Origin: Nocardioides marmoriginsengisoli
Lineage (GTDB): Bacteria > Actinomycetota > Actinomycetes > Propionibacteriales > Nocardioidaceae
Assembly (NCBI RefSeq): GCF_003725695.1
Contig: NZ_RJSE01000007.1
Coordinates: forward strand, 1,366,508 to 1,430,507
DNA: 64,000 nt
Direction of reading: 5' to 3'
The notes below the pieces were generated by a model. That model worked only from the letters and a program-made list of their open reading frames with translations. It had not been told where the DNA came from and did not search any database. Both the position numbers and the translations under genes were made by a program. The number at the start of each line of letters is the position of its first letter. Within the stretch, counting starts at the first letter, position 1. Shown here in pieces: positions 1-64,000 of the stretch.

Positions 1-1
1 C

Positions 2-1747
2 GCCGTGGTGGTCACCTGGAACCGCCAGGCGCTGCTGACCGAGGCGGTCGACGCCCTCCGGGCCCAGACGCACCCGCCGGCCGCGATCGTGGTGATCGAC
101 AACGACTCCACGGACGGTACGGCGGCGCTGCTCGGCTCGGACTACGGCCGCGACCTGGACGTCCTGCGGCTGCGTGAGAACACCGGCGGGGCGGGCGGCT
201 TCACCGTCGGCATCGAGCGGGCGCTCGCGCACCACCCGGACCTGATCTGGCTCCTCGACGACGACACCGTGCCGACGCCGACGGCGGCCGCCGAGCTGGT
301 CGCCGCCTGGGCGGGGTACCCCGGGCAGCGCCCCGCGGTGCTGGCCAGCCGGGTCGTCTGGACCGACGGCCGCGACCACCCGATGAACACGCCGCGGACC
401 AAGCCCGGCGCCACCGAGGCCGAGCGCGCCGACGCGGCGGCGGTCGGCGCGATCCCGATCCGGTCGGCCTCGTTCGTCTCGATCATGTGCGACGCGAGCA
501 CGGTCCGCGAGCGCGGCCTGCCGATCGCCGACTACTTCCTCTGGAACGACGACTTCGAGTACTCCACCCGGCTGATCCGCGGCGGCGTCGGGCTGGCCTG
601 CCCCTCCAGCGTGGTGGTGCACAAGACCAAGGTGTTCGGCTCCACCGACGCCGACCCGGGGGAGCGGTTCTTCTTCGAGGTCCGCAACAAGCTCTGGGTG
701 TTCTCCCGCTCCAACGGCCTCAGCCTCTCCGAGCGCGGCCTGTACTCCGCCGCCACCGCCCGCCGCTGGTTCCGCACCTTCCGCGGGTCCTCGGACAAGG
801 CGACGCTGCGACGAGCGCTGCGCCGCGGCGTGGTCGCGGGCGTGCGCCGGCCGCGCCCCAACGCCGACGTCCTGGCCGAGGCCCGCCCAGGACCGGTCCC
901 CGCAGCGAGCCCGGAACCGTTCAGCCTGCTGATCAGCACCTACGGCAACGACGACCCCGGCTACCTGCGGCTGGCCTTCGAGTCCTCGGTGGTCGACCAG
1001 ACCCGGCCGCCGGCGGAGGTGGTGCTGGTCCAGGACGGTCCGGTGCCCGACGAGCTGGCCGAGGCGATCGCGGAGATCGTCGCGACCAGCCCGGTCCCGG
1101 TCCAGCACGTGGCCCTGGTCGACAACATCGGCCTCGGGCCGGCGCTGGACGCCGGCCTGGCGGCGAGCAGCCACGAGATCATCGCCCGGATGGACGCGGA
1201 CGACGTCAGCATGCCGGACCGGTTCGAGCGCCAGCTGCCGCTGATCGAGGCCGGCGCGGACATCGTCGGCTCCGGGCTGGTCGAGTTCGGTGAGGACACC
1301 GACGACGTCGTCGGCCGCCGTACGCCGCCCACGGACCCGGCCGAGATCCGCCGGGTGATCCGCTTCCGGGACCCGTTCAACCACCCGACCGTGGTCTACC
1401 GGCGCAGCGCCGTCCTGGCCGCCGGCGGGTACACCGACATGGCGCTGCTCGAGGACTACCTGCTGTTCACCCGGATGGTCGAGGGCGGCGCGGTGCCGGC
1501 CAACATCGGCGATCCGCTGGTCTACTACCGGGTCGGAGCCGGGGCCTACGCACGCCGCGGGGGACGGGACCTGCTGCGCAGCGAGCTGCGCCTCCAGCGG
1601 CGGTTCCGGCAGCTCGGGATCACCTCGCGGCTCGAGTACGCCCGCAACGTCTCGGTCCGCGGCGGCTACCGGCTGGTGCCGGAGGGTGTGAGAAAGGTCG
1701 CCTACCGACGCCTGTTGGCGAACCGGAGCGGTTCGCCGCGCCGCTAG
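2..1747 (+). CDS. Two-domain family 2 glycosyltransferase (GlfT1-like N-half), 5' end cut by window
   Basis: At least 581 residues are visible and the reading frame is open to the window edge, so the true start lies upstream. The first half (to about residue 250) is a GT-A fold: VVVTWNR start, VIDNDSTDGT, the GGAGGF motif, a DDD metal site near residues 85-87 and a WNDDFEYSTRL acceptor-side motif. This is the pattern of mycobacterial GlfT1 and related rhamnosyl/galactofuranosyl transferases. From about residue 303 a second GT2 domain begins (LLISTYGND, then ARMDADDVSMPDRFE). The gene is followed by glf, glfT2 and the Wzm/Wzt exporter, so a role in priming or decorating a galactofuran chain is likely. 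Mycobacterial GlfT1 has only one such domain; the acceptor of the second is unknown. Confidence 0.8.
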   Translation, partial: AVVVTWNRQALLTEAVDALRAQTHPPAAIVVIDNDSTDGTAALLGSDYGRDLDVLRLRENTGGAGGFTVGIERALAHHPDLIWLLDDDTVPTPTAAAELVAAWAGYPGQRPAVLASRVVWTDGRDHPMNTPRTKPGATEAERADAAAVGAIPIRSASFVSIMCDASTVRERGLPIADYFLWNDDFEYSTRLIRGGVGLACPSSVVVHKTKVFGSTDADPGERFFFEVRNKLWVFSRSNGLSLSERGLYSAATARRWFRTFRGSSDKATLRRALRRGVVAGVRRPRPNADVLAEARPGPVPAASPEPFSLLISTYGNDDPGYLRLAFESSVVDQTRPPAEVVLVQDGPVPDELAEAIAEIVATSPVPVQHVALVDNIGLGPALDAGLAASSHEIIARMDADDVSMPDRFERQLPLIEAGADIVGSGLVEFGEDTDDVVGRRTPPTDPAEIRRVIRFRDPFNHPTVVYRRSAVLAAGGYTDMALLEDYLLFTRMVEGGAVPANIGDPLVYYRVGAGAYARRGGRDLLRSELRLQRRFRQLGITSRLEYARNVSVRGGYRLVPEGVRKVAYRRLLANRSGSPRR

Positions 1748-1773
1748 ACTGACCCGGGCCTGTCTGTCGTTGA

Positions 1774-4965
<3,192 letters not shown>

Positions 4966-4969
<4 letters not shown>

Positions 4970-6000
4970 GCAAGGCAGCGGACCGAGCGGCCCGGCGGGC
5001 CGCCAAGGCGCACGCGGTCGACGAGAACGGCCGGCGCAGGAACGCCGCGCGCCGTGCCCGGGCGCTCGCCGAGAAGAAGTCCGACGCGATGCCGGTGGCC
5101 GCGCCGCTGGACGGCCCCCGAGGCGTGCGCGTGGTCGACGCCGAGCTGGTCGACCCCTCGCCGCGCGGCGGCATCGCCGAGGTCTTCCAGCAGCGCTACC
5201 TGCTCCGACTCATCGTCGGCCGCCAGCTCGCTGCCCAGTACGCCGCCTCGGTGCTCGGCCTGCTCTGGTCCTACATCCAGCCGGCGATGCGCTTCGGCGT
5301 CTACTTCTTCGTCTTCGGGGTGGTGCTCAGTGCGCACAAGAGCACCCCGAACTTCGCGCTGCACCTGTTCGCCGGCATGGTCTTCGTGCACTACTTCAGC
5401 GAGACCTGGAGCGGCGGCACCCGGTCGGTGCGCTCGAACCGGGCGCTGCTGCTGAAGATGCGGATGCCGCGGGAGATCTTCCCGGTCGCCGCGATGGTGA
5501 CCGCGATGTACCACACCGGTCCGCAGATCCTGATCCTCACGGTGTTCTGCGTCATCGCGGGCTGGCACCTGACGTTCACCGCGGTCGCCGCCGGCGTGCT
5601 CGGGCTCCTCATCCTGCTGACCTTCGCGATGTCGATGGCGCTGTTCTTCTCGGCGCTGAACGTCTACTACAAGGACTTCCAGAACATCGTCTCGACGTTC
5701 ACCCAGTTCCTGCACTTCATGGTGCCGATGATGTACAGCTACTCGTTCATCGCGAAGCTGGGCGACAACCACCCGTGGATCTACCAGCTGTACATGGCGA
5801 ACCCGCTGGCCGAGTCCGTGCTGCTGATGCAGCGCTTCTTCTGGTACCCGACCCTGGACGACCCGGAGAAGTACACGAACGAATTCCCGCCGGACCTCTT
5901 CGAGCGCGGCTTCATCATGCTCGGCATCTGCCTGGTCCTGCTCTACCTGGCGCAGAAGTTCTTCTCGCGCCTCGAGTCCCGATTCCCGGAGCGTCTGTAG
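4966..6000 (+). CDS. wzm: ABC-2 type polysaccharide exporter permease (Wzm/RfbD-like)
   Basis: Membrane half of the exporter thought to flip lipid-linked galactan; the mycobacterial counterpart is Rv3783. The C-terminal 270 residues hold about six hydrophobic segments of the ABC-2 permease type, beginning with LLRLIVGRQLAAQYAASVLG. The first ~55 residues are an unusual Arg/Lys/Ala-rich cytoplasmic extension. The gene starts with a GTGA overlap on glfT2 and ends directly against the ATG of the ATPase gene. In mycobacteria glfT1 lies between the two exporter genes; here they are contiguous. Confidence 0.9.
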
Positions 6001-6789
6001 ATGGTCGACTCAATCGTGGTGCAGAACGTCACCAAGGACTTCACGATGCAGTACCACCGCTCGCTGAAGCAGATGGCGGTGGCGACCTTCAAGGGGCTGC
6101 CGCTCAAGGAGCAGTTCCAGGCCGTCAACGACGTCTCGTTCACCGTCGAGCAGGGCGAGTCGATCGGCCTGATGGGGCTCAACGGCAGTGGCAAGAGCAC
6201 CCTGCTCAAGCTGATCAACGGGGTGATGCGTCCCGACCAGGGGAGCATCCGGACGCGGGGCCGCATCGCCGGCCTGATCGCCACCGGAGCCGGCTTCCAC
6301 CCGCAGATGACCGGCCGGGAGAACCTCTTCCTCAACGGCGCGATCCTCGGCATGGGCGAGGCCGAGATCAAGCGGAAGTTCGACGACATCGTCGCGTTCG
6401 CCGACATCGGCAAGTTCCTCGACACCCCCGTGTCGCACTACTCGTCCGGGATGTACGCCCGGCTCGGCTTCTCGATCGCCATCCACGTCGACGCGGACAT
6501 CTTTCTCGCCGACGAGGTGCTCGCCGTCGGTGACCGCCCGTTCAAGCGCAAGTGCGTCCAGAAGATGCAGGAGATCCGTCAGCAGGGGACGACGATCTTC
6601 TACGTCTCGCACGCCACGGCCTCGGTCCGCTCGATGTGCGACCGGGTGCTGGTGCTGGAGTCGGGGCACCTGAACTTCGACGGGGACGTCGAGGAGGGGA
6701 TCCGCTACCTCCAGTACGACGACGACCCGACGGATCAGCCGACCACCGCCGCCGGGAACACCGACGAGGAGCTCGGGGCGGATATCTAG
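6001..6789 (+). CDS. wzt: ABC exporter ATPase (Wzt/RfbE-like)
   Basis: Nucleotide-binding half of the galactan exporter. It has a Walker A (GLNGSGKSTLLKL), the Q-loop region PQMTGRENL, the signature YSSGMYARLGFS and Walker B IFLADEVLAVGD, then the H-loop YVSHATASV. At 262 residues it lacks the C-terminal O-antigen-binding domain found in long Wzt proteins, matching the short mycobacterial Rv3781. The ATG follows the permease stop with no gap. It is the last gene of the galactan operon; two small hairpins and a T-run follow. Confidence 0.92.
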   Translation: MVDSIVVQNVTKDFTMQYHRSLKQMAVATFKGLPLKEQFQAVNDVSFTVEQGESIGLMGLNGSGKSTLLKLINGVMRPDQGSIRTRGRIAGLIATGAGFHPQMTGRENLFLNGAILGMGEAEIKRKFDDIVAFADIGKFLDTPVSHYSSGMYARLGFSIAIHVDADIFLADEVLAVGDRPFKRKCVQKMQEIRQQGTTIFYVSHATASVRSMCDRVLVLESGHLNFDGDVEEGIRYLQYDDDPTDQPTTAAGNTDEELGADI

Positions 6790-6791
6790 TT

Positions 6792-6831
6792 CTCGCCTCC
6801 GGCGAGGGGCTTGCGCCTGCGGCGGGCTTTT
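6792..6831 (+). terminator. Tandem short hairpins with T-run after wzt
   Basis: CTCGCC and GGCGAG form a 6-bp stem with a 3-nt loop (6792-6806). A second short stem CGCC/GGCG (6814-6824) is followed within 3 nt by TTTT (6828-6831). This fits an intrinsic terminator for the galactan operon, although the second stem is weak. Confidence 0.5.
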
Positions 6832-7070
6832 GTGGCTGGGTTTGCGGGGGCCGCCGTCCAGAGGTCCTCGCTCCAGCGGTCTTGCCCTGTCGCTGCGACT
6901 TCTGCGCGGTGCCTTGCCCTTGCTTGCAGCGCCATGCCAAGCCTGGAGGCTGGCAGCTCCGGCCTCTGCACGTCGACCCCCGCCTGGTACGGCCCCACTG
7001 GTGAGGGGAGAGGACGTCGCTGTCCTCAGGTGTGCCCGCAGGACGCCGATTGTGCAGACGCAGGAATGTA
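6832..7070. other. Non-coding stretch of untypical composition
   Basis: About 240 bases after the terminator contain no convincing gene. Short open frames exist on both strands but lack ribosome sites and family features. The stretch has many CTTG/TTGC runs unlike the neighbouring codon-biased genes. It may be a decayed gene remnant or simple spacer. Confidence 0.4.
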
Positions 7071-7073
7071 TTT

Positions 7074-7113
7074 AATTACAGCGTTGTAATTCACGAATTA
7101 CACGATTGTAATT
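7074..7113. promoter_or_regulatory. Array of four alternating half-sites, 11-bp period
   Basis: AATTACA occurs at 7074-7080 and 7096-7102, and its exact reverse complement TGTAATT at 7085-7091 and 7107-7113. Each is separated by exactly 4 bases (gcgt, cacg, cgat), so the starts are 11 bp apart and all half-sites lie on roughly one face of the helix. Every neighbouring pair forms a perfect dyad. This is a strong candidate for a cooperative operator controlling the downstream amidase gene. The binding protein is unknown. Confidence 0.7.
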
Positions 7114-7137
7114 GCCAAGAATGCCTTGCCAGAATGC
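7112..7137 (+). repeat. Imperfect direct repeat in amidase promoter region
   Basis: TTGCCAAGAATGC (7112-7124) is repeated as TTGCCAGAATGC (7126-7137) with one base missing. It begins inside the last half-site of the inverted array. It could be a second binding element or supply alternative -35 hexamers (TTGCCA); no clear -10 was assigned. Confidence 0.45.
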
Positions 7138-7155
7138 ATGTTACTGATGTGACAA

Positions 7156-7190
7156 TAGGGGCTCGTGTGAATAACTTCCCCTAATCACAC
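7156..7190 (+). promoter_or_regulatory. Interleaved stems just before the amidase ribosome site
   Basis: TAGGGG (7156-7161) pairs with CCCCTA (7178-7183), and GTGTGA (7165-7170) pairs with TCACAC (7185-7190). The two 6-bp stems interleave. A classical pseudoknot would need a longer last loop than the single base available, so they may be alternative structures. TGGAG (7191-7195) follows immediately and the start codon is at 7203. Confidence 0.4.
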
Positions 7191-7202
7191 TGGAGTTCTG
7201 CG

Positions 7203-10169
7203 ATGCGTCTGACCCGTGATCGGTACGTCACGATCTGCCAGCAATTCCTTGTCACGGCCACGGTCGTGGCTGTTGGTGCGTCCGCTGCGGGCGTGATGAC
7301 GCTGGAGATCGTCACGCCTGAGGCTCAGGCTCCGGTGGTGGATGCTCGAGGGTTGGCTCCGGCGGTCGACGTGACCGAGGGGTATGCCGCGACCGAGGCG
7401 GTGACGCCGAAGGTGCGCGAGGTGAAGGTCAGCGGGATCGCGGAGGATGTCGCGAAGGCCCCCGCCAAGACACCCGCCAAGACACCTGCGAAGTCTTCCT
7501 CCAGGACGCAGTCCCAGGCGCCGACCACGTCGTCGGCGCGCAAGCTCGCTGCTGTCTCGACGCCGACGAAGGTGACCGGGTACGCGACGGTGGGGGTGAC
7601 CTGGAAGGCCGGGACCGAGCTGGCCGAGGACGACATCGCCGTCCAGGTGCGGACCCGCAAGGACGGGGCCTGGTCCGGGTGGACCACGGCCGAGTACCAC
7701 GACGAGCACGGCCCGGACGCGGGCACCGCGGAGGCCGCGCTGGCGAGCCGCCCGGGCACCGACGCGGTCGTGGTCGGCGACGTGGACGAGGTGCAGATGC
7801 GCGCCGAGACCAAGGACGGCAAGGCGCCGGCCGACCTGGAGCTCGCGGTCATCGACCCGGGTGCCGCGAAGGTGGTCAAGGAGCCGGCCGCGATCGACAC
7901 CGCCAAGCTCGGATCCGGCTCGGCTGCGACCCATGGGGATGGGGCCGCAGCCGAGCTGGATCTGGTGGCCATGAAGACGGCCCCGAAGCCGACGATCTAC
8001 TCCCGGGCGCAGTGGGGCGCCAACGAGAAGCTCCGGGACAAGGGATCGTTGCGCTACGGGACCGTCAAGACCGGCTTCATCCACCACACGGTGAACGCGA
8101 ACAACTACACCGCCGAGCAGGTGCCGGCGCTGCTGCGGGGCATCTACGCGTACCACACCCAGTCCCGGGGCTGGTCCGACATCGGCTACAACTACCTGGT
8201 CGACCGGTTCGGGCGGATCTGGGAGGGCCGGTACGGCGGCGTCGACCGCGCCGTCGTCGGTGCGCACACGCTCGGCTACAACGAGTACGCCTTCGCGATG
8301 TCCGCGATCGGCAACTTCGACATCGCCCAGCCGCCGCAGGCCGTCCTGGACGCCTACGCCAAGCTGTTCGCCTGGAAGCTCTCGCTGTACAACATCCGCG
8401 CCGACGCGACCAAGCTCTGGGTCAAGGACCGCAACCTGTACGCCATCAACGGGCACCGCGACGTCGGCCGGACGGCGTGCCCGGGCAAGTACCTGTACGC
8501 CAAGATCCCGTCGATCCGGGCCGCGGCCCAGGCGATCCAGAACGGTGCCCAGATCCCGGCCGACCCGGTGAACCGCCCGATGGTGGCCGCGCCGAAGGAC
8601 CTCAAGCCGCCGACGACGACGCCGGCGAGCGCGGTCGCGCAGCCGCGGATCACCCTGCCGGCGCGCACCAGCATTGCGGACAACGGCTGGCCCGACCTGC
8701 TGGTCAAGTCGAAGAGCACCGGCGCCATCCAGGTGGTCCCGACCCAGGGGATCCTCTCCTACAGCGGCCGGATCGTGAGCAAGGGGAACTGGTCCGCGAT
8801 GGGGATCCTCGCCGCGGTGGGCGACCTCAACGGCGACGGCAAGTCGGACGTGCTCGGCAAGAACCGGAAGACCGGCACCACCCGCGTCTTCCTCGGCGAC
8901 GGAGCCGGGCGGGTGTCCCGTGCCGGGATCGCTCCGACCAAGGCGTTCGCCCGCGTCAAGACCATCACCGCGGTCCGCGACTTCAACCGGGACGGCAAGA
9001 ACGACGTCGTCGGCATCGACAAGAAGACCGGCGCCCTGCTGCTCTACGGCGGCCTGGGCAACGGCACGTTCAAGCCGCCGGTGGTGCTGAGCCGGACCTG
9101 GCCGTACAGCCGGACCGCCGGCGTCGGCGACTTCAACGGGGACAAGCAGCCCGACCTGGTGGCCGTCTCCGGTGACCGGACGCTCTACCTGATCGCGGGA
9201 GCCGCGCGCGGCACCAAGCTCGCCAAGCCGGTCCGGATCGGTACGCTCGGCGCCGGGGTCAACACCCTCTTCGGGTGGGGCGACCTCTCGGGCGACTCCA
9301 AGCCGGACGTGATGGTGCGCAGCAACGGCACCGGACTGAGCAGCATCTACTCCGGCACCGGCAAGGGCGCGCTGGGCCAGGCCTTCGGGCCGTTCCGCAG
9401 CCTGGCCGGCCTGGCCAAGGCGTCGCTCGCCCCGATGGTCGGGTCTGGGGCCGCGGACGTCGTCGCCCTCGACTCCGCGAGCCGCCTGGTCGTGGTGCCC
9501 AACAACGGCCGCCGCAACACCAGCGCGCCGCTGCCGTCCAACCTCAAGGTGCCGGGTGCCACCCAGGTGCTCAACGTCGGCGACTGGAACCGGAACGGCA
9601 AGGGCGATGTCGTCGTCCGGACCTCGAGCGGGAACCAGCTGGTCCTCTACCCGGGTCTGGGCAACGGCAAGTTCGGCCAGCCGCGCTCGCTGGGCACCGG
9701 CTGGAAGTCCGTCACCAGGCTCGCCGCCGTCGGCGACGTCACCGGCGACGGCTACCCGGACCTGATGGGCCGGATCGGATCCGGACCGATGCTGATCTTC
9801 CCGGGCTACGGGCTCAAGGCGTTCAAGGCGCCGCGGCTCGCCCCGGCCTCGTTGCGCACCTTCAACCAGATCGGCACCGCCGCCTGGTCGACCCGAGGTG
9901 CGGCGTTCGTCTCCGCCGACGGCTCGTTCGTGCCGCTGGCCGGCGGTGCGGCGGTGGGGACCGCGCTGCGCTCGGCCAACGGGGCGGTCAATCCCGCCTA
10001 CGACTCCTACGTGGGCGTCGGTGACGTCGACGGGGACGGCGTGGCGGATCTCCTGGCCAGGGAGAAGGGGACTGGCGTGATCTGGTTGCTCCCGGGGAAG
10101 ACGTCCGGTGGGTTCGCCCCCCGGATGTGGGTGGCAACCGGATTCGCCGGCTACCAGCTGATCGGTTAG
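7203..10169 (+). CDS. Secreted N-acetylmuramoyl-L-alanine amidase with FG-GAP/VCBS repeats
   Basis: A 988-residue exported peptidoglycan hydrolase. The N-terminus is a signal peptide ending near PEAQA (about 43). Residues ~84-96 hold a short KTPA repeat. The PGRP/amidase-2 catalytic domain spans about 265-445, with zinc-site candidates at His294/295 (FIHHTVN), His418 (GHRDVGRTACPG) and Cys426. The C-terminal half (about 500-985) is a series of FG-GAP-like calcium-loop repeats such as DLNGDGKSDV, DFNRDGKNDV, DVTGDGYPDL and DVDGDGVADL, which probably fold as a propeller that binds the cell surface. It stands alone behind an elaborate regulatory region and ends one base from the convergent TIGR03089 gene. 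Confidence 0.9.
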   Translation: MRLTRDRYVTICQQFLVTATVVAVGASAAGVMTLEIVTPEAQAPVVDARGLAPAVDVTEGYAATEAVTPKVREVKVSGIAEDVAKAPAKTPAKTPAKSSSRTQSQAPTTSSARKLAAVSTPTKVTGYATVGVTWKAGTELAEDDIAVQVRTRKDGAWSGWTTAEYHDEHGPDAGTAEAALASRPGTDAVVVGDVDEVQMRAETKDGKAPADLELAVIDPGAAKVVKEPAAIDTAKLGSGSAATHGDGAAAELDLVAMKTAPKPTIYSRAQWGANEKLRDKGSLRYGTVKTGFIHHTVNANNYTAEQVPALLRGIYAYHTQSRGWSDIGYNYLVDRFGRIWEGRYGGVDRAVVGAHTLGYNEYAFAMSAIGNFDIAQPPQAVLDAYAKLFAWKLSLYNIRADATKLWVKDRNLYAINGHRDVGRTACPGKYLYAKIPSIRAAAQAIQNGAQIPADPVNRPMVAAPKDLKPPTTTPASAVAQPRITLPARTSIADNGWPDLLVKSKSTGAIQVVPTQGILSYSGRIVSKGNWSAMGILAAVGDLNGDGKSDVLGKNRKTGTTRVFLGDGAGRVSRAGIAPTKAFARVKTITAVRDFNRDGKNDVVGIDKKTGALLLYGGLGNGTFKPPVVLSRTWPYSRTAGVGDFNGDKQPDLVAVSGDRTLYLIAGAARGTKLAKPVRIGTLGAGVNTLFGWGDLSGDSKPDVMVRSNGTGLSSIYSGTGKGALGQAFGPFRSLAGLAKASLAPMVGSGAADVVALDSASRLVVVPNNGRRNTSAPLPSNLKVPGATQVLNVGDWNRNGKGDVVVRTSSGNQLVLYPGLGNGKFGQPRSLGTGWKSVTRLAAVGDVTGDGYPDLMGRIGSGPMLIFPGYGLKAFKAPRLAPASLRTFNQIGTAAWSTRGAAFVSADGSFVPLAGGAAVGTALRSANGAVNPAYDSYVGVGDVDGDGVADLLAREKGTGVIWLLPGKTSGGFAPRMWVATGFAGYQLIG

Positions 10170-10170
10170 A

Positions 10171-10821
10171 TCAGCCGGTAGCCCGTACGGCGGCAGTGAC
10201 CCGCTCGCTCTGGGAGTGGGCGGGCCACTTGCCGTCGTCCGAATTCGTCACCAGCACCAGGGAGCCGGAGCCTGCGACCAGGCCGAGCACCAGCTCGCGG
10301 CCCTCGGCGGAGAGCGGATTGAGGTCGGTGATCACCCGTCGGTCGTCGGCCGTCGGCGGATCCAGCTCGGTCGGCTCGATCGGCGAGAAGACGTCGCTCT
10401 GCCCGGCCCACAGCACGCCGTGGTCGAGCACCCCCGGCGGCAAGGGCTCGGCGAAGCGCACCGCGAACGGGCGCAACGAGCAGGCCATCGTGGTCGCGAC
10501 GCCCAGACCCGCGCCGCCGGACACCCCGTCGGGGCCGACGATCGCCACCGGGGCACCGTCGTCCAGGCCGAGGCCGCAACTAAGCAGACCGCCGAGGAAG
10601 ACCACGCCGAGCCAGTGCGGCGGCAGGTCGATCCGAAGGTCGTCGCCCGGGTCGAGCATCAGCTCGTCGGCGAACAGGTTCGCCGTCTTCGAGACCCAGT
10701 TCGAGTACGTCTGCACCGAGAGCTCGGTGCGCTCGCCGGACGCGTCGTCGTAGAAGGTGACGAACGGCTGCCCGGGGTCGGCGGCGAGGCGACGGGCGAG
10801 GAGGTCGGGGAAGTTGGCCAT
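10171..10821 (-). CDS. TIGR03089 family protein (AMP-binding-like, actinobacterial)
   Basis: A 216-residue protein of the single-copy actinobacterial TIGR03089 family, which is distantly like the N-terminal part of acyl-CoA synthetases but far too short to be one. It opens MANFPDLLARRLAADPGQPFV and includes ELSVQTYSNWVSKTANLF, the part related to adenylating enzymes. The ATG at 10821 is chosen because the longer open frame upstream only mirrors the opposite-strand gene. It is divergent from the mannose-1-phosphate guanylyltransferase gene, 72 bases apart. No biochemical role is known to me. Confidence 0.8.
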   Translation of the reverse strand: MANFPDLLARRLAADPGQPFVTFYDDASGERTELSVQTYSNWVSKTANLFADELMLDPGDDLRIDLPPHWLGVVFLGGLLSCGLGLDDGAPVAIVGPDGVSGGAGLGVATTMACSLRPFAVRFAEPLPPGVLDHGVLWAGQSDVFSPIEPTELDPPTADDRRVITDLNPLSAEGRELVLGLVAGSGSLVLVTNSDDGKWPAHSQSERVTAAVRATG

Positions 10822-10850
10822 GGCAGGAGACACGGTAGCCGCGTTCGGCC

Positions 10851-10876
10851 CCGGATGGACCACCCGGATGGACCAC
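10851..10876 (+). repeat. Perfect 13-bp tandem duplication
   Basis: CCGGATGGACCAC occurs twice in direct succession (10851-10863 and 10864-10876), followed by CCGG. It sits in the short divergent gap between the TIGR03089 gene and the guanylyltransferase gene. It may be a slippage product or affect the shared promoter. Confidence 0.7.
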
Positions 10877-10893
10877 CCGGCATGATGCCTCCC

Positions 10894-12006
10894 ATGACTG
10901 CGAGCATTCCTGCGACCCATCACGGCGACCTGTGGGCAGTGGTGCCGGCGGGCGGCGCCGGCACCCGGCTGTGGCCGCTCTCGCGGGCCGGCGCTCCCAA
11001 GTTCCTGCACGACCTGGCCGGTGACGGACGCACGCTGCTCCAGGCCACCTACGACCGGTTGCAGCCGCTGGTCGGCGAGCGGCTGCTGGTGGTCACCGGG
11101 GCGGCGCACCAGGTCGCCGTACGGGGTCAGCTGGCGGAGCTTCCGGCCGACCAGGTGATCGCCGAGCCGAGCCCCCGGGACTCGATGGCGGCGATCGGTC
11201 TGGCCGCGGCGATCATCGAGCGCCAGGACCCGGACGCGGTGATCGGCTCGTTCGCGGCGGACCACGTGATCGCCGACCCCGAGGCCTTCCGGGCCTGCGT
11301 CACCGAGGCCGCCGCGGTCGCTCGGACCGGACTGCTGGTGACGCTCGGCATCACGCCGGACAGCCCCTCGACCGGGTTCGGGTACATCAGGCTGGGGGAG
11401 CGGCTCGACGGGTTCCCGACCGCGCACGCGGTCGACTCGTTCGTGGAGAAGCCCGACGCCGACACCGCCCAGGCGTACGTCGACTCCGGTGACTACCGCT
11501 GGAACGCCGGCATGTTCGTCGCCCGCGCGAGCGTGGTGCTGGACCTGCTCGCCGAGAACCACCCCGACCTGGCCCGCGACCTGCGGGCGATCGCCGCCGA
11601 ACCCCAGCAGCTGGACGAGCTGTGGGACGGGCTCACCAAGATCGCCATCGACCACGCGATCGCCGAGCCCGCCGCGGCCGCCGGCAAGGTCGCCGTGGTC
11701 CCCGGCTCGTTCGGCTGGGAGGACATCGGCGACTTCGAGGCCCTGACCGACCTGACGCCTGCCCAGGACTCAACCCGGGAAGGCACCGGGATCAAGGTCC
11801 TCGGCGACGCCGCGCGCGTGTTCGCACAGCAGAGCTCCGGGCTCGTGGTCACCGGGACGGAGCGCACCATCGCCGTCCTCGGTCTGGAGAACGTGGTCGT
11901 GGTCGACACCGGCGACGCCGTGCTGGTCACCACGACCGAGCACGCCCAGGACGTGAAGTCGATCGTCGAGGCGCTCAAGGCGGCCGGACGCGCCGACCTC
12001 ACCTGA
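10894..12006 (+). CDS. manC: Mannose-1-phosphate guanylyltransferase
   Basis: Makes GDP-mannose from mannose-1-phosphate and GTP. The N-terminus has the nucleotidyltransferase signature VVPAGGAGTRLWPLSR followed by PKFL. Further motifs are PRDSMAAIGLAA, FVEKPD and WNAGMFV. At 370 residues it is a single-domain enzyme without the fused isomerase domain of long ManC proteins. The ATG at 10894 is chosen just before MTASIPATHHGDLW; an ATG at 10882 would add four residues and cannot be excluded. It corresponds to mycobacterial Rv3264c and works with the phosphomannomutase at 21976. Confidence 0.92.
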   Translation: MTASIPATHHGDLWAVVPAGGAGTRLWPLSRAGAPKFLHDLAGDGRTLLQATYDRLQPLVGERLLVVTGAAHQVAVRGQLAELPADQVIAEPSPRDSMAAIGLAAAIIERQDPDAVIGSFAADHVIADPEAFRACVTEAAAVARTGLLVTLGITPDSPSTGFGYIRLGERLDGFPTAHAVDSFVEKPDADTAQAYVDSGDYRWNAGMFVARASVVLDLLAENHPDLARDLRAIAAEPQQLDELWDGLTKIAIDHAIAEPAAAAGKVAVVPGSFGWEDIGDFEALTDLTPAQDSTREGTGIKVLGDAARVFAQQSSGLVVTGTERTIAVLGLENVVVVDTGDAVLVTTTEHAQDVKSIVEALKAAGRADLT

Positions 12007-12021
12007 GGCCGGCGCGCCGGC

Positions 12022-12762
12022 TCACATCAGGCCGGGCTCGGGGGACTGGTCGTTGGTCCACTTCTTGAAGAAGTCGTTGGTGACCTCGCCGCTGACCGAG
12101 CCGCAGTACTGCCAGTTGCCGCGCTGCTTGGACTCGTCCGCCTGGTCCTTGTCGTCGGCCGACCACCGGGTCAGCGCGATGTGCTTGCCCTCGGGGAAGG
12201 CCGCCCCGTCGGAGGGGTGCCACGGTGCGGCGATGAAGCGCTCCTGCGCGTCCTGGTACTTCTCCGCGATGGACTTGAGGTTGTCCATCTCGGCCTTGTC
12301 CTTGGCCGCGGTGTCGTCGTACCAGGCGATCACGTAGCCGTGCTCGAGGTTGTGCACCAGCTCGGCCACCTCGGGACGGTCGTCGGCACCGTAGAACGGC
12401 CGGCCGAACGGCGCCGCGGCGGGACGGTGCGGACCGAACGACGGCGGGGCGTCGGCGTACGTGATCGGCTGCGGTGCGCTGATGTGCGTCTGGGACTTGT
12501 CCGTCGGCTTGGTGAGGATCGCGTCGCAGTCGGCAGCGGCGGCCGCCTTGCCGAGCTCGGTGATCGCCTTGGCGGCGCGTTCCTTCTTCTCGTTGTTCGA
12601 CTGGATCGCCTTCCAGCTCGCGGTCCCGATCAGGGCGGCCACGATGAGCACGCAGACGCCGAGGATGGCGAAGCTGCGGGTGCGCTCCTTGCGCTGCTGG
12701 TCCTGACGCATCTTCTCGACCATTGCGCGACGCTCGAGATTCTTCGGGTTCTTTTTGGCCAC
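12022..12762 (-). CDS. DUF3105 family membrane-anchored protein
   Basis: A 246-residue protein with a basic N-terminus, one membrane segment at about residues 31-50 (FAILGVCVLIVAALIG) and a large outer domain. The domain holds the DUF3105 marks: PPSFGPH followed by FGRPFYG, then VHNLEHGYVIAWYDD. The GTG at 12762 is used; the longer open frame runs into cofE. It lies 38 bases after cofE on the same strand, so co-transcription with the F420 genes is likely, but no functional link is known. Function unknown. Confidence 0.8.
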   Translation of the reverse strand: MAKKNPKNLERRAMVEKMRQDQQRKERTRSFAILGVCVLIVAALIGTASWKAIQSNNEKKERAAKAITELGKAAAAADCDAILTKPTDKSQTHISAPQPITYADAPPSFGPHRPAAAPFGRPFYGADDRPEVAELVHNLEHGYVIAWYDDTAAKDKAEMDNLKSIAEKYQDAQERFIAAPWHPSDGAAFPEGKHIALTRWSADDKDQADESKQRGNWQYCGSVSGEVTNDFFKKWTNDQSPEPGLM

Positions 12763-12800
12763 GGGGCTGCTCTCTCTGGGCGGGGCGGATCGGTGGAAGT

Positions 12801-13742
12801 CTACGAAAGTGGAGCAAGCCGCGTGCGGGTCTCCGAGGACTGGTCGGATCCTACGGTCCACCCGAACGCGAACAGCAGCGCGCCCAGCCGTACGTCGTCG
12901 GCCGGCGCGGCGACAGCGACGCCGGTGCCCTCCGGCTCGGCGGTGAACCCGCACGCCCCCAGCGCGTCGAGCAGGTCCGCGGCCAGCGCCGGAGCTCCGA
13001 ACGGCGTGCGATCGGTGCCGGCCAGGGCGGCCGCCACGGCCTCGCGGCTGCCCAGCCCGAACATGTCGGTTCCGACCTCCCGGACCAGGCTGCGCGCGCC
13101 CGGACCGTGCTCACCCGGCGCCAGCACCCGCTCCGCGAGACCTCGTACGACGGTCAGCGGCCGGCCGCCGAGCTTGCCGCTGACGACCTCGGCGATGCCG
13201 GCGATCTCGTCGGCCACCGCCGGCGCTGTCACCGCGAGCGGGTTGCCGTAGGAGTCGGTGCGCCCGTCGAAGGAGACCATCGGCTCGATCCCCGCCGCAC
13301 CGATCGCCAGGTCGGTCTGCCCGTGCCGCCAGGCCCGGCCGGCGGTGTCGCTGATCAGCACGGCGATGTTCAGGCCGGTGCGCTGGTGCACCGCTTCCCG
13401 CAGCGCGCGAGCGGTCGCGTCCGGGTCCAGCGGCAGCAGCACCAGCAGGCCCGGCTCGACGTTGGACGCGTCGATGCCGGCGGCGGCCATCACCAGGCCC
13501 AGGTGGTTCTCGACGATGCTGGTCGGCCCGCGGCGGGCCACCAGGCGGACGGTCTCGGCAACGATCGCCTCGTCCCGATCGCCACGGACCACCCGGCCCT
13601 CGGCCTTGCTGACGATCTTGCTCGTCAGCACCACGACGTCGCCGTCGCGCAGGTCGCCGCGCTCGACGACGAGCGCAGCGAGGTCGGTCCCCGCGACGAC
13701 CTCGCCGATCCCGTCCGGCGAGGTGACCTGCAGGTCGGTCAC
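12801..13742 (-). CDS. cofE: Coenzyme F420-0:L-glutamate ligase (CofE/FbiB N-domain)
   Basis: Adds glutamate to F420-0 with GTP. Family motifs include GDVVVLTSKIVSKAEGR, ISDTAGRAWRHGQTD and AIGAAGIEP. The protein has 313 residues: a CofE domain to about 245 and a ~65-residue tail. Mycobacterial FbiB carries a full nitroreductase-like FMN domain at this place (about 200 residues). Here only the linker-like VREVGTDMFGLGSREAV resembles its start, and the rest is unlike it. The GTG at 13742 overlaps the cofD stop by 4 bases (GTGA), so translation is coupled. Confidence 0.9.
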   Translation of the reverse strand: MTDLQVTSPDGIGEVVAGTDLAALVVERGDLRDGDVVVLTSKIVSKAEGRVVRGDRDEAIVAETVRLVARRGPTSIVENHLGLVMAAAGIDASNVEPGLLVLLPLDPDATARALREAVHQRTGLNIAVLISDTAGRAWRHGQTDLAIGAAGIEPMVSFDGRTDSYGNPLAVTAPAVADEIAGIAEVVSGKLGGRPLTVVRGLAERVLAPGEHGPGARSLVREVGTDMFGLGSREAVAAALAGTDRTPFGAPALAADLLDALGACGFTAEPEGTGVAVAAPADDVRLGALLFAFGWTVGSDQSSETRTRLAPLS

Positions 13743-14755
13743 AAGCCGGCCAGGTCCAGCAGCGCCGTCACCATGTCGGCGGTGGCGTCGTGGTCGGTCA
13801 TCATCAGCGGGACCGCGTTCGCCTTGATCCCGGCGGCCTCGATCCGGGCCACCGCGCCGGCGTCCACGGTGTCGACCAGCCAGCCGTCGATGACGCCGCC
13901 GTTCGCGCGGGCGCCGTAGTGCTCGGCCACCGCGGCCGCCGAGACCTCGACACCGATGATGCCGAGCAGCTGACGGGCCATCCCGCGGACGTGGTCGTCG
14001 CCGACGATGCCGGAGACGCCGTACACGGGCGCGGGCGTGCCGGCGAGCGCGTCCCGGACGCCGGGGACCGCGAGGATCGCGCCGACCGAGACCACCGGGT
14101 TGGACGGCGGCAGGATCACCAGGTCGGTGTCGGTGATCGCCTCGAGGACGCCCGGGCCGGGGGTGGCCTCGTCGGCACCGATCTGCACGACCGCGTGCGC
14201 CGGCACGTTCGCCTGGTGCCGGATCCAGTACTCCTGGAAGTGCACCGCGCGGCGCTCGTCGGTGTCCGGGTCGTCGATCACCACGTGGGTCTCGATCCGG
14301 TCGTCGGACATCGGCAGCAAGCGAACGCCGGGTTGCCATCGGCGGCAGAGCGCCTCGGTCACCGCGGAGAGCGGGTAGCCGGCGTCCAGCATCTGGGTAC
14401 GGACCAGGTGGGTCGCCAGGTCCTTGTCGCCGAGGCCGAACCAGGTCGGCTCCACGCCGTAGGCGGCCAGCTCCTCCTTGGCGTGCCAGGTCTCGCCGGT
14501 ACGGCCCCAGCCGCGCTCGGTGTCGATGCCGTCGCCGAGGGTGTACATCACGGTGTCGAGGTCGGGGCAGACCTTCAGGCCGTGCAGCCAGATGTCGTCA
14601 CCGGTGTTGGCGATCACGGTGACCGCGGTGTCCGCGCCGGAGCGCTCGATCAGGCGCAGGACGCCCTGGATGAACCGGGCTCCGCCGACGCCGCCGGACA
14701 GCACGGTGATGCGTGCCGGGAGGGTGCGAGCGGGGCCGGAGGAAGCAGAAGTCAT
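13739..14755 (-). CDS. cofD: 2-phospho-L-lactate/PEP transferase of F420 synthesis
   Basis: Transfers the lactyl/enolpyruvyl phosphate unit to the deazaflavin Fo, giving (dehydro-)F420-0. It has 338 residues, close to mycobacterial FbiA (331). The start region ITVLSGGVGGARFIQGVL holds the nucleotide loop, and TVIANTGDDIWLHGLKVCPDLDT is the family hallmark; LPPSNPVVSVG follows later. The ATG at 14755 (MTSASSGPAR) is favoured over the longer frame that extends into the whiB promoter. First gene of the leftward cofD-cofE-DUF3105 operon, divergent from the whiB2-like gene. Confidence 0.93.
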   Translation of the reverse strand: MTSASSGPARTLPARITVLSGGVGGARFIQGVLRLIERSGADTAVTVIANTGDDIWLHGLKVCPDLDTVMYTLGDGIDTERGWGRTGETWHAKEELAAYGVEPTWFGLGDKDLATHLVRTQMLDAGYPLSAVTEALCRRWQPGVRLLPMSDDRIETHVVIDDPDTDERRAVHFQEYWIRHQANVPAHAVVQIGADEATPGPGVLEAITDTDLVILPPSNPVVSVGAILAVPGVRDALAGTPAPVYGVSGIVGDDHVRGMARQLLGIIGVEVSAAAVAEHYGARANGGVIDGWLVDTVDAGAVARIEAAGIKANAVPLMMTDHDATADMVTALLDLAGL

Positions 14756-14799
14756 GGCAGAAGTGTGGCCCCTGGTGAATTTCATTAGCAGATCGGGGC

Positions 14800-14844
14800 T
14801 TGACTTCGAGGGCGCGACAGGCATGTAATCACATCAGTGTGATT
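14800..14844 (+). promoter_or_regulatory. whiB promoter with overlapping dyad operator
   Basis: TTGACT (14800-14805) and TGTAAT (14824-14829) are spaced by 18 bases and make a good housekeeping promoter. AATCACA (14827-14833) and TGTGATT (14838-14844) form a perfect 7-bp dyad with a 4-base spacer, overlapping the -10 and the expected start site. This placement fits repression. The arm length and spacing equal those of the array before the amidase gene (core AATnACA and TGTnATT). Confidence 0.65.
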
Positions 14845-14865
14845 TTCCAGTCCGACACTCGTCGG

Positions 14866-14886
14866 GTGAGGAAGGTCACTCCTCAC
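14866..14886 (+). promoter_or_regulatory. Hairpin in the whiB leader
   Basis: GTGAGGA (14866-14872) and TCCTCAC (14880-14886) form a perfect 7-bp stem with a 7-base loop in the presumed 5' untranslated region. It ends 44 bases before the start codon, so it does not mask the ribosome site directly. Confidence 0.45.
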
Positions 14887-14930
14887 ACAAATCGCGGCCC
14901 GTCAGGGTTGCTGGGTCGAAGGGGAACAAG

Positions 14931-15185
14931 ATGCGCGAGCTGTATCTGCTCGAGGGGGACGTAGACGAGGCCGGTTGGCAGGAGCGGGCCCTGTGCGCCC
15001 AGACCGACCCCGAGGCGTTCTTCCCGGAAAAGGGTGGCTCCACCCGCGAGGCCAAGCGTGTCTGCCTCACCTGCGACGTCCGCGGCGACTGCCTGGAGTA
15101 CGCGCTGGGCAACGACGAGCGCTTCGGCATCTGGGGCGGACTCTCGGAGCGCGAGAGGCGCAAGCTCAAGAAGAGGGCAGTCTGA
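14931..15185 (+). CDS. whiB2: WhiB-family iron-sulfur regulator (WhiB2/WhmD-like)
   Basis: An 84-residue redox- or NO-sensitive transcription factor with a 4Fe-4S cluster. The four ligands are Cys22, Cys45, Cys48 and Cys54 (C-x2-C-x5-C after the first Cys), followed by the GIWGG turn at 66-70 and a basic C-terminus (RERRKLKKRAV). GAAGGGGA precedes the ATG. Its place next to the F420 genes and before the DUF5719/DUF3499/manB block matches mycobacterial whiB2 (Rv3260c), a gene linked to septation. That orthology is inferred from context. The promoter carries a perfect dyad. Confidence 0.9.
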   Translation: MRELYLLEGDVDEAGWQERALCAQTDPEAFFPEKGGSTREAKRVCLTCDVRGDCLEYALGNDERFGIWGGLSERERRKLKKRAV

Positions 15186-15218
15186 CGCACGTGGGGTGAC
15201 CCCCTAGGCTGACCCCTC

Positions 15219-17951
15219 GTGAAGGTCACCGCGCTCCTGGTCAGCCACAACGGTGCCCGCTGGCTCCCGGCGGTGCTCCGCGGCCTCGGAGAGCAGACCC
15301 GGGGGATCGACGCGATCGTCGCCGTCGATACCGGCTCGGCCGACGACTCGCCCGCCCTCGTGGAGGAAGCCACCGGTACCCCGGTGATCCGGCTCGACCC
15401 CCGGACGCCGTACGCCGAATCGGTGCGCATCGCTCTCGCCGAGGCCGATCCGGCCGAGCCCGACGAGTGGGTCTGGCTGCTGCACGACGACTCCAACCCG
15501 GAGCCGTCCTGCCTGGAGACGCTGGTCGCGGCCGCCGAGACAGCGCCGGCCGACCTCGCCGTCCTCGGCCCGAAGCTGCGCGAGTGGCCGTCCCTCAAGC
15601 GCCTCCTCGAGGTCGGCGTGACCCTGACCGGGACCGGCCAGCGCGAGACCGGCCTGGAGCGCGGCGAGTACGACCAGGGCCAGCACGACGAGCCGCACCA
15701 GGTGCTGGCGGTCAACACCGCCGGGATGCTGGTCCGCCGCAGCGTGCTGGAGTCCGTGGGGCTCGACCAGTACCTGCCGGTCTTCGGGACCGACGTCGAC
15801 TTCGGCTGGCGGGTCGCGCGGGCCGGGTACGTCACCCGGGTCGTCCCGGATGCCGTCGTCTTCCACCTCGAGGCGTCGCGCCGCGGCCGCCGCGAGTCCG
15901 AGCTCGTCGACCACCCGGGACGGCAGGAGCGCGAGGGCGCGCAGTACACGCTGCTGGTCAACAGCCCCGGCTGGACGATCCCGTTCCGGTCGGCCCGGAT
16001 GATCCTCGGCGGCCTGCTGCGGGCGCTCGGCCTGCTGCTCGTCCGGGCACCCGGCGAGGCAGCCGACGAGATCGCCGCCCTGCTCGACATCTTCAGCCAC
16101 CCGCGCCGGATCCTGCGGGCCCGCAAGGCCCGGGCCGGTACGGCGAAGGTCGAGCACCGCGAGATCCGCGGGTTGCTCGCCCCGTTCTGGCTGCCCTACC
16201 GGCACGGGCTCGACTACCTCACCGATATCGGGGTGGCGATCGCGAACAGCGTGCGCGACGAGGCGGCCCGCCGGCGCCCGGCGGGGGTCACCGACGAGAC
16301 CCCCTGGTTCTTGCGGGTGCTCCGCTCGCCGGTGGTCTGGGCGGTGCTGATCGGTCTGGTCGCCGGACGCGCCTACTTCGGCGGCGGTCTGCTGCAGGGC
16401 GGCGCGCTGCTCCCGGTGCCCGACGGGGTCGGCCACTGGTGGCAGATCTGGGGCGGCTGGCGGCACTCGCTGGGCACCGGGTCGCACGCCCCGGGGCCGG
16501 CGTACCTGCTCCCGCTCGCGGTCCTCGGCACCCTGATGCTCGGACACGTCGGGGCCGTGATCAACCTGATCTTCCTGCTCGCCGTCCCGGTCGCGTTCGT
16601 CGGCGCGCTGCGGTTCCTGCGCCGGCTCTCCACCGGCTCGCTCGCCCCGCTCTGGGGGGCTGCGACGTACGCGTTGCTCCCGGTGCTCTCCGGCGCGGTC
16701 GGTCAGGGCCGACTGGGCACGGTCGTCGGCGCGGCGATCCTGCCCTGGCTGGCCACCGCGGCGCTCGGGCTCGGCACCCCGCTGGCGGCGTGGCGGGTCG
16801 CGATCCTCGCCGGCCTGCTGATCGCCTTCGTTCCTCCCGCCTGGTTGGTGCTGGTGCTGGTGGCGCTCTTCGCCCTGGTCGGCGGATCCGCCGTCGGCCG
16901 TCGCCGCGAGCTCGCGATCATCACGCTGGTGCCGTTGCTGCTGAACCTGCCCTGGGTGATCGGCACCCTGCGAGCCCCGGGCGCCTGGCTGGTCGAGGCC
17001 GGTCGTGCCGCGGCGCTGCCGGCGGAGCCGTCGTTCTGGGACCTCCTTCTGGGACGCACCGGGGGAGTGGCCGAGGCGCCGGGCTGGATCGCGATCGGGC
17101 TGCCGATCGCCGCCCTGATCGCCTTCGTCCGGCCCGACACCCGCAGCCGGGTGCTGAGGGTGTGGGTGGTCGTCCTGGCCGCGACCGTCGTGCTGGCCGC
17201 CACGTCCCGGGTCCCGGTGACGCTGCCCGGCATCTCCGTCGAGTTCCGGCCGTGGCCCGGGTTCCTGCTGATCCTGATCCAGGCCGGGTTCGTGCTCGCG
17301 GCGGCGATCGCCGCCGACGGCGCGGTCAAGCTGATCTCCGACGCCAGCTTCACCTGGCGGCAACCGCTCGCCGCGATCACCTGCGCGCTGGCGGTGGCCG
17401 CTCCGGTGCTCGGCCTCGGCTGGTGGCTCGGGCACCCGGACGGGATCCTCGAGCGGGGGCCGTCGAAGACCATCCCGACGTACATGCAGGAGCTGGCACT
17501 GGGCAACGAGCGCAGTGCGGTGCTGCGGATCACCGGCGGTGTCCGGCACGGCATCGAGTACCAGGTGCTCCGCTCCGGCCCGCAGCGCCTCGGCGACGAC
17601 GGCGTGCTGGCGATGACGCCGACGAACAGCGGGTTCCAGCGCCTGGTCGAGCAGCTGCTCTCCTCGCCGCGCCCCGAGGACGCGGCCGAGCTGGCGTCGT
17701 ACGGGGTCAAGTACGTGTACGCGCCGGCCCCGGTCGCCGGGGTCGTCAGCGGCGGCTTCGACGCGGCGGCGGGATTCGGCGGGGCCAGCGGTCCGGCGCG
17801 CGGTTCGCGGGCCTGGGTGGTCCTGGACGACACCAACCTCGAGGCGGTCGCCGACGACCGGGCCTGGTTGCGGCCGGTCTGGGCCGCGGTGAGCCTGATC
17901 GCGCTGCTGACCTGCGCGGTCCTGGCGGCGCCGGAACGGCGGCGACGATGA
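15219..17951 (+). CDS. Large membrane glycosyltransferase, GT2 domain plus multi-TM region
   Basis: A 910-residue protein. Residues 1-240 form a GT-A domain (LLVSHNGARWLPAVL, VDTGSADDSP, LLHDDSNPEP as metal site, and FGTDVDFGWRV). From about 370 to 730 there are a dozen or so hydrophobic segments, and the last ~170 residues form an outer domain before a final membrane segment (LIALLTCAVLAAPE). This architecture is common in actinobacteria at this locus, next to whiB and a DUF5719 gene. It probably transfers sugars to an envelope polymer, with donor and acceptor unknown. It starts 33 bases after whiB and ends with an ATGA overlap on the DUF5719 gene. Confidence 0.85.
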   Translation: MKVTALLVSHNGARWLPAVLRGLGEQTRGIDAIVAVDTGSADDSPALVEEATGTPVIRLDPRTPYAESVRIALAEADPAEPDEWVWLLHDDSNPEPSCLETLVAAAETAPADLAVLGPKLREWPSLKRLLEVGVTLTGTGQRETGLERGEYDQGQHDEPHQVLAVNTAGMLVRRSVLESVGLDQYLPVFGTDVDFGWRVARAGYVTRVVPDAVVFHLEASRRGRRESELVDHPGRQEREGAQYTLLVNSPGWTIPFRSARMILGGLLRALGLLLVRAPGEAADEIAALLDIFSHPRRILRARKARAGTAKVEHREIRGLLAPFWLPYRHGLDYLTDIGVAIANSVRDEAARRRPAGVTDETPWFLRVLRSPVVWAVLIGLVAGRAYFGGGLLQGGALLPVPDGVGHWWQIWGGWRHSLGTGSHAPGPAYLLPLAVLGTLMLGHVGAVINLIFLLAVPVAFVGALRFLRRLSTGSLAPLWGAATYALLPVLSGAVGQGRLGTVVGAAILPWLATAALGLGTPLAAWRVAILAGLLIAFVPPAWLVLVLVALFALVGGSAVGRRRELAIITLVPLLLNLPWVIGTLRAPGAWLVEAGRAAALPAEPSFWDLLLGRTGGVAEAPGWIAIGLPIAALIAFVRPDTRSRVLRVWVVVLAATVVLAATSRVPVTLPGISVEFRPWPGFLLILIQAGFVLAAAIAADGAVKLISDASFTWRQPLAAITCALAVAAPVLGLGWWLGHPDGILERGPSKTIPTYMQELALGNERSAVLRITGGVRHGIEYQVLRSGPQRLGDDGVLAMTPTNSGFQRLVEQLLSSPRPEDAAELASYGVKYVYAPAPVAGVVSGGFDAAAGFGGASGPARGSRAWVVLDDTNLEAVADDRAWLRPVWAAVSLIALLTCAVLAAPERRRR

Positions 17952-19273
17952 CCACCGCGCCCGGACGCCGGGCTACCAATCGGGCCACCACCAAGCCCGA
18001 CCGCACCGCGGTCCTCGGGGTGATGCTGGTCGGCCTCACCGTCGTGATGCTCACTCTGGCCGGGAACACCCCCTCCGGCATCGGCCGTGCGGTCGACCCG
18101 GGATCGCGGGTCAAACTCGACGAGCGGATCTTCACCTGCACCGGCGGGATCAAAGGGAGCGTGGCCCGTACCGGTGACCTGACTACCGGGCTGTCCGCGG
18201 ACCTCGCCGTCGAGGCGGGGCCGCGGCGGTTCGACGTCGACACCGACCTGGCGCAGGGCGCCTTCGCGGGTCAGCAGGCGCGGACGTCGAAGACGCTGGC
18301 CTGGACGCCGTGCCCGGAGCCGCGGGCGCGCTGGTGGTTCGTCGGCGCCGGTGCCGCGGCCGTCACCCACGACAGCGTGCTCACCGTCAGCAACCCGCGC
18401 TCCGGTGCCGCGGTGATCGACATCGACGTGTTCGGGCCCGAGGGCGTCGTCGCCTCACCGGGCCTGCACGGGATCACCCTCGCCGCCGGCGCGACCCGGT
18501 CCTTCGACCTGGCCCGGACGGCGCCGCTGGTCGGCAACCTGGCCTTCCGGGTGCTGGCGAAGCGCGGGCTGGTGGCGGCCTCGGTCGCCGACCGGTTCGC
18601 ACTCGGCGGAATCGGCTCCGAGGTGGACGAGTGGCTGCCCGCCCAGTCCCTGCCCGCCGCGGAGATCACCCTTGCCGGCCTGCCGGCCAAGCCGACCACG
18701 GCGGCGCTGATGGTGGTCAATCCCGGCGAGGTCGACGCGATCGCCCGGGTCAAGGTGATCGGCGCGACCGGAACCTTCGCCCCCAAGGACCTGCTGCCGG
18801 TGACGATCCCGCCGAAGTCGGTGGCGACGGTGCCGATCCGGACCGTCCTCGACGGCACCCCGATGGCGCTGCAGATCTCGGCGAGCCGTCCGGTCACGGC
18901 GACGGTCCGCTCGATCAAGGGCGGGGACGTCGCGTTCGCCACCGGCGTCCGGGTGATTCGCGGCAGTACCGCCGTGGTGCTCCCGGACGGCTCCGGCCAG
19001 CTGGTGCTCTCCTCGCTGCGGACCGGCGCCGGACTCCGGGTCGCCACCTACGACGCCGCCGGCAAGGTGCTGGGGGACCGCACCGTCAAGGTTCCTGCCC
19101 GGACCAGCGTGCCGGTGCGGCTGCCCGCGAAAGCCCGCTACCTGCGCCTGGTCTCCGACCGGGCGGACGTTGTCGGCGGGTTCGTGATCGAGGGTGAGCG
19201 GGGCATCACCGCCGCCGGCGTGCTGCCGGCGATCAGGTCCATCCGGTTGCCGCAGGTGCGCCCGGGCTGGTGA
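17948..19273 (+). CDS. DUF5719 family exported protein
   Basis: A 441-residue protein with an N-terminal membrane anchor (AVLGVMLVGLTVVMLTLAG, about residues 23-41) and an outer domain built of beta-rich repeats, for example LMVVNPGEVDAIARVKV and LTVSNPRSGAAVIDIDV. No catalytic motif is seen. It is coupled to the membrane glycosyltransferase by an ATGA overlap, which suggests they act together at the cell surface. The open frame extends far upstream, but that part is the shadow of the glycosyltransferase. Function unknown. Confidence 0.82.
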   Translation: MTTAPGRRATNRATTKPDRTAVLGVMLVGLTVVMLTLAGNTPSGIGRAVDPGSRVKLDERIFTCTGGIKGSVARTGDLTTGLSADLAVEAGPRRFDVDTDLAQGAFAGQQARTSKTLAWTPCPEPRARWWFVGAGAAAVTHDSVLTVSNPRSGAAVIDIDVFGPEGVVASPGLHGITLAAGATRSFDLARTAPLVGNLAFRVLAKRGLVAASVADRFALGGIGSEVDEWLPAQSLPAAEITLAGLPAKPTTAALMVVNPGEVDAIARVKVIGATGTFAPKDLLPVTIPPKSVATVPIRTVLDGTPMALQISASRPVTATVRSIKGGDVAFATGVRVIRGSTAVVLPDGSGQLVLSSLRTGAGLRVATYDAAGKVLGDRTVKVPARTSVPVRLPAKARYLRLVSDRADVVGGFVIEGERGITAAGVLPAIRSIRLPQVRPGW

Positions 19274-19274
19274 G

Positions 19275-19703
19275 TCAGTCCGCCTCGTAGCCGGGGTGGA
19301 CATCCTCGGCGGGGATCCCGAGGACTTCCGCGACCTGCTCCACGATCACGGTCAGCAGCAGCGTCTCCAGCTCGAGCACGCCTTCGGCACGGTGCTCCAG
19401 CGGACGCCGGAAGAGGACCAGCCGTGGGCCGCCGGCAGCGGACTTCTCGACGTACGAGGCGAGCGGGACGCTGGTGTTCGACCAGCCGGCCGGGATCACC
19501 GGGACCTCCTCGACCGCCAGCTCGAGGTCGCCGAGCCGGTCCAGCCACGGCGCCACCACGACCCGCATCACCCGGAGCGCGATGTCGTCGAAGCGCTCGG
19601 ACCGGGTCCGGGCCGCCGGCACGCCCTTCGGTGCCCACGGGCCCTTGCCGAACGCGGGCCCACGCATGCCGCGGTCGTGGCGGTCACGGATCCTCGAACT
19701 CAC
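19275..19703 (-). CDS. Zincin-like metallopeptidase family protein with degenerate motif
   Basis: A 142-residue protein of the small PF06262-type family found beside DUF3499 in actinobacteria (mycobacterial Rv3259). Family features are VEEVPVIPAGW, then RLVLFRRPLEHRA and a C-terminal helix. The helix that normally carries HExxH reads IVEQVAEVLGI, so only the Glu (122) remains and both His are replaced (Val121, Ala125). It is therefore probably not a classical zinc peptidase. GTG start; it ends one base after the DUF5719 stop in convergent orientation and is divergent from the DUF3499 gene. Confidence 0.78.
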   Translation of the reverse strand: MSSRIRDRHDRGMRGPAFGKGPWAPKGVPAARTRSERFDDIALRVMRVVVAPWLDRLGDLELAVEEVPVIPAGWSNTSVPLASYVEKSAAGGPRLVLFRRPLEHRAEGVLELETLLLTVIVEQVAEVLGIPAEDVHPGYEAD

Positions 19704-19752
19704 GCCGCGAGCCTAGTCCTGCCCGGGGGCGGCGGCGGGTAGCCTCACGCCT

Positions 19753-20103
19753 GTGAGTCTTCGTCACTGTTCGCGTACGGCGTGCGGCCGCGCTGCCGCC
19801 ACGACCCTGACCTACGTGTACGCCGACCAGACCGCCGTCCTCGGCCCGCTCGCCACCTACGCCGAGCCGCACGCGTACGACCTCTGCGAGGTGCACAGCG
19901 AGCGGCTCAGCGCACCCCGCGGCTGGGAGGTCCTCCGGCTGGTCCAGGACGACCCGCACGCGCACTCCTCCGACGACCTCCTCGCCCTCGCCGACGCGGT
20001 CCGCGAGGCAGCCCAGCCGCGCCCTGCCGCGGTGCGGGAGCCGGTCGACGCCCACGAAGGCACCCGGCGCGGTCACCTGAGGGCGCTGCGCTCGGAGGAG
20101 TAG
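19753..20103 (+). CDS. DUF3499 family zinc-ribbon-like protein
   Basis: A 116-residue protein of the actinobacterial DUF3499 family (mycobacterial Rv3258c). Two Cys near the N-terminus (CSRTACGRAA) and a later YDLCEVHSERL give a possible CxxxxC...CxxH metal site. The C-terminal third is charged and poorly conserved. GTG start, 49 bases from the divergent metallopeptidase-like gene. Function unknown; the family always travels with whiB2, manB and the neighbours seen here. Confidence 0.85.
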   Translation: MSLRHCSRTACGRAAATTLTYVYADQTAVLGPLATYAEPHAYDLCEVHSERLSAPRGWEVLRLVQDDPHAHSSDDLLALADAVREAAQPRPAAVREPVDAHEGTRRGHLRALRSEE

Positions 20104-20219
20104 GCGCGGTTCATCGCCGAGGAGACCAACCGAGCTCGTCGACGCGTCCTCCGTCGCAGAAGGATGGCGCAAGGATGCGTTCCCAGAAATAGTTCTCCAC
20201 AAATTGCGAAGAGCCCTTC

Positions 20220-20239
20220 TCTCGAACAGGTGTTCGAGA
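20220..20239 (+). promoter_or_regulatory. SOS box (LexA operator)
   Basis: TCTCGAACA (20220-20228) and TGTTCGAGA (20231-20239) form a perfect 9-bp dyad with a 2-base spacer. The core TCGAAC-N4-GTTCGA matches the actinobacterial LexA consensus exactly. It ends 12 bases before the start codon of the DUF222/HNH gene. Confidence 0.85.
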
Positions 20240-20251
20240 AACGATGGACGC

Positions 20252-21580
20252 ATGACCTCCTCCACGCATCGCCCGCGCCGGGCGCTCCGGACCAGCTCGG
20301 CCCGGGGTGCTGCCGACGTGCTGGCGGCTGCACGGGAGCACAAAGCTGCGGCGGATCGCGCGGAGGTGAGCCTGCTCAACGACGCGTTGGCGTGGGCCCG
20401 CCTGCACCTCGTCGCCGAGGATGCCGGGAGCGACGACGCGGCGACCTGGGGTGACTCGCCCGTCCCGATCGCCGGACCGGGGGCGCCGACGGTCTCGGAG
20501 TTCTGCCTGGCGGAGTTCGCCGCCGCGATCGGACGCACGACGGAGTCAGGGCGGTTCATGATCGCCCACGCTCTCGAGCTGGCCTACCGACTCCCCAACG
20601 TCTGGTCCCGGGTCCAGGCCGGCGAGCTCCAGGTCTGGCGGGCCCGGCGGATCGCGGAGAAGACCCTGGCCCTGACGCCGGATGCTGCGGCGCACGTCGA
20701 TCTGGTCGTGGCTCCTCTCGCCCACCAGATCGGAGTCGCCCGTCTGGACCGGCTCGTCGATGAGGCGATCGCGACCTTCATGCCCGAGACGGCTCTCGAG
20801 CTGGCGCAGGAGGCGGCCGAGACCCGGAAGGTCGCGCTGCACCACGACCCGGCCTTCTCCGGGACCAGCTACGTGTCCGGCAATCTCGACCTGGCCGATG
20901 CCCTGGACCTCGAGGCCGCGCTCCAGGTCGGTGCGGCGCACCTCGCCGACCAAGGTTCGAGCGCCACCCTCGACGTCCGGCGCAGCCAGGCGCTCGGCCT
21001 GATCGCGCGGACCTTCACGAGCACCTTCGAGGGGCACGCCCAGCGGCCGGTCCGCCAGGTGGTGCTCTACGTCCACACCACCCACGACAACCTCGCCACC
21101 CAGGGCGGCGTCGCCACCCTGGAGAACGCGGGCGGGCAGCTGATCACGGTCAACCAGGTCCGCGCCTGGTGCGACACTCCCGGCACCACCACCCAGGTCA
21201 TCGTCAAGCCGGTCATCGACCTGGACGACCCGCTGGGGACCGACGGCTACGCGATCCCCGAGAGGATCCGCGAGCACGTCCTCCTGCGCGACCGCACCTG
21301 CGTATTTCCCTGGTGCAACCGCAACGCCCGTCGCTGCGACTGCGACCACATCACTCCCTACGATCCCGGTGGGCCTCCGTGCCAGACCTGCACCGACAAC
21401 CTCGCCGCCCTGTGCAGACGCCACCACCGCCTCAAGACCCACGGCGGCTGGACCTACAGCACCCTCGATCCCGGCACCTACCTCTGGAGATCACCCCTGG
21501 GCTACACCTACCTGCGCGATGCGGACGGCACCCGGGACATCACCGCGAGACCCGTCGAGCCGCCGGCGATGGTGGCATGA
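20252..21580 (+). CDS. DUF222/HNH endonuclease family protein (13E12-like), SOS-controlled
   Basis: A 442-residue member of the DUF222 plus HNH family, known in mycobacteria as 13E12 repeat proteins. The N-terminal DUF222 part (about 30-330) includes FCLAEFAAAIGRTTESGRF and GELQVWRARRIAEKTL. The C-terminal HNH nuclease has RDRTCVFPWCNRNARRCDCDHI, then NLAALCRRHHRLKTHGGW, with two CxxC-type pairs. The ATG at 20252 is chosen because the SOS box lies 12 bases upstream; the earlier in-frame ATG at 20204 would put the operator inside the gene. These genes are multicopy and mobile-like in actinobacteria. It is inserted between DUF3499 and manB. Confidence 0.88.
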   Translation: MTSSTHRPRRALRTSSARGAADVLAAAREHKAAADRAEVSLLNDALAWARLHLVAEDAGSDDAATWGDSPVPIAGPGAPTVSEFCLAEFAAAIGRTTESGRFMIAHALELAYRLPNVWSRVQAGELQVWRARRIAEKTLALTPDAAAHVDLVVAPLAHQIGVARLDRLVDEAIATFMPETALELAQEAAETRKVALHHDPAFSGTSYVSGNLDLADALDLEAALQVGAAHLADQGSSATLDVRRSQALGLIARTFTSTFEGHAQRPVRQVVLYVHTTHDNLATQGGVATLENAGGQLITVNQVRAWCDTPGTTTQVIVKPVIDLDDPLGTDGYAIPERIREHVLLRDRTCVFPWCNRNARRCDCDHITPYDPGGPPCQTCTDNLAALCRRHHRLKTHGGWTYSTLDPGTYLWRSPLGYTYLRDADGTRDITARPVEPPAMVA

Positions 21581-21587
21581 TCCGCGC

Positions 21588-21929
21588 ATGGAAACCGTCG
21601 GACCCTGGCTGTTGCTCGCTGGGTTCCTGTTCCTGTCGGTGAAGGCGTACGGATACGTGCGCGACCGGTTCGGGACCAGCGACCGCTCGGCGCTGGAAGG
21701 AATCGGAGCGCTCTGGCTCGCGCCCGTCGTAGCACCGTTCATGCCGTTCGTCTGGCTCCATCACTGGTCGGAGCGGCGCCGGGAGGCGATCCAGGTACGA
21801 GCTGGTGGCGGGCCGCTGACCGACGACCAGCGCCGCGACCGGAGCAACCTCGTCGTCGGTGGCGTCCTGGTGATCCTGGCCGTGGCTGTCGTCGGTTACC
21901 TGCTGCTGTTCGGCGGCCCGCCCGGCTAG
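21588..21929 (+). CDS. Small two-TM membrane protein, unknown function
   Basis: A 113-residue protein starting METVGPWLLLAGFLFLSV. Hydrophobic stretches lie at the N-terminus (about 6-20), in the middle (IGALWLAPVVAPFMPFVWL) and near the end (LVVGGVLVILAVAVVGYLLLF), with a charged stretch HHWSERRREAI between. It starts 7 bases after the DUF222/HNH stop and may be co-transcribed with it. I do not recognise a family. Confidence 0.6.
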   Translation: METVGPWLLLAGFLFLSVKAYGYVRDRFGTSDRSALEGIGALWLAPVVAPFMPFVWLHHWSERRREAIQVRAGGGPLTDDQRRDRSNLVVGGVLVILAVAVVGYLLLFGGPPG

Positions 21930-21975
21930 GCACCCGATCCGGCGGGGGAACCCTTCCGGCACTAGGGTTCGCCTC

Positions 21976-23322
21976 ATGTCGACTGACCTCAACGCGTTCT
22001 TCAAGGCCTACGACGTCCGTGGGACCGTGCCGGACCAGATCAACGCCGACCTCGTACGACGGGTCGGCAACGCCTTCGTGGCCGTGATCGGCGCGGAGCC
22101 GATCGTGGTCGGGTACGACATGCGGCCGTCCTCCCCGGAGCTCGCCCGGGCGTTCGCCGAGGGTGCGATGGCGGCCGGCGCCGATGTCACGCTGATCGGG
22201 CTGGCCTCGACCGACGGCCTGTACTTCGCCTCCGGGCACCTCGGCCGCGCCGGTGCGATGTTCACCGCCAGCCACAACCCGGCGCAGTACAACGGCATCA
22301 AGATGTGCCGGGTCAACGCCGCACCGATCGGGATGGAGACCGGTCTCGCCGAGATCCGGGACCGGGTCGCGTCGGGGGAGACGCTGACCGCCGAGGTCCC
22401 GGGTGCGCTCGACGAGCAGGACCTCCTGGCCGAGTACGCCGGCTACCTGCTCCGACTCGCACCGGTCGCCGGCCGGCGCCTCAAGATCGCCGTCGACGCC
22501 GGCAACGGCATGGGCGGACTCACCACGCCGGCCGTGCTCAGCCAGATCGACGCCGAGGTGGTCCCGCTCTACTTCGAGCTCGACGGCACCTTCCCGAACC
22601 ACGAGGCCAATCCGATCGAGCCGGCCAACCTGGTCGACCTGCAGGCGTGCGTCCGGGAGACCGGTGCCGACATCGGCCTGGCCTTCGACGGCGACGCCGA
22701 CCGGTGCTTCCTGGTGGACGAGAAGGGCGACCTGGTCAGCCCGAGCGTGCTCACCGCGCTGATCGCCGCCCGCGAGCTCGCCAAGGAGCCGGGCGGGACG
22801 ATCATCCACAACCTGATCACCTCGCGCGCCGTGCCGGAGATCGTGACCGAGCTGGGCGGGAAGCCGGTGCGCACCCGGGTCGGGCACTCGTTCATCAAGG
22901 CCACCATGGCGGAGACCAACGCGATCTTCGGCGGCGAGCACTCCGGGCACTTCTACTTCCGCGACTTCTGGCGGGCCGACTCGGGCATGCTCGCGGCGCT
23001 GCACGCGCTGGCGGCCCTTGCCGAGACCGACGCCCCGCTGTCGGAGGTGCTGGCGCCGTACTCGCGCCACGTCGCCAGCGGAGAGATCAACTCCGAGGTA
23101 GCGGACCAGGCGGCCGTGGTGGCCGCGATCAAGACCGAGTGGGGCGCGCGACCCGGTGTCGCGGTCGACGAGCTCGACGGCCTGACGATCACCGCCGACG
23201 AGTGGTGGTTCAATGTCCGGGCGTCCAACACCGAGCCGTTGTTGCGCCTCAACGTCGAGGGCAAGGACGACGCGACGATGCAGCAGATTCGCGACGAGGT
23301 CCTCGCTGCGATCCGTTCTTGA
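21976..23322 (+). CDS. manB: Phosphomannomutase/phosphoglucomutase
   Basis: Interconverts mannose-6- and mannose-1-phosphate (often also the glucose pair). The 448-residue alpha-D-phosphohexomutase has the phosphoserine loop TASHNPAQYNG (Ser99), the Mg loop FDGDADR (about 238-243), the sugar loop GGEHSGHFYFRDF and the phosphate-binding VRASNTEPLLRLN. It corresponds to mycobacterial Rv3257c. It heads a tight run with the Trm112-like and SIS genes (gaps of 24 and 13 bases) and feeds the guanylyltransferase at 10894. Confidence 0.95.
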   Translation: MSTDLNAFFKAYDVRGTVPDQINADLVRRVGNAFVAVIGAEPIVVGYDMRPSSPELARAFAEGAMAAGADVTLIGLASTDGLYFASGHLGRAGAMFTASHNPAQYNGIKMCRVNAAPIGMETGLAEIRDRVASGETLTAEVPGALDEQDLLAEYAGYLLRLAPVAGRRLKIAVDAGNGMGGLTTPAVLSQIDAEVVPLYFELDGTFPNHEANPIEPANLVDLQACVRETGADIGLAFDGDADRCFLVDEKGDLVSPSVLTALIAARELAKEPGGTIIHNLITSRAVPEIVTELGGKPVRTRVGHSFIKATMAETNAIFGGEHSGHFYFRDFWRADSGMLAALHALAALAETDAPLSEVLAPYSRHVASGEINSEVADQAAVVAAIKTEWGARPGVAVDELDGLTITADEWWFNVRASNTEPLLRLNVEGKDDATMQQIRDEVLAAIRS

Positions 23323-23346
23323 CCAGTTGAACCTAGGGGAGTCGGT

Positions 23347-23517
23347 ATGAATCTCGACCAGAAGCTGCTCGACCTGATCGTCTGCCCGGCGTGCCACGGC
23401 AAGCTCGCCGTCGACGACGCGGCCGCCGAGCTGATCTGCACCGGCTGCGGCCTGGCCTACCCGGTCCGCGACGACATCCCGGTCCTGCTGGTCGACGAGG
23501 CCCGCAAGCCCGCGTAG
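23347..23517 (+). CDS. Trm112-like zinc-ribbon protein
   Basis: A 56-residue protein of the Trm112/UPF0434 type (PF03966). It begins MNLDQKLLDLIVCPACHGKL and has a second pair in CTGCGLAYPVRDDIPVLL, giving four Cys for one zinc. The family in general stabilises or activates methyltransferases or acts as a small adaptor; the partner here is unknown. CTAGGGGAG precedes the ATG. It lies between manB and the SIS gene, an order conserved in actinobacteria. Confidence 0.85.
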   Translation: MNLDQKLLDLIVCPACHGKLAVDDAAAELICTGCGLAYPVRDDIPVLLVDEARKPA

Positions 23518-23530
23518 GGACGGCGTACCC

Positions 23531-24550
23531 GTGTTCGACGACGGACTGCTCGACGACACCGACGCGTTGCGGCGGGCCGAGCCCGGGCTGCGCAACCTCG
23601 CCGAGGGCGGGTCCCGGGTACGCCGGGAGGCGGTCTCCGCCGCCGAGCCGCTGCTGGCCGCGGTCGCCCGGCTCGCCGAGACGCCGCCGCGCGCGATTGT
23701 CGCCGCAGGCCCGGACTCGCGCCTGCTCCGGGCCGTTCTCGAACCCGTCTGCCCGGTCCCGTTCGTGGCCTGGCCGGGAGCCGGTCTGCCGGGCTGGGCC
23801 GGCGCACTGGACCTGGTCGTGGTGCTGGTGCCCGACGGCGCCGACCCGGCCACCGCGGCCGGTGTCGCCGAGGCCGTGCGGCGCGGCTGCCAACTGGTGG
23901 TCGCCACCCCGGAGGACTCGCTGGTCGGCCGGCACGTGCCCGGGCGCTACTCGACGCTGCTGCCGACGACCACCGGCGACCAGCTCGCCACCGCGACCGT
24001 GATGCTCGACCTGCTCGACCGGCTCGGCCTCGGCCCGGACACCGACCCCGAGGTGGTCGCGTCCGCGCTCGACGACGTGGCCGTCGCCTGCGGCCCGCAC
24101 CGCGACCTCGCGGTCAACCCTGCCAAGCTGCTGGCCAGCGGCATCGCCGAGACCAGCCCTCTGCTCTGGGGCGGGACCGTGCTGGCGGCCCGTGCCGCGC
24201 GTCGGGTGGCGGAGTCGCTGCGCCGTGCCACCGGACGGGCGGCGCTGGCCGCGGATGCCGAGCACCTGCTCCCGGTGCTCGCCCAGGCTCCGCGGACCGA
24301 TGTCTTCGCCGATCCGTTCGCCGACGAGGCCGCCGAGCTTCGTCCCTCGCTGGTGATCCTCGACGACGGCTCCCCGGACCCGGTGGTCGGGGAGACCCGG
24401 GACCGGCTGCGGGCGCAGGCGGAGGCGACCGGGGTCCGGATCGAGCAGGTGACCACCGAGGCGGACGGGGACGTGGCCCGCTACGCCGCGCTGCTCGCCA
24501 CCGGCACCTTCGCGGCGCAGTACCTGCAGCTGGGGCTCGCCGGGAGCTAG
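23531..24550 (+). CDS. SIS-domain phosphosugar isomerase-like protein (Rv3256c type)
   Basis: A 339-residue protein of the double-SIS family that includes bifunctional phosphoglucose/phosphomannose isomerases. The fold is visible as alternating strands such as [31 protein letters not shown] and [13 protein letters not shown]; the C-terminal part has [19 protein letters not shown]. The usual SIS phosphate loop is weak, so catalytic activity is uncertain. It could supply mannose-6-phosphate for the mannose pathway, since no type I manA follows here as in many relatives. GTG start 13 bases after the Trm112-like gene. It ends 10 bases from the convergent DUF808 gene. Confidence 0.8.
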
Positions 24551-24560
24551 CCCTGGCTGG

Positions 24561-25502
24561 CTAGTGCGCCTTCTTGGTCGGCAGCACGTGCATCACCGCG
24601 ACCGCGACGGCACCGACCACGACTCCGAGGATCGCCGAGGCGACCGTGTTGGTCAGCCAGCCGAGCACGCTGCTCATCGCGTCGACCGCGTGCTCGACCT
24701 CGTGCTGGAGGTCGTGCACCGCGTCGTACAGGGCGTGCCAGCCGAGGTCGTCGAGGCCGACCAGCAGGATGTGGCCGCCGACCCAGAGCATCGCGGCGAC
24801 GCCGACGACCGAGATCACCGAGAGCAGCACCGGCATGCCGCGGACCAGGCCGCGTCCGATCTTCTGCACCGCCGCGGAGGAGCGCTGCGCCAGGTGCAGG
24901 CCCACGTCGTCCATCTTCACGATCAGCGCGACCACGCCGTAGACCAGCGCGGTGATCGCGAACGCGACCACGATCAGGATCGCCGCGCGGGAGACGAACG
25001 GCTCGTCGGAGACCTCGTTCAGCGAGATCACCATGATCTCGGCCGACAGGATGAAGTCGGTCCGGATCGCGCCGGAGACCACCGTCTCCTCGGCCTCGGA
25101 GTCGAGCTGCTTCTTGGCGGTGTCGACCGACTCGCCCTTGCCGTGGCCGGAGAGGCGTGCCCAGATCTTCTCGGCGCCCTCGAAGCAGAGGTAGGTGCCG
25201 CCGATCATCAGCAGCGGGGTGAGCAGGAAGTCGGCGAACTGGCTGAGCAGCAGCGCCGCCGGCAGGATGAAGAGCAGCTTGTTGCGCAGCGAGCCCTTGG
25301 CGATCCGCTTGATGATCGGCACCTCGCGCTGCGCGGCGACTCCCTGGACGTACTGCGGGGTGACCGCGGTGTCGTCGACCACCACGCCGGCCGCCTTCAC
25401 ACCGGCCCGGCCGGCGGCAGCGCCGACGTCGTCGATGGAGGCCGCGGCGAGCTTCGCAAGCGCGGCAATGTCGTCAAGAAGTCCGAAGAGGCCAGCGCTC
25501 AC
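24561..25502 (-). CDS. DUF808 family membrane protein (YedI-like)
   Basis: A 313-residue multi-pass protein of the DUF808 family. It opens [20 protein letters not shown] and continues [24 protein letters not shown], the family signature; about six hydrophobic segments follow, with a charged loop near 130-155. GTG start on the minus strand. It is divergent from sahH (156 bases) and convergent with the SIS gene. Function unknown in the whole family. Confidence 0.87.
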
Positions 25503-25590
25503 GTGCAGAGCCTAGCGAGTTACCCCACTGGAGGTGTCCGGGCCGGTTACTATGGACGCCGCGCCTCGCGCACGAGATCGTGGCCAGACG

Positions 25591-25650
25591 CCTTGCACAG
25601 GTTTTTGCCTGTCTTCATCGAGCCCAAAACCAACACTTCACCCTGCAAGG
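25591..25650 (+). promoter_or_regulatory. sahH leader with possible Shine-Dalgarno-masking helix
   Basis: CCTTGCA (25591-25597) is the exact complement of TGCAAGG (25644-25650), which contains the start of the sahH ribosome site AAGGA. Inside the loop, CAGG (25598-25601) and CCTG (25608-25611) can form a nested hairpin around a T-rich loop, and CTCG/CGAG (25565-25576) forms one upstream. The layout would hide the ribosome site when folded. It does not match a riboswitch class that I can name. Confidence 0.4.
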
Positions 25651-25658
25651 ACGAAACC

Positions 25659-27098
<1,440 letters not shown>

Positions 27099-27114
27099 GC
27101 CAAGTAGCCACTCA

Positions 27115-27861
27115 GTGATCCAGCCGGACCAGGCCGGGAGGGCGCGCATCCTCGTCGTCGACGACGATGCCGCCCTCGCGGAGATGCTCTCGCTCGTCCT
27201 GCACAACGAAGGCTTCCAGAGCCGCATCGTTGGCCGCGGGGACGAGGCGTACGCAGCCTTCGTGGACTACAAGCCCGACCTGGTCCTGCTGGACCTGATG
27301 CTCCCCGGCCTCGACGGCATCCAGGTGTGCCGTCAGATCCGGGCCACCCCCGGCTCCGGCTCCGGGGTGCCGATCGTGATGCTGACCGCCAAGAGCGACA
27401 CGATCGACGTCGTCGTCGGCCTGGAGTCCGGTGCCGACGACTACGTCGCCAAGCCGTTCAAGCCCAAGGAGCTGGTCGCCCGGATCCGGGCCCGGATGCG
27501 GCACTTCGAGGCGCCGCACCCGGAGATGCTCAGCGTCGGCGACCTGATGATCGACGTCGCCGGCCACTCGGTGACCCGCGGCGCCGCCGAGGAGATCGCC
27601 CTCACCCCGCTGGAGTTCGACCTGCTGGTCTGCCTGGCGCGCAAGCCGTGGCAGGTCTTCACCCGGGAGATGCTGCTCGAGCAGGTCTGGGGGTACCGGC
27701 ACGCCGCCGACACCCGCCTGGTCAACGTGCACGTCCAGCGCCTCCGGGCCAAGGTGGAGCACGACCCCGAGGTGCCCACCATCGTGCTGACGGTGCGCGG
27801 CGTCGGCTACAAGGCGGGGGCCACGCCCGACAGTGCATCCGGTGACGTCCCGTCTCACTGA
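27115..27861 (+). CDS. mtrA: Two-component response regulator MtrA
   Basis: OmpR-family regulator controlling cell division, chromosome initiation and wall hydrolases in actinobacteria. The receiver domain has acidic residues in VVDDDAALAEML, the phospho-acceptor Asp60 in LVLLDLMLPG and the Lys in DYVAKPFKPKEL. The winged-helix domain follows (LTPLEFDLLVCLARKPWQVF, then VNVHVQRLRAKVE). 248 residues with the GTG at 27115, 16 bases after sahH. It overlaps the mtrB frame by 29 bases, as usual for this pair. Confidence 0.95.
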   Translation: MIQPDQAGRARILVVDDDAALAEMLSLVLHNEGFQSRIVGRGDEAYAAFVDYKPDLVLLDLMLPGLDGIQVCRQIRATPGSGSGVPIVMLTAKSDTIDVVVGLESGADDYVAKPFKPKELVARIRARMRHFEAPHPEMLSVGDLMIDVAGHSVTRGAAEEIALTPLEFDLLVCLARKPWQVFTREMLLEQVWGYRHAADTRLVNVHVQRLRAKVEHDPEVPTIVLTVRGVGYKAGATPDSASGDVPSH

Positions 27862-29416
27862 CTCGGTGACCCGGGTCTTCACTTTCTGGCGCCGGTCGAT
27901 CCGGACCCGGGTCGTGGTGGCGATCGTGGTGCTCGGCGCCCTGGTCGCGGGATCGGTCGGCCTGCTGCTGATGCAGCAGATCTCCGACGGGCTGGTCCGC
28001 AGCCGGGTCACAGCCTCGGTCGCCGAGGCGATCAGCGAGACCAGCGGGGCCCGGGACCGGCTCGCGTCCGCGGGTACCAGCGACTTCGACCCCTCGACGC
28101 AGCTGGACCAGCTGGTCAAGACCCTGGTCTCGCGCGGCGAGGTCCGCGGCTTCGACATCGTCGTCCTCGGTCCGGTCGGCTCCACCACCATCCCCGACGC
28201 CGGTGTCCGCACCACCGTGGGCGTCTCGGCCGACAGCGTCCCGCAGCGGCTCCGTGACCGGGTCGAGGACACCGCCGGCACCTCCTGGACGTACTCGCAG
28301 GTCCGGGACGTCCCGGCCGTCGTGGTCGGCTCGCGCGTGGTGCTGCCCTCGGACGGCGGCACCTACACCGTGTACTACCTGTTCGGGATGAAGGAGGAGC
28401 AGCGCACCCTCAACCTGGTACGGCGCTCGCTGCTGACCTCGGGCGCCCTCCTGCTGCTGCTGACCGCCGGGGTCGCCTTCCTGGTGACCCGCCAGGTGAT
28501 CAACCCGATCCGGCTCGCCCGCCGGGTCGCCGAGCGGATCGCGTCCGGTCGGCTCGAGGAACGGATGCACGTCCACGGCGAGGACGACATCGCCCGGCTG
28601 GCGACCTCGTTCAACCAGATGACCGATGCGCTGCAGCAGCAGATCCGCCAGCTCGTCGAGCTCTCCCGGGCGCAGCGCCAGTTCGTCTCCGACGTCTCCC
28701 ACGAGCTCCGCACACCGCTGACCACGGTGCGGATGGCCGGTGACGTGCTGCACGACTCCCGCGCGTCCTTCGACCCGGTCACGGCGCGGGCCGCCGAGCT
28801 GCTGCAGAAGGAGCTGGACCGGTTCGAGAACCTGCTCGCCGACCTGCTCGAGATCAGCAGGTTCGACGCCGGCGCGGCCGGCCTGGAGCTGGCCGAGGTC
28901 AACCTGGTCGACATCGCCCACCGGGTGGTCGACCAGTCCGAGCTGGTGGCGCGCGGCCGCGGTGTCACCCTGGTGCTGAACGCCTCGCAGGCCTGCGTGG
29001 CCGAGGTGGACGAGCGCCGGATCGAGCGGGTGCTGCGCAACCTGGTGTCCAACGCGATCGACCACGCCAACATCCGCGGCGACGCACGGGTCGTGGTCAC
29101 GGTCGGCGGGGACGCGCACGCGGCGGCGGTGACGGTCCGCGACTACGGCGTCGGCCTCCAGCCGGGCCAGCTGGCGATGGTCTTCAACCGGTTCTGGCGC
29201 GCCGACCCCGCGCGGGCGCGCACCACCGGGGGTACCGGCCTCGGGCTGGCGATCTCGCTGGAGGACGCCCAGCTGCACGGTGGCTGGCTGCAGGTCTGGG
29301 GCGCGCCGTCCGCGGGGGCCCAGTTCCGGGTGACGGTGCCCCGGCACGCCGGCGATCCGCTCGGGCACAGCCCGCTACCGTTGGTTCCCGCCGACGCACC
29401 GGAGGCAGCCTCATGA
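27833..29416 (+). CDS. mtrB: Sensor histidine kinase MtrB
   Basis: Membrane kinase partner of MtrA. It has 527 residues: a membrane helix at about 26-47 (TRVVVAIVVLGALVAGSVGLL), an outer domain to about 200, a second helix (LLTSGALLLLLTAGVAFLV), a HAMP segment, the dimerisation/phospho-acceptor motif VSHELRTPLTTV with His290, and the ATPase domain with NLVSNAIDHA, DYGVGL and GGTGLGLAIS. A second in-frame GTG at 27842 is possible as start. It ends with an ATGA overlap on lpqB. Confidence 0.94.
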   Translation: MHPVTSRLTDSVTRVFTFWRRSIRTRVVVAIVVLGALVAGSVGLLLMQQISDGLVRSRVTASVAEAISETSGARDRLASAGTSDFDPSTQLDQLVKTLVSRGEVRGFDIVVLGPVGSTTIPDAGVRTTVGVSADSVPQRLRDRVEDTAGTSWTYSQVRDVPAVVVGSRVVLPSDGGTYTVYYLFGMKEEQRTLNLVRRSLLTSGALLLLLTAGVAFLVTRQVINPIRLARRVAERIASGRLEERMHVHGEDDIARLATSFNQMTDALQQQIRQLVELSRAQRQFVSDVSHELRTPLTTVRMAGDVLHDSRASFDPVTARAAELLQKELDRFENLLADLLEISRFDAGAAGLELAEVNLVDIAHRVVDQSELVARGRGVTLVLNASQACVAEVDERRIERVLRNLVSNAIDHANIRGDARVVVTVGGDAHAAAVTVRDYGVGLQPGQLAMVFNRFWRADPARARTTGGTGLGLAISLEDAQLHGGWLQVWGAPSAGAQFRVTVPRHAGDPLGHSPLPLVPADAPEAAS

Positions 29417-31128
29417 CGCGCACGCGACTCGCCGCGCTGCTCGCCGGCCTGCTCGCCGCGGCGGTGGCCGCGGGATGCAGCACGCTGCCGGTGACCGGCC
29501 CGGTGCACACCCGTGCCGACGAGGACACCAACTCGCTCAACCAGGCGCCGTACTTCGCCCCGCCGGGACCGACCCCGGGCGCCAGTACGACGGCGATCGT
29601 CAACGGCTTCCTGCTGGCCATCCAGGCGAACCCGCCGAGCACCGCGGTCGCGCGCTCGTTCCTCTCCGACGCGGCCAGGACGACCTGGAAGCCGGTGCAG
29701 GGCACGATCGTGTACGACGGCGCCGACGTCGAGGAGGACGGCAGCCAGCGGGTGGACGTCCGGCTCTCCGGTTCGCACCTGCTCGACCAGCGCGGCGCCT
29801 GGCTCGGCGCCTCGGCCGGCTCGACGTCCCGGCTGCCGTTCGTGCTCACCCAGGAGCACGGGGAGTGGCGGATCGCGAACCCGCCGACCTCGCTGCCGGT
29901 GCCGACGTCGTACTTCCGCAGCCTCTACGTGCCGTACACGTTGTACTTCTACGACCGCACCGGCAGCGTCCTGGTGCCGACCCGGATCTACCTCCCGCGC
30001 GGCGAGCAGATCGCGTCGAACCTGGTGCGCGGGCTGCTCGACGGACCGGGTGCCGCCGTCGCCGGCCTCGACTCCGGGGTGACCACCAACGCGGACGGCA
30101 TCGCCGAGGTCGGACTCGGCCCGGAGGCGCAGCGGCTCACGCCGCCGGACCTGCACCGGCTGATCGTCCAGCTCTCCTGGACCCTGCGCCAGGTCCCGGG
30201 GATCACCCGGCTCCGGGTGACGGCCGACGGGGTCCCGGTGCCGCTGCCCGACGGCCAGAGCGACGTGAGCCTGACCGAGCGGCTGGAGTACGACCCGGTG
30301 ACGGCGCCGGCGCGCGAGGTCGTCGCGATCTCCGAGGGCCGGGTCCAGCGGATCGAGCGGCAGGGCGCGACGCCGGTGGGCGGCCCGCTGGGCCAGCCCG
30401 GCTTCGCGCTCCGCTCGGTCGCGCAGAGCGTCGAGCGCGGAGAGCTGGCCGCGGTGGCCGGCAACGGCTCGCAGCTGTACGTCGCCCGCGACCGGGGCGC
30501 CACCGGCGCTACTCGGGTGCAGACCCCGATCACCGGTGCCGAGAACCTGCTCCGGCCGGCCTACGACCGGTTCGGCGGGCTCTGGGCGGTCGATGCCGCC
30601 CGCGGCGGCGCGGTGGTGCACCTGGTCACGGCCGGCACGGACCGGGTCGTCCGGGTGCCCGGGATCAGCGGCCGCCGGATCAGCGCGTTCACGGTGACCC
30701 GGGACGGTGCCCGCCTGGTCGCCGGGATCGCCGGCTCGTCGTCGACCTCGCTCGCGGTGGCCGAAGTGGTCCGGGCCGAGCGCGGCCGGGTGGCGCGGGT
30801 GGTCGAGGGAGGCCGGGTCACGGTGCCGGGCAGCAACCTCGGCTCGATCGTCGACGTCGGCCAGGACGGGCCGACCACCGCGGCCGTGCTGACGCTCAGC
30901 GACTCCGGCACCCGGCACGTGCTGTCGGTCGAGCTGGACGGTTCGCCGGGGGACCAGATCGGTACCCCGGACCCGGTGCCGGACCACCTGGTCGCCCTGG
31001 TCGTCAGTCCGGACCCGAGCCTGCCGGCACGTGCGGTGGCGGCCGATGGTCGACTGCTCGAGCTCACCGGCTCCGGGCAGTGGGCGCGGATCGCGTCCGA
31101 CGTCCTCACAGCGACCTACGCGCAGTAA
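29413..31128 (+). CDS. lpqB: Lipoprotein LpqB
   Basis: A 571-residue lipoprotein that modulates MtrAB signalling in mycobacteria. The signal peptide ends in a lipobox AAGC with Cys22. A GerMN-like domain (about 180-290, with LYFYDRTGSVLVPTRIYLPRG) is followed by a C-terminal beta-propeller-like domain (LRPAYDRFGGLWAVDAARGG). The ATG overlaps the mtrB stop as ATGA. This mtrA-mtrB-lpqB order is universal in actinobacteria. Confidence 0.93.
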   Translation: MTRTRLAALLAGLLAAAVAAGCSTLPVTGPVHTRADEDTNSLNQAPYFAPPGPTPGASTTAIVNGFLLAIQANPPSTAVARSFLSDAARTTWKPVQGTIVYDGADVEEDGSQRVDVRLSGSHLLDQRGAWLGASAGSTSRLPFVLTQEHGEWRIANPPTSLPVPTSYFRSLYVPYTLYFYDRTGSVLVPTRIYLPRGEQIASNLVRGLLDGPGAAVAGLDSGVTTNADGIAEVGLGPEAQRLTPPDLHRLIVQLSWTLRQVPGITRLRVTADGVPVPLPDGQSDVSLTERLEYDPVTAPAREVVAISEGRVQRIERQGATPVGGPLGQPGFALRSVAQSVERGELAAVAGNGSQLYVARDRGATGATRVQTPITGAENLLRPAYDRFGGLWAVDAARGGAVVHLVTAGTDRVVRVPGISGRRISAFTVTRDGARLVAGIAGSSSTSLAVAEVVRAERGRVARVVEGGRVTVPGSNLGSIVDVGQDGPTTAAVLTLSDSGTRHVLSVELDGSPGDQIGTPDPVPDHLVALVVSPDPSLPARAVAADGRLLELTGSGQWARIASDVLTATYAQ

Positions 31129-31189
31129 GTTCTGCACAGGGCGTCCGGTGGCCGTTGCTCGGTCCGGTCGGCGGGCGCAGGCTGGCCGG

Positions 31190-32017
31190 GTGCTGGACGC
31201 CGCGCTCGACCTCGCGTTCGGGGCGACCTGCGCCTGCTGCCGGCGTCCGGGACGGATCCTCTGCCGGGACTGCCGCCCGCTGCTGCCGAGCTCGGGGTTC
31301 CCGGTCCGTCCCGATCCGGCGCCGCCCGGTCTCGCCCCCGCCTTCGCCGCCGGCTGGTACGACGCCCCGCTCCGGCCGCTGCTGCTGGCGCACAAGGAGC
31401 GCCGGGCGTTCGCGCTCGCCCGACCGCTCGGCGAGGTGCTGGGCGCGGTCGTCGGGGGAGCGGTCCCGGCGGATCTGCCCGACGCGCTGCTGGTGCTGGT
31501 GCCGGTTCCCTCGCGGGCCGCGACGGTGCGCGAGCGCGGCCACGACCCGGTACGCCGGATGGTGCTGGCCGCGGCCCGGGCGCTGCGCCGCGACGGGGTC
31601 CCGGTCGTCGTACCGGCACTGCTCCGGCAGTGCGCCGACGTGCGTGACCAGGCCGGCCTGGACGCAGCGGCGCGGGCCGCCAACCTGGACGGCAGCCTGC
31701 GGGTCCGGCCGCGGGCCCAGCGGGCGCTCGCCCGGTCCGGCCGACCGGTCCGCGTGCTGGTCTGCGACGACGTGATCACCACCGGGGCGACCGCCCGGGA
31801 GGCGCAGCGAGCACTGGAGGCGGTCGGTCTCCCGGTGACCGCGGTGACGTCCCTGGCTGCGACCCGGAGGCGGAATCGGAACGGAATCGGGATGACTGCT
31901 ACCGATTTGTACAGGTGGCGGCTAACGTCTGTACATGGAGTCCGTCCGGGTCCGTGGTTGCGTCAGGAGTACCTCCTGGCAAGTCGATGCCAGTCGCAGG
32001 CGAAACGACCCACGTAA
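31190..32017 (+). CDS. ComF-family phosphoribosyltransferase-like protein
   Basis: ComF/GntX-type protein (mycobacterial Rv3242c position). A zinc-finger-like CACCRRPGRILCRDC lies at the N-terminus, and the PRPP-binding loop VLVCDDVITTGATAREA near residues 190-206. With the GTG at 31190 it has 275 residues; a GTG at 31148 would add 14. The normal family end is reached around SLAATRRR; the last ~45 residues are unlike the family and are encoded by sequence that also forms the promoter and first third of the structured RNA before hpf. Function of the family outside competence is unclear. Confidence 0.8.
   Translation: MLDAALDLAFGATCACCRRPGRILCRDCRPLLPSSGFPVRPDPAPPGLAPAFAAGWYDAPLRPLLLAHKERRAFALARPLGEVLGAVVGGAVPADLPDALLVLVPVPSRAATVRERGHDPVRRMVLAAARALRRDGVPVVVPALLRQCADVRDQAGLDAAARAANLDGSLRVRPRAQRALARSGRPVRVLVCDDVITTGATAREAQRALEAVGLPVTAVTSLAATRRRNRNGIGMTATDLYRWRLTSVHGVRPGPWLRQEYLLASRCQSQAKRPT
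31908..31935 (+). promoter_or_regulatory. Putative start region of the hpf leader RNA with paired TGTACA sites
   Basis: TGTACA occurs at 31908-31913 and 31930-31935, 22 bases apart (two helix turns). Between them TAACGT (31923-31928) fits a -10 hexamer. Transcription would start around 31935, right where the structured RNA begins. No good -35 was seen, and the whole element lies inside the comF reading frame. Confidence 0.4.
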
Positions 32018-32177
32018 GGCGGTAGAACGCCGATCACGGTGCGGCTTAGTCGTAAGTCCTGCCCATCGCCCCTCGTCAGATACGGGGACGCGAGGGAGAA
32101 GGCCAGTAGTGGCACAAGCTGCGAACGTCTCAGCAGGCGGGTGTGGGGGAGAAGACCAGGTCGGCCGGACGGACTCC
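31937..32177 (+). ncRNA. Structured leader RNA before hpf, probably raiA RNA
   Basis: GGAGTCCGTCCGG (31937-31949) and CCGGACGGACTCC (32165-32177) are perfect complements and would close a 241-nt domain with a 13-bp helix. Inside are further stems: CAGGAG/CTCCTG (31964-31978), GTCG/CGAC (31993-32009), GGCG/CGCC around GTAGAA (32018-32031), GGCTTA/TAAGTC with a GTCG loop (32043-32058), CCCTCG/CGAGGG (32070-32096), and a long-range GCAGG/CCTGC (31996-32000 with 32058-32062). Size and position directly before the raiA/hpf gene fit the raiA RNA motif described in Firmicutes and Actinobacteria. The name is inferred from context; the folding was done by eye. Confidence 0.7.
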
Positions 32178-32230
32178 TCCGATCGTTCTACCCCTGTGCA
32201 GTAGCGCGCTCAACCAACCGGGAGGTCTGT

Positions 32231-32866
32231 ATGGACGTTGTGGTCAGCAGTCGGCACTGTGAAGTCTCGGAGCGGTTCCGCGAGCACGTGGAGGACAAGC
32301 TCGCCCGCCTGGAGAAGCACGATCATCGGATCATCCGCGTCGAGGTGCTGCTGGAGCGGGAGCGCAATGCCCGCCAGCCCGAGCGCCAGGTGCGGGTCGA
32401 GCTCACCGCGAAGTCGAAGGGCCCGATCCTGCGGGCCGAGGCCGCCGCCGAGGACAAGATGGCGGCGCTGGACCTCGCCCTGGACAAGATGTCCGCGCAG
32501 ATGCGCCGCGCGGCCGACCGCCGCAAGGTGCACCGCGGTCAGCACGCGCCGGAGTCGGTGAGCCGGGCGATGGGCCGGGCCGCCGACCCGGGCACCGCGG
32601 CCAGCAACGGCGCCCTCGTCGTCGAGGAGCGCGAGGACATCGCCGAGCACTGGGTCGGACCGGTGGCCGTGACCGGGGACGGACCGCTGGTGGTCCGTGA
32701 GAAGACGCACCCGGCGACCCCGATCAACCTGGAGCAGGCGCTCTACGAGATGGAGCTCGTGGGTCACGACTTCTACCTGTTCGTGGACAAGGAGAGCGAG
32801 CGGCCCTCTGTCGTCTACCGGCGCAAGGGGTACGACTACGGAGTGATCTCCCTCGATCTGACCTGA
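32231..32866 (+). CDS. hpf: Ribosome hibernation promoting factor, long form
   Basis: Binds the small subunit and drives 100S ribosome dimers in resting cells. It has 211 residues: an N-terminal RaiA domain (VVVSSRHCEVSERFREHVEDKL, then RVEVLLERERNARQPERQVRVEL) and a C-terminal dimerisation domain (PINLEQALYEMELVGHDFYLFVDKE, VVYRRKGYDYGVISL). GGGAGG lies 5 bases before the ATG. The open frame starts further upstream, but that part is the structured leader RNA. Matches mycobacterial Rv3241c in order. Confidence 0.93.
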   Translation: MDVVVSSRHCEVSERFREHVEDKLARLEKHDHRIIRVEVLLERERNARQPERQVRVELTAKSKGPILRAEAAAEDKMAALDLALDKMSAQMRRAADRRKVHRGQHAPESVSRAMGRAADPGTAASNGALVVEEREDIAEHWVGPVAVTGDGPLVVREKTHPATPINLEQALYEMELVGHDFYLFVDKESERPSVVYRRKGYDYGVISLDLT

Positions 32867-32895
32867 GCCGTCGCCGGATCTGACATCATTCAAGC

Positions 32896-33573
32896 GTGCC
32901 AGAGCGGTCGGGGGTTGCGGAGCCGGTTCGGGTCGTCGTCGTCGACGACCAGGAGCTGTTCCGGCGCGGGCTGACGATGCTGCTCGGTGTCGAGAACGAC
33001 ATCGAGGTCGTCGGCGAGGCCGGTGACGGCGTCAGCGCGGTCGAGCTCGTCGTCGAGACCACGCCGGACATCGTGCTGCTCGACGTCCGGATGCCCAAGC
33101 GCAGTGGTCTCGAGGCCTGCATGCAGATCAAGGCGCAGGCGCCCTCGACCCGGATCATCATGCTCACCGTCAGCGACGAGGAGGGCGATCTCTACGAGGC
33201 CGTCAAGAACGGGGCCTCCGGGTACCTGCTCAAGGACTCCTCGATCGACGAGGTCGCCCAGGCGGTCCGGGTGGTCGCCGAGGGGCAGTCGCTGATCAGC
33301 CCGTCGATGGCGGCGAAGCTGATCGACGAGTTCAAGGAGATCTCCCGCACCGACCGCGAGCCGGGGAACGCGCCCCGGTTGACCGACCGGGAGCTGGAGG
33401 TGCTCCGGCTGGTCGCCACCGGCCTGAACAACCGCGAGGTCGCCAAGCAGCTGTTCATCAGCGAGAACACCGTCAAGAACCACGTTCGCAACATCCTGGA
33501 CAAGCTGCAGCTGCACTCCCGGATGGAAGCGGTGATGTACGCGGTGCGCGAGAAGCTGCTCGACCTGCCGTAG
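32896..33573 (+). CDS. Orphan NarL/LuxR-type response regulator
   Basis: A 225-residue regulator. The receiver has VVVDDQELFRRGL, the phospho-acceptor Asp63 in IVLLDVRMPK and Lys in GYLLKDSSI. The C-terminal LuxR helix-turn-helix is LTDRELEVLRLVATGLNNREVAKQLF then SENTVKNHVRNILDKL. GTG start, 29 bases after hpf. No kinase gene is nearby. A similar orphan regulator sits between hpf and secA in Streptomyces, so the position is conserved. Confidence 0.9.
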   Translation: MPERSGVAEPVRVVVVDDQELFRRGLTMLLGVENDIEVVGEAGDGVSAVELVVETTPDIVLLDVRMPKRSGLEACMQIKAQAPSTRIIMLTVSDEEGDLYEAVKNGASGYLLKDSSIDEVAQAVRVVAEGQSLISPSMAAKLIDEFKEISRTDREPGNAPRLTDRELEVLRLVATGLNNREVAKQLFISENTVKNHVRNILDKLQLHSRMEAVMYAVREKLLDLP

Positions 33574-33599
33574 TCGGTGGCGTCCTCTAGCCTCACCGC

Positions 33600-34808
33600 A
33601 TGCAGTCGCTGAGCCTCGCCCAGGCACGTCGGGTCGCCCTGGCCGCCCAGGGTTTCCTGGACGCACCGCACGCCGCCCCGACGATGGCGACGCTGGCGCG
33701 GACCGTCTCGCGCACCGGCGTCCTCCAGGTCGACTCGGTCAACGTGCTCCAGCGCGCGCACTACATGCCGCTGTTCAGCCGGATGGGCCCGTACGACGTC
33801 GACCTGCTCCGGCGGGCGTCCTCGGGGCAGAAGTCCCGCCGCCTGGTCGAGTACTGGGCGCACGTCCAGGCCTTCATGCCGGTGGAGCTGTGGCCGTTGA
33901 TGCGGCACCGGATGGAGCAGTACCGCCCGCAGCGCGGGAAGTGGTGGACCGACCAGGTCACCCCCGAGCTGGAGGCCTCGTTGCTGGCGGAGATCGCGGA
34001 TCGCGGTCCCAGCACGTCGCGCGACCTGGACGACGGCCTGCCGCGCGACAAGAAGCACTGGGGCTGGAACTGGTCGGCGACGCGCAAGGCGCTCGACTTC
34101 CTCTACGTCGTCGGCGACGTGGCCATCGCCGGGCGCAACTCCCAGTTCGAGGTGCTCTACGACCTGCCCGAGCGGGTGATCCCGCACGCGGTCCTCGACC
34201 GTCCGGTCCCCGAGCCCGCCGACGCGCACCGGGAGCTGATCCGCCGGGCGGCGATCTCGCACGGGGTCGGCACCGAGCCCGACCTGCGCGACTACTACCG
34301 GATGAAGCCGGCCGAGTCCCAGGCCGCGGTGGCGTCCTTGGTCGAGGACGGCGAGCTGGTTCCGGTCCGGATCGAGGGCGGCACCCGGCCGGCGTACCTG
34401 CACCGCGATGCCCGGCTTCCCCGACGGGTGCGGGCGCGAGCCCTGCTCAGCCCCTTCGACCCGCTGGTGTGGGAGCGGGCCCGCGCCGAGCACCTCTTCG
34501 GGTTCCGCTACCGGATCGAGATCTACGTGCCGGCGGAGAAGCGCGAGTTCGGCTACTACGTGCTGCCGTTCCTGCTGGGGGAGCGGATCGTGGCCCGGGT
34601 GGACCTCAAGGCCGACCGGAGGTCGGGAACGCTGCAGGTCAAGGCCGCGTACGCCGAGGAGCACGCTCCGCCGGAGACGGCGGCCGAGCTCGCCGAGGAG
34701 CTGCGCTCGCTGGCCGACTGGCTGGGTCTCGAGCTGATCACGGTGGCCGGGCGCGGAGATCTGAGTGCCGCGCTCCGCTCTGCCCTAGGATCAGCCGTTC
34801 CGGCCTGA
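33600..34808 (+). CDS. YcaQ/AlkX-type DNA glycosylase (HTH_42, DUF1006)
   Basis: A 402-residue protein of the HTH_42 family. Bacterial members AlkZ and YcaQ/AlkX open DNA crosslinks or alkylated bases. The catalytic motif Gln-hydrophobic-Asp is seen in GVLQVDSVNVLQRAHY (Gln43, Asp45), the YcaQ variant rather than the Gln-x-Gln of AlkZ. Winged-helix parts include PSTSRDLDDGLP and RAAISHGVGTEPDLRDYYRM, and the C-terminus holds LLSPFDPLVWERARAEHLFGF. It stands alone, 26 bases after the response regulator. Confidence 0.87.
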   Translation: MQSLSLAQARRVALAAQGFLDAPHAAPTMATLARTVSRTGVLQVDSVNVLQRAHYMPLFSRMGPYDVDLLRRASSGQKSRRLVEYWAHVQAFMPVELWPLMRHRMEQYRPQRGKWWTDQVTPELEASLLAEIADRGPSTSRDLDDGLPRDKKHWGWNWSATRKALDFLYVVGDVAIAGRNSQFEVLYDLPERVIPHAVLDRPVPEPADAHRELIRRAAISHGVGTEPDLRDYYRMKPAESQAAVASLVEDGELVPVRIEGGTRPAYLHRDARLPRRVRARALLSPFDPLVWERARAEHLFGFRYRIEIYVPAEKREFGYYVLPFLLGERIVARVDLKADRRSGTLQVKAAYAEEHAPPETAAELAEELRSLADWLGLELITVAGRGDLSAALRSALGSAVPA

Positions 34809-34825
34809 ACCCTTGGAGGTGTCCG

Positions 34826-35203
34826 ATGGTCCGCTTTCTCCCCGTCCTGCTCGTGCTGGCGCTGGAGGTCTTCTGCGTGATCGACGTGATCGTCAGCCCC
34901 GAGGAGAAGGTCCGGAACCTGCCGAAGATCGCCTGGCTGCTGCTGGTGCTGATCTTCCCGTTCGTGGGGTCGATCGCCTGGCTGGTCGCCGGTAGGCCCC
35001 AGCTCGCGCCCGGGGGAGGGCGGTCGCCGTACGAGCGCCAGGCGCCGACCTTCCCGGAGTACGACCGCCCCGGACGCGCGGCCGGGCTGACCCCGGAGTC
35101 GGACGAGGAGTTCCTCCGCAAGATCCGGGAGCGCGCCGAGGAGCAGCGCCGCAAGGCCGCCGAGGACAAGAAGCGCCGCGAGCAGGACGAGGGCGAGGCC
35201 TAG
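34826..35203 (+). CDS. PLDc_N-domain membrane protein
   Basis: A 125-residue protein with the two-helix PLDc_N domain: FLPVLLVLALEVFCVIDVIV, then PKIAWLLLVLIFPFVGSIAWL and the WLVAGRPQ end. The C-terminal 60 residues are charged (EEQRRKAAEDKKRREQDE) and likely helical in the cytoplasm. GGAGGTG precedes the ATG. Its TAG stop shares the tetramer CTAG with the stop of the convergent glycosyltransferase. Function unknown; the family is often an add-on to membrane complexes. Confidence 0.85.
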   Translation: MVRFLPVLLVLALEVFCVIDVIVSPEEKVRNLPKIAWLLLVLIFPFVGSIAWLVAGRPQLAPGGGRSPYERQAPTFPEYDRPGRAAGLTPESDEEFLRKIRERAEEQRRKAAEDKKRREQDEGEA

Positions 35204-36303
35204 CCCACCAGGGCGGGAGCGGCCAGGATCTGGTCGGCGGCGGTCTCGGTTCCGCGTGCCGAGCGGATGGAGGCGCCGAGGCGTGCCGCAGCCGCGCGGT
35301 GCGGGCCGTCGGCGAGCAGCCGCGAGATGACCGGGGTCAGCTCCTCGGGACGGGCCTTCTTGGCGACCACCGCGCCGGCGCCCGCCGCGGCGACCGCCTT
35401 GCCCACCATCGGCTGGTCGAGCATCGGGTGCATCGGCATCACCACCAGCGGCAGGTCGTGGGCGAGCGCGCGCATCGTGGTCGCGTGGCCGCCGTGCCCG
35501 ACGACCAGGGACATCTGCGGCATCAGCTCGTCGTGGGGGACGAACCGGTGCACCTCGTGGTTCGGTGCCGTGCGGAGCTCGGCGGGATCGACGGCCGGCC
35601 CGGTCGTGACCACCACCCGGGCGTCCAGTGCCGCGGTCGCGTCGAGGATGCGCTGGAGGCAGTCGGCCATCCCGGCGTACTTGTAGGTGCTCAGGCTGAC
35701 CAGCACCGCCGGCGGGTGCGCGTCGAGGTCGTGCGCCGACGCCGGCAGGTCGAGAGCGGGTCCGGTGTGGACCAGGTTGGCCGGGTGCCGCCGGGAGCCC
35801 GCCGGGTCGAGCTCGGCCGGCGCCACCACCAGCGCCCGGGCGGCGCCGTCCCAGGTCGTCACCGGGCGCAGGCCCTTGAGTCGGGAGACCAGGCCCATCG
35901 GCCCCTTGAGCCAGCCGCCGCGGAGGTAGGCGTCGAAGAGGTGCTCGAGCGAGACGTAGGTCAGTCCCGCGTCCGCGCAGGCCTTCGTCGCGCCGGTGAG
36001 CAGGCAGTCCACCAGCACCACGTCGGTCGGCACCCGGCGGGCCTCGTCGACGGTATCCGCTCCCAGGGCCTTGTCCGAGAAGAGCGCGAACAGCCGCGGC
36101 GGGGCGTTGTCATCGAGGCTGGAGAAGGGCCGGGCGGTCGGGAAGGCGCGGAACTCCAGGCCCGCCGCGGTGACGTCCTCGCGCTGGGTGGCGTGGCCGA
36201 GGACGCGGACGCCGTGGCCCCGGCGGGCGAGCTCGGCGCCGATCAGCAGTGCGGGCGGCACGTTGCCGCCGCCGTCCCAGGTGACGATCAGGATCTCGGT
36301 CAT
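35200..36303 (-). CDS. GT1-type glycosyltransferase (UGT/MGT-like)
   Basis: A 367-residue GT-B enzyme. The N-terminal half opens LIVTWDGGGNVPPALLIGAEL and the C-terminal donor-binding half has VVGHGGHATTMRALAHDLP followed by VVMPMHPMLDQP, the pattern of macrolide and UDP-glycosyl transferases. The second His and the Asp/Gln at the end of that motif fit nucleotide-sugar contact. It overlaps the TetR gene by 4 bases (ATGA), so the regulator and enzyme are one unit. It may inactivate a small toxic compound by glycosylation, or tailor a metabolite; the acceptor is unknown. Confidence 0.85.
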   Translation of the reverse strand: MTEILIVTWDGGGNVPPALLIGAELARRGHGVRVLGHATQREDVTAAGLEFRAFPTARPFSSLDDNAPPRLFALFSDKALGADTVDEARRVPTDVVLVDCLLTGATKACADAGLTYVSLEHLFDAYLRGGWLKGPMGLVSRLKGLRPVTTWDGAARALVVAPAELDPAGSRRHPANLVHTGPALDLPASAHDLDAHPPAVLVSLSTYKYAGMADCLQRILDATAALDARVVVTTGPAVDPAELRTAPNHEVHRFVPHDELMPQMSLVVGHGGHATTMRALAHDLPLVVMPMHPMLDQPMVGKAVAAAGAGAVVAKKARPEELTPVISRLLADGPHRAAAARLGASIRSARGTETAADQILAAPALVG

Positions 36304-36917
36304 GACGACTCCTTCCCCGTGGTCGCCTCCGTCGTGAGCTGCGGCAGCAGGGCGGTGACCAGGGTGGTGATGCGGTTCTCGGTTTCCTTGCGGGTCAGTC
36401 CCCGGTCGCGCCGCAGCAGCTTCCAGGTGTAGACGTCGGTGGCGACGACGAGGAGGTCGAGCAGCTCGTCGCGCCTGCCGGCCCCGTGCGGGAGGTACGG
36501 CCCGAAGACCTCGGCGACCCAGGTGCGATGGGTCCCCTTCCCGGCGTCGCTGAGCTGCCGGACGTGGTCGTAGGCGTTCTCCTGGGCCAGCATCAGCAGG
36601 GCGAAGTCGCCCCGCTTCTCGTAGTGGTCGAGGAGTGCGTGGATCGCGGCCGGTACGTCGCCGGCCGGTGCGCGGCGCTCCTCGGCGATCTCGGCGTTGA
36701 TCCAGCGGATGCTCTCCTCGATCAGCGCCGCCTTGCTGCCGAACCGGCGCAGCACGGTCTGCACGCTCACGCCGGCACGCTCGGCGACGTCGTCGAGCGA
36801 GATCTCGGCCGAGAGCCGCTCGGCCTGCAGGGCGAAGGCCGCCTCGATGATCCGCCGGCGGGTCTGCTCGGAGGCTTCGGCGCGTGCGGTCTGGCGATAG
36901 CTGCGTGAGGTTTTCAT
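36300..36917 (-). CDS. TetR-family repressor of the linked glycosyltransferase
   Basis: A 205-residue regulator with an N-terminal helix-turn-helix (TRRRIIEAAFALQAE, ISLDDVAERAGVSVQTVLRRFGSKAALIEESI) and a variable ligand-binding C-terminal domain. The ATG at 36917 is chosen because it lies inside a perfect operator-like dyad; the longer frame (to 36968) would run across the operators. First gene of a two-gene unit with the glycosyltransferase. Autoregulation is likely from the operator position. Confidence 0.88.
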   Translation of the reverse strand: MKTSRSYRQTARAEASEQTRRRIIEAAFALQAERLSAEISLDDVAERAGVSVQTVLRRFGSKAALIEESIRWINAEIAEERRAPAGDVPAAIHALLDHYEKRGDFALLMLAQENAYDHVRQLSDAGKGTHRTWVAEVFGPYLPHGAGRRDELLDLLVVATDVYTWKLLRRDRGLTRKETENRITTLVTALLPQLTTEATTGKESS

Positions 36918-36940
36918 GTCAGTTGCAGTTGACATGAAAA
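36911..36940. promoter_or_regulatory. TetR operator 1, perfect dyad over its own start codon
   Basis: TTTTCATGTCA (36911-36921) and TGACATGAAAA (36930-36940) are perfect inverted repeats of 11 bp with an 8-base spacer. The left arm contains the start codon of the TetR gene on the minus strand. Confidence 0.8.
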
Positions 36941-36943
36941 TGG

Positions 36944-36973
36944 ATTTGATGTCAATGGGGATGGACATGAAAG
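36944..36973. promoter_or_regulatory. TetR operator 2, degenerate copy
   Basis: ATTTGATGTCA (36944-36954) and GGACATGAAAG (36963-36973) repeat operator 1 with the same 8-base spacer and several mismatches. The two copies are offset by 33 bases, three helix turns, so bound dimers would sit on one face. It lies upstream of the TetR gene and faces the secA leader. Confidence 0.65.
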
Positions 36974-37106
36974 TTGCGGCGGAGATGTTTGGCGGCTTGC
37001 GAACCTGTGTTCACGCACGTGTCGGTAGAGTTGGCGGCTGTGACACCCTCCACAGGCCGTGCCCGCACGGCGCCCTGTCATTCGCCACTGTCTGGAGCCT
37101 GAGAAC

Positions 37107-39949
<2,843 letters not shown>

Positions 39950-39953
<4 letters not shown>

Positions 39954-40408
39954 CCGAACTCCAGGTCGGTGCACCTCCACCGGCGCTCGATCAGCTCGAT
40001 ACGGGCGGCGATCGCCCGTGAGCGGTCCCCGTGACGCACGTGGATGCTGATCTCGGCCGCCTCGGGGTGCGGGCGGGAGAGGTGCACGCTGCGGACGTGG
40101 GCGCGGAGCCGGTGACGGCGGTTCACCTGCGGCGTGGTGCGGTGCAGGGCGTTGCAGCGCAGCTGGAGGTCCTCGTAGACGGTGTCGGTGGTCCAGCGCA
40201 TCAACTGGTGGACTCCGCGGTCTCCGCCGATCACCTCGACCACGGCCTGGGAGAACCGGGTCGCGAAGGCGTCGAGCTCCGGCTCGTCGCTGGTGACCAG
40301 CTTGAGGTTCGGGCGGATCGGGATGTCGGTCGCGCCGTTGAAGTCCAGGGCCAGGAGGCCCTGGGCCGGCGCGATCGGTATCGCCGCGTGCTGCGGTGTG
40401 CTGTGCAT
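39950..40408 (-). CDS. DUF6459 (Rv3231c/SecA-linked) family protein
   Basis: A 152-residue protein found next to secA in actinobacteria. It has an N-terminal low-complexity part and a conserved C-terminal domain: [50 protein letters not shown], then [24 protein letters not shown]. No catalytic motif or membrane segment is visible. Family name is given from memory. Function unknown. Confidence 0.72.
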
Positions 40409-40506
40409 GAGTCCTCCGAGCGGTCTCCTGGGGACGACCCGGCCCGAGAGCTGACCAGTTCGTTACCAGAGATGACACGCAGAGGCGCCGTTGCGCACGC
40501 GAAGAG

Positions 40507-40535
40507 CCGCACGGATTGTGGACGGGTCCGTGCGG
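40507..40535. terminator. Strong hairpin between the membrane-protein gene and the DUF6459 gene
   Basis: CCGCACGGA (40507-40515) and TCCGTGCGG (40527-40535) form a perfect 9-bp stem with an 11-base loop, 31 bases after the stop of the leftward membrane-protein gene. No T-run follows on the minus strand, so it would be a U-less, actinobacterial-type terminator. Confidence 0.5.
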
Positions 40536-40565
40536 GCGGGCGGGTGTGGAGCTAGACGGTGCGGC

Positions 40566-41927
40566 TCACTTCGCGCCGAAGAGCAGGTAGAGGCCGGTGA
40601 AGGTGTAGGCCACCATGATCACCAGCAGGCCGAGCTGGCCGGTGACCTGGTGCTTCTTGGGCAGCAGCGCCAGCGCGCGGTCGTGGGCCGAGACCACGCC
40701 GACGATGTGGCCGAGGACCACCGCGAGCACCTTGACCGTGGCCAGGAACGTCGGGTGCGCGGAGAGCCAGTAGTTGAACGGCACGCTGTCCATGCCGAGC
40801 AGGTTCTGGCCCTTGACCAGCGGATCGCTGAGCTGGTGCAGGGTGATCTGGCCGTACTCGACGAAGTAGCTCAGGTAGTGCGCCACCATGTAGCCGACGA
40901 TGATCGGCACCACCGAGTGCGCGAACAGCCGCGGCAGGGTGGAGCGCAGCGTGGTGGCCCGGTCGACCCCGGTCGACATCGTGGCGATCGTGAAGGTGAT
41001 GCCGACGACGCCGCAGAAGAAGAGCAGCGCCATGCTGTTGAGCGCGACGACGTCGATGCCGAGGTCCTTGACGATCCGGAACCAGTGCAACGACTCCTTG
41101 TAGGAGTCGAAGGCGGTGGAGCCGAGCAGGACCGCGACCACGGCGACCAGGCCGGCGCGCGGTGTGATCGTGGCGACGTTGGCGAGCGGGCTGCGCCAGA
41201 CCAGCCGGCCGTCCTCACCGCGTGCCCAGGGGGAGAGCTTCGCGACCAGGTCGGAGTAGACCTCGAACGGGTCGGCGCGGGAGAGCCAGACCTCGCCGAA
41301 GAGCGCGCAGCCGATCAGCATCACGCTGGCGTAGATCGCGATCCAGAAGGCGACGCCGGGGTAGAAGCCGTTGGCGCCGATGAAGCCGGCGTACGGGTTC
41401 ACCAGCTCCTGCCAGACGAACGCGAAGAGCCCGGCGGCGGCGGGCCAGTAGCCGAGCTTCTCCGGGTAGGCGTAGAGGCCCTTGGCGGGATCCGACCGGG
41501 TCACGGCCGCGAACGCCAGGTTCAGCGTCCGCATCGGGCTGACGGCCCGGAAGAACCGGCCGAAGAGCAGCGACGCCGGCACGATGCCGATCCAGAGCAG
41601 GACGTAGAAGGCGCCGAAGATCGGGTTGTTCAGCAGGTCCGGGCCGGCGAGCATCGCCCAGACGACGTACGCCGTGAAGACCAGCCCGAAACCGCGCAGG
41701 GCGCCGCGGAAGCCGGCGCTGTCGATCACCCGGGCGAGCCGAGCCGGTACCGGCCGCTCCCGCCTGGCGTCGTCGTAGCGCGGGGTGCGCCAGGCCAGGA
41801 TCAGGACGCAGAACGAGACCACCAGGGCGGCGGCGCCGCCGAAGATCGCCAGCGGAGCCGGGATCGGGAGGTCGCGGGCACCGCCGAAGGCGTGCAGGGG
41901 TACGAACGAACCGAGGCCGGAGACCAC
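40566..41927 (-). CDS. Multi-pass membrane protein (family labelled fenitrothion hydrolase)
   Basis: A 453-residue protein with about ten membrane segments, for example LAIFGGAAALVVSFCVLIL, IFGAFYVLLWIGIVPASLLFG and LGLLVIMVAYTFTGLYLLFG. Conserved histidines lie in SVVPIIVGYMVAHYLSYFVEYG and VLGHIVGVVSAHDRA. Many actinobacterial relatives are annotated fenitrothion hydrolase, which says little about the natural role. Its GTG directly follows the stop of the cupredoxin-like lipoprotein gene, so the two work together, perhaps in metal or electron handling at the membrane. That role is inference. Confidence 0.7.
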   Translation of the reverse strand: MVSGLGSFVPLHAFGGARDLPIPAPLAIFGGAAALVVSFCVLILAWRTPRYDDARRERPVPARLARVIDSAGFRGALRGFGLVFTAYVVWAMLAGPDLLNNPIFGAFYVLLWIGIVPASLLFGRFFRAVSPMRTLNLAFAAVTRSDPAKGLYAYPEKLGYWPAAAGLFAFVWQELVNPYAGFIGANGFYPGVAFWIAIYASVMLIGCALFGEVWLSRADPFEVYSDLVAKLSPWARGEDGRLVWRSPLANVATITPRAGLVAVVAVLLGSTAFDSYKESLHWFRIVKDLGIDVVALNSMALLFFCGVVGITFTIATMSTGVDRATTLRSTLPRLFAHSVVPIIVGYMVAHYLSYFVEYGQITLHQLSDPLVKGQNLLGMDSVPFNYWLSAHPTFLATVKVLAVVLGHIVGVVSAHDRALALLPKKHQVTGQLGLLVIMVAYTFTGLYLLFGAK

Positions 41928-42347
41928 CTAGCTGACCTCGAACTGGACGATCAGCCGGTCGAGGGCGTGGTCCTCGACAGCGATCACGCCGGGCTTGTCG
42001 AAGGAGATCGTCACCTCGGAGTCGCCGGCCGGGAAGCCGATGTGCTGCTCCGGGCTGCTGTGCGCGTGCAGCTGACCTGCTTCCGCCGCGTCGATCCGCA
42101 GCACCACCGGCTGGTTCCGCTTGATCGCGATCTGCGCTCCGCTCGGGGTCACCGAGTCCGCGGTGATGGTGATGTCGACGACCTTCGCGTCCGCGGCCGG
42201 CGTGCCCGTGACCTGGGCGGTCGGGGTGGCCACGACGGTCGGTTCCTCCGCCTCCCTGGTGTCCTTCGCGGAGGAGCCGCAGGCCGTCAGGGCGAGCAGC
42301 AGCAGGGTGGCGGCGCCGACGTGCAGCGCGCGGGGACGGGGCGTCAT
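41928..42347 (-). CDS. Cupredoxin-like lipoprotein
   Basis: A 139-residue lipoprotein with signal peptide and lipobox LTAC (Cys23), then a Thr/Ala-rich linker and a beta-sandwich domain: VVDITITADSVTPSGAQIAIKRNQ, LRIDAAEAGQLHAHSSPEQHIGF, and TISFDKPGVIAVEDHALDRLIVQFEV. Several histidines (HAHS, EQHI, DHAL) could bind copper, but the classical Cys-His-Met loop of plastocyanins is missing. The ATG at 42347 gives the signal peptide; the open frame is longer. First gene of a two-gene unit with the membrane protein. Confidence 0.75.
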   Translation of the reverse strand: MTPRPRALHVGAATLLLLALTACGSSAKDTREAEEPTVVATPTAQVTGTPAADAKVVDITITADSVTPSGAQIAIKRNQPVVLRIDAAEAGQLHAHSSPEQHIGFPAGDSEVTISFDKPGVIAVEDHALDRLIVQFEVS

Positions 42348-42436
42348 GGGTAACTCCATCGGTGGGACGTGCGACATCGGCCGCTGGTGCTCTGCCAGAA
42401 TCCCATGACGGGCAGCGATTGCCCCAACTGGCGCGG

Positions 42437-42453
42437 GAACTCTAGGGGAGTTC
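42437..42453. promoter_or_regulatory. Dyad before the acyltransferase gene
   Basis: GAACTC (42437-42442) and GAGTTC (42448-42453) form a perfect 6-bp dyad around TAGGG, 32 bases before the WS/DGAT start, in the divergent gap with the lipoprotein gene. It may be an operator or a leader hairpin. Confidence 0.4.
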
Positions 42454-42485
42454 TCAGCAAGACGACCCGGCGGAGAGGCCACACG

Positions 42486-43880
42486 ATGAGCGAGCGACTA
42501 CGCGCCTCCGATCTGGCGCTGCTGACCGCGGAGACGCCGCGGACGCCGATGCAGAACGCGACCCTGGAGATCTTCGAGCCGGGAGACTCCGGTTTCGACT
42601 ACGACGCGCTGATCGCGCACATCGCGGACCGGATCACCTTCGTCCCGCGCTACCGGCAGGCGATCCGGACCGTGCCGGGCCGGCTCGCGAACCCGGTCTG
42701 GGTGGACGACCCGGACTTCGACCTCGGCTACCACGTACGACGCTCGGCACTGCCCCGCCCGGGCACCCTCGACCAGCTCCGTGAGCTGACCGCCCGGATC
42801 ATGTCGCGCCGGCTGGACCCGTCCCGGCCGCTCTGGGAGGTCTACTTCGTCGAGGGTCTCGAGGACGGCCGGGTCGCGGTGCTGTCCAAGTCGCACCAGA
42901 TCCTGGTCGACGGGATCGCGACCGTGGACCTCGGCCAGGTGCTGCTCGACGTCGACCCCGGGCCGCGGCACCTGGTCCCGGACGACTGGCGGCCGGACGA
43001 CGAGCCGTCCCAGGCCAGCCTGGTGCTGGGCGCCATCGCCGACACCGCCCGCGACCCCCGGACCGTGCTGACCACCGCCGGTTCCGTCCTCGGGCGGGTC
43101 GGCACGCTGGCGGCCGGCGCGCTGTCCAACCGACGGCCGACGCCCGACAGCCCGTTCAACGTCGAGCCGTCCGAGCAGCGCCGGGTGGTCCTGGTGCGGA
43201 CCGCCCTGAAGGACTACCGGCGGGTCCGCCGGGTGCACGGCGGCACCGTGAACGACGTCATCCTGGCGACCCTGACCGGCGCGATCCGGTCCTGGCTGAT
43301 GACCAGGGCGGAGTCGGTCAACAGCGGCCGCCGGATCAAGGCGCTGGTCCCGATGAGCGTCATCGACGAGGACCTCGAGCCGACCTCGCTCGGCTCCCAG
43401 GTGATCGGCCACCGGCTCGACCTGCCGATCGGGGAGGCCTCGCCGATCATCCGGCTGCACCAGGTCTCCTACGCGTTCAAGGCGCACAGCGAGACCGGCC
43501 GCGCCGTCGCCGCGGACCGGATCGCCGGGGTGGCCGGGTTCGCGCCGACCACTTTCCACGCCCTCGGGTCACGGGTCGCCGTCGAGGAGTCCCAGGGCGT
43601 CAACCTGGTGATCACCAACGTCCCCGGTCCGCAGTTCCCGATGTTCATGGCCGGCGCGGAGATGACCGAGACCTACCCGGTGCCGCCGTTGCAGCCCGGG
43701 TTCGCGATCGCGATCGGCGTGACGTCGTACGACGGCGGCGTCTACTACGGGATCACCGCCGACCGTGACATCCTGCCCGATGTCGACGTGCTCGGAGCCT
43801 GCGTCCGGGAGTCGCTCGACGAGCTGGTCGACTCCTCCAGCGACAACCGCCCGCGGGCGCCGCGCGGCCGCAAGAAGTGA
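42486..43880 (+). CDS. WS/DGAT-family acyltransferase with altered HHxxxDG motif
   Basis: A 464-residue member of the wax ester synthase/diacylglycerol acyltransferase family, which makes storage lipids from acyl-CoA. The fold marks are PMQNATLEIF, RPLWEVYFVEGL, VNDVILATLTGAIRSWL, and NVPGPQFPMFMAGA. The active-site motif reads SHQILVDG (His137, Gln138, Asp142, Gly143), so the second, catalytic His of HHxxxDG is Gln. Activity may be lost or changed. The ATG at 42486 starts MSERLRASDLALL; the open frame upstream is spurious. DUF6912 follows 7 bases later. Confidence 0.88.
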   Translation: MSERLRASDLALLTAETPRTPMQNATLEIFEPGDSGFDYDALIAHIADRITFVPRYRQAIRTVPGRLANPVWVDDPDFDLGYHVRRSALPRPGTLDQLRELTARIMSRRLDPSRPLWEVYFVEGLEDGRVAVLSKSHQILVDGIATVDLGQVLLDVDPGPRHLVPDDWRPDDEPSQASLVLGAIADTARDPRTVLTTAGSVLGRVGTLAAGALSNRRPTPDSPFNVEPSEQRRVVLVRTALKDYRRVRRVHGGTVNDVILATLTGAIRSWLMTRAESVNSGRRIKALVPMSVIDEDLEPTSLGSQVIGHRLDLPIGEASPIIRLHQVSYAFKAHSETGRAVAADRIAGVAGFAPTTFHALGSRVAVEESQGVNLVITNVPGPQFPMFMAGAEMTETYPVPPLQPGFAIAIGVTSYDGGVYYGITADRDILPDVDVLGACVRESLDELVDSSSDNRPRAPRGRKK

Positions 43881-43887
43881 GGTAACG

Positions 43888-44223
43888 ATGCGGATCTACG
43901 TCCCCACCACGCTGCCCGGCCTGGCCGCCTACCTGCGGGCCGACGCCGTCCCCTCGACGGCCGAGCGCTTCGTCCCCGACGACGAGACCGAGGAGGCGGA
44001 GTACGAGGCGCTCTCCGAGGCCGCGGAGGCCGCCACCGCCCTGCTCGACGAGCCCGGGCGCCGGGTCGTGGTGGTCGCCGACGTCCCCGACGAGGACGCC
44101 GCCTTCCCGATCAGCCTGATCGAGGCGGTGCACGCCGACACCGACGACGTCGACCCGGCTTCGGACGACCTGCCCGATCTCGGCTGGTACGCGACCCAGG
44201 AGATCGACGACCTGATCGGCTGA
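43888..44223 (+). CDS. DUF6912-type small acidic protein
   Basis: A 111-residue, very acidic protein: MRIYVPTTLPGLAAYLRAD, then a Glu/Ala-rich helix region (DETEEAEYEALSEAAEAATAL), RRVVVVADVPDE and DLGWYATQEIDDLI at the end. It matches the actinobacterial family I know as DUF6912. It starts 7 bases after the acyltransferase and ends 17 before pruA. No function known. Confidence 0.7.
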   Translation: MRIYVPTTLPGLAAYLRADAVPSTAERFVPDDETEEAEYEALSEAAEAATALLDEPGRRVVVVADVPDEDAAFPISLIEAVHADTDDVDPASDDLPDLGWYATQEIDDLIG

Positions 44224-44240
44224 GGGTAACGTCGCGAGGC

Positions 44241-45869
44241 ATGGACGCGATCACTCACCCACCGGCTCCCACCAACGAGCCGAACCTGAACTACGCGCCG
44301 GGCAGCCCCGAACGGGCCGACCTCGTCGCCGAGCTCACCCGGCAGTCCGCCCGCACCGTCAACCTGCCCGCCACCATCGGCGGCCGGCGGCGGATGGGCG
44401 GCGGCAAGGAATTCCAGGTCGTGCAGCCGCACGAGCACGCCTCCGTGCTCGGCGTCTCCCGGCACAGCACCACCAAGGACGCCGAGGCGGCCGTCCGGGC
44501 CGCGGCGAAGGCGGCGCCCGGGTGGCGTGCGCTGCCCTTCGACGAGCGCGCCGCGGTGCTGCTCAAGGCCGCCGACCTGCTGGCCGGCCCGTGGCGGGCG
44601 CGGCTCAACGCCGCCACCATGCTCGGCCAGTCGAAGACCGCCTGGCAGGCCGAGATCGACAGCGCCTGCGAGCTGATCGACTTCTGGCGCTTCAACGTGC
44701 ACTACGCCCGGCAGATCCTGGCCGAGCAGCCGATCGCGAACGCCCCCGGCATCTGGAACCGCACCGACCACCGCCCGCTCGAAGGATTCGTCTACGCGAT
44801 CACGCCGTTCAACTTCACCGCGATCGCCGGCAACCTGCCGACGGCGCCGGCGCTGATGGGCAACACGGTGATCTGGAAGCCGTCCCCGACGCAGCAGCTC
44901 GCGGCCGGCCTGATCATGCAGCTGCTCGAGGAGGCCGGCCTGCCGCCGGGCGTGATCAACATGCTCCCCGGGGACGGGATCGACGTCTCGAAGGTGCTGC
45001 TGCACCACCCCGACCTGGCCGGCATCCACTTCACCGGGTCGACGCCGACCTTCCAGCGGCTCTGGTCGGAGGTCGGGGCCAACCTGCCGTCGTACCGGTC
45101 CTACCCGCGGATCGTGGGGGAGACCGGGGGCAAGGACTTCGTGCTCGCGCACCCGTCGGCGGACCTCGACGTGCTCCGGGTCGCGCTGGTCCGCGGGGCG
45201 TTCGAGTACCAGGGCCAGAAGTGCTCGGCGGCGTCGCGCGCGTACGTGCCGAAGTCGCTGTGGAAGAAGCTCCGGGAGCCGCTGGTCGCGGAGACCGAGG
45301 GCCTCACGATGGGCAGCGTCACCGACCTGTCGAACTTCATGGGCGCGGTGATCGACGACCGGGCCTTCGCCAAGCACAAGGCCGCGATCGCCCGGGCCAA
45401 GCGCGCCCCGAAGCTGGACGTGGTCGCCGGCGGCCAGTGCGACGACCGGGTCGGCTACTTCGTCCGGCCGACGATCGTGACGTCCACCGACCCGACCGAC
45501 GCGATGTTCGCGACCGAGTACTTCGGCCCGATCCTGGCCCTGCACGTGTACGACGACAGCCGGTTCGAGCAGGTCGCCGACCAGCTCGAGTCCTTCGCGC
45601 CGTACGCGCTGACCGGCGCCGTGATCGCCCGGGACCGGCATGCGATCGACTGGGCCAGCGAGCGGCTCCGGTTCGCGGCCGGCAACTTCTACGTCAACGA
45701 CAAGCCGACCGGTGCCGTCGTCGGCCAGCAGCCGTTCGGTGGTGCCCGGGCGTCCGGGACCAACGACAAGGCCGGCGCGGCCGGCAACCTGCTGCGCTGG
45801 ACCTCGCCGCGGTCGATCAAGGAGACCTTCGTGGCGCCGACCTCGGTCGGCTACCCGCATATGGGCTGA
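44241..45869 (+). CDS. pruA: L-glutamate gamma-semialdehyde (P5C) dehydrogenase
   Basis: Oxidises glutamate semialdehyde to glutamate with NAD in proline breakdown. The 542-residue aldehyde dehydrogenase has YAITPFNFTAIAGNLPTAP (coenzyme site), HFTGSTPTFQRLW, the catalytic Glu in VGETGGKDFVLAH and the catalytic Cys at about 328 in EYQGQKCSAASR. The C-terminus has NFYVNDKPTGAVVGQQPFGG. Proline dehydrogenase is not adjacent. Glutamate formed here could feed the large glutamate dehydrogenase further along. Confidence 0.95.
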   Translation: MDAITHPPAPTNEPNLNYAPGSPERADLVAELTRQSARTVNLPATIGGRRRMGGGKEFQVVQPHEHASVLGVSRHSTTKDAEAAVRAAAKAAPGWRALPFDERAAVLLKAADLLAGPWRARLNAATMLGQSKTAWQAEIDSACELIDFWRFNVHYARQILAEQPIANAPGIWNRTDHRPLEGFVYAITPFNFTAIAGNLPTAPALMGNTVIWKPSPTQQLAAGLIMQLLEEAGLPPGVINMLPGDGIDVSKVLLHHPDLAGIHFTGSTPTFQRLWSEVGANLPSYRSYPRIVGETGGKDFVLAHPSADLDVLRVALVRGAFEYQGQKCSAASRAYVPKSLWKKLREPLVAETEGLTMGSVTDLSNFMGAVIDDRAFAKHKAAIARAKRAPKLDVVAGGQCDDRVGYFVRPTIVTSTDPTDAMFATEYFGPILALHVYDDSRFEQVADQLESFAPYALTGAVIARDRHAIDWASERLRFAAGNFYVNDKPTGAVVGQQPFGGARASGTNDKAGAAGNLLRWTSPRSIKETFVAPTSVGYPHMG

Positions 45870-45883
45870 GGGATACTGGCCGG

Positions 45884-46018
45884 GTGATCCTGGAACACCT
45901 CGGCAAGCTGCACGCCTACGAGCACGTGCTGGTGCTGCTGCTCGCCTTCGGGCCGATCCTGCTGCTGGCCATCACGATCAGGATCGCCCGCAAGCGGAAC
46001 GCGGCCGAGGACGAGTAG
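45884..46018 (+). CDS. 44-residue single-pass membrane peptide
   Basis: A GTG-started frame of 44 codons, 14 bases after pruA. It has an amphipathic N-terminus (ILEHLGKLHAYEHVL), one membrane helix (LVLLLAFGPILLLAITIRIA) and a charged tail (RKRNAAEDE). Similar small proteins are annotated in Nocardioides-type genomes. No function can be given. Confidence 0.6.
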   Translation: MILEHLGKLHAYEHVLVLLLAFGPILLLAITIRIARKRNAAEDE

Positions 46019-46027
46019 GGCTGCCGG

Positions 46028-46513
46028 CTAGCGGGCCAGCCAGTCCCGGCCGACCTTGTTCTCGGCGCGCAGCGCCTTGCCGAGCATGTCGCCGATCAAG
46101 GACTCGATCTTGCCGCCGATCAGCGGGATCGAGGCCTTCACGGTGACCTGGACGACCTCGGTGGTGCCGCCGTCGGCTGCGGTGAGGGTCACGGTGCCCT
46201 TCATGTCCCCGGGCTTGCCGGGGATGGTCACGTGCAGCGCGGCGCTGGTCGGCGACGACCAGGACTCGGTCTGGACGATGTTGAGCTCCTCGCCGACCAG
46301 CTTGCGGGCGAACGAGGGCACCTCGGTGGCCGGCCGGTACTGGTCGACCTTGACGTCCATCCCGGCGCCGGTCGGGGTGATCGTCACCTCGCGGCGCGGG
46401 TAGCGCTGGAACTCGCAGACCTGGTCGCGGAACTCGGGGTCGGCGAGCATCGCGTAGACCTGCTCGGGGGTGGCACCGTCGTACCGGAGCTCGAAGCGGA
46501 CGTCCTTGCCCAT
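46028..46513 (-). CDS. DUF2505 family protein (START-like), copy 2
   Basis: A 161-residue protein of the SRPBCC/START-like DUF2505 family. It opens FELRYDGATPEQVYAMLADPEF and ends KASIPLIGGKIESLIGDMLGKAL, the family hallmark. Such folds bind hydrophobic ligands. Its ATG overlaps the last base of the paralogous gene before it (TGATG). The two copies clearly arose by tandem duplication. Confidence 0.85.
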   Translation of the reverse strand: MGKDVRFELRYDGATPEQVYAMLADPEFRDQVCEFQRYPRREVTITPTGAGMDVKVDQYRPATEVPSFARKLVGEELNIVQTESWSSPTSAALHVTIPGKPGDMKGTVTLTAADGGTTEVVQVTVKASIPLIGGKIESLIGDMLGKALRAENKVGRDWLAR

Positions 46514-46992
46514 CAGCGGTCTCCTGCCAGCCAGGCGGCGCCGACGGCCCGCTCCTTGCCGAAGCCCTCGGTGGTCAGCTCGACCACCAGCTTCTCCAGC
46601 TTGCCGCCGATCAGCGGCACGCTGGCCTTCACCTCGAGGTCGTAGGTCAGCACGCTGCCCCCGCCCTGCTCGGTGATCGTCGCGGTGCCGTTGATGCTGG
46701 TCGGCTTGCCGGGGGTGTCCACCGAGAACGCCGCCGTCGTCCCGCTCCAGACCTGGGTCGTGATCGCCCGGGTGGAGTCGCCCACGAACTTCTTGGCGAA
46801 GCCCGGCACCCCGACCACGGCCTGCTCCTGGTCGACGACGACCTTGGTCGCGCCGCCGTCGTCCTCGACGGTCGCGGTGCTGGAGATGGCTCCGGTGGCG
46901 ACGGCCACCTTGTCCCAGAACTCGGGATCGGTCAGCATCGCGAACACCGCGGCGGGCGCGGCGTCGTAGCTCAGGTCGTGGTGGAGTTTCAT
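46513..46992 (-). CDS. DUF2505 family protein (START-like), copy 1
   Basis: A ~159-residue paralogue of the next gene: LHHDLSYDAAPAAVFAMLTDPEFWDKV at the start (START-like core) and KASVPLIGGKLEKLVVELTTEGF at the end. Starts at 46992, 47001 or 47004 are possible; 46992 (MKLHHDL) matches the family best. It is divergent from the tryptophan dioxygenase gene, whose start is only ~20 bases away. Role unknown. Confidence 0.82.
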   Translation of the reverse strand: MKLHHDLSYDAAPAAVFAMLTDPEFWDKVAVATGAISSTATVEDDGGATKVVVDQEQAVVGVPGFAKKFVGDSTRAITTQVWSGTTAAFSVDTPGKPTSINGTATITEQGGGSVLTYDLEVKASVPLIGGKLEKLVVELTTEGFGKERAVGAAWLAGDR

Positions 46993-47015
46993 GCGAGGCA
47001 TCATATGTTGGCAGC

Positions 47016-47834
47016 ATGGACGCTTCGGAGAACTTCGTCAGCTTCGGCGAGGAGGGTGCGCTGCTCACCTACGGCAGCTACCTGCGGCTGCCGCAGCTGC
47101 TCGACGCGCAGCACCTGGAGTCGGATCCGCCCGCGCACGACGAGCTGCTCTTCATCACCATCCACCAGGTCTACGAGCTCTGGTTCCAGCAGCTGCTGCA
47201 CGAGGCCCAGACCGCCCGGGACGCTCTGGTCGGCACCGTCGCCGACAGCGGCGGGCGCGACCTCTGGTTCGTCCGGCACCTGCTCACGCGGATGCACGTG
47301 ATCGAGCGGGTCCTGGTCCAGCAGGTCGACGTGCTGGAGACGATGACGCCGCAGGACTTCCTGGAGTTCCGCCAGCGGCTGGCGCCGGCCAGCGGGTTCC
47401 AGTCGGTGCAGTTCCGCGAGCTGGAGTTCCTCTCCGGCGCCAAGGATCCGCGCTACCTGGAGCGGTTCAAGGGCATCACCGCAGCCGAGAAGGACCGCCT
47501 GGACCGTCGGCTCGCCGAGCCGTCGCTCTGGGACGGCTTCGTGCACGTGCTCGGCGAGGCCGGGCTGGAAGCCTCCTCGGACGCGGCGATCACCGCGTCG
47601 CTGCGCACGGTCGCCCACGACCGGTCGTCGTACGCGGACCTCTGGGGGCTCGCCGAGGCGCTGCTCCAGCACGACGAGCTGGCGGCGGCCTGGCGGGCCC
47701 GGCACGTGGTGATGGTGGAGCGGATGATCGGCGCGAAGACGGGGACCGGCGGATCGACCGGCGCCGAGTACCTGCGCAGCCGGCTGTCGATGAAGTTCTA
47801 CCCGCTGCTCTGGGAGCTCCGCTCCGCGCTCTGA
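47016..47834 (+). CDS. kynA: Tryptophan 2,3-dioxygenase
   Basis: Heme enzyme opening tryptophan to N-formylkynurenine. The 272-residue protein has LTYGSYLRLPQLLDAQ, HDELLFITIHQVYELWFQQLLHE, SGFQSVQFRELEFLSG and, near the C-terminus, the heme-binding region RHVVMVERMIGAKTGTGGSTG. The length is typical for the bacterial enzyme. Kynureninase and kynurenine formamidase are not nearby, so the pathway is completed elsewhere or is partial. Confidence 0.95.
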   Translation: MDASENFVSFGEEGALLTYGSYLRLPQLLDAQHLESDPPAHDELLFITIHQVYELWFQQLLHEAQTARDALVGTVADSGGRDLWFVRHLLTRMHVIERVLVQQVDVLETMTPQDFLEFRQRLAPASGFQSVQFRELEFLSGAKDPRYLERFKGITAAEKDRLDRRLAEPSLWDGFVHVLGEAGLEASSDAAITASLRTVAHDRSSYADLWGLAEALLQHDELAAAWRARHVVMVERMIGAKTGTGGSTGAEYLRSRLSMKFYPLLWELRSAL

Positions 47835-47906
47835 ATGCCTCTCGGATCCGAGATCCACGGGCCCGGACTGTTGTCGCCGTCGGCGTCGCGGCCCTAGCCT
47901 CGAATT

Positions 47907-50900
47907 GTGCCAACGAGCCCGGACGACAGCAGGTCTGACCTGATCACGCGGCTGTGCCGGTACGCCGAGTCACGACCGCCCGCGGGACCGGCCGGCCTCG
48001 CCGTCGGCGACCTGCTTCGCGCCTACTACCTGCACGCCGCTTACGAGGACCTGGCCGAGCGCGACGAGGTCGACCTGTACGGCGCGGCCGCCCACCACCT
48101 CCGCTCCGGGACCGAGCGTCCGCAGGGCACCGCGACCGTCCGGATCCTCACCCCGACGGTGCCGATCGACGGCTGGTCCGCGGGTGGGCACACCGTGGTC
48201 GAGGTGGTCACCGACGACATGCCGTTCCTGGTCGACTCGGTCACGATGGCGCTCGACCAGGCCGGGCACGGCGTGCACCTGGTGATCCACCCGCAGCTGG
48301 TGGTGCGGCGCGACGTCGCCGGCCACCTGCAAGAGGTGCTGGGCGTCGAGCACGGGGCGACCGAAGGGCACGACGTCGGCCGCGAGTCCTGGATGCACCT
48401 GGAGATCGACCGGATCGGCGACGACGAGATCCCGGCGCTGGCCGCGAACCTGGAGAAGGTGCTGACCGACGTCCGCGAGGCGGTCGAGGACTGGCGCCGG
48501 ATGCACGACCGGCTCGATGCGCTGGTGGCGGAGCTCGAGGCCGACCCGCCGGTCCTGCCCGAGGGCGAGGTCGAGCAGGGGGTGGCCTTCCTGCGCTGGC
48601 TCGGCGAGGACCACTTCACCTTCCTCGGCTACCGGGAGTACGCCCTCGCCGGCCACGGCGAGACCCTCGAGCTCGAGGCCCTGCCCGGCACCGGGTTCGG
48701 CATCCTCCGCTCGGACCCGACCGCGGTCGGCGTGCTGCCGCCGCTGGTGGCCGCCAAGGCGCGCGAGAAGACCCTGCTGGTGCTAGCCAAGGCGAACGCC
48801 CGGGCGACCGTGCACCGCCCGGTCCGGCTGGACTACGTCGGGATCAAGAAGTTCGACGACGCCGGCGAGGTGGTCGGCGAGCGCCGCTTCCTCGGGCTGT
48901 TCTCCTCGGCGGCGTACACCGAGTCGGTGACCCGGATCCCGCTCGCCCGGGAGAAGGCCAAGGCCGTCATCGCCGACGCCGGGTTCGAGCCGATGAGCCA
49001 TGCCGGCAAGGCGATGCTCGACGTCCTGGAGACCTACCCGCGCGACGAGCTCTTCCAGACCCCGGTCGCCGAGCTGGTGCCGATCGCCACCACCGTGATG
49101 CACACCCGCGAGCGCCGCCAGCTCAAGCTCTTCGTCCGCCGCGACGTCTACGGCCGGTACTGGTCGGTGCTGGTCTACCTGCCCAAGGACCGCTACAACA
49201 CCGCCGTCCGGGAGCGGATCGCCGCGATCCTCACCGAGCGGCTGCACGGCTCCTCGATCGAGTTCACCGCGAACATCGGGGACTCCTACGCGGCCCGGTT
49301 GCACTTCGTGGTCCGCCCCTCGGAGGGCGACGTCGTCGGCGAGGTGGATGTCGCCGACCTGGAGCGTCGCTGCGCCGAGACCGCCCGGTCGTGGACCGAC
49401 GACTTCGGTGCCGCCGTGATCGCCGAGTACGGCGAGGAGCAGGGCAGCCGGCTGGCCCGCCGGTACGCCGGCTGCTTCCCCGAGGCGTACAAGGAGGACT
49501 ACCCGGCCCGCACCGGTGCCGCCGACATCGGCCGGCTGGAGGCGCTCGACGACGGTGCCGACGGTATCGGCCTCTCGCTGTACCAGGAGGTCGGCGCCCC
49601 GGAGGGAGAGGCTCGGCTCAAGGTCTACCGGGTCGGCGCCCCGCTCTCGCTCTCCGAGGTGCTGCCGGTGCTGACCGCGATGGGCGTCGAGGTGGTCGAC
49701 GAGCGGCCCTACGAGCTGGAGGGCCTGCCGAGGCCGTCGTTCGTCTACGACTTCGGGCTCCGCTACCGCGGCGGGCTGCCGCAGCAGGCGCGGGATCTCT
49801 TCCAGGACACCGTGCTCGCGGTCTGGGACGGGCGCAACGAGGTGGACGGCTTCAACGCACTGGTGCTGTCCGTCGGGATCACCTGGCGGCAGGCGGTCGT
49901 GCTGCGCGCCTACGCCCGGCACATGCAGCAGGGGAACTCGCCGTTCGCGCAGGCCACGATCGAGGAGGCGCTCCGGGTCAACGTGGACATCACCCGGTTG
50001 CTGGTGCAGCTCTTCGAGGCGCGGTTCTCTCCCGACGGGACTACGGCCTGCGCGGAGTTCGAGGAGCGGATCGTCGCCGCCCTGGAGGACGTCTCCAGCC
50101 TCGACCACGACCGGATCCTGCGCTCCTACCTGACCTGGATCACCGCGACGCTGCGGACCAACTTCTTCCAGACGGACGCCGGCGGGCTGCCGCACCCGTA
50201 CCTGTCCCTGAAGCTGGACCCGGGGGCGATCCCGGACCTCCCCGAGCCGCGTCCCCGGTTCGAGATCTTCGTCTACTCGCCGCGGGTCGAGGGAGTGCAC
50301 CTGCGCTTCGGCGCGGTCGCCCGCGGCGGGCTGCGCTGGTCGGACCGGCGCGACGACTTCCGCTCCGAGGTGCTCGGGCTGGTGAAGGCCCAGATGGTCA
50401 AGAACACGGTGATCGTCCCGGTCGGCGCCAAGGGCGGGTTCTACGCCAAGCAGATGCCCGACCCGGCCGATCGTGATGCCTGGATGGCCGAGGGGATCGC
50501 CTGCTACCGGACCTTCATCTCCGGTCTGCTCGACGTCACCGACAACCTCGTCGACGGGCCGGACGGCCGCACCGTGGTGCCGCCCGCGCAGGTGGTCCGG
50601 CACGACGCCGACGACACCTACCTGGTGGTGGCCGCGGACAAGGGCACCGCCACCTTCAGCGACATCGCCAACGCGGTCTCGGCCGAGTACGGCTTCTGGC
50701 TCGGCGACGCGTTCGCCTCCGGAGGATCGGTCGGGTACGACCACAAGGCGATGGGGATCACCGCACGCGGCGCCTGGGTCTCGGTACGACGGCACTTCCG
50801 CGAGCTCGGCGTCGACTGCCAGACGGAGGACTTCACCTGCGTCGGCATCGGCGACATGTCCGGCGACGTCTTCGGCAACGGTCTGCTCTGCTCCGAGCAC

Positions 50901-52709
50901 ACCCTGCTGGTGGCGGCGTTCGACCACCGCGACATCTTCCTGGACCCGAGCCCCGACCCGGCAGCGTCGTACGCCGAGCGCCGCCGGCTCTTCGACCTGC
51001 CGCGGTCGTCCTGGAAGGACTACGACACCGCGCTGATCTCGGCGGGCGGGGGCGTGTTCCCGCGCTCCGCGAAGTCGATCCCGCTCTCGCCCGAGGTGCG
51101 CGCCGTGCTCGGCGTGGAGGCGTCCGCGATGACTCCGGCCGAGCTGATGCGGGCGATCCTGCTCGCTCCGGTGGACCTGCTCTGGAACGGCGGGATCGGC
51201 ACCTACGTGAAGGCCGCCGCCGAGTCCGACGCGGACGCCGCGGACAAGGCGAACGACGCGATCCGGGTCGACGGCGGTGACCTGCGGGTGCGCTGCGTCG
51301 GTGAGGGCGGCAACCTGGGCTTCACGCAACGCGGCCGGATCGAGTTCGCGTTGACGGGTGGCCGGATCAACACCGACTTCATCGACAACTCCGCCGGCGT
51401 GGACACCTCCGACCACGAGGTGAACATCAAGATCCTGCTCGACAAGGTCGTCGGCGAGGGCGACCTCACCGGGAAGCAGCGCAACGAGCTGCTCGCCTCG
51501 ATGACCGACGAGGTCGGCGACCTGGTGCTGGCCGACAACTACGACCAGAACCTGGCGCTGGCCAACGCCGGCGCCCAGGCGCCCGCCCTGCTGCACGTCC
51601 ACGAGGACTGGATGCGGTCGCTGGAGGCCGCCGGCCTGCTCAACCGGGAGCTGGAGGCGCTGCCGTCCCGCCGCGAGGTGGCGGCCCGGATCGAGACCGG
51701 TGAGGGGCTCAGCGGCCCCGAGCTGGCGGTGCTGCTGTCGTACACCAAGATCGTGCTCGCCGATCAGCTGCTGGAGAGCGCGATCGCCGACGACCCGTTC
51801 CTCCGCGGCGACCTGTACCGGTACTTCCCGACCACGATGCGCCAGGACTACCGGACCGCGATGGAGGCGCACCCGCTGCGCCGCGAGATCGTGGTGACCC
51901 AGCTGGTCAACCAGCTCGTCAACGGCGCCGGGATGACCTACGTGCACCGGCTCGCCGGGGAGACCTCGGCGTCGACCGACCAGCTCGCGCTGGCCAACTT
52001 CGTCTCCCGGGAGATCTTCGGGGCGGCCGCGCTGAACCGGCAGATCAACGCGCTCGACAACCAGCTCGACGCCGAGGTGCAGACCCGGGTCCGGCTGGAG
52101 GTGCGCACCCTCGTCGAGCGGGCCAGCCGCTGGCTGGTCAACAACCGCCGGCTGCCGCTGGACAGCGAGGCGGTCGTCGAGGAGTTCGAGGTGACCGTCG
52201 AGAAGGTGACCGCGGCCCTGCCCGAGCTGATGACCGGACTCGAGCTGGCAGCCTTCGAGGCTCGCTCCGAGGCGTTCGTCGCGATCGGGGTGCCCGCCGA
52301 CCTGGCCGCCAAGGTGGCCGCCTGCCCGCCGGCGTACATGGTGCTCGGGATCGTGCAGACGGCGGCGCGGGCCGATGCCGACCCGCTGGAGGTGGCCCGG
52401 CTGCACTTCGCGCTCGCCGAGCTGCTCGGCCTGCCCGGGCTGGTGACCCGGATCCTGGCGCTGCCGAGGCGCGACCGGTGGCAGACGATGGCCAGGGCGG
52501 CCCTCCGCGACGACTTGCACAGCGTGCACGCCCAGCTGACCGGCCAGGCGCTCGACGCCACCGACCTGGAGGCGTGGCGGATGGCCAACGCCGCCGCGGT
52601 CGAGCGGGCGGCGGCCACGTTCGCAATGATCTGCGCCGACGAGGACGCCGACCTGGCCCGGATGTCGGTCGCACTGCGGGTGCTGCGATCGCTGGTCGAG
52701 GGGCCGTAG
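47907..52709 (+). CDS. gdh: NAD-specific glutamate dehydrogenase, large 180-kDa class
   Basis: A 1600-residue enzyme deaminating glutamate to 2-oxoglutarate, of the class of mycobacterial Rv2476c. The long N-terminal part has ACT-like regulatory domains ([34 protein letters not shown]). The catalytic region includes [38 protein letters not shown] and [17 protein letters not shown]. The C-terminal third is helical. GTG start. Long open frames on the opposite strand are mirror frames of this GC-rich gene. It may take up glutamate made by pruA. Confidence 0.95.
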   Translation: [1600 protein letters not shown]

Positions 52710-52736
52710 CGGCGGCCGGACCGATAGGTTCAGCGC

Positions 52737-54155
52737 ATGAATCCTGCCGACCTGCCGGCGTACGCGGTGGCCCGTCGTACGGCCACCGGCGACCTGACCG
52801 CGGCAGCGGTCGCCGAGGCGTGCCTGGACCGGATCGAGAAGCGCGACCCGGGCCTGAACGCCTTCTCGGTGGTGCTCGCCGACGAGGCCCGCGCCGAGGC
52901 TGCGCGGCTCGACGCCGCGCGGGCTGCGGGAGAACCGTGCGGGCCGTTGCACGGGGTGCCGGTGGCGATCAAGGAGGAGATCGACGTCGCCGGCTGCGTG
53001 ACCACCTTCGGCGGTGCAGCGAACAGCACCCCGGCCGCCCGGGACGCCGAGATCGTCCGCCGGTTGCGGCACGCCGGCGCGGTGATCGTCGGCAAGACCC
53101 GGATGCCCGAGTTCGGGCAGTGGCCGTTCACCGAGTCCGTCGACGGCGGCATCACCCGCAACCCCTGGGACCGCAGCCGCACCCCGGGCGGATCGAGCGG
53201 AGGCAGTGCCGCCGCGGTGGCCGCCGGGATGGTGCCGGTCGCCATCGGCGGTGACGGAGGCGGGTCGATCCGGATCCCGTCCGCCTGCTGCGGGCTCTAC
53301 GGACTCAAGCCGACCCGTGGCCGGGTGACCAGCGACCCGATGGCGCACCTCTGGTACGCGCTCGGCACGGCGGGCCCGCTGACCCGGACGGTCCTGGATG
53401 CGGCGCTGGTCTACGACGTGGTCCGCGGCAACCTGGCCGGGGACCGGTTCACCGCGGTCGAGCCGGCGACGACCTTCATGGCCGCCGCCGGAGCCGATCC
53501 CGGCCGGCTCCGGATCGGCTGGTCGAACGCGTCCGCCGTCCCCGGGGTGAAGCCGGCCCGGGAGCACGCCGACGCGGTGGTCGCCACGGCGGCGCTGCTC
53601 GCCGAGCTCGGGCACGACGTCCGCGAGATCGACCCGCGGTACCCGGACGCGACCGCCGCCTTCGTCCCGCAGTTCTTCGGCGGCGTCCGGGCCGAGGCCG
53701 ACGAGATGGAGCACTTCGGCCGGCTGGAGGCACGCACCCGGCAGACCTACAAGCTGGGCGCGTGGGTCACCGACGGCGTCCTGGAGAAGGCCCTGGCTGC
53801 GGGGGAGCGGGTCTCCGAGCGGGCCAACCGGATCTTCACGGGGTTCCCCGGGCAGGCCGGCGTCGACGTGCTGCTCAGCCCGGTGATCGGGCCGCGGCCG
53901 CGCCGGGTCGGCGCGCTTGCGCGCGGCGGCACCGTCGCCGCCGCGATGAAGTCCCGCCCGATGGTCGCCTGGACGGCGCTGTGGAACGTGACCGGGAACC
54001 CGGCCGCCTCGGTCCCGACCGGGATCGCCGCGGACGGGATGCCGGTGGCGGTCCAGCTGGTGGGCCGCGTCGCGGACGAGACCACGCTGCTCTCGTTGTC
54101 GGCCCAGCTCGAGCGGGCCCGGCCCTGGCCGCTGCTGACGGACCCGGACGCATGA
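52737..54155 (+). CDS. Amidase signature family hydrolase
   Basis: A 472-residue amidase of the Ser-cisSer-Lys type. Lys79 lies in [15 protein letters not shown], the bridging Ser at about 153-154 in [16 protein letters not shown], and the nucleophile Ser177 in [19 protein letters not shown]. The substrate cannot be predicted; it is not a GatA, because gatB and gatC are absent. Its stop overlaps the start of the SDR gene (ATGA), so the two may act on one compound. Confidence 0.92.
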
Positions 54156-55018
54156 GCCTCCTCCTGACGCCTCGGGCCTGGGTACGGCGCCAGGTCGTCG
54201 GCCGGGTGCGGACGCTGCCCAGCCCGCTGGTCGGGCGGACGGTGCTGATCACCGGGGCGTCGTCGGGGGTGGGCGAGGCGGCCGCGGAGGCGATCGCGTC
54301 CCGGGGCGCGGTGGTGCTGCTGGCGGCACGTCGTGCGGACGAGCTGGAGCGGGTGCGGGCCCGGATCGTCGCAGGAGGGGGAGAGGCGCACGCCTACGTC
54401 TGCGACCTGACCGACGGCGACGACGTGGACGCCCTGATGGTCCGGCTGCTGGCCGAGCACGGGGCCGTCGACATGCTGGTCAACAACGCCGGCCGCTCCA
54501 TCCGCCGCTCGCTGGAGTACTCCTACGACCGGATGCACGACTTCGAGCGGACGATGGCGATCAACTACTTCGGGCCGGTGCGGCTGATCCTCGGGCTGCT
54601 CCCGGCGATGCGCGCGCAGCGGTTCGGCCACGTCGTCAACGTGGTCACCTGGGGCGTCCAGATCAAGGCACCGCGGTTCGCGGCGTACATCGCCTCGAAG
54701 ACGGCCCTGGACACCTTCAGTCGGATCGCCGGCCGGGAGGCGTACGACGACAACGTCACGTTCACCAACCTCCGGCTGTCGCTGGTCCGGACCGAGATGA
54801 TCGCGGCCACGGACGCCTACGACCGCGCGCCGGCGAAGACGCCCGAGCAGGCGGCCGCGCTCGTCGTACGGGCGCTGGAGGACCGGCCTCTGACGATCAG
54901 CACGGCGATCGGCAACGTCGCCGAGGTGCTGAACCTGGTGGCGCCGCGGTTGATGGACGCGGTCGCGGCCAAGGCGTCCCAGCGGTACCCGGACTCGCGG
55001 GCCGCGCGCGGGGACTAG
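54152..55018 (+). CDS. Short-chain dehydrogenase/reductase
   Basis: A 288-residue SDR. The N-terminal ~28 residues are a non-domain extension; the nucleotide loop is [10 protein letters not shown] (34-43), followed by NNAG and the catalytic YIASK (Tyr179, Lys183). The position of the usual catalytic Ser, 13 before the Tyr, is Thr166 (VVTWGVQ), which can replace it. Similar to SDRs of lipid metabolism in mycobacteria. ATGA overlap with the amidase; the stop shares CTAG with the convergent sortase gene. Confidence 0.9.
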
Positions 55019-55653
55019 CGGGGCTCGTCGTCGTTCTTGCGGACCCCGAGCGGGGTCGCGAACACGATGATGTTGCTGGTGTACTCCGAGCCGGTCCAGC
55101 CGGTGCAGGTGACCAGCACCAGGCGGTTGTCCGGCCGGTCCTGGCTGAACAGCTCCTCGGAGTGCTTCGCCAGCTGGGCGCGGGTGTAGACGAAGACCTT
55201 CGTGGTCAGGTACTCCACGGTGCCGCGCTTGGTCTTGATCTGGACGGCGGCGCCCGGGCGGAGCTCGCCGAGCTTGTTCATCACGCCGCCGCCGGTGTGC
55301 ACGGTGTGGCCGGTCAGCAGCGTCTGGCCGCTCGGCGAGCCGGGCTTGGCGCTGCTCTTCCACCAGCCGACCTCGCGGTAGTCCTCCGGCGGGTGCAGCA
55401 CGTTGACGCCGCCCTCGAGGACCATCGAGATCGGGATGATCGGCGCCCGGAGCTTGATCGCCGGGACGATCAGCAGCTCGGGGTTCGACGGGGCCGCCAG
55501 CGGGCGGTACTCCGAGCTGTCCCCGTACTCGGGGTCCGGGGTGCTCAGGCCCGGGGAGGGAATGACAAAGCCGGCGATCACCATCGCGAGGAGCAGGACG
55601 ACGAGTCGTTTGGTTGCTCCTCCGACGCGATCGCCGGCTTTGCCTTCGTTCAC
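55015..55653 (-). CDS. Class E/F-type sortase with atypical Arg position
   Basis: A 212-residue membrane-anchored transpeptidase (N-terminal helix KRLVVLLLAMVIAGFVI). Sortase marks are PILIP-like PAIKLRAPIIPI, His116 in LLTGHTVHTGG and the nucleophile Cys183 in LVLVTCTGWTG. The catalytic Arg usually found about ten residues after the Cys (pattern YRDN) is not present: the segment reads SEYTSNIIVFATP. GTG start 14 bases after the stop of the gene for its probable substrate, in the same operon. Confidence 0.85.
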   Translation of the reverse strand: MNEGKAGDRVGGATKRLVVLLLAMVIAGFVIPSPGLSTPDPEYGDSSEYRPLAAPSNPELLIVPAIKLRAPIIPISMVLEGGVNVLHPPEDYREVGWWKSSAKPGSPSGQTLLTGHTVHTGGGVMNKLGELRPGAAVQIKTKRGTVEYLTTKVFVYTRAQLAKHSEELFSQDRPDNRLVLVTCTGWTGSEYTSNIIVFATPLGVRKNDDEPR

Positions 55654-55667
55654 TTAGCGGTACTGCG

Positions 55668-56963
55668 TCACTTCGTCAGCAGCATGCGGCGGTAGCCGAT
55701 GAGGCCGGCCGTACCCGCGAGCAGCACCAGCGCGGTGGTCGCCATCAGCACGTCGCGCGTGGTGTGGTCCGCACCCGAGACGCCCGAGTCGACGACGGTC
55801 GGGGTGCCCGGGGGCTCCTCGGTCGGGGTCGGGGTCGGCGTCGGGGTGTCGACGATCGCGCGGTTCGGGCCACAGGAGACCTTGCCGACGGTGGCGTCGA
55901 CCAGGCCGGCGCCGTTCAGGAACGGAGCCGCGGCACCGAGCACCTTCACCTTGAGAGCGGTCGCCTTGACGCTGCGGCCGCCGTCACCCGGGGTGACGTC
56001 GTTGATGGTGATCTTCAGCAGGTTGTCGCTGACCGCGACGAGAAGCGGCTCGAGCGCGTTGACCAGCGGGGCCACGATCGTGCCGATGACGGTGTCGAGG
56101 AGCGGCTTGAGCGCACCGTCGGTGATGCCCGCGAGCTGGCCCTGGAGCATGGTGGCGATCTGGGTGAGCAGCGCGTCCTTCAGTGCGTCGAGGACCGTGT
56201 TCAGGTTCACGAGGACGTCGGTGCCGCCCGGCTTGGCCGGAACGTCGACGTTCAGGTTGAGCAGGGTCAGCTTCTGGCCCGCGAGGGTCAGCGTGATCGG
56301 GATGCTCTTGTCACCGCTGGTGTCGAGCAGGTTGACCGTGCCGGTCGCCTTGGTCGGGTTGGCGACACAGCTCGCCTCGATGACCGAGAGGCCACCGCTC
56401 AGGCCGATGTTCAGCGGGGTCGACGCCAGCGCGCCGGTCAGCTGGCTGACGACCGTCTGCAGGCCGCCGAGGACCGGGGCGAGGGTCGAGCCGAGGACGC
56501 CGTTCAGCGCGGTGCTGATCGCGCCGTTGCCGCCGAGCAGGTTCACCAGGTCGAGGTCGAGCGAGCCCAGGTCGAGGGTGAGCGGGCCGCCCTCGAGGTT
56601 GCAGCTCTCGGTGCCGACGGTGACGAGGCCGCCACCGGTGCCGGCGAGACCGGCGCAGGCGTAGGAGGTGCCGTCCTTGTTGGCCTTCGCGCTCTGAATG
56701 GCGACACCGGCCTTGATGGCGTTGTTGCCCGGGATCAGGCTGACCAGGTCGGGCAGCGTGCTCGCGTTGTTGGTGGTCTCGGTGGTGCCGTCGTTGCTCG
56801 CGGTCTTGGTCTGGGTCACGAGGCTGTTGCCGGCGAGCGAGAGCTGCAGGCTCTGCGCGTCGGCCTGCGAGACAGGCGCGGCAGCGAAGACAGGCGATAC
56901 GGCGAGTGCAGAAACAGCCGCCGCCCCGATGATGGCGCCAAAGCGCAACACACGTCGGTTCAA
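55668..56963 (-). CDS. Secreted, probably sortase-anchored surface protein
   Basis: A 431-residue exported protein. The signal peptide ends near PVFAAAP (about 28). The body is rich in Leu/Asn/Thr/Gly (LDLGSLDLDLVNLLGGNGAI) with a few Cys, and lacks enzymatic motifs. The C-terminus has a TPTPTPTEEPP linker, then PTVVDSGVSGADH, a hydrophobic helix (VLMATTALVLLAGTAGLIGY) and the basic tail RRMLLTK. This is the layout of a cell-wall sorting signal without LPxTG; PTVVDSG is the likely recognition site. TTG start with GGGAGGAT upstream. The gene just before the sortase. Confidence 0.8.
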   Translation of the reverse strand: MNRRVLRFGAIIGAAAVSALAVSPVFAAAPVSQADAQSLQLSLAGNSLVTQTKTASNDGTTETTNNASTLPDLVSLIPGNNAIKAGVAIQSAKANKDGTSYACAGLAGTGGGLVTVGTESCNLEGGPLTLDLGSLDLDLVNLLGGNGAISTALNGVLGSTLAPVLGGLQTVVSQLTGALASTPLNIGLSGGLSVIEASCVANPTKATGTVNLLDTSGDKSIPITLTLAGQKLTLLNLNVDVPAKPGGTDVLVNLNTVLDALKDALLTQIATMLQGQLAGITDGALKPLLDTVIGTIVAPLVNALEPLLVAVSDNLLKITINDVTPGDGGRSVKATALKVKVLGAAAPFLNGAGLVDATVGKVSCGPNRAIVDTPTPTPTPTEEPPGTPTVVDSGVSGADHTTRDVLMATTALVLLAGTAGLIGYRRMLLTK

Positions 56964-57021
56964 GATGGATCCTCCCGGCAGGGCACCGCTCTTGGTAGGC
57001 GACGCCGCATGAAATTAATCT

Positions 57022-57043
57022 TGGTGCGCTCCAGTGCGCACCA
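57022..57043 (-). promoter_or_regulatory. Hairpin in the leader of the surface-protein gene
   Basis: TGGTGCGC (57022-57029) and GCGCACCA (57036-57043) form a perfect 8-bp stem with a 6-base loop. With the promoter at 57058-57087 it would lie in the first part of the leftward transcript, about 60 bases before the TTG start. Confidence 0.45.
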
Positions 57044-57057
57044 GTCAATCGTGGCTC

Positions 57058-57087
57058 ATCCTAGGAGTTTTGACGCTCCTGTGGCAA
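57058..57087 (-). promoter_or_regulatory. Promoter of the surface-protein/sortase operon
   Basis: On the minus strand TTGCCA (57087-57082) and TAGGAT (57063-57058) are 18 bases apart, a reasonable sigma-A type promoter. The region 57050-57150 is AT-rich against the genome. AGGAG/CTCCT form a small dyad within the spacer. Confidence 0.45.
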
Positions 57088-57157
57088 AACATGACCAAGG
57101 TTACATACTCATTCAGCCATATTGCATCTCATAACGTCATAAGAACGGCTAAATCGG

Positions 57158-58063
57158 TCAACTAGCCTTTTTGGCCGCTTTCTTGGTGGCCTTCTTGGCG
57201 GTCTTCTTGACCTTCTCCTGAGCAACGGACTTCTTGGCTGACGATGACGCCGTTTTCTTCGCGGGATTCGCCGGCTCCGGGGTCTCTCCGCGGGCGGTCT
57301 TCGCCGCATCGACGCTGCGCTGCAGGGCGGCGAGCAGGTCGACGACCTCGCCGCCGGTCTTCTTGGCCGCCGGGGCGGCCTTGATCTCGCCGCCCTCGAT
57401 CTTCGCCTTCACCAGGGCCTCGACCGCCTCGCGGTAGTCGTCCTCGAACTCGTCCGGGTCGAAGTCGCCGGCCAAGGTCTCGACCAGCATCGTCGCCATC
57501 TTGACCTCGGCGGGCTTGGCGTCCTCGACGTCGACCGAGCCGAAGTCGGGGGACCGGACCTCGTCGGGCCACATCATCGTCTGCATCACGATCACGTCGT
57601 CGCGGACCCGGAGCACGGCCAGCGACATCCGGTTGCGCAGCGAGACGGTCACCAGCGCCATCCGGTCGGCGTCGAGCAGCGCCTGGCGGAGCAGGGCGTA
57701 GGGCTTCGCCCCGGTCTTCTCCGGCTCCAGGTAGTAGGACTTCTCGAAGAGCAGCGGGTCGATCTGCTCGCTGGGCACGAACTTCTCGACGCTGATCTCG
57801 CGGCTGCTGGTGGCCGGAAGGTCCGCCATGTCCGATTCGTCGAGGATGACCATCTCGCCGTCCTCGGTCTCGTAGCCCTTGGCGATGTCGGCGTACGCGA
57901 CCTCCTCGCCGTCGAGCGAGCAGATCCGCTGGTACTTGATCCGGCCGCCGTCCTTGGCGTGCACCTGCCGGAACGAGATGTCCTTGCTCTCGGTGGCGGA
58001 GTACAGCTTCACCGGAACACTGACCAGGCCGAAGGAGACGGCGCCCTTCCAAATCGCTCGCAT
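57158..58063 (-). CDS. ku: Ku, DNA end-binding protein of NHEJ
   Basis: A 301-residue bacterial Ku. The core begins MRAIWKGAVSFGLVSVPVKLYSA, includes DISFRQVHAKDGGRIKYQRIC and EISVEKFVPSEQIDPLLFEKSYYLEP, and forms the ring that threads DNA ends. The last ~50 residues are a Lys/Ala-rich tail (KKTAKKATKKAAKK), a DNA-binding extension seen in actinobacteria. ATG at 58063. It is divergent from the efflux operon; an ATP-dependent ligase gene starts at the far side of that operon. Confidence 0.95.
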   Translation of the reverse strand: MRAIWKGAVSFGLVSVPVKLYSATESKDISFRQVHAKDGGRIKYQRICSLDGEEVAYADIAKGYETEDGEMVILDESDMADLPATSSREISVEKFVPSEQIDPLLFEKSYYLEPEKTGAKPYALLRQALLDADRMALVTVSLRNRMSLAVLRVRDDVIVMQTMMWPDEVRSPDFGSVDVEDAKPAEVKMATMLVETLAGDFDPDEFEDDYREAVEALVKAKIEGGEIKAAPAAKKTGGEVVDLLAALQRSVDAAKTARGETPEPANPAKKTASSSAKKSVAQEKVKKTAKKATKKAAKKAS

Positions 58064-58100
58064 GCCCCCAGGATGACCCGAGGGGGCGGACGCCGTCCAC

Positions 58101-58117
58101 CTCACAGGCTCCTCACA
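58101..58117 (+). promoter_or_regulatory. Direct repeat CTCACA, 11-bp spacing
   Basis: CTCACA occurs at 58101-58106 and 58112-58117, one helix turn apart, 46 bases before the efflux operon. Same-orientation repeats at 11 bp are the usual binding pattern of OmpR-family response regulators. Confidence 0.5.
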
Positions 58118-58162
58118 AGGTGCCCGGGGGGAGCGCACAGCCAGCCTCGACAACCTCGGGCC

Positions 58163-59301
58163 ATGCCTTCACTCCCTTCCCTGCCCGGCCGGCGCTGGCT
58201 GGTCCTCGGCCTCGTCGTCGTCCTCGCCGGCGTCGGCGGCTGGATCAAGTTCGGCCCCGAGTCGGACGCCAAGACCCAGAGCATCACCGCCACCGTCGCC
58301 CGCGGTACCTACAAGTCCACCGTCTCCGCCACCGGCACGATCACCCCGAAGCGCGAGGCCGACCTCTCGTTCTCGTCCTCGGGCGTCGTCACCCGGGTCG
58401 CGGTCAGCGTCGGGGACAAGGTGACGAAGGGTGACGTGCTCGCCAAGATCGACGCCACCTCGCTGATCGCCCAGCGCGACGCCGCCGAGGCCCAGGTCAC
58501 CGCGGCGGAGGCGCAGCTCGCCGAGGACGCCGGCGGGAGCGCGACCCAGCTCAGCGCCGACCGGGCGTCGCTGGCCTCCGCCGAGTCGCAGCTCGCCGCC
58601 GCCCAGGACGCGGTCGACGAGGCCACCCTGACGGCGCCGTTCAGCGGCACCGTCAGCGCGGTCGGCGTCGAGGTCGGCGACCAAGCCGGCTCGGGCGGCA
58701 ACACCCCGGCCGCGGACGGCGACTCCACGACGAGTGCGGTGACGGTGATCTCCCCGCGGACGCTGCTGGTCGAGGCGAACGTCTCCGCCTCCGACGTCAG
58801 CCAGGTCAAGAAGGGGATGCAGGTCGAGATCACCCCGACCGGCGGGGGCGAGGTCGTCTACGGCACCGTCTCCGACGTCGGCGTGATCGCCGGCGCCTCC
58901 GAGACCGGCGCCGCCCAGTTCCCGGTCACGGTCGAGGTCACCGGAAAGCCCGCGGGGCTCTACCCGGGGTCGACCGCCTCGCTGGCGATCACCATCAAGC
59001 AGGCCACCGACGTGCTCGCGGTGCCCACCCAGGCGCTGCACACCGACGCCAAGGGCACCTTCGTGTACGTCATGGACGGCAAGAAGCGCACCCGGAAGGA
59101 CGTCACCATCGGCACCGCCTACGGCATGCAGACCGAGGTGCTCAAGGGCCTCGCGGAGGGCGACGTGGTCGAGCTGATCAGCTTCACCCGGCCGAGCGGC
59201 TCGGGGAACACCCGGAACGGCGGCGGCGAGCTCCCCGGCGGCGAGGTCAGGTTCTCCGGCGGCGGCGCCGGCCCCAGCGGACCGGTGTTCGAGGTCGGCA
59301 A

Positions 59302-59305
<4 letters not shown>
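58163..59305 (+). CDS. Periplasmic adaptor (HlyD/MacA-like), efflux operon gene 1
   Basis: A 380-residue membrane fusion protein. One N-terminal membrane helix (WLVLGLVVVLAGVGGWI), then a barrel-sandwich half (STVSATGTITPKREADLSF, VGDKVTKGDVLAKIDATSL), a short coiled hairpin (AEAQVTAAEAQLAED), its return (DEATLTAPFSGTVSAVGVEVGD) and a C-terminal beta-barrel. The tail is Gly-rich. ATG at 58163; the upstream frame is a mirror of ku. It shares GTGA with the ATPase gene. Confidence 0.88.
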
Positions 59306-61226
<1,921 letters not shown>

Positions 61227-61243
61227 TCAAGGAGATACGACCC

Positions 61244-62110
61244 ATGAACGAGAACCTGACTACCCGGATCGCGGCCGCGTGCGGCGCGGGCGTCCTGCTG
61301 CTGGGTGCGGCGGCCTGCGGGAGCGACGACCCGGCGAACGCCGGCGCCGACAGCGGGACGAACGCCGGTCCCGGGACCACGCAGCAGGACGGCGCTCAGG
61401 ACCGTACCCAAGGCGGCCAGCGCCCCGGAGCCAACGGCAAGGTCGCGGCCGTCAGCGGCAGCACCGCCCAGGTGCAGAGCATGGGCAGCGGCCAGGTGGC
61501 GGTCACCTGGACGGCGAGCACCGCGTTCACCAAGCAGGTCAGCGCGAAGCTGGCCGACCTCTCGGTCGGTGACTGCGTGGTGGTGACGCCGGTCGACTCG
61601 GACGACGGCACCGGTGCCACCACCCCGCCGACCGCGGTGACGGCGTCCTCGGTGCGGATCACCGAGAAGGTGGACGGCTCCTGCTCACCGGTCCGCGTCG
61701 GCCGGCCCGGCGGGGGATCTGGCGGGGGGCCGCAGCTCGACGGGGACCCGGGAGGTGGCGCTACCGGGGCCCGCCCGACCAGGGGCGGCTTCGGCGGCGC
61801 GTTCGGGGAGGTGAAGGCGGTGGCCGCGAACAGCTTCGTCGTCACCACCGAGATGCCGACCGGGGACGACCCGACCAAGACCACCTCGACCGAGGTCACC
61901 GTAACGGTCGGCAAGGCCACGACGTACAGGACCACTGCGCCCGGCTCCGCCGCCGACGTCAAGGTCGGGGTCTGCGTGAACGCCGACGGCAAGACCGACG
62001 ACACGGGTGCGGTCACCGCGACCCGGATCGCGGTGACGCCGACGGTCGAGGGCGAGTGCTCGGGCGGCATGGTCCGGTTCAGCAGCGGTGCCCCCGGAAG
62101 CGCGTCGTGA
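61244..62110 (+). CDS. DUF5666-type lipoprotein of the efflux operon
   Basis: A 288-residue exported protein. Signal peptide with a lipobox-like GAAAC (Cys25), a Gly/Thr-rich linker, then two similar beta-rich units typical of DUF5666: KVAAVSGSTAQVQSMGSGQVAVTW with TAFTKQVSAKLADLSVGDCVVV, and EVKAVAANSFVVTTEM with KATTYRTTAPGSAADVKVGVCV. AAGGAGA precedes the ATG. It lies between permease and second adaptor, ending TGATG. It may bind substrate or bridge to the wall. Confidence 0.8.
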   Translation: MNENLTTRIAAACGAGVLLLGAAACGSDDPANAGADSGTNAGPGTTQQDGAQDRTQGGQRPGANGKVAAVSGSTAQVQSMGSGQVAVTWTASTAFTKQVSAKLADLSVGDCVVVTPVDSDDGTGATTPPTAVTASSVRITEKVDGSCSPVRVGRPGGGSGGGPQLDGDPGGGATGARPTRGGFGGAFGEVKAVAANSFVVTTEMPTGDDPTKTTSTEVTVTVGKATTYRTTAPGSAADVKVGVCVNADGKTDDTGAVTATRIAVTPTVEGECSGGMVRFSSGAPGSAS

Positions 62111-63738
62111 TGCATCGTCGCAAGCTCCGATGGCCGGCCGTCGGGCTGGTCGCCGTCCTCCTGGTCGGCGGCGGGACCGCGTATGCCGTGGCCAGTGGCG
62201 ACAGCGTCCCGCGGTACCGGATCGTGGCGGCCGGCACCGGCGACATCGAGCAGACGCTCGCGTCCAGCGGGACCGTGGATGCTGCGAACCGGGCCGACGT
62301 CGGGTTCGGCGTCGACGGCACCATCGCCCGGATGAAGGTCGCGGTCGGCGACACCGTGAAGGCCGGCCAGGCCCTGGCCGAGCTGCAGACCGGTGAGCTC
62401 GACGCCGCGGTCACCGAGGCCGAGGCGGCCGTAGCGCAGGCAGTGGCCCAGCTCGCCTCGGACAAGGCGGCTCAGAACGATGCCGTCGAGAACGCGGCCG
62501 ACACACCGGCGGGCACCTCGGGCACGCCGTCCTCGAACGGAGACGCGGCCGCCACCGCGGCGACGCTCAAGGCACTCAAGGCGCTCCAGGAGAAGGTGAT
62601 CGCCGCGCAGAGCACGGCGAGTGCGGCACTGGCCGCCGCCAAGTCCGCGCTGGCGGCCCAGACGGAGGCTTGCGCGGACGCGTTCACGACGCCGACTGCG
62701 GACCCGACTGCAGACCTGACTGCGGACCCGACTGCAGATCCGTCAGGGGCCCCGGACGACGACAGCGCGGCGTGCACCGCCGCGCTCGCGGAGGTGCAGG
62801 CGAAGCAGCAGGACGTCGCCGACGCCCAGGACGCGCTGGCCAAGGCGCTCGGCGAGCTGACCGCTGCCCTGAACAAGGCGCTGGGAGGCGTCACCCGGGG
62901 CGGCAACTCGCCGCAGACCGGCAACGCCCGGACGACGCCCAGCTCGGAGACGCCGTCCACCGACGGCGCCTCGTCGGCTGGGGGCACCGTCACTGCGGCC
63001 CGGCTGGCCGCTGACCAGGCCCAGATCGAGCAGGCCAGGGCCGACCTGGTCACGGCTCGGCAGGCGCGCGACCAGGCCACCTTGCGCGCGACCCGGTCCG
63101 GGAAGGTGGTGGCGCTCGCGGCCGGCAAGGGTGACTCGGTCTCGGCCGGCGACCCGGTGGTGACCATCGTCGGTGGCAAGGCGATCACGGTGACCGGTTC
63201 GGTCAGCGAGGAGAAGGTGGACCAGGTCCGGGTCGGCCAGAAGGTCCGGGTCACCGTGCCCGGGTCGGACGAGCCGGCCGACGGCACCGTGACCGCGATC
63301 GGACTGGTCGCGGACAGCTCGTCGGGGACCACGTCGTACCCGGTGACCGTGACGGTCGAGGACCCGTCGATCGCGTTGCCGACCGGATCGAGCGCCCTGC
63401 TGCAGATCGTGCTGTCAACGGTGACGGAGGTGGTGACGGTGCCGACCTCGGCGGTCACCCGTCGCGGTGACGGCGATGCCGCGACCGTGCGGACCTGGGA
63501 CGGCACCAAGCTCTCCACCAAGTCGGTGACGCTCGGTGCCGCCGGCACCCGCACCGTTCAGGTCACCAGCGGCTTGAAGGCCGGGGACGAGGTGGTCCTC
63601 GCGGCCATCGACGACCCGATCGACGGAGCCAGCTCGGAGCTGAACCAGCGCGGCGGCTTCGGCGGCATGCCCGTCGCGCAGTTCCGCGGCGCCGCCCCGG
63701 GCGGAGGCGGTCCGCAGATCTACCGGTCCGGGAAGTAG
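62110..63738 (+). CDS. Second periplasmic adaptor (HlyD/MacA-like) with long hairpin
   Basis: A 542-residue membrane fusion protein. N-terminal helix (WPAVGLVAVLLVGGGTAYAV), half motif (EQTLASSGTVDAANRADVGF, VGDTVKAGQALAELQTGEL), a long Ala-rich hairpin (about 95-340) and the return half (RDQATLRATRSGKVVALAAGKGD). The hairpin is broken by low-complexity parts, including a TADPTADLTADPTADPS repeat near 195-212. The ATG overlaps the lipoprotein stop by one base. Two adaptors in one operon is unusual. Confidence 0.85.
   Translation: MHRRKLRWPAVGLVAVLLVGGGTAYAVASGDSVPRYRIVAAGTGDIEQTLASSGTVDAANRADVGFGVDGTIARMKVAVGDTVKAGQALAELQTGELDAAVTEAEAAVAQAVAQLASDKAAQNDAVENAADTPAGTSGTPSSNGDAAATAATLKALKALQEKVIAAQSTASAALAAAKSALAAQTEACADAFTTPTADPTADLTADPTADPSGAPDDDSAACTAALAEVQAKQQDVADAQDALAKALGELTAALNKALGGVTRGGNSPQTGNARTTPSSETPSTDGASSAGGTVTAARLAADQAQIEQARADLVTARQARDQATLRATRSGKVVALAAGKGDSVSAGDPVVTIVGGKAITVTGSVSEEKVDQVRVGQKVRVTVPGSDEPADGTVTAIGLVADSSSGTTSYPVTVTVEDPSIALPTGSSALLQIVLSTVTEVVTVPTSAVTRRGDGDAATVRTWDGTKLSTKSVTLGAAGTRTVQVTSGLKAGDEVVLAAIDDPIDGASSELNQRGGFGGMPVAQFRGAAPGGGGPQIYRSGK
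62695..62742 (+). repeat. 24-bp coding tandem repeat
   Basis: A 24-base unit is present twice in succession (62695-62718 and 62719-62742) with two differences near its end; each unit is itself made of two related 12-mers coding for Thr-Ala-Asp-Pro. It lies in the Ala-rich hairpin of the second adaptor and may vary in copy number. Confidence 0.75.
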
Positions 63739-63790
63739 CCGCACCCCAGACGCGCCCCGGGCGCGGGCGCCGGCTGACAGGATGACTGTC

Positions 63791-64000
63791 ATGAAGCCGA
63801 TGCTCGCGACCCGGGGCGACCACGTGCCCACCGGGCCCGGCTGGCTGCACGAGGTGAAGTGGGACGGGATCCGGGCGCTGGTCGACGTCAGCGACGGCCG
63901 GGTGGTCGTCACCTCCCGCAACGAGAACGACGTCAGCGCGGCGTACCCCGAGCTGGCGGCACTCGGCGACTGGGCACGCTCCCGCGACCTGCTGCTCGAC
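63791..64000 (+). CDS. ATP-dependent DNA ligase, LigD ligase-domain type, 3' end beyond window
   Basis: The first 70 codons of a ligase. It starts MKPMLATRGDHVPTGPGWL, and the adenylation motif KWDG occurs in HEVKWDGIRALVDV with the nucleophile Lys at about residue 27. An in-frame ATG at 63782 would add three residues. The absence of polymerase or phosphoesterase sequence before it suggests a separate ligase or a ligase-first LigD. With ku nearby it probably acts in end joining. Confidence 0.85.
   Translation, partial: MKPMLATRGDHVPTGPGWLHEVKWDGIRALVDVSDGRVVVTSRNENDVSAAYPELAALGDWARSRDLLLD

Follow-up and report, generated by a model that had tools for sequence, protein, structure and literature searches.

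A raiA (ModT) RNA of Nocardioides and its relatives lies within a predicted leaderless open reading frame upstream of hpf

Results

The hpf locus and its raiA RNA

The window—the whole stretch of 64,000 nucleotides of Nocardioides marmoriginsengisoli that we analysed, and to which all positions refer—gave a sole Rfam match above the gathering score, to RF03072, the raiA/ModT RNA. This identity had been proposed by a sequence-only reading of the same DNA, and the covariance search confirms it: the match covers the full-length model (155.7 bits against a gathering score of 101.3, E 6.3e-39) and, in the covariance alignment, the conserved core agrees with the Rfam consensus. The genome holds one copy of this RNA. 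The features of the locus are as follows.

31031..32017, + strand: comF-like open reading frame, with a weak, below-cut-off Pribosyltran (phosphoribosyltransferase) match
31899..31904, + strand: putative -35 element CTACCG, 18 nt before the -10 element
31923..31928, + strand: predicted -10 element TAACGT, from the conservation of TAnnnT
31935..31937, + strand: ATG, its A being the predicted transcription start (+1) and the ATG a putative leaderless start codon, from conservation
31935..32204, + strand: predicted leaderless upstream open reading frame (uORF) of 89 codons plus TAG, with the whole raiA RNA inside; no Pfam match
31937..31949, + strand: 5' strand of the P1 helix, GGAGTCCGTCCGG, from sequence and covariation
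31941..32173, + strand: raiA RNA (ModT), RF03072, 155.7 bits, model positions 1-209
31962..31980, + strand: hairpin within the insert that follows P1, assigned by position to the optional P2 of raiA
32165..32177, + strand: 3' strand of the P1 helix, CCGGACGGACTCC, from sequence and covariation
32220..32225, + strand: hpf ribosome site GGGAGG, from sequence
32231..32866, + strand: hpf/raiA gene, long-form ribosome hibernation factor of 211 aa, Ribosomal_S30AE (PF02482) and S30AE_C (PF16321)

The hairpin names P2 and P5 are assigned here by position only. The ATG of hpf is at 32231, and GGGAGG ends five bases 5' of it. By hpf, the best-matching named relatives are Nocardioides, Marmoricola and unclassified Propionibacteriales, which puts the window in Nocardioidaceae. 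The full-length covariance match, the closing helix P1 and the place between comF and hpf liken this RNA to the known raiA/ModT RNAs; a survey cited by PMC11706538 gives comFC upstream of the raiA RNA in 74% and the raiA gene downstream in 66%. On the other hand no intrinsic terminator was found in 31700-32400 by a simple scan, which distinguishes the locus from the known raiA/ModT.

In the window, the stop at which the comF-like frame usually ends has been lost: the frame runs on across the promoter, enters the 5' part of raiA and terminates at the conserved TAA of CCACGTAA. Besides the window, comF runs past the AUG at only one other locus, L142, among 93. In many relatives the comF stop codon lies at -12 relative to the ATG and is the TAA or TAG within the -10 box of the raiA promoter.

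A conserved ATG at the predicted transcription start

A simple scan of 31700-32400 detected no consensus sigma-70 promoter, and the -10 assignment rests on conservation. We collected 136 distinct raiA-bearing loci, from Nocardioidaceae, one other family of the order and two unplaced genomes. ATG stands at the predicted +1 in 136/136 of them—the search pattern demanded an ATG, and not one locus failed for lack of it—and TAnnnT is found exactly 6 nt 5' of it in 129. The -10 element is mostly TAGCGT or TAACGT, while at the -35 position the second base is T in 123/136 loci.

In Mycobacterium tuberculosis, the start-site rules described are a TANNNT -10 element centred 7-12 bp upstream and a purine start (PMC3898074). 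By these rules the A of the ATG at 31935 is the predicted +1, so that the transcript would be leaderless. As C at -1 and T at +2 are also favoured at M. tuberculosis start sites (PMC3898074), the conservation of CATG could be partly related to the promoter. In the alignment and the predicted fold, the G of this AUG is the outermost base of P1, and its A and U are unpaired.

The closing helix

That the segments 31937-31949 and 32165-32177 are exact 13-base complements, as the sequence-only reading had claimed, holds true. It had also called a chance pairing unlikely, and on this point the window disagrees: three perfect inverted 13-mers with spacers of 20-300 nt are present, and 20 dinucleotide shuffles gave 1.5 on average. 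The two others are at 51963/52066 and 55566/55630. The helix alone is thus within chance in a GC-rich window, and its reality rests on covariation among relatives.

Such covariation was found. In 93 distinct loci of the family, 11 pairs of the 13 are standard without exception, and each of the other two is so in 92; one position outward, pairing drops to 57%. Compensatory changes occur at six pairs: T-A/C-G at three, A-T/C-G at one and G-C/A-T at two, one of the latter in a single locus; these counts represent related sequences and not independent events. When other classes of the phylum are added, the 13 pairs are 90-100% standard over 120 rows; two of the 122 distinct rows, in which the anchors were not found, had been set aside. 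From these comparisons we identify the 13-bp helix as P1 of raiA plus outer pairs absent from the Rfam model.

In the other classes of the phylum (L146-L175), inspection by eye shows that raiA often has a TATAAT-like promoter. In several of these loci P1 is part of a more extended helix with a T run behind it, and may itself be a terminator.

A reading frame open through the whole RNA

From the AUG at the predicted +1 a frame runs open through the whole of the RNA; the sequence-only reading had overlooked this, and also that the G of this AUG belongs to the outermost P1 pair. In the window this uORF stops 26 nt before the start of hpf. In the 131 loci whose RNA has a clear 3' end, the AUG frame is open across the RNA in 130, the other two frames in 7 and 0. 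Five further loci have no matched 3' end; L203, L214 and L224 are open. Overall, the frame is open in 133/136 distinct loci, the three closed ones being L142 (at nt 216), L197 and L201 (both at nt 201, and both without a matched 3' end). Four loci outside this set (L081, L085, L092 and L136) also start with ATG, and their frames are open for 501 to 705 nt.

Two conserved blocks that contain stop codons are informative on the phase. Of 135 loci, 129 have the CCAYRTAA block in the AUG phase and 6 have it in the second stop-free phase; none has it in the phase that would read its TAA. Among the distinct spacings from the AUG to this block, across the P2 insert, 16 are divisible by three and 4 are not. 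Likewise TAGNNGTAA is never in the phase that would read its two stops (0/128 loci). In the 3' half of the RNA two frames are usually open, and this half is read in differing frames among species.

The gene hpf is downstream of raiA in 136/136 loci. The uORF ends before the hpf start in 98 and overlaps it by at most 4 nt in 8, and 95 of these 106 uORFs stop within 60 nt of the start; in 28/136 the uORF terminates inside hpf, in another frame. At two loci a fused product is possible: in L111 the AUG frame continues through raiA in frame into hpf with no stop, and in L214 it is in frame with hpf and free of stops to the end of the contig.

Length changes in steps of three

The variable hairpins of the RNA would be expected to change in length without constraint. 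Length changes were placed on a tree, with 70 raiA RNAs from other classes of the phylum as controls, 51 of them high-GC. In the part that holds P2, 46/53 length changes are multiples of three, against 3/23 in the controls (binomial 1e-15 versus one third; Fisher versus controls 1e-9). The next variable part behaves alike, with 49/67 against 3/13 (binomial 3e-11, Fisher 0.001). In the 3' half the preference for threes is absent (11/32 versus 9/32 in controls), and the frame is open there nonetheless.

No frame at all is open in 65/70 controls, and in 46/51 of those with high GC. In 23 of the 70 controls hpf lies at most 400 nt from raiA, and one of these 23 has an open frame, a misplaced row at a contig end. 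Proximity to hpf thus does not account for the open frame, and translation appears to be no general need of raiA-hpf loci. The reading frame of comF was considered as another cause of the spacing in threes and was rejected because comF, found in 93 of the 94 loci examined, stops 5' of the AUG in 91 of these 93.

Altogether, the frame of the uORF seems to be maintained by selection, judging from length changes that keep the frame in the 5' parts and from stop phases left unused, with a 3' part in which threes are not preferred.

Probable selection for readability rather than for a peptide

Pairs of close relatives were compared codon by codon. Differences at the first, second and third positions number 223/311/269 in the 5' part (58 pairs), 130/111/112 in the middle (39 pairs) and 201/173/139 in the 3' part (50 pairs), so that none of the three parts shows a third-position excess. 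In raw counts, nonsynonymous changes outnumber synonymous ones by 435 to 101 (5'), 199 to 33 (middle) and 327 to 70 (3'). These flat position counts and this raw nonsynonymous excess give no sign of purifying selection on amino acids, and a conserved small protein, tried as an explanation, is unsupported by them. The product of the window uORF has no match in a Pfam search. For the uORF product of another locus, L005, 37 predicted homologues were found in databases, none functionally named; one of them, P0036, contains PF02482 and fuses the uORF with a portion of an HPF.

As the codon counts reveal no amino-acid conservation, translation itself seems to be selected. The comparisons support the view that selection would favour a stop-free, readable RNA rather than a peptide. 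The flat codon signal would fit translation without selection on the peptide, yet it removes the usual signature of coding.

hpf loci without raiA

In a sample of 24 genomes of the genus, hpf is present in 24 and raiA in 12. With Rfam, no raiA was found in the 13 hpf loci of the 12 lacking genomes, while two positive controls did score. In the order and its neighbours, of 41 hpf loci with raiA missing or broken, 33 retain TANSGT-N6-ATG; 12 of the 33 are Kribbella, hence not independent. Behind the +1 ATG of raiA-less loci stand uORFs of 7 to 111 codons. The promoter and the ATG persist without raiA, so that both seem, from this comparison, to belong to the hpf transcript, raiA being a removable insert.

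Two loci retain remnants with a weak profile match and with promoter and ATG intact: L060, upstream of hpf, keeps only 35 profile positions at the 5' side and 54 at the 3' side, and L037 only the first 86 profile positions.

Discussion

We propose that, in this lineage, raiA is embedded in a leaderless uORF as the 5' part of the hpf transcript, and that loading of the AUG by ribosomes would race with the closing of P1; we estimate the probability of this main reading at about 0.6. The sequences themselves show the identity of raiA, the covariation of P1, where the AUG lies, that its frame is open and that length changes preserve this frame; the start site, an actual translation, the race, and a link to free 70S ribosomes and hpf output are inferred. 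Transcription would begin at the A of the ATG at 31935 and give a 5'-terminal AUG. A 70S ribosome loaded on this leaderless AUG—leaderless initiation by 70S ribosomes is described in other systems (PMC9031893, PMC9386245)—would read one frame through the whole raiA and, in most loci, would be released shortly before the start of hpf. The G of the AUG is paired in P1, whose 3' strand would be transcribed about 240 nt after the AUG, and this would set up a race on the nascent transcript. Early loading of a 70S ribosome would leave the domain unfolded and carry translation towards hpf, by coupling and perhaps by protection from Rho; if no ribosome is loaded, P1 would close and occlude the AUG, and the transcript would fold and accumulate as raiA RNA.

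Some observations run against this main reading. The codon positions have no third-position excess and nonsynonymous changes exceed synonymous ones in raw counts; length changes of the 3' half are not in threes (11/32); three of the 136 loci (L142, L197 and L201) are closed; the uORF enters hpf in another frame in 28/136; and in clostridia raiA is described as a trans-acting non-coding RNA (PMC11706538). Concerning the two halves of the model, late stops running into the gene lowered expression in the ppe2 leader of M. tuberculosis, and its authors excluded Rho as an account of this loss (PMC11260477), so that the Rho part of our model is without support there. Coupling appears to us the better-supported half, though it would not operate in a simple way at the 28 loci whose uORF enters hpf.

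HPF acts on 70S ribosomes, and a feedback loop is therefore conceivable. The raiA transcript, with its two fates, might sense free 70S ribosomes: idle 70S would load the AUG, unfold raiA and drive hpf, whose product would remove idle 70S, while unloaded transcripts would close P1 and become raiA RNA. This extension is a tentative one and we rather doubt it; if true, it would join a major structured RNA to ribosome hibernation through a feedback loop. A lineage that appears, under selection, to keep the whole RNA translatable just upstream of hpf would tie raiA to ribosomes by its sequence. More generally, our results suggest that reading-frame constraint can act, within a single branch, on an RNA classed as non-coding, and that frame-aware analysis can bring such cases to light.

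The open frame could also be a by-product of high GC and of conservation, in a plain non-coding raiA that happens to stand upstream of hpf. The full Rfam match would be expected from such an RNA, as would a 3' half usually open in two frames and with no preference for threes, and the lack of a codon-position signal. We nevertheless find this unlikely, given that the two 5'-proximal variable parts change in threes in the family and not in the controls, that high-GC controls are rarely open (5/51) and that stop phases are never used at the two conserved blocks. A functional small protein, written over the RNA, would account for the 37 predicted homologues of the L005 product, for an N-terminal motif conserved where the RNA is conserved, and for a frame that continues into hpf in L111, and in L214 as far as the contig reaches. 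The codon counts, however, with neither a third-position excess nor fewer nonsynonymous than synonymous changes, the 3' half whose frame differs between species and the window product without Pfam match render it quite improbable.

In another scheme a mature raiA, cut at the end of P1, would serve as a leaderless non-stop mRNA, at the 3' end of which 70S ribosomes are trapped. No in-frame stop occurs within the RNA in 133/136 loci and the AUG is at +1 in 136/136, as this scheme would have it; but 33 of the 41 hpf loci in which raiA was lost or broken still have the +1 AUG and a uORF, and the folded RNA pairs the G of the AUG in P1, and we would give it little chance of being right. As for a cis switch acting on the hpf ribosome site, the sequence-only reading had noticed CCTCC at 32176-32180 and its complement GGAGG within GGGAGG (32220-32225), and suggested that the former might mask the latter. 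Both motifs are indeed present, and in the window the 3' strand of P1 with its tail can pair with the GGGAGG region (-13.7 kcal/mol for the isolated duplex). That CCTCC, 3' of P1, would cover the ribosome site once P1 opens is on the contrary hardly credible: this anti-Shine-Dalgarno sequence is not conserved; of 128 distinct family loci, the window among them, 23 have CCTCC and 17 have CTCCTCC. The predicted fold of the window leader leaves P1 intact and pairs GGGAGG locally with the start of hpf, and in clostridia raiA acts in trans (PMC11706538). Masking by CCTCC was thus rejected.

The main reading, a raiA embedded in a leaderless uORF, departs from what is described for this RNA. In PMC11706538, raiA/ModT is a non-coding, trans-acting RNA present in more than 2,500 species, a very abundant discrete transcript in clostridia whose abundance rivals that of ribosomal RNA in C. 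difficile; its structures have been solved (PMC11751092, PMC12286853) and include the pseudoknots pk1 and pk2 (PMC11751092). It is treated as untranslated, whereas here an AUG stands at the predicted +1 and the frame is open to the end of the RNA. In the open-licence literature we found no report of an open frame in a raiA RNA.

Control by a uORF behind a structured leader is, by contrast, not without precedent. For one M. tuberculosis gene, translation of the uORF ahead of it, itself under riboswitch control, is described as essential (PMC11260477), and the Mbox uORF, with Rho-dependent termination, provides a second case (PMC12810186). These mycobacterial systems, the B12 riboswitch and the Mbox, share with our locus a structured leader and a uORF before the regulated gene. 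As described, the uORFs of ppe2 and of the Mbox each have a ribosome site of their own, next to an aptamer (PMC11260477, PMC12810186); the raiA uORF, unlike them, starts at the predicted +1 and covers a whole globular RNA that elsewhere stands alone. The ilvB-II motif of Corynebacterium (PMC10272879) is likewise an RNA motif holding a uORF, with all lengths divisible by three. It is however described as an amino-acid attenuator with a terminator and a meaningful peptide containing branched-chain codons, whereas the peptide is unconserved here.

Other leaders of hpf deserve mention. Searched against Rfam, ten loci without raiA or with a remnant of it, of which five are Kribbella, gave nothing above a family's cut-off and a single weak match below it, in L099. 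In 24 leaders, a subset of the 33 with a +1 ATG, a 5'-terminal hairpin is kept in 11 at p<=0.05 versus shuffles, several of these being close relatives; such a retention is suggestive only. In L036, L032 and L076, which lack raiA, terminator-like hairpins with T-rich tails are seen by eye just 5' of the hpf start, and suggest attenuation. The Kribbella loci (L094-L103, L105 and L106) carry another conserved hpf leader about 170-205 nt upstream, with a like promoter and +1 ATG and a uORF of 41-58 codons; in several of them a closing helix, ACACCCGCT/AGCGGGTGT, is found, and this leader is possibly an unnamed structured RNA.
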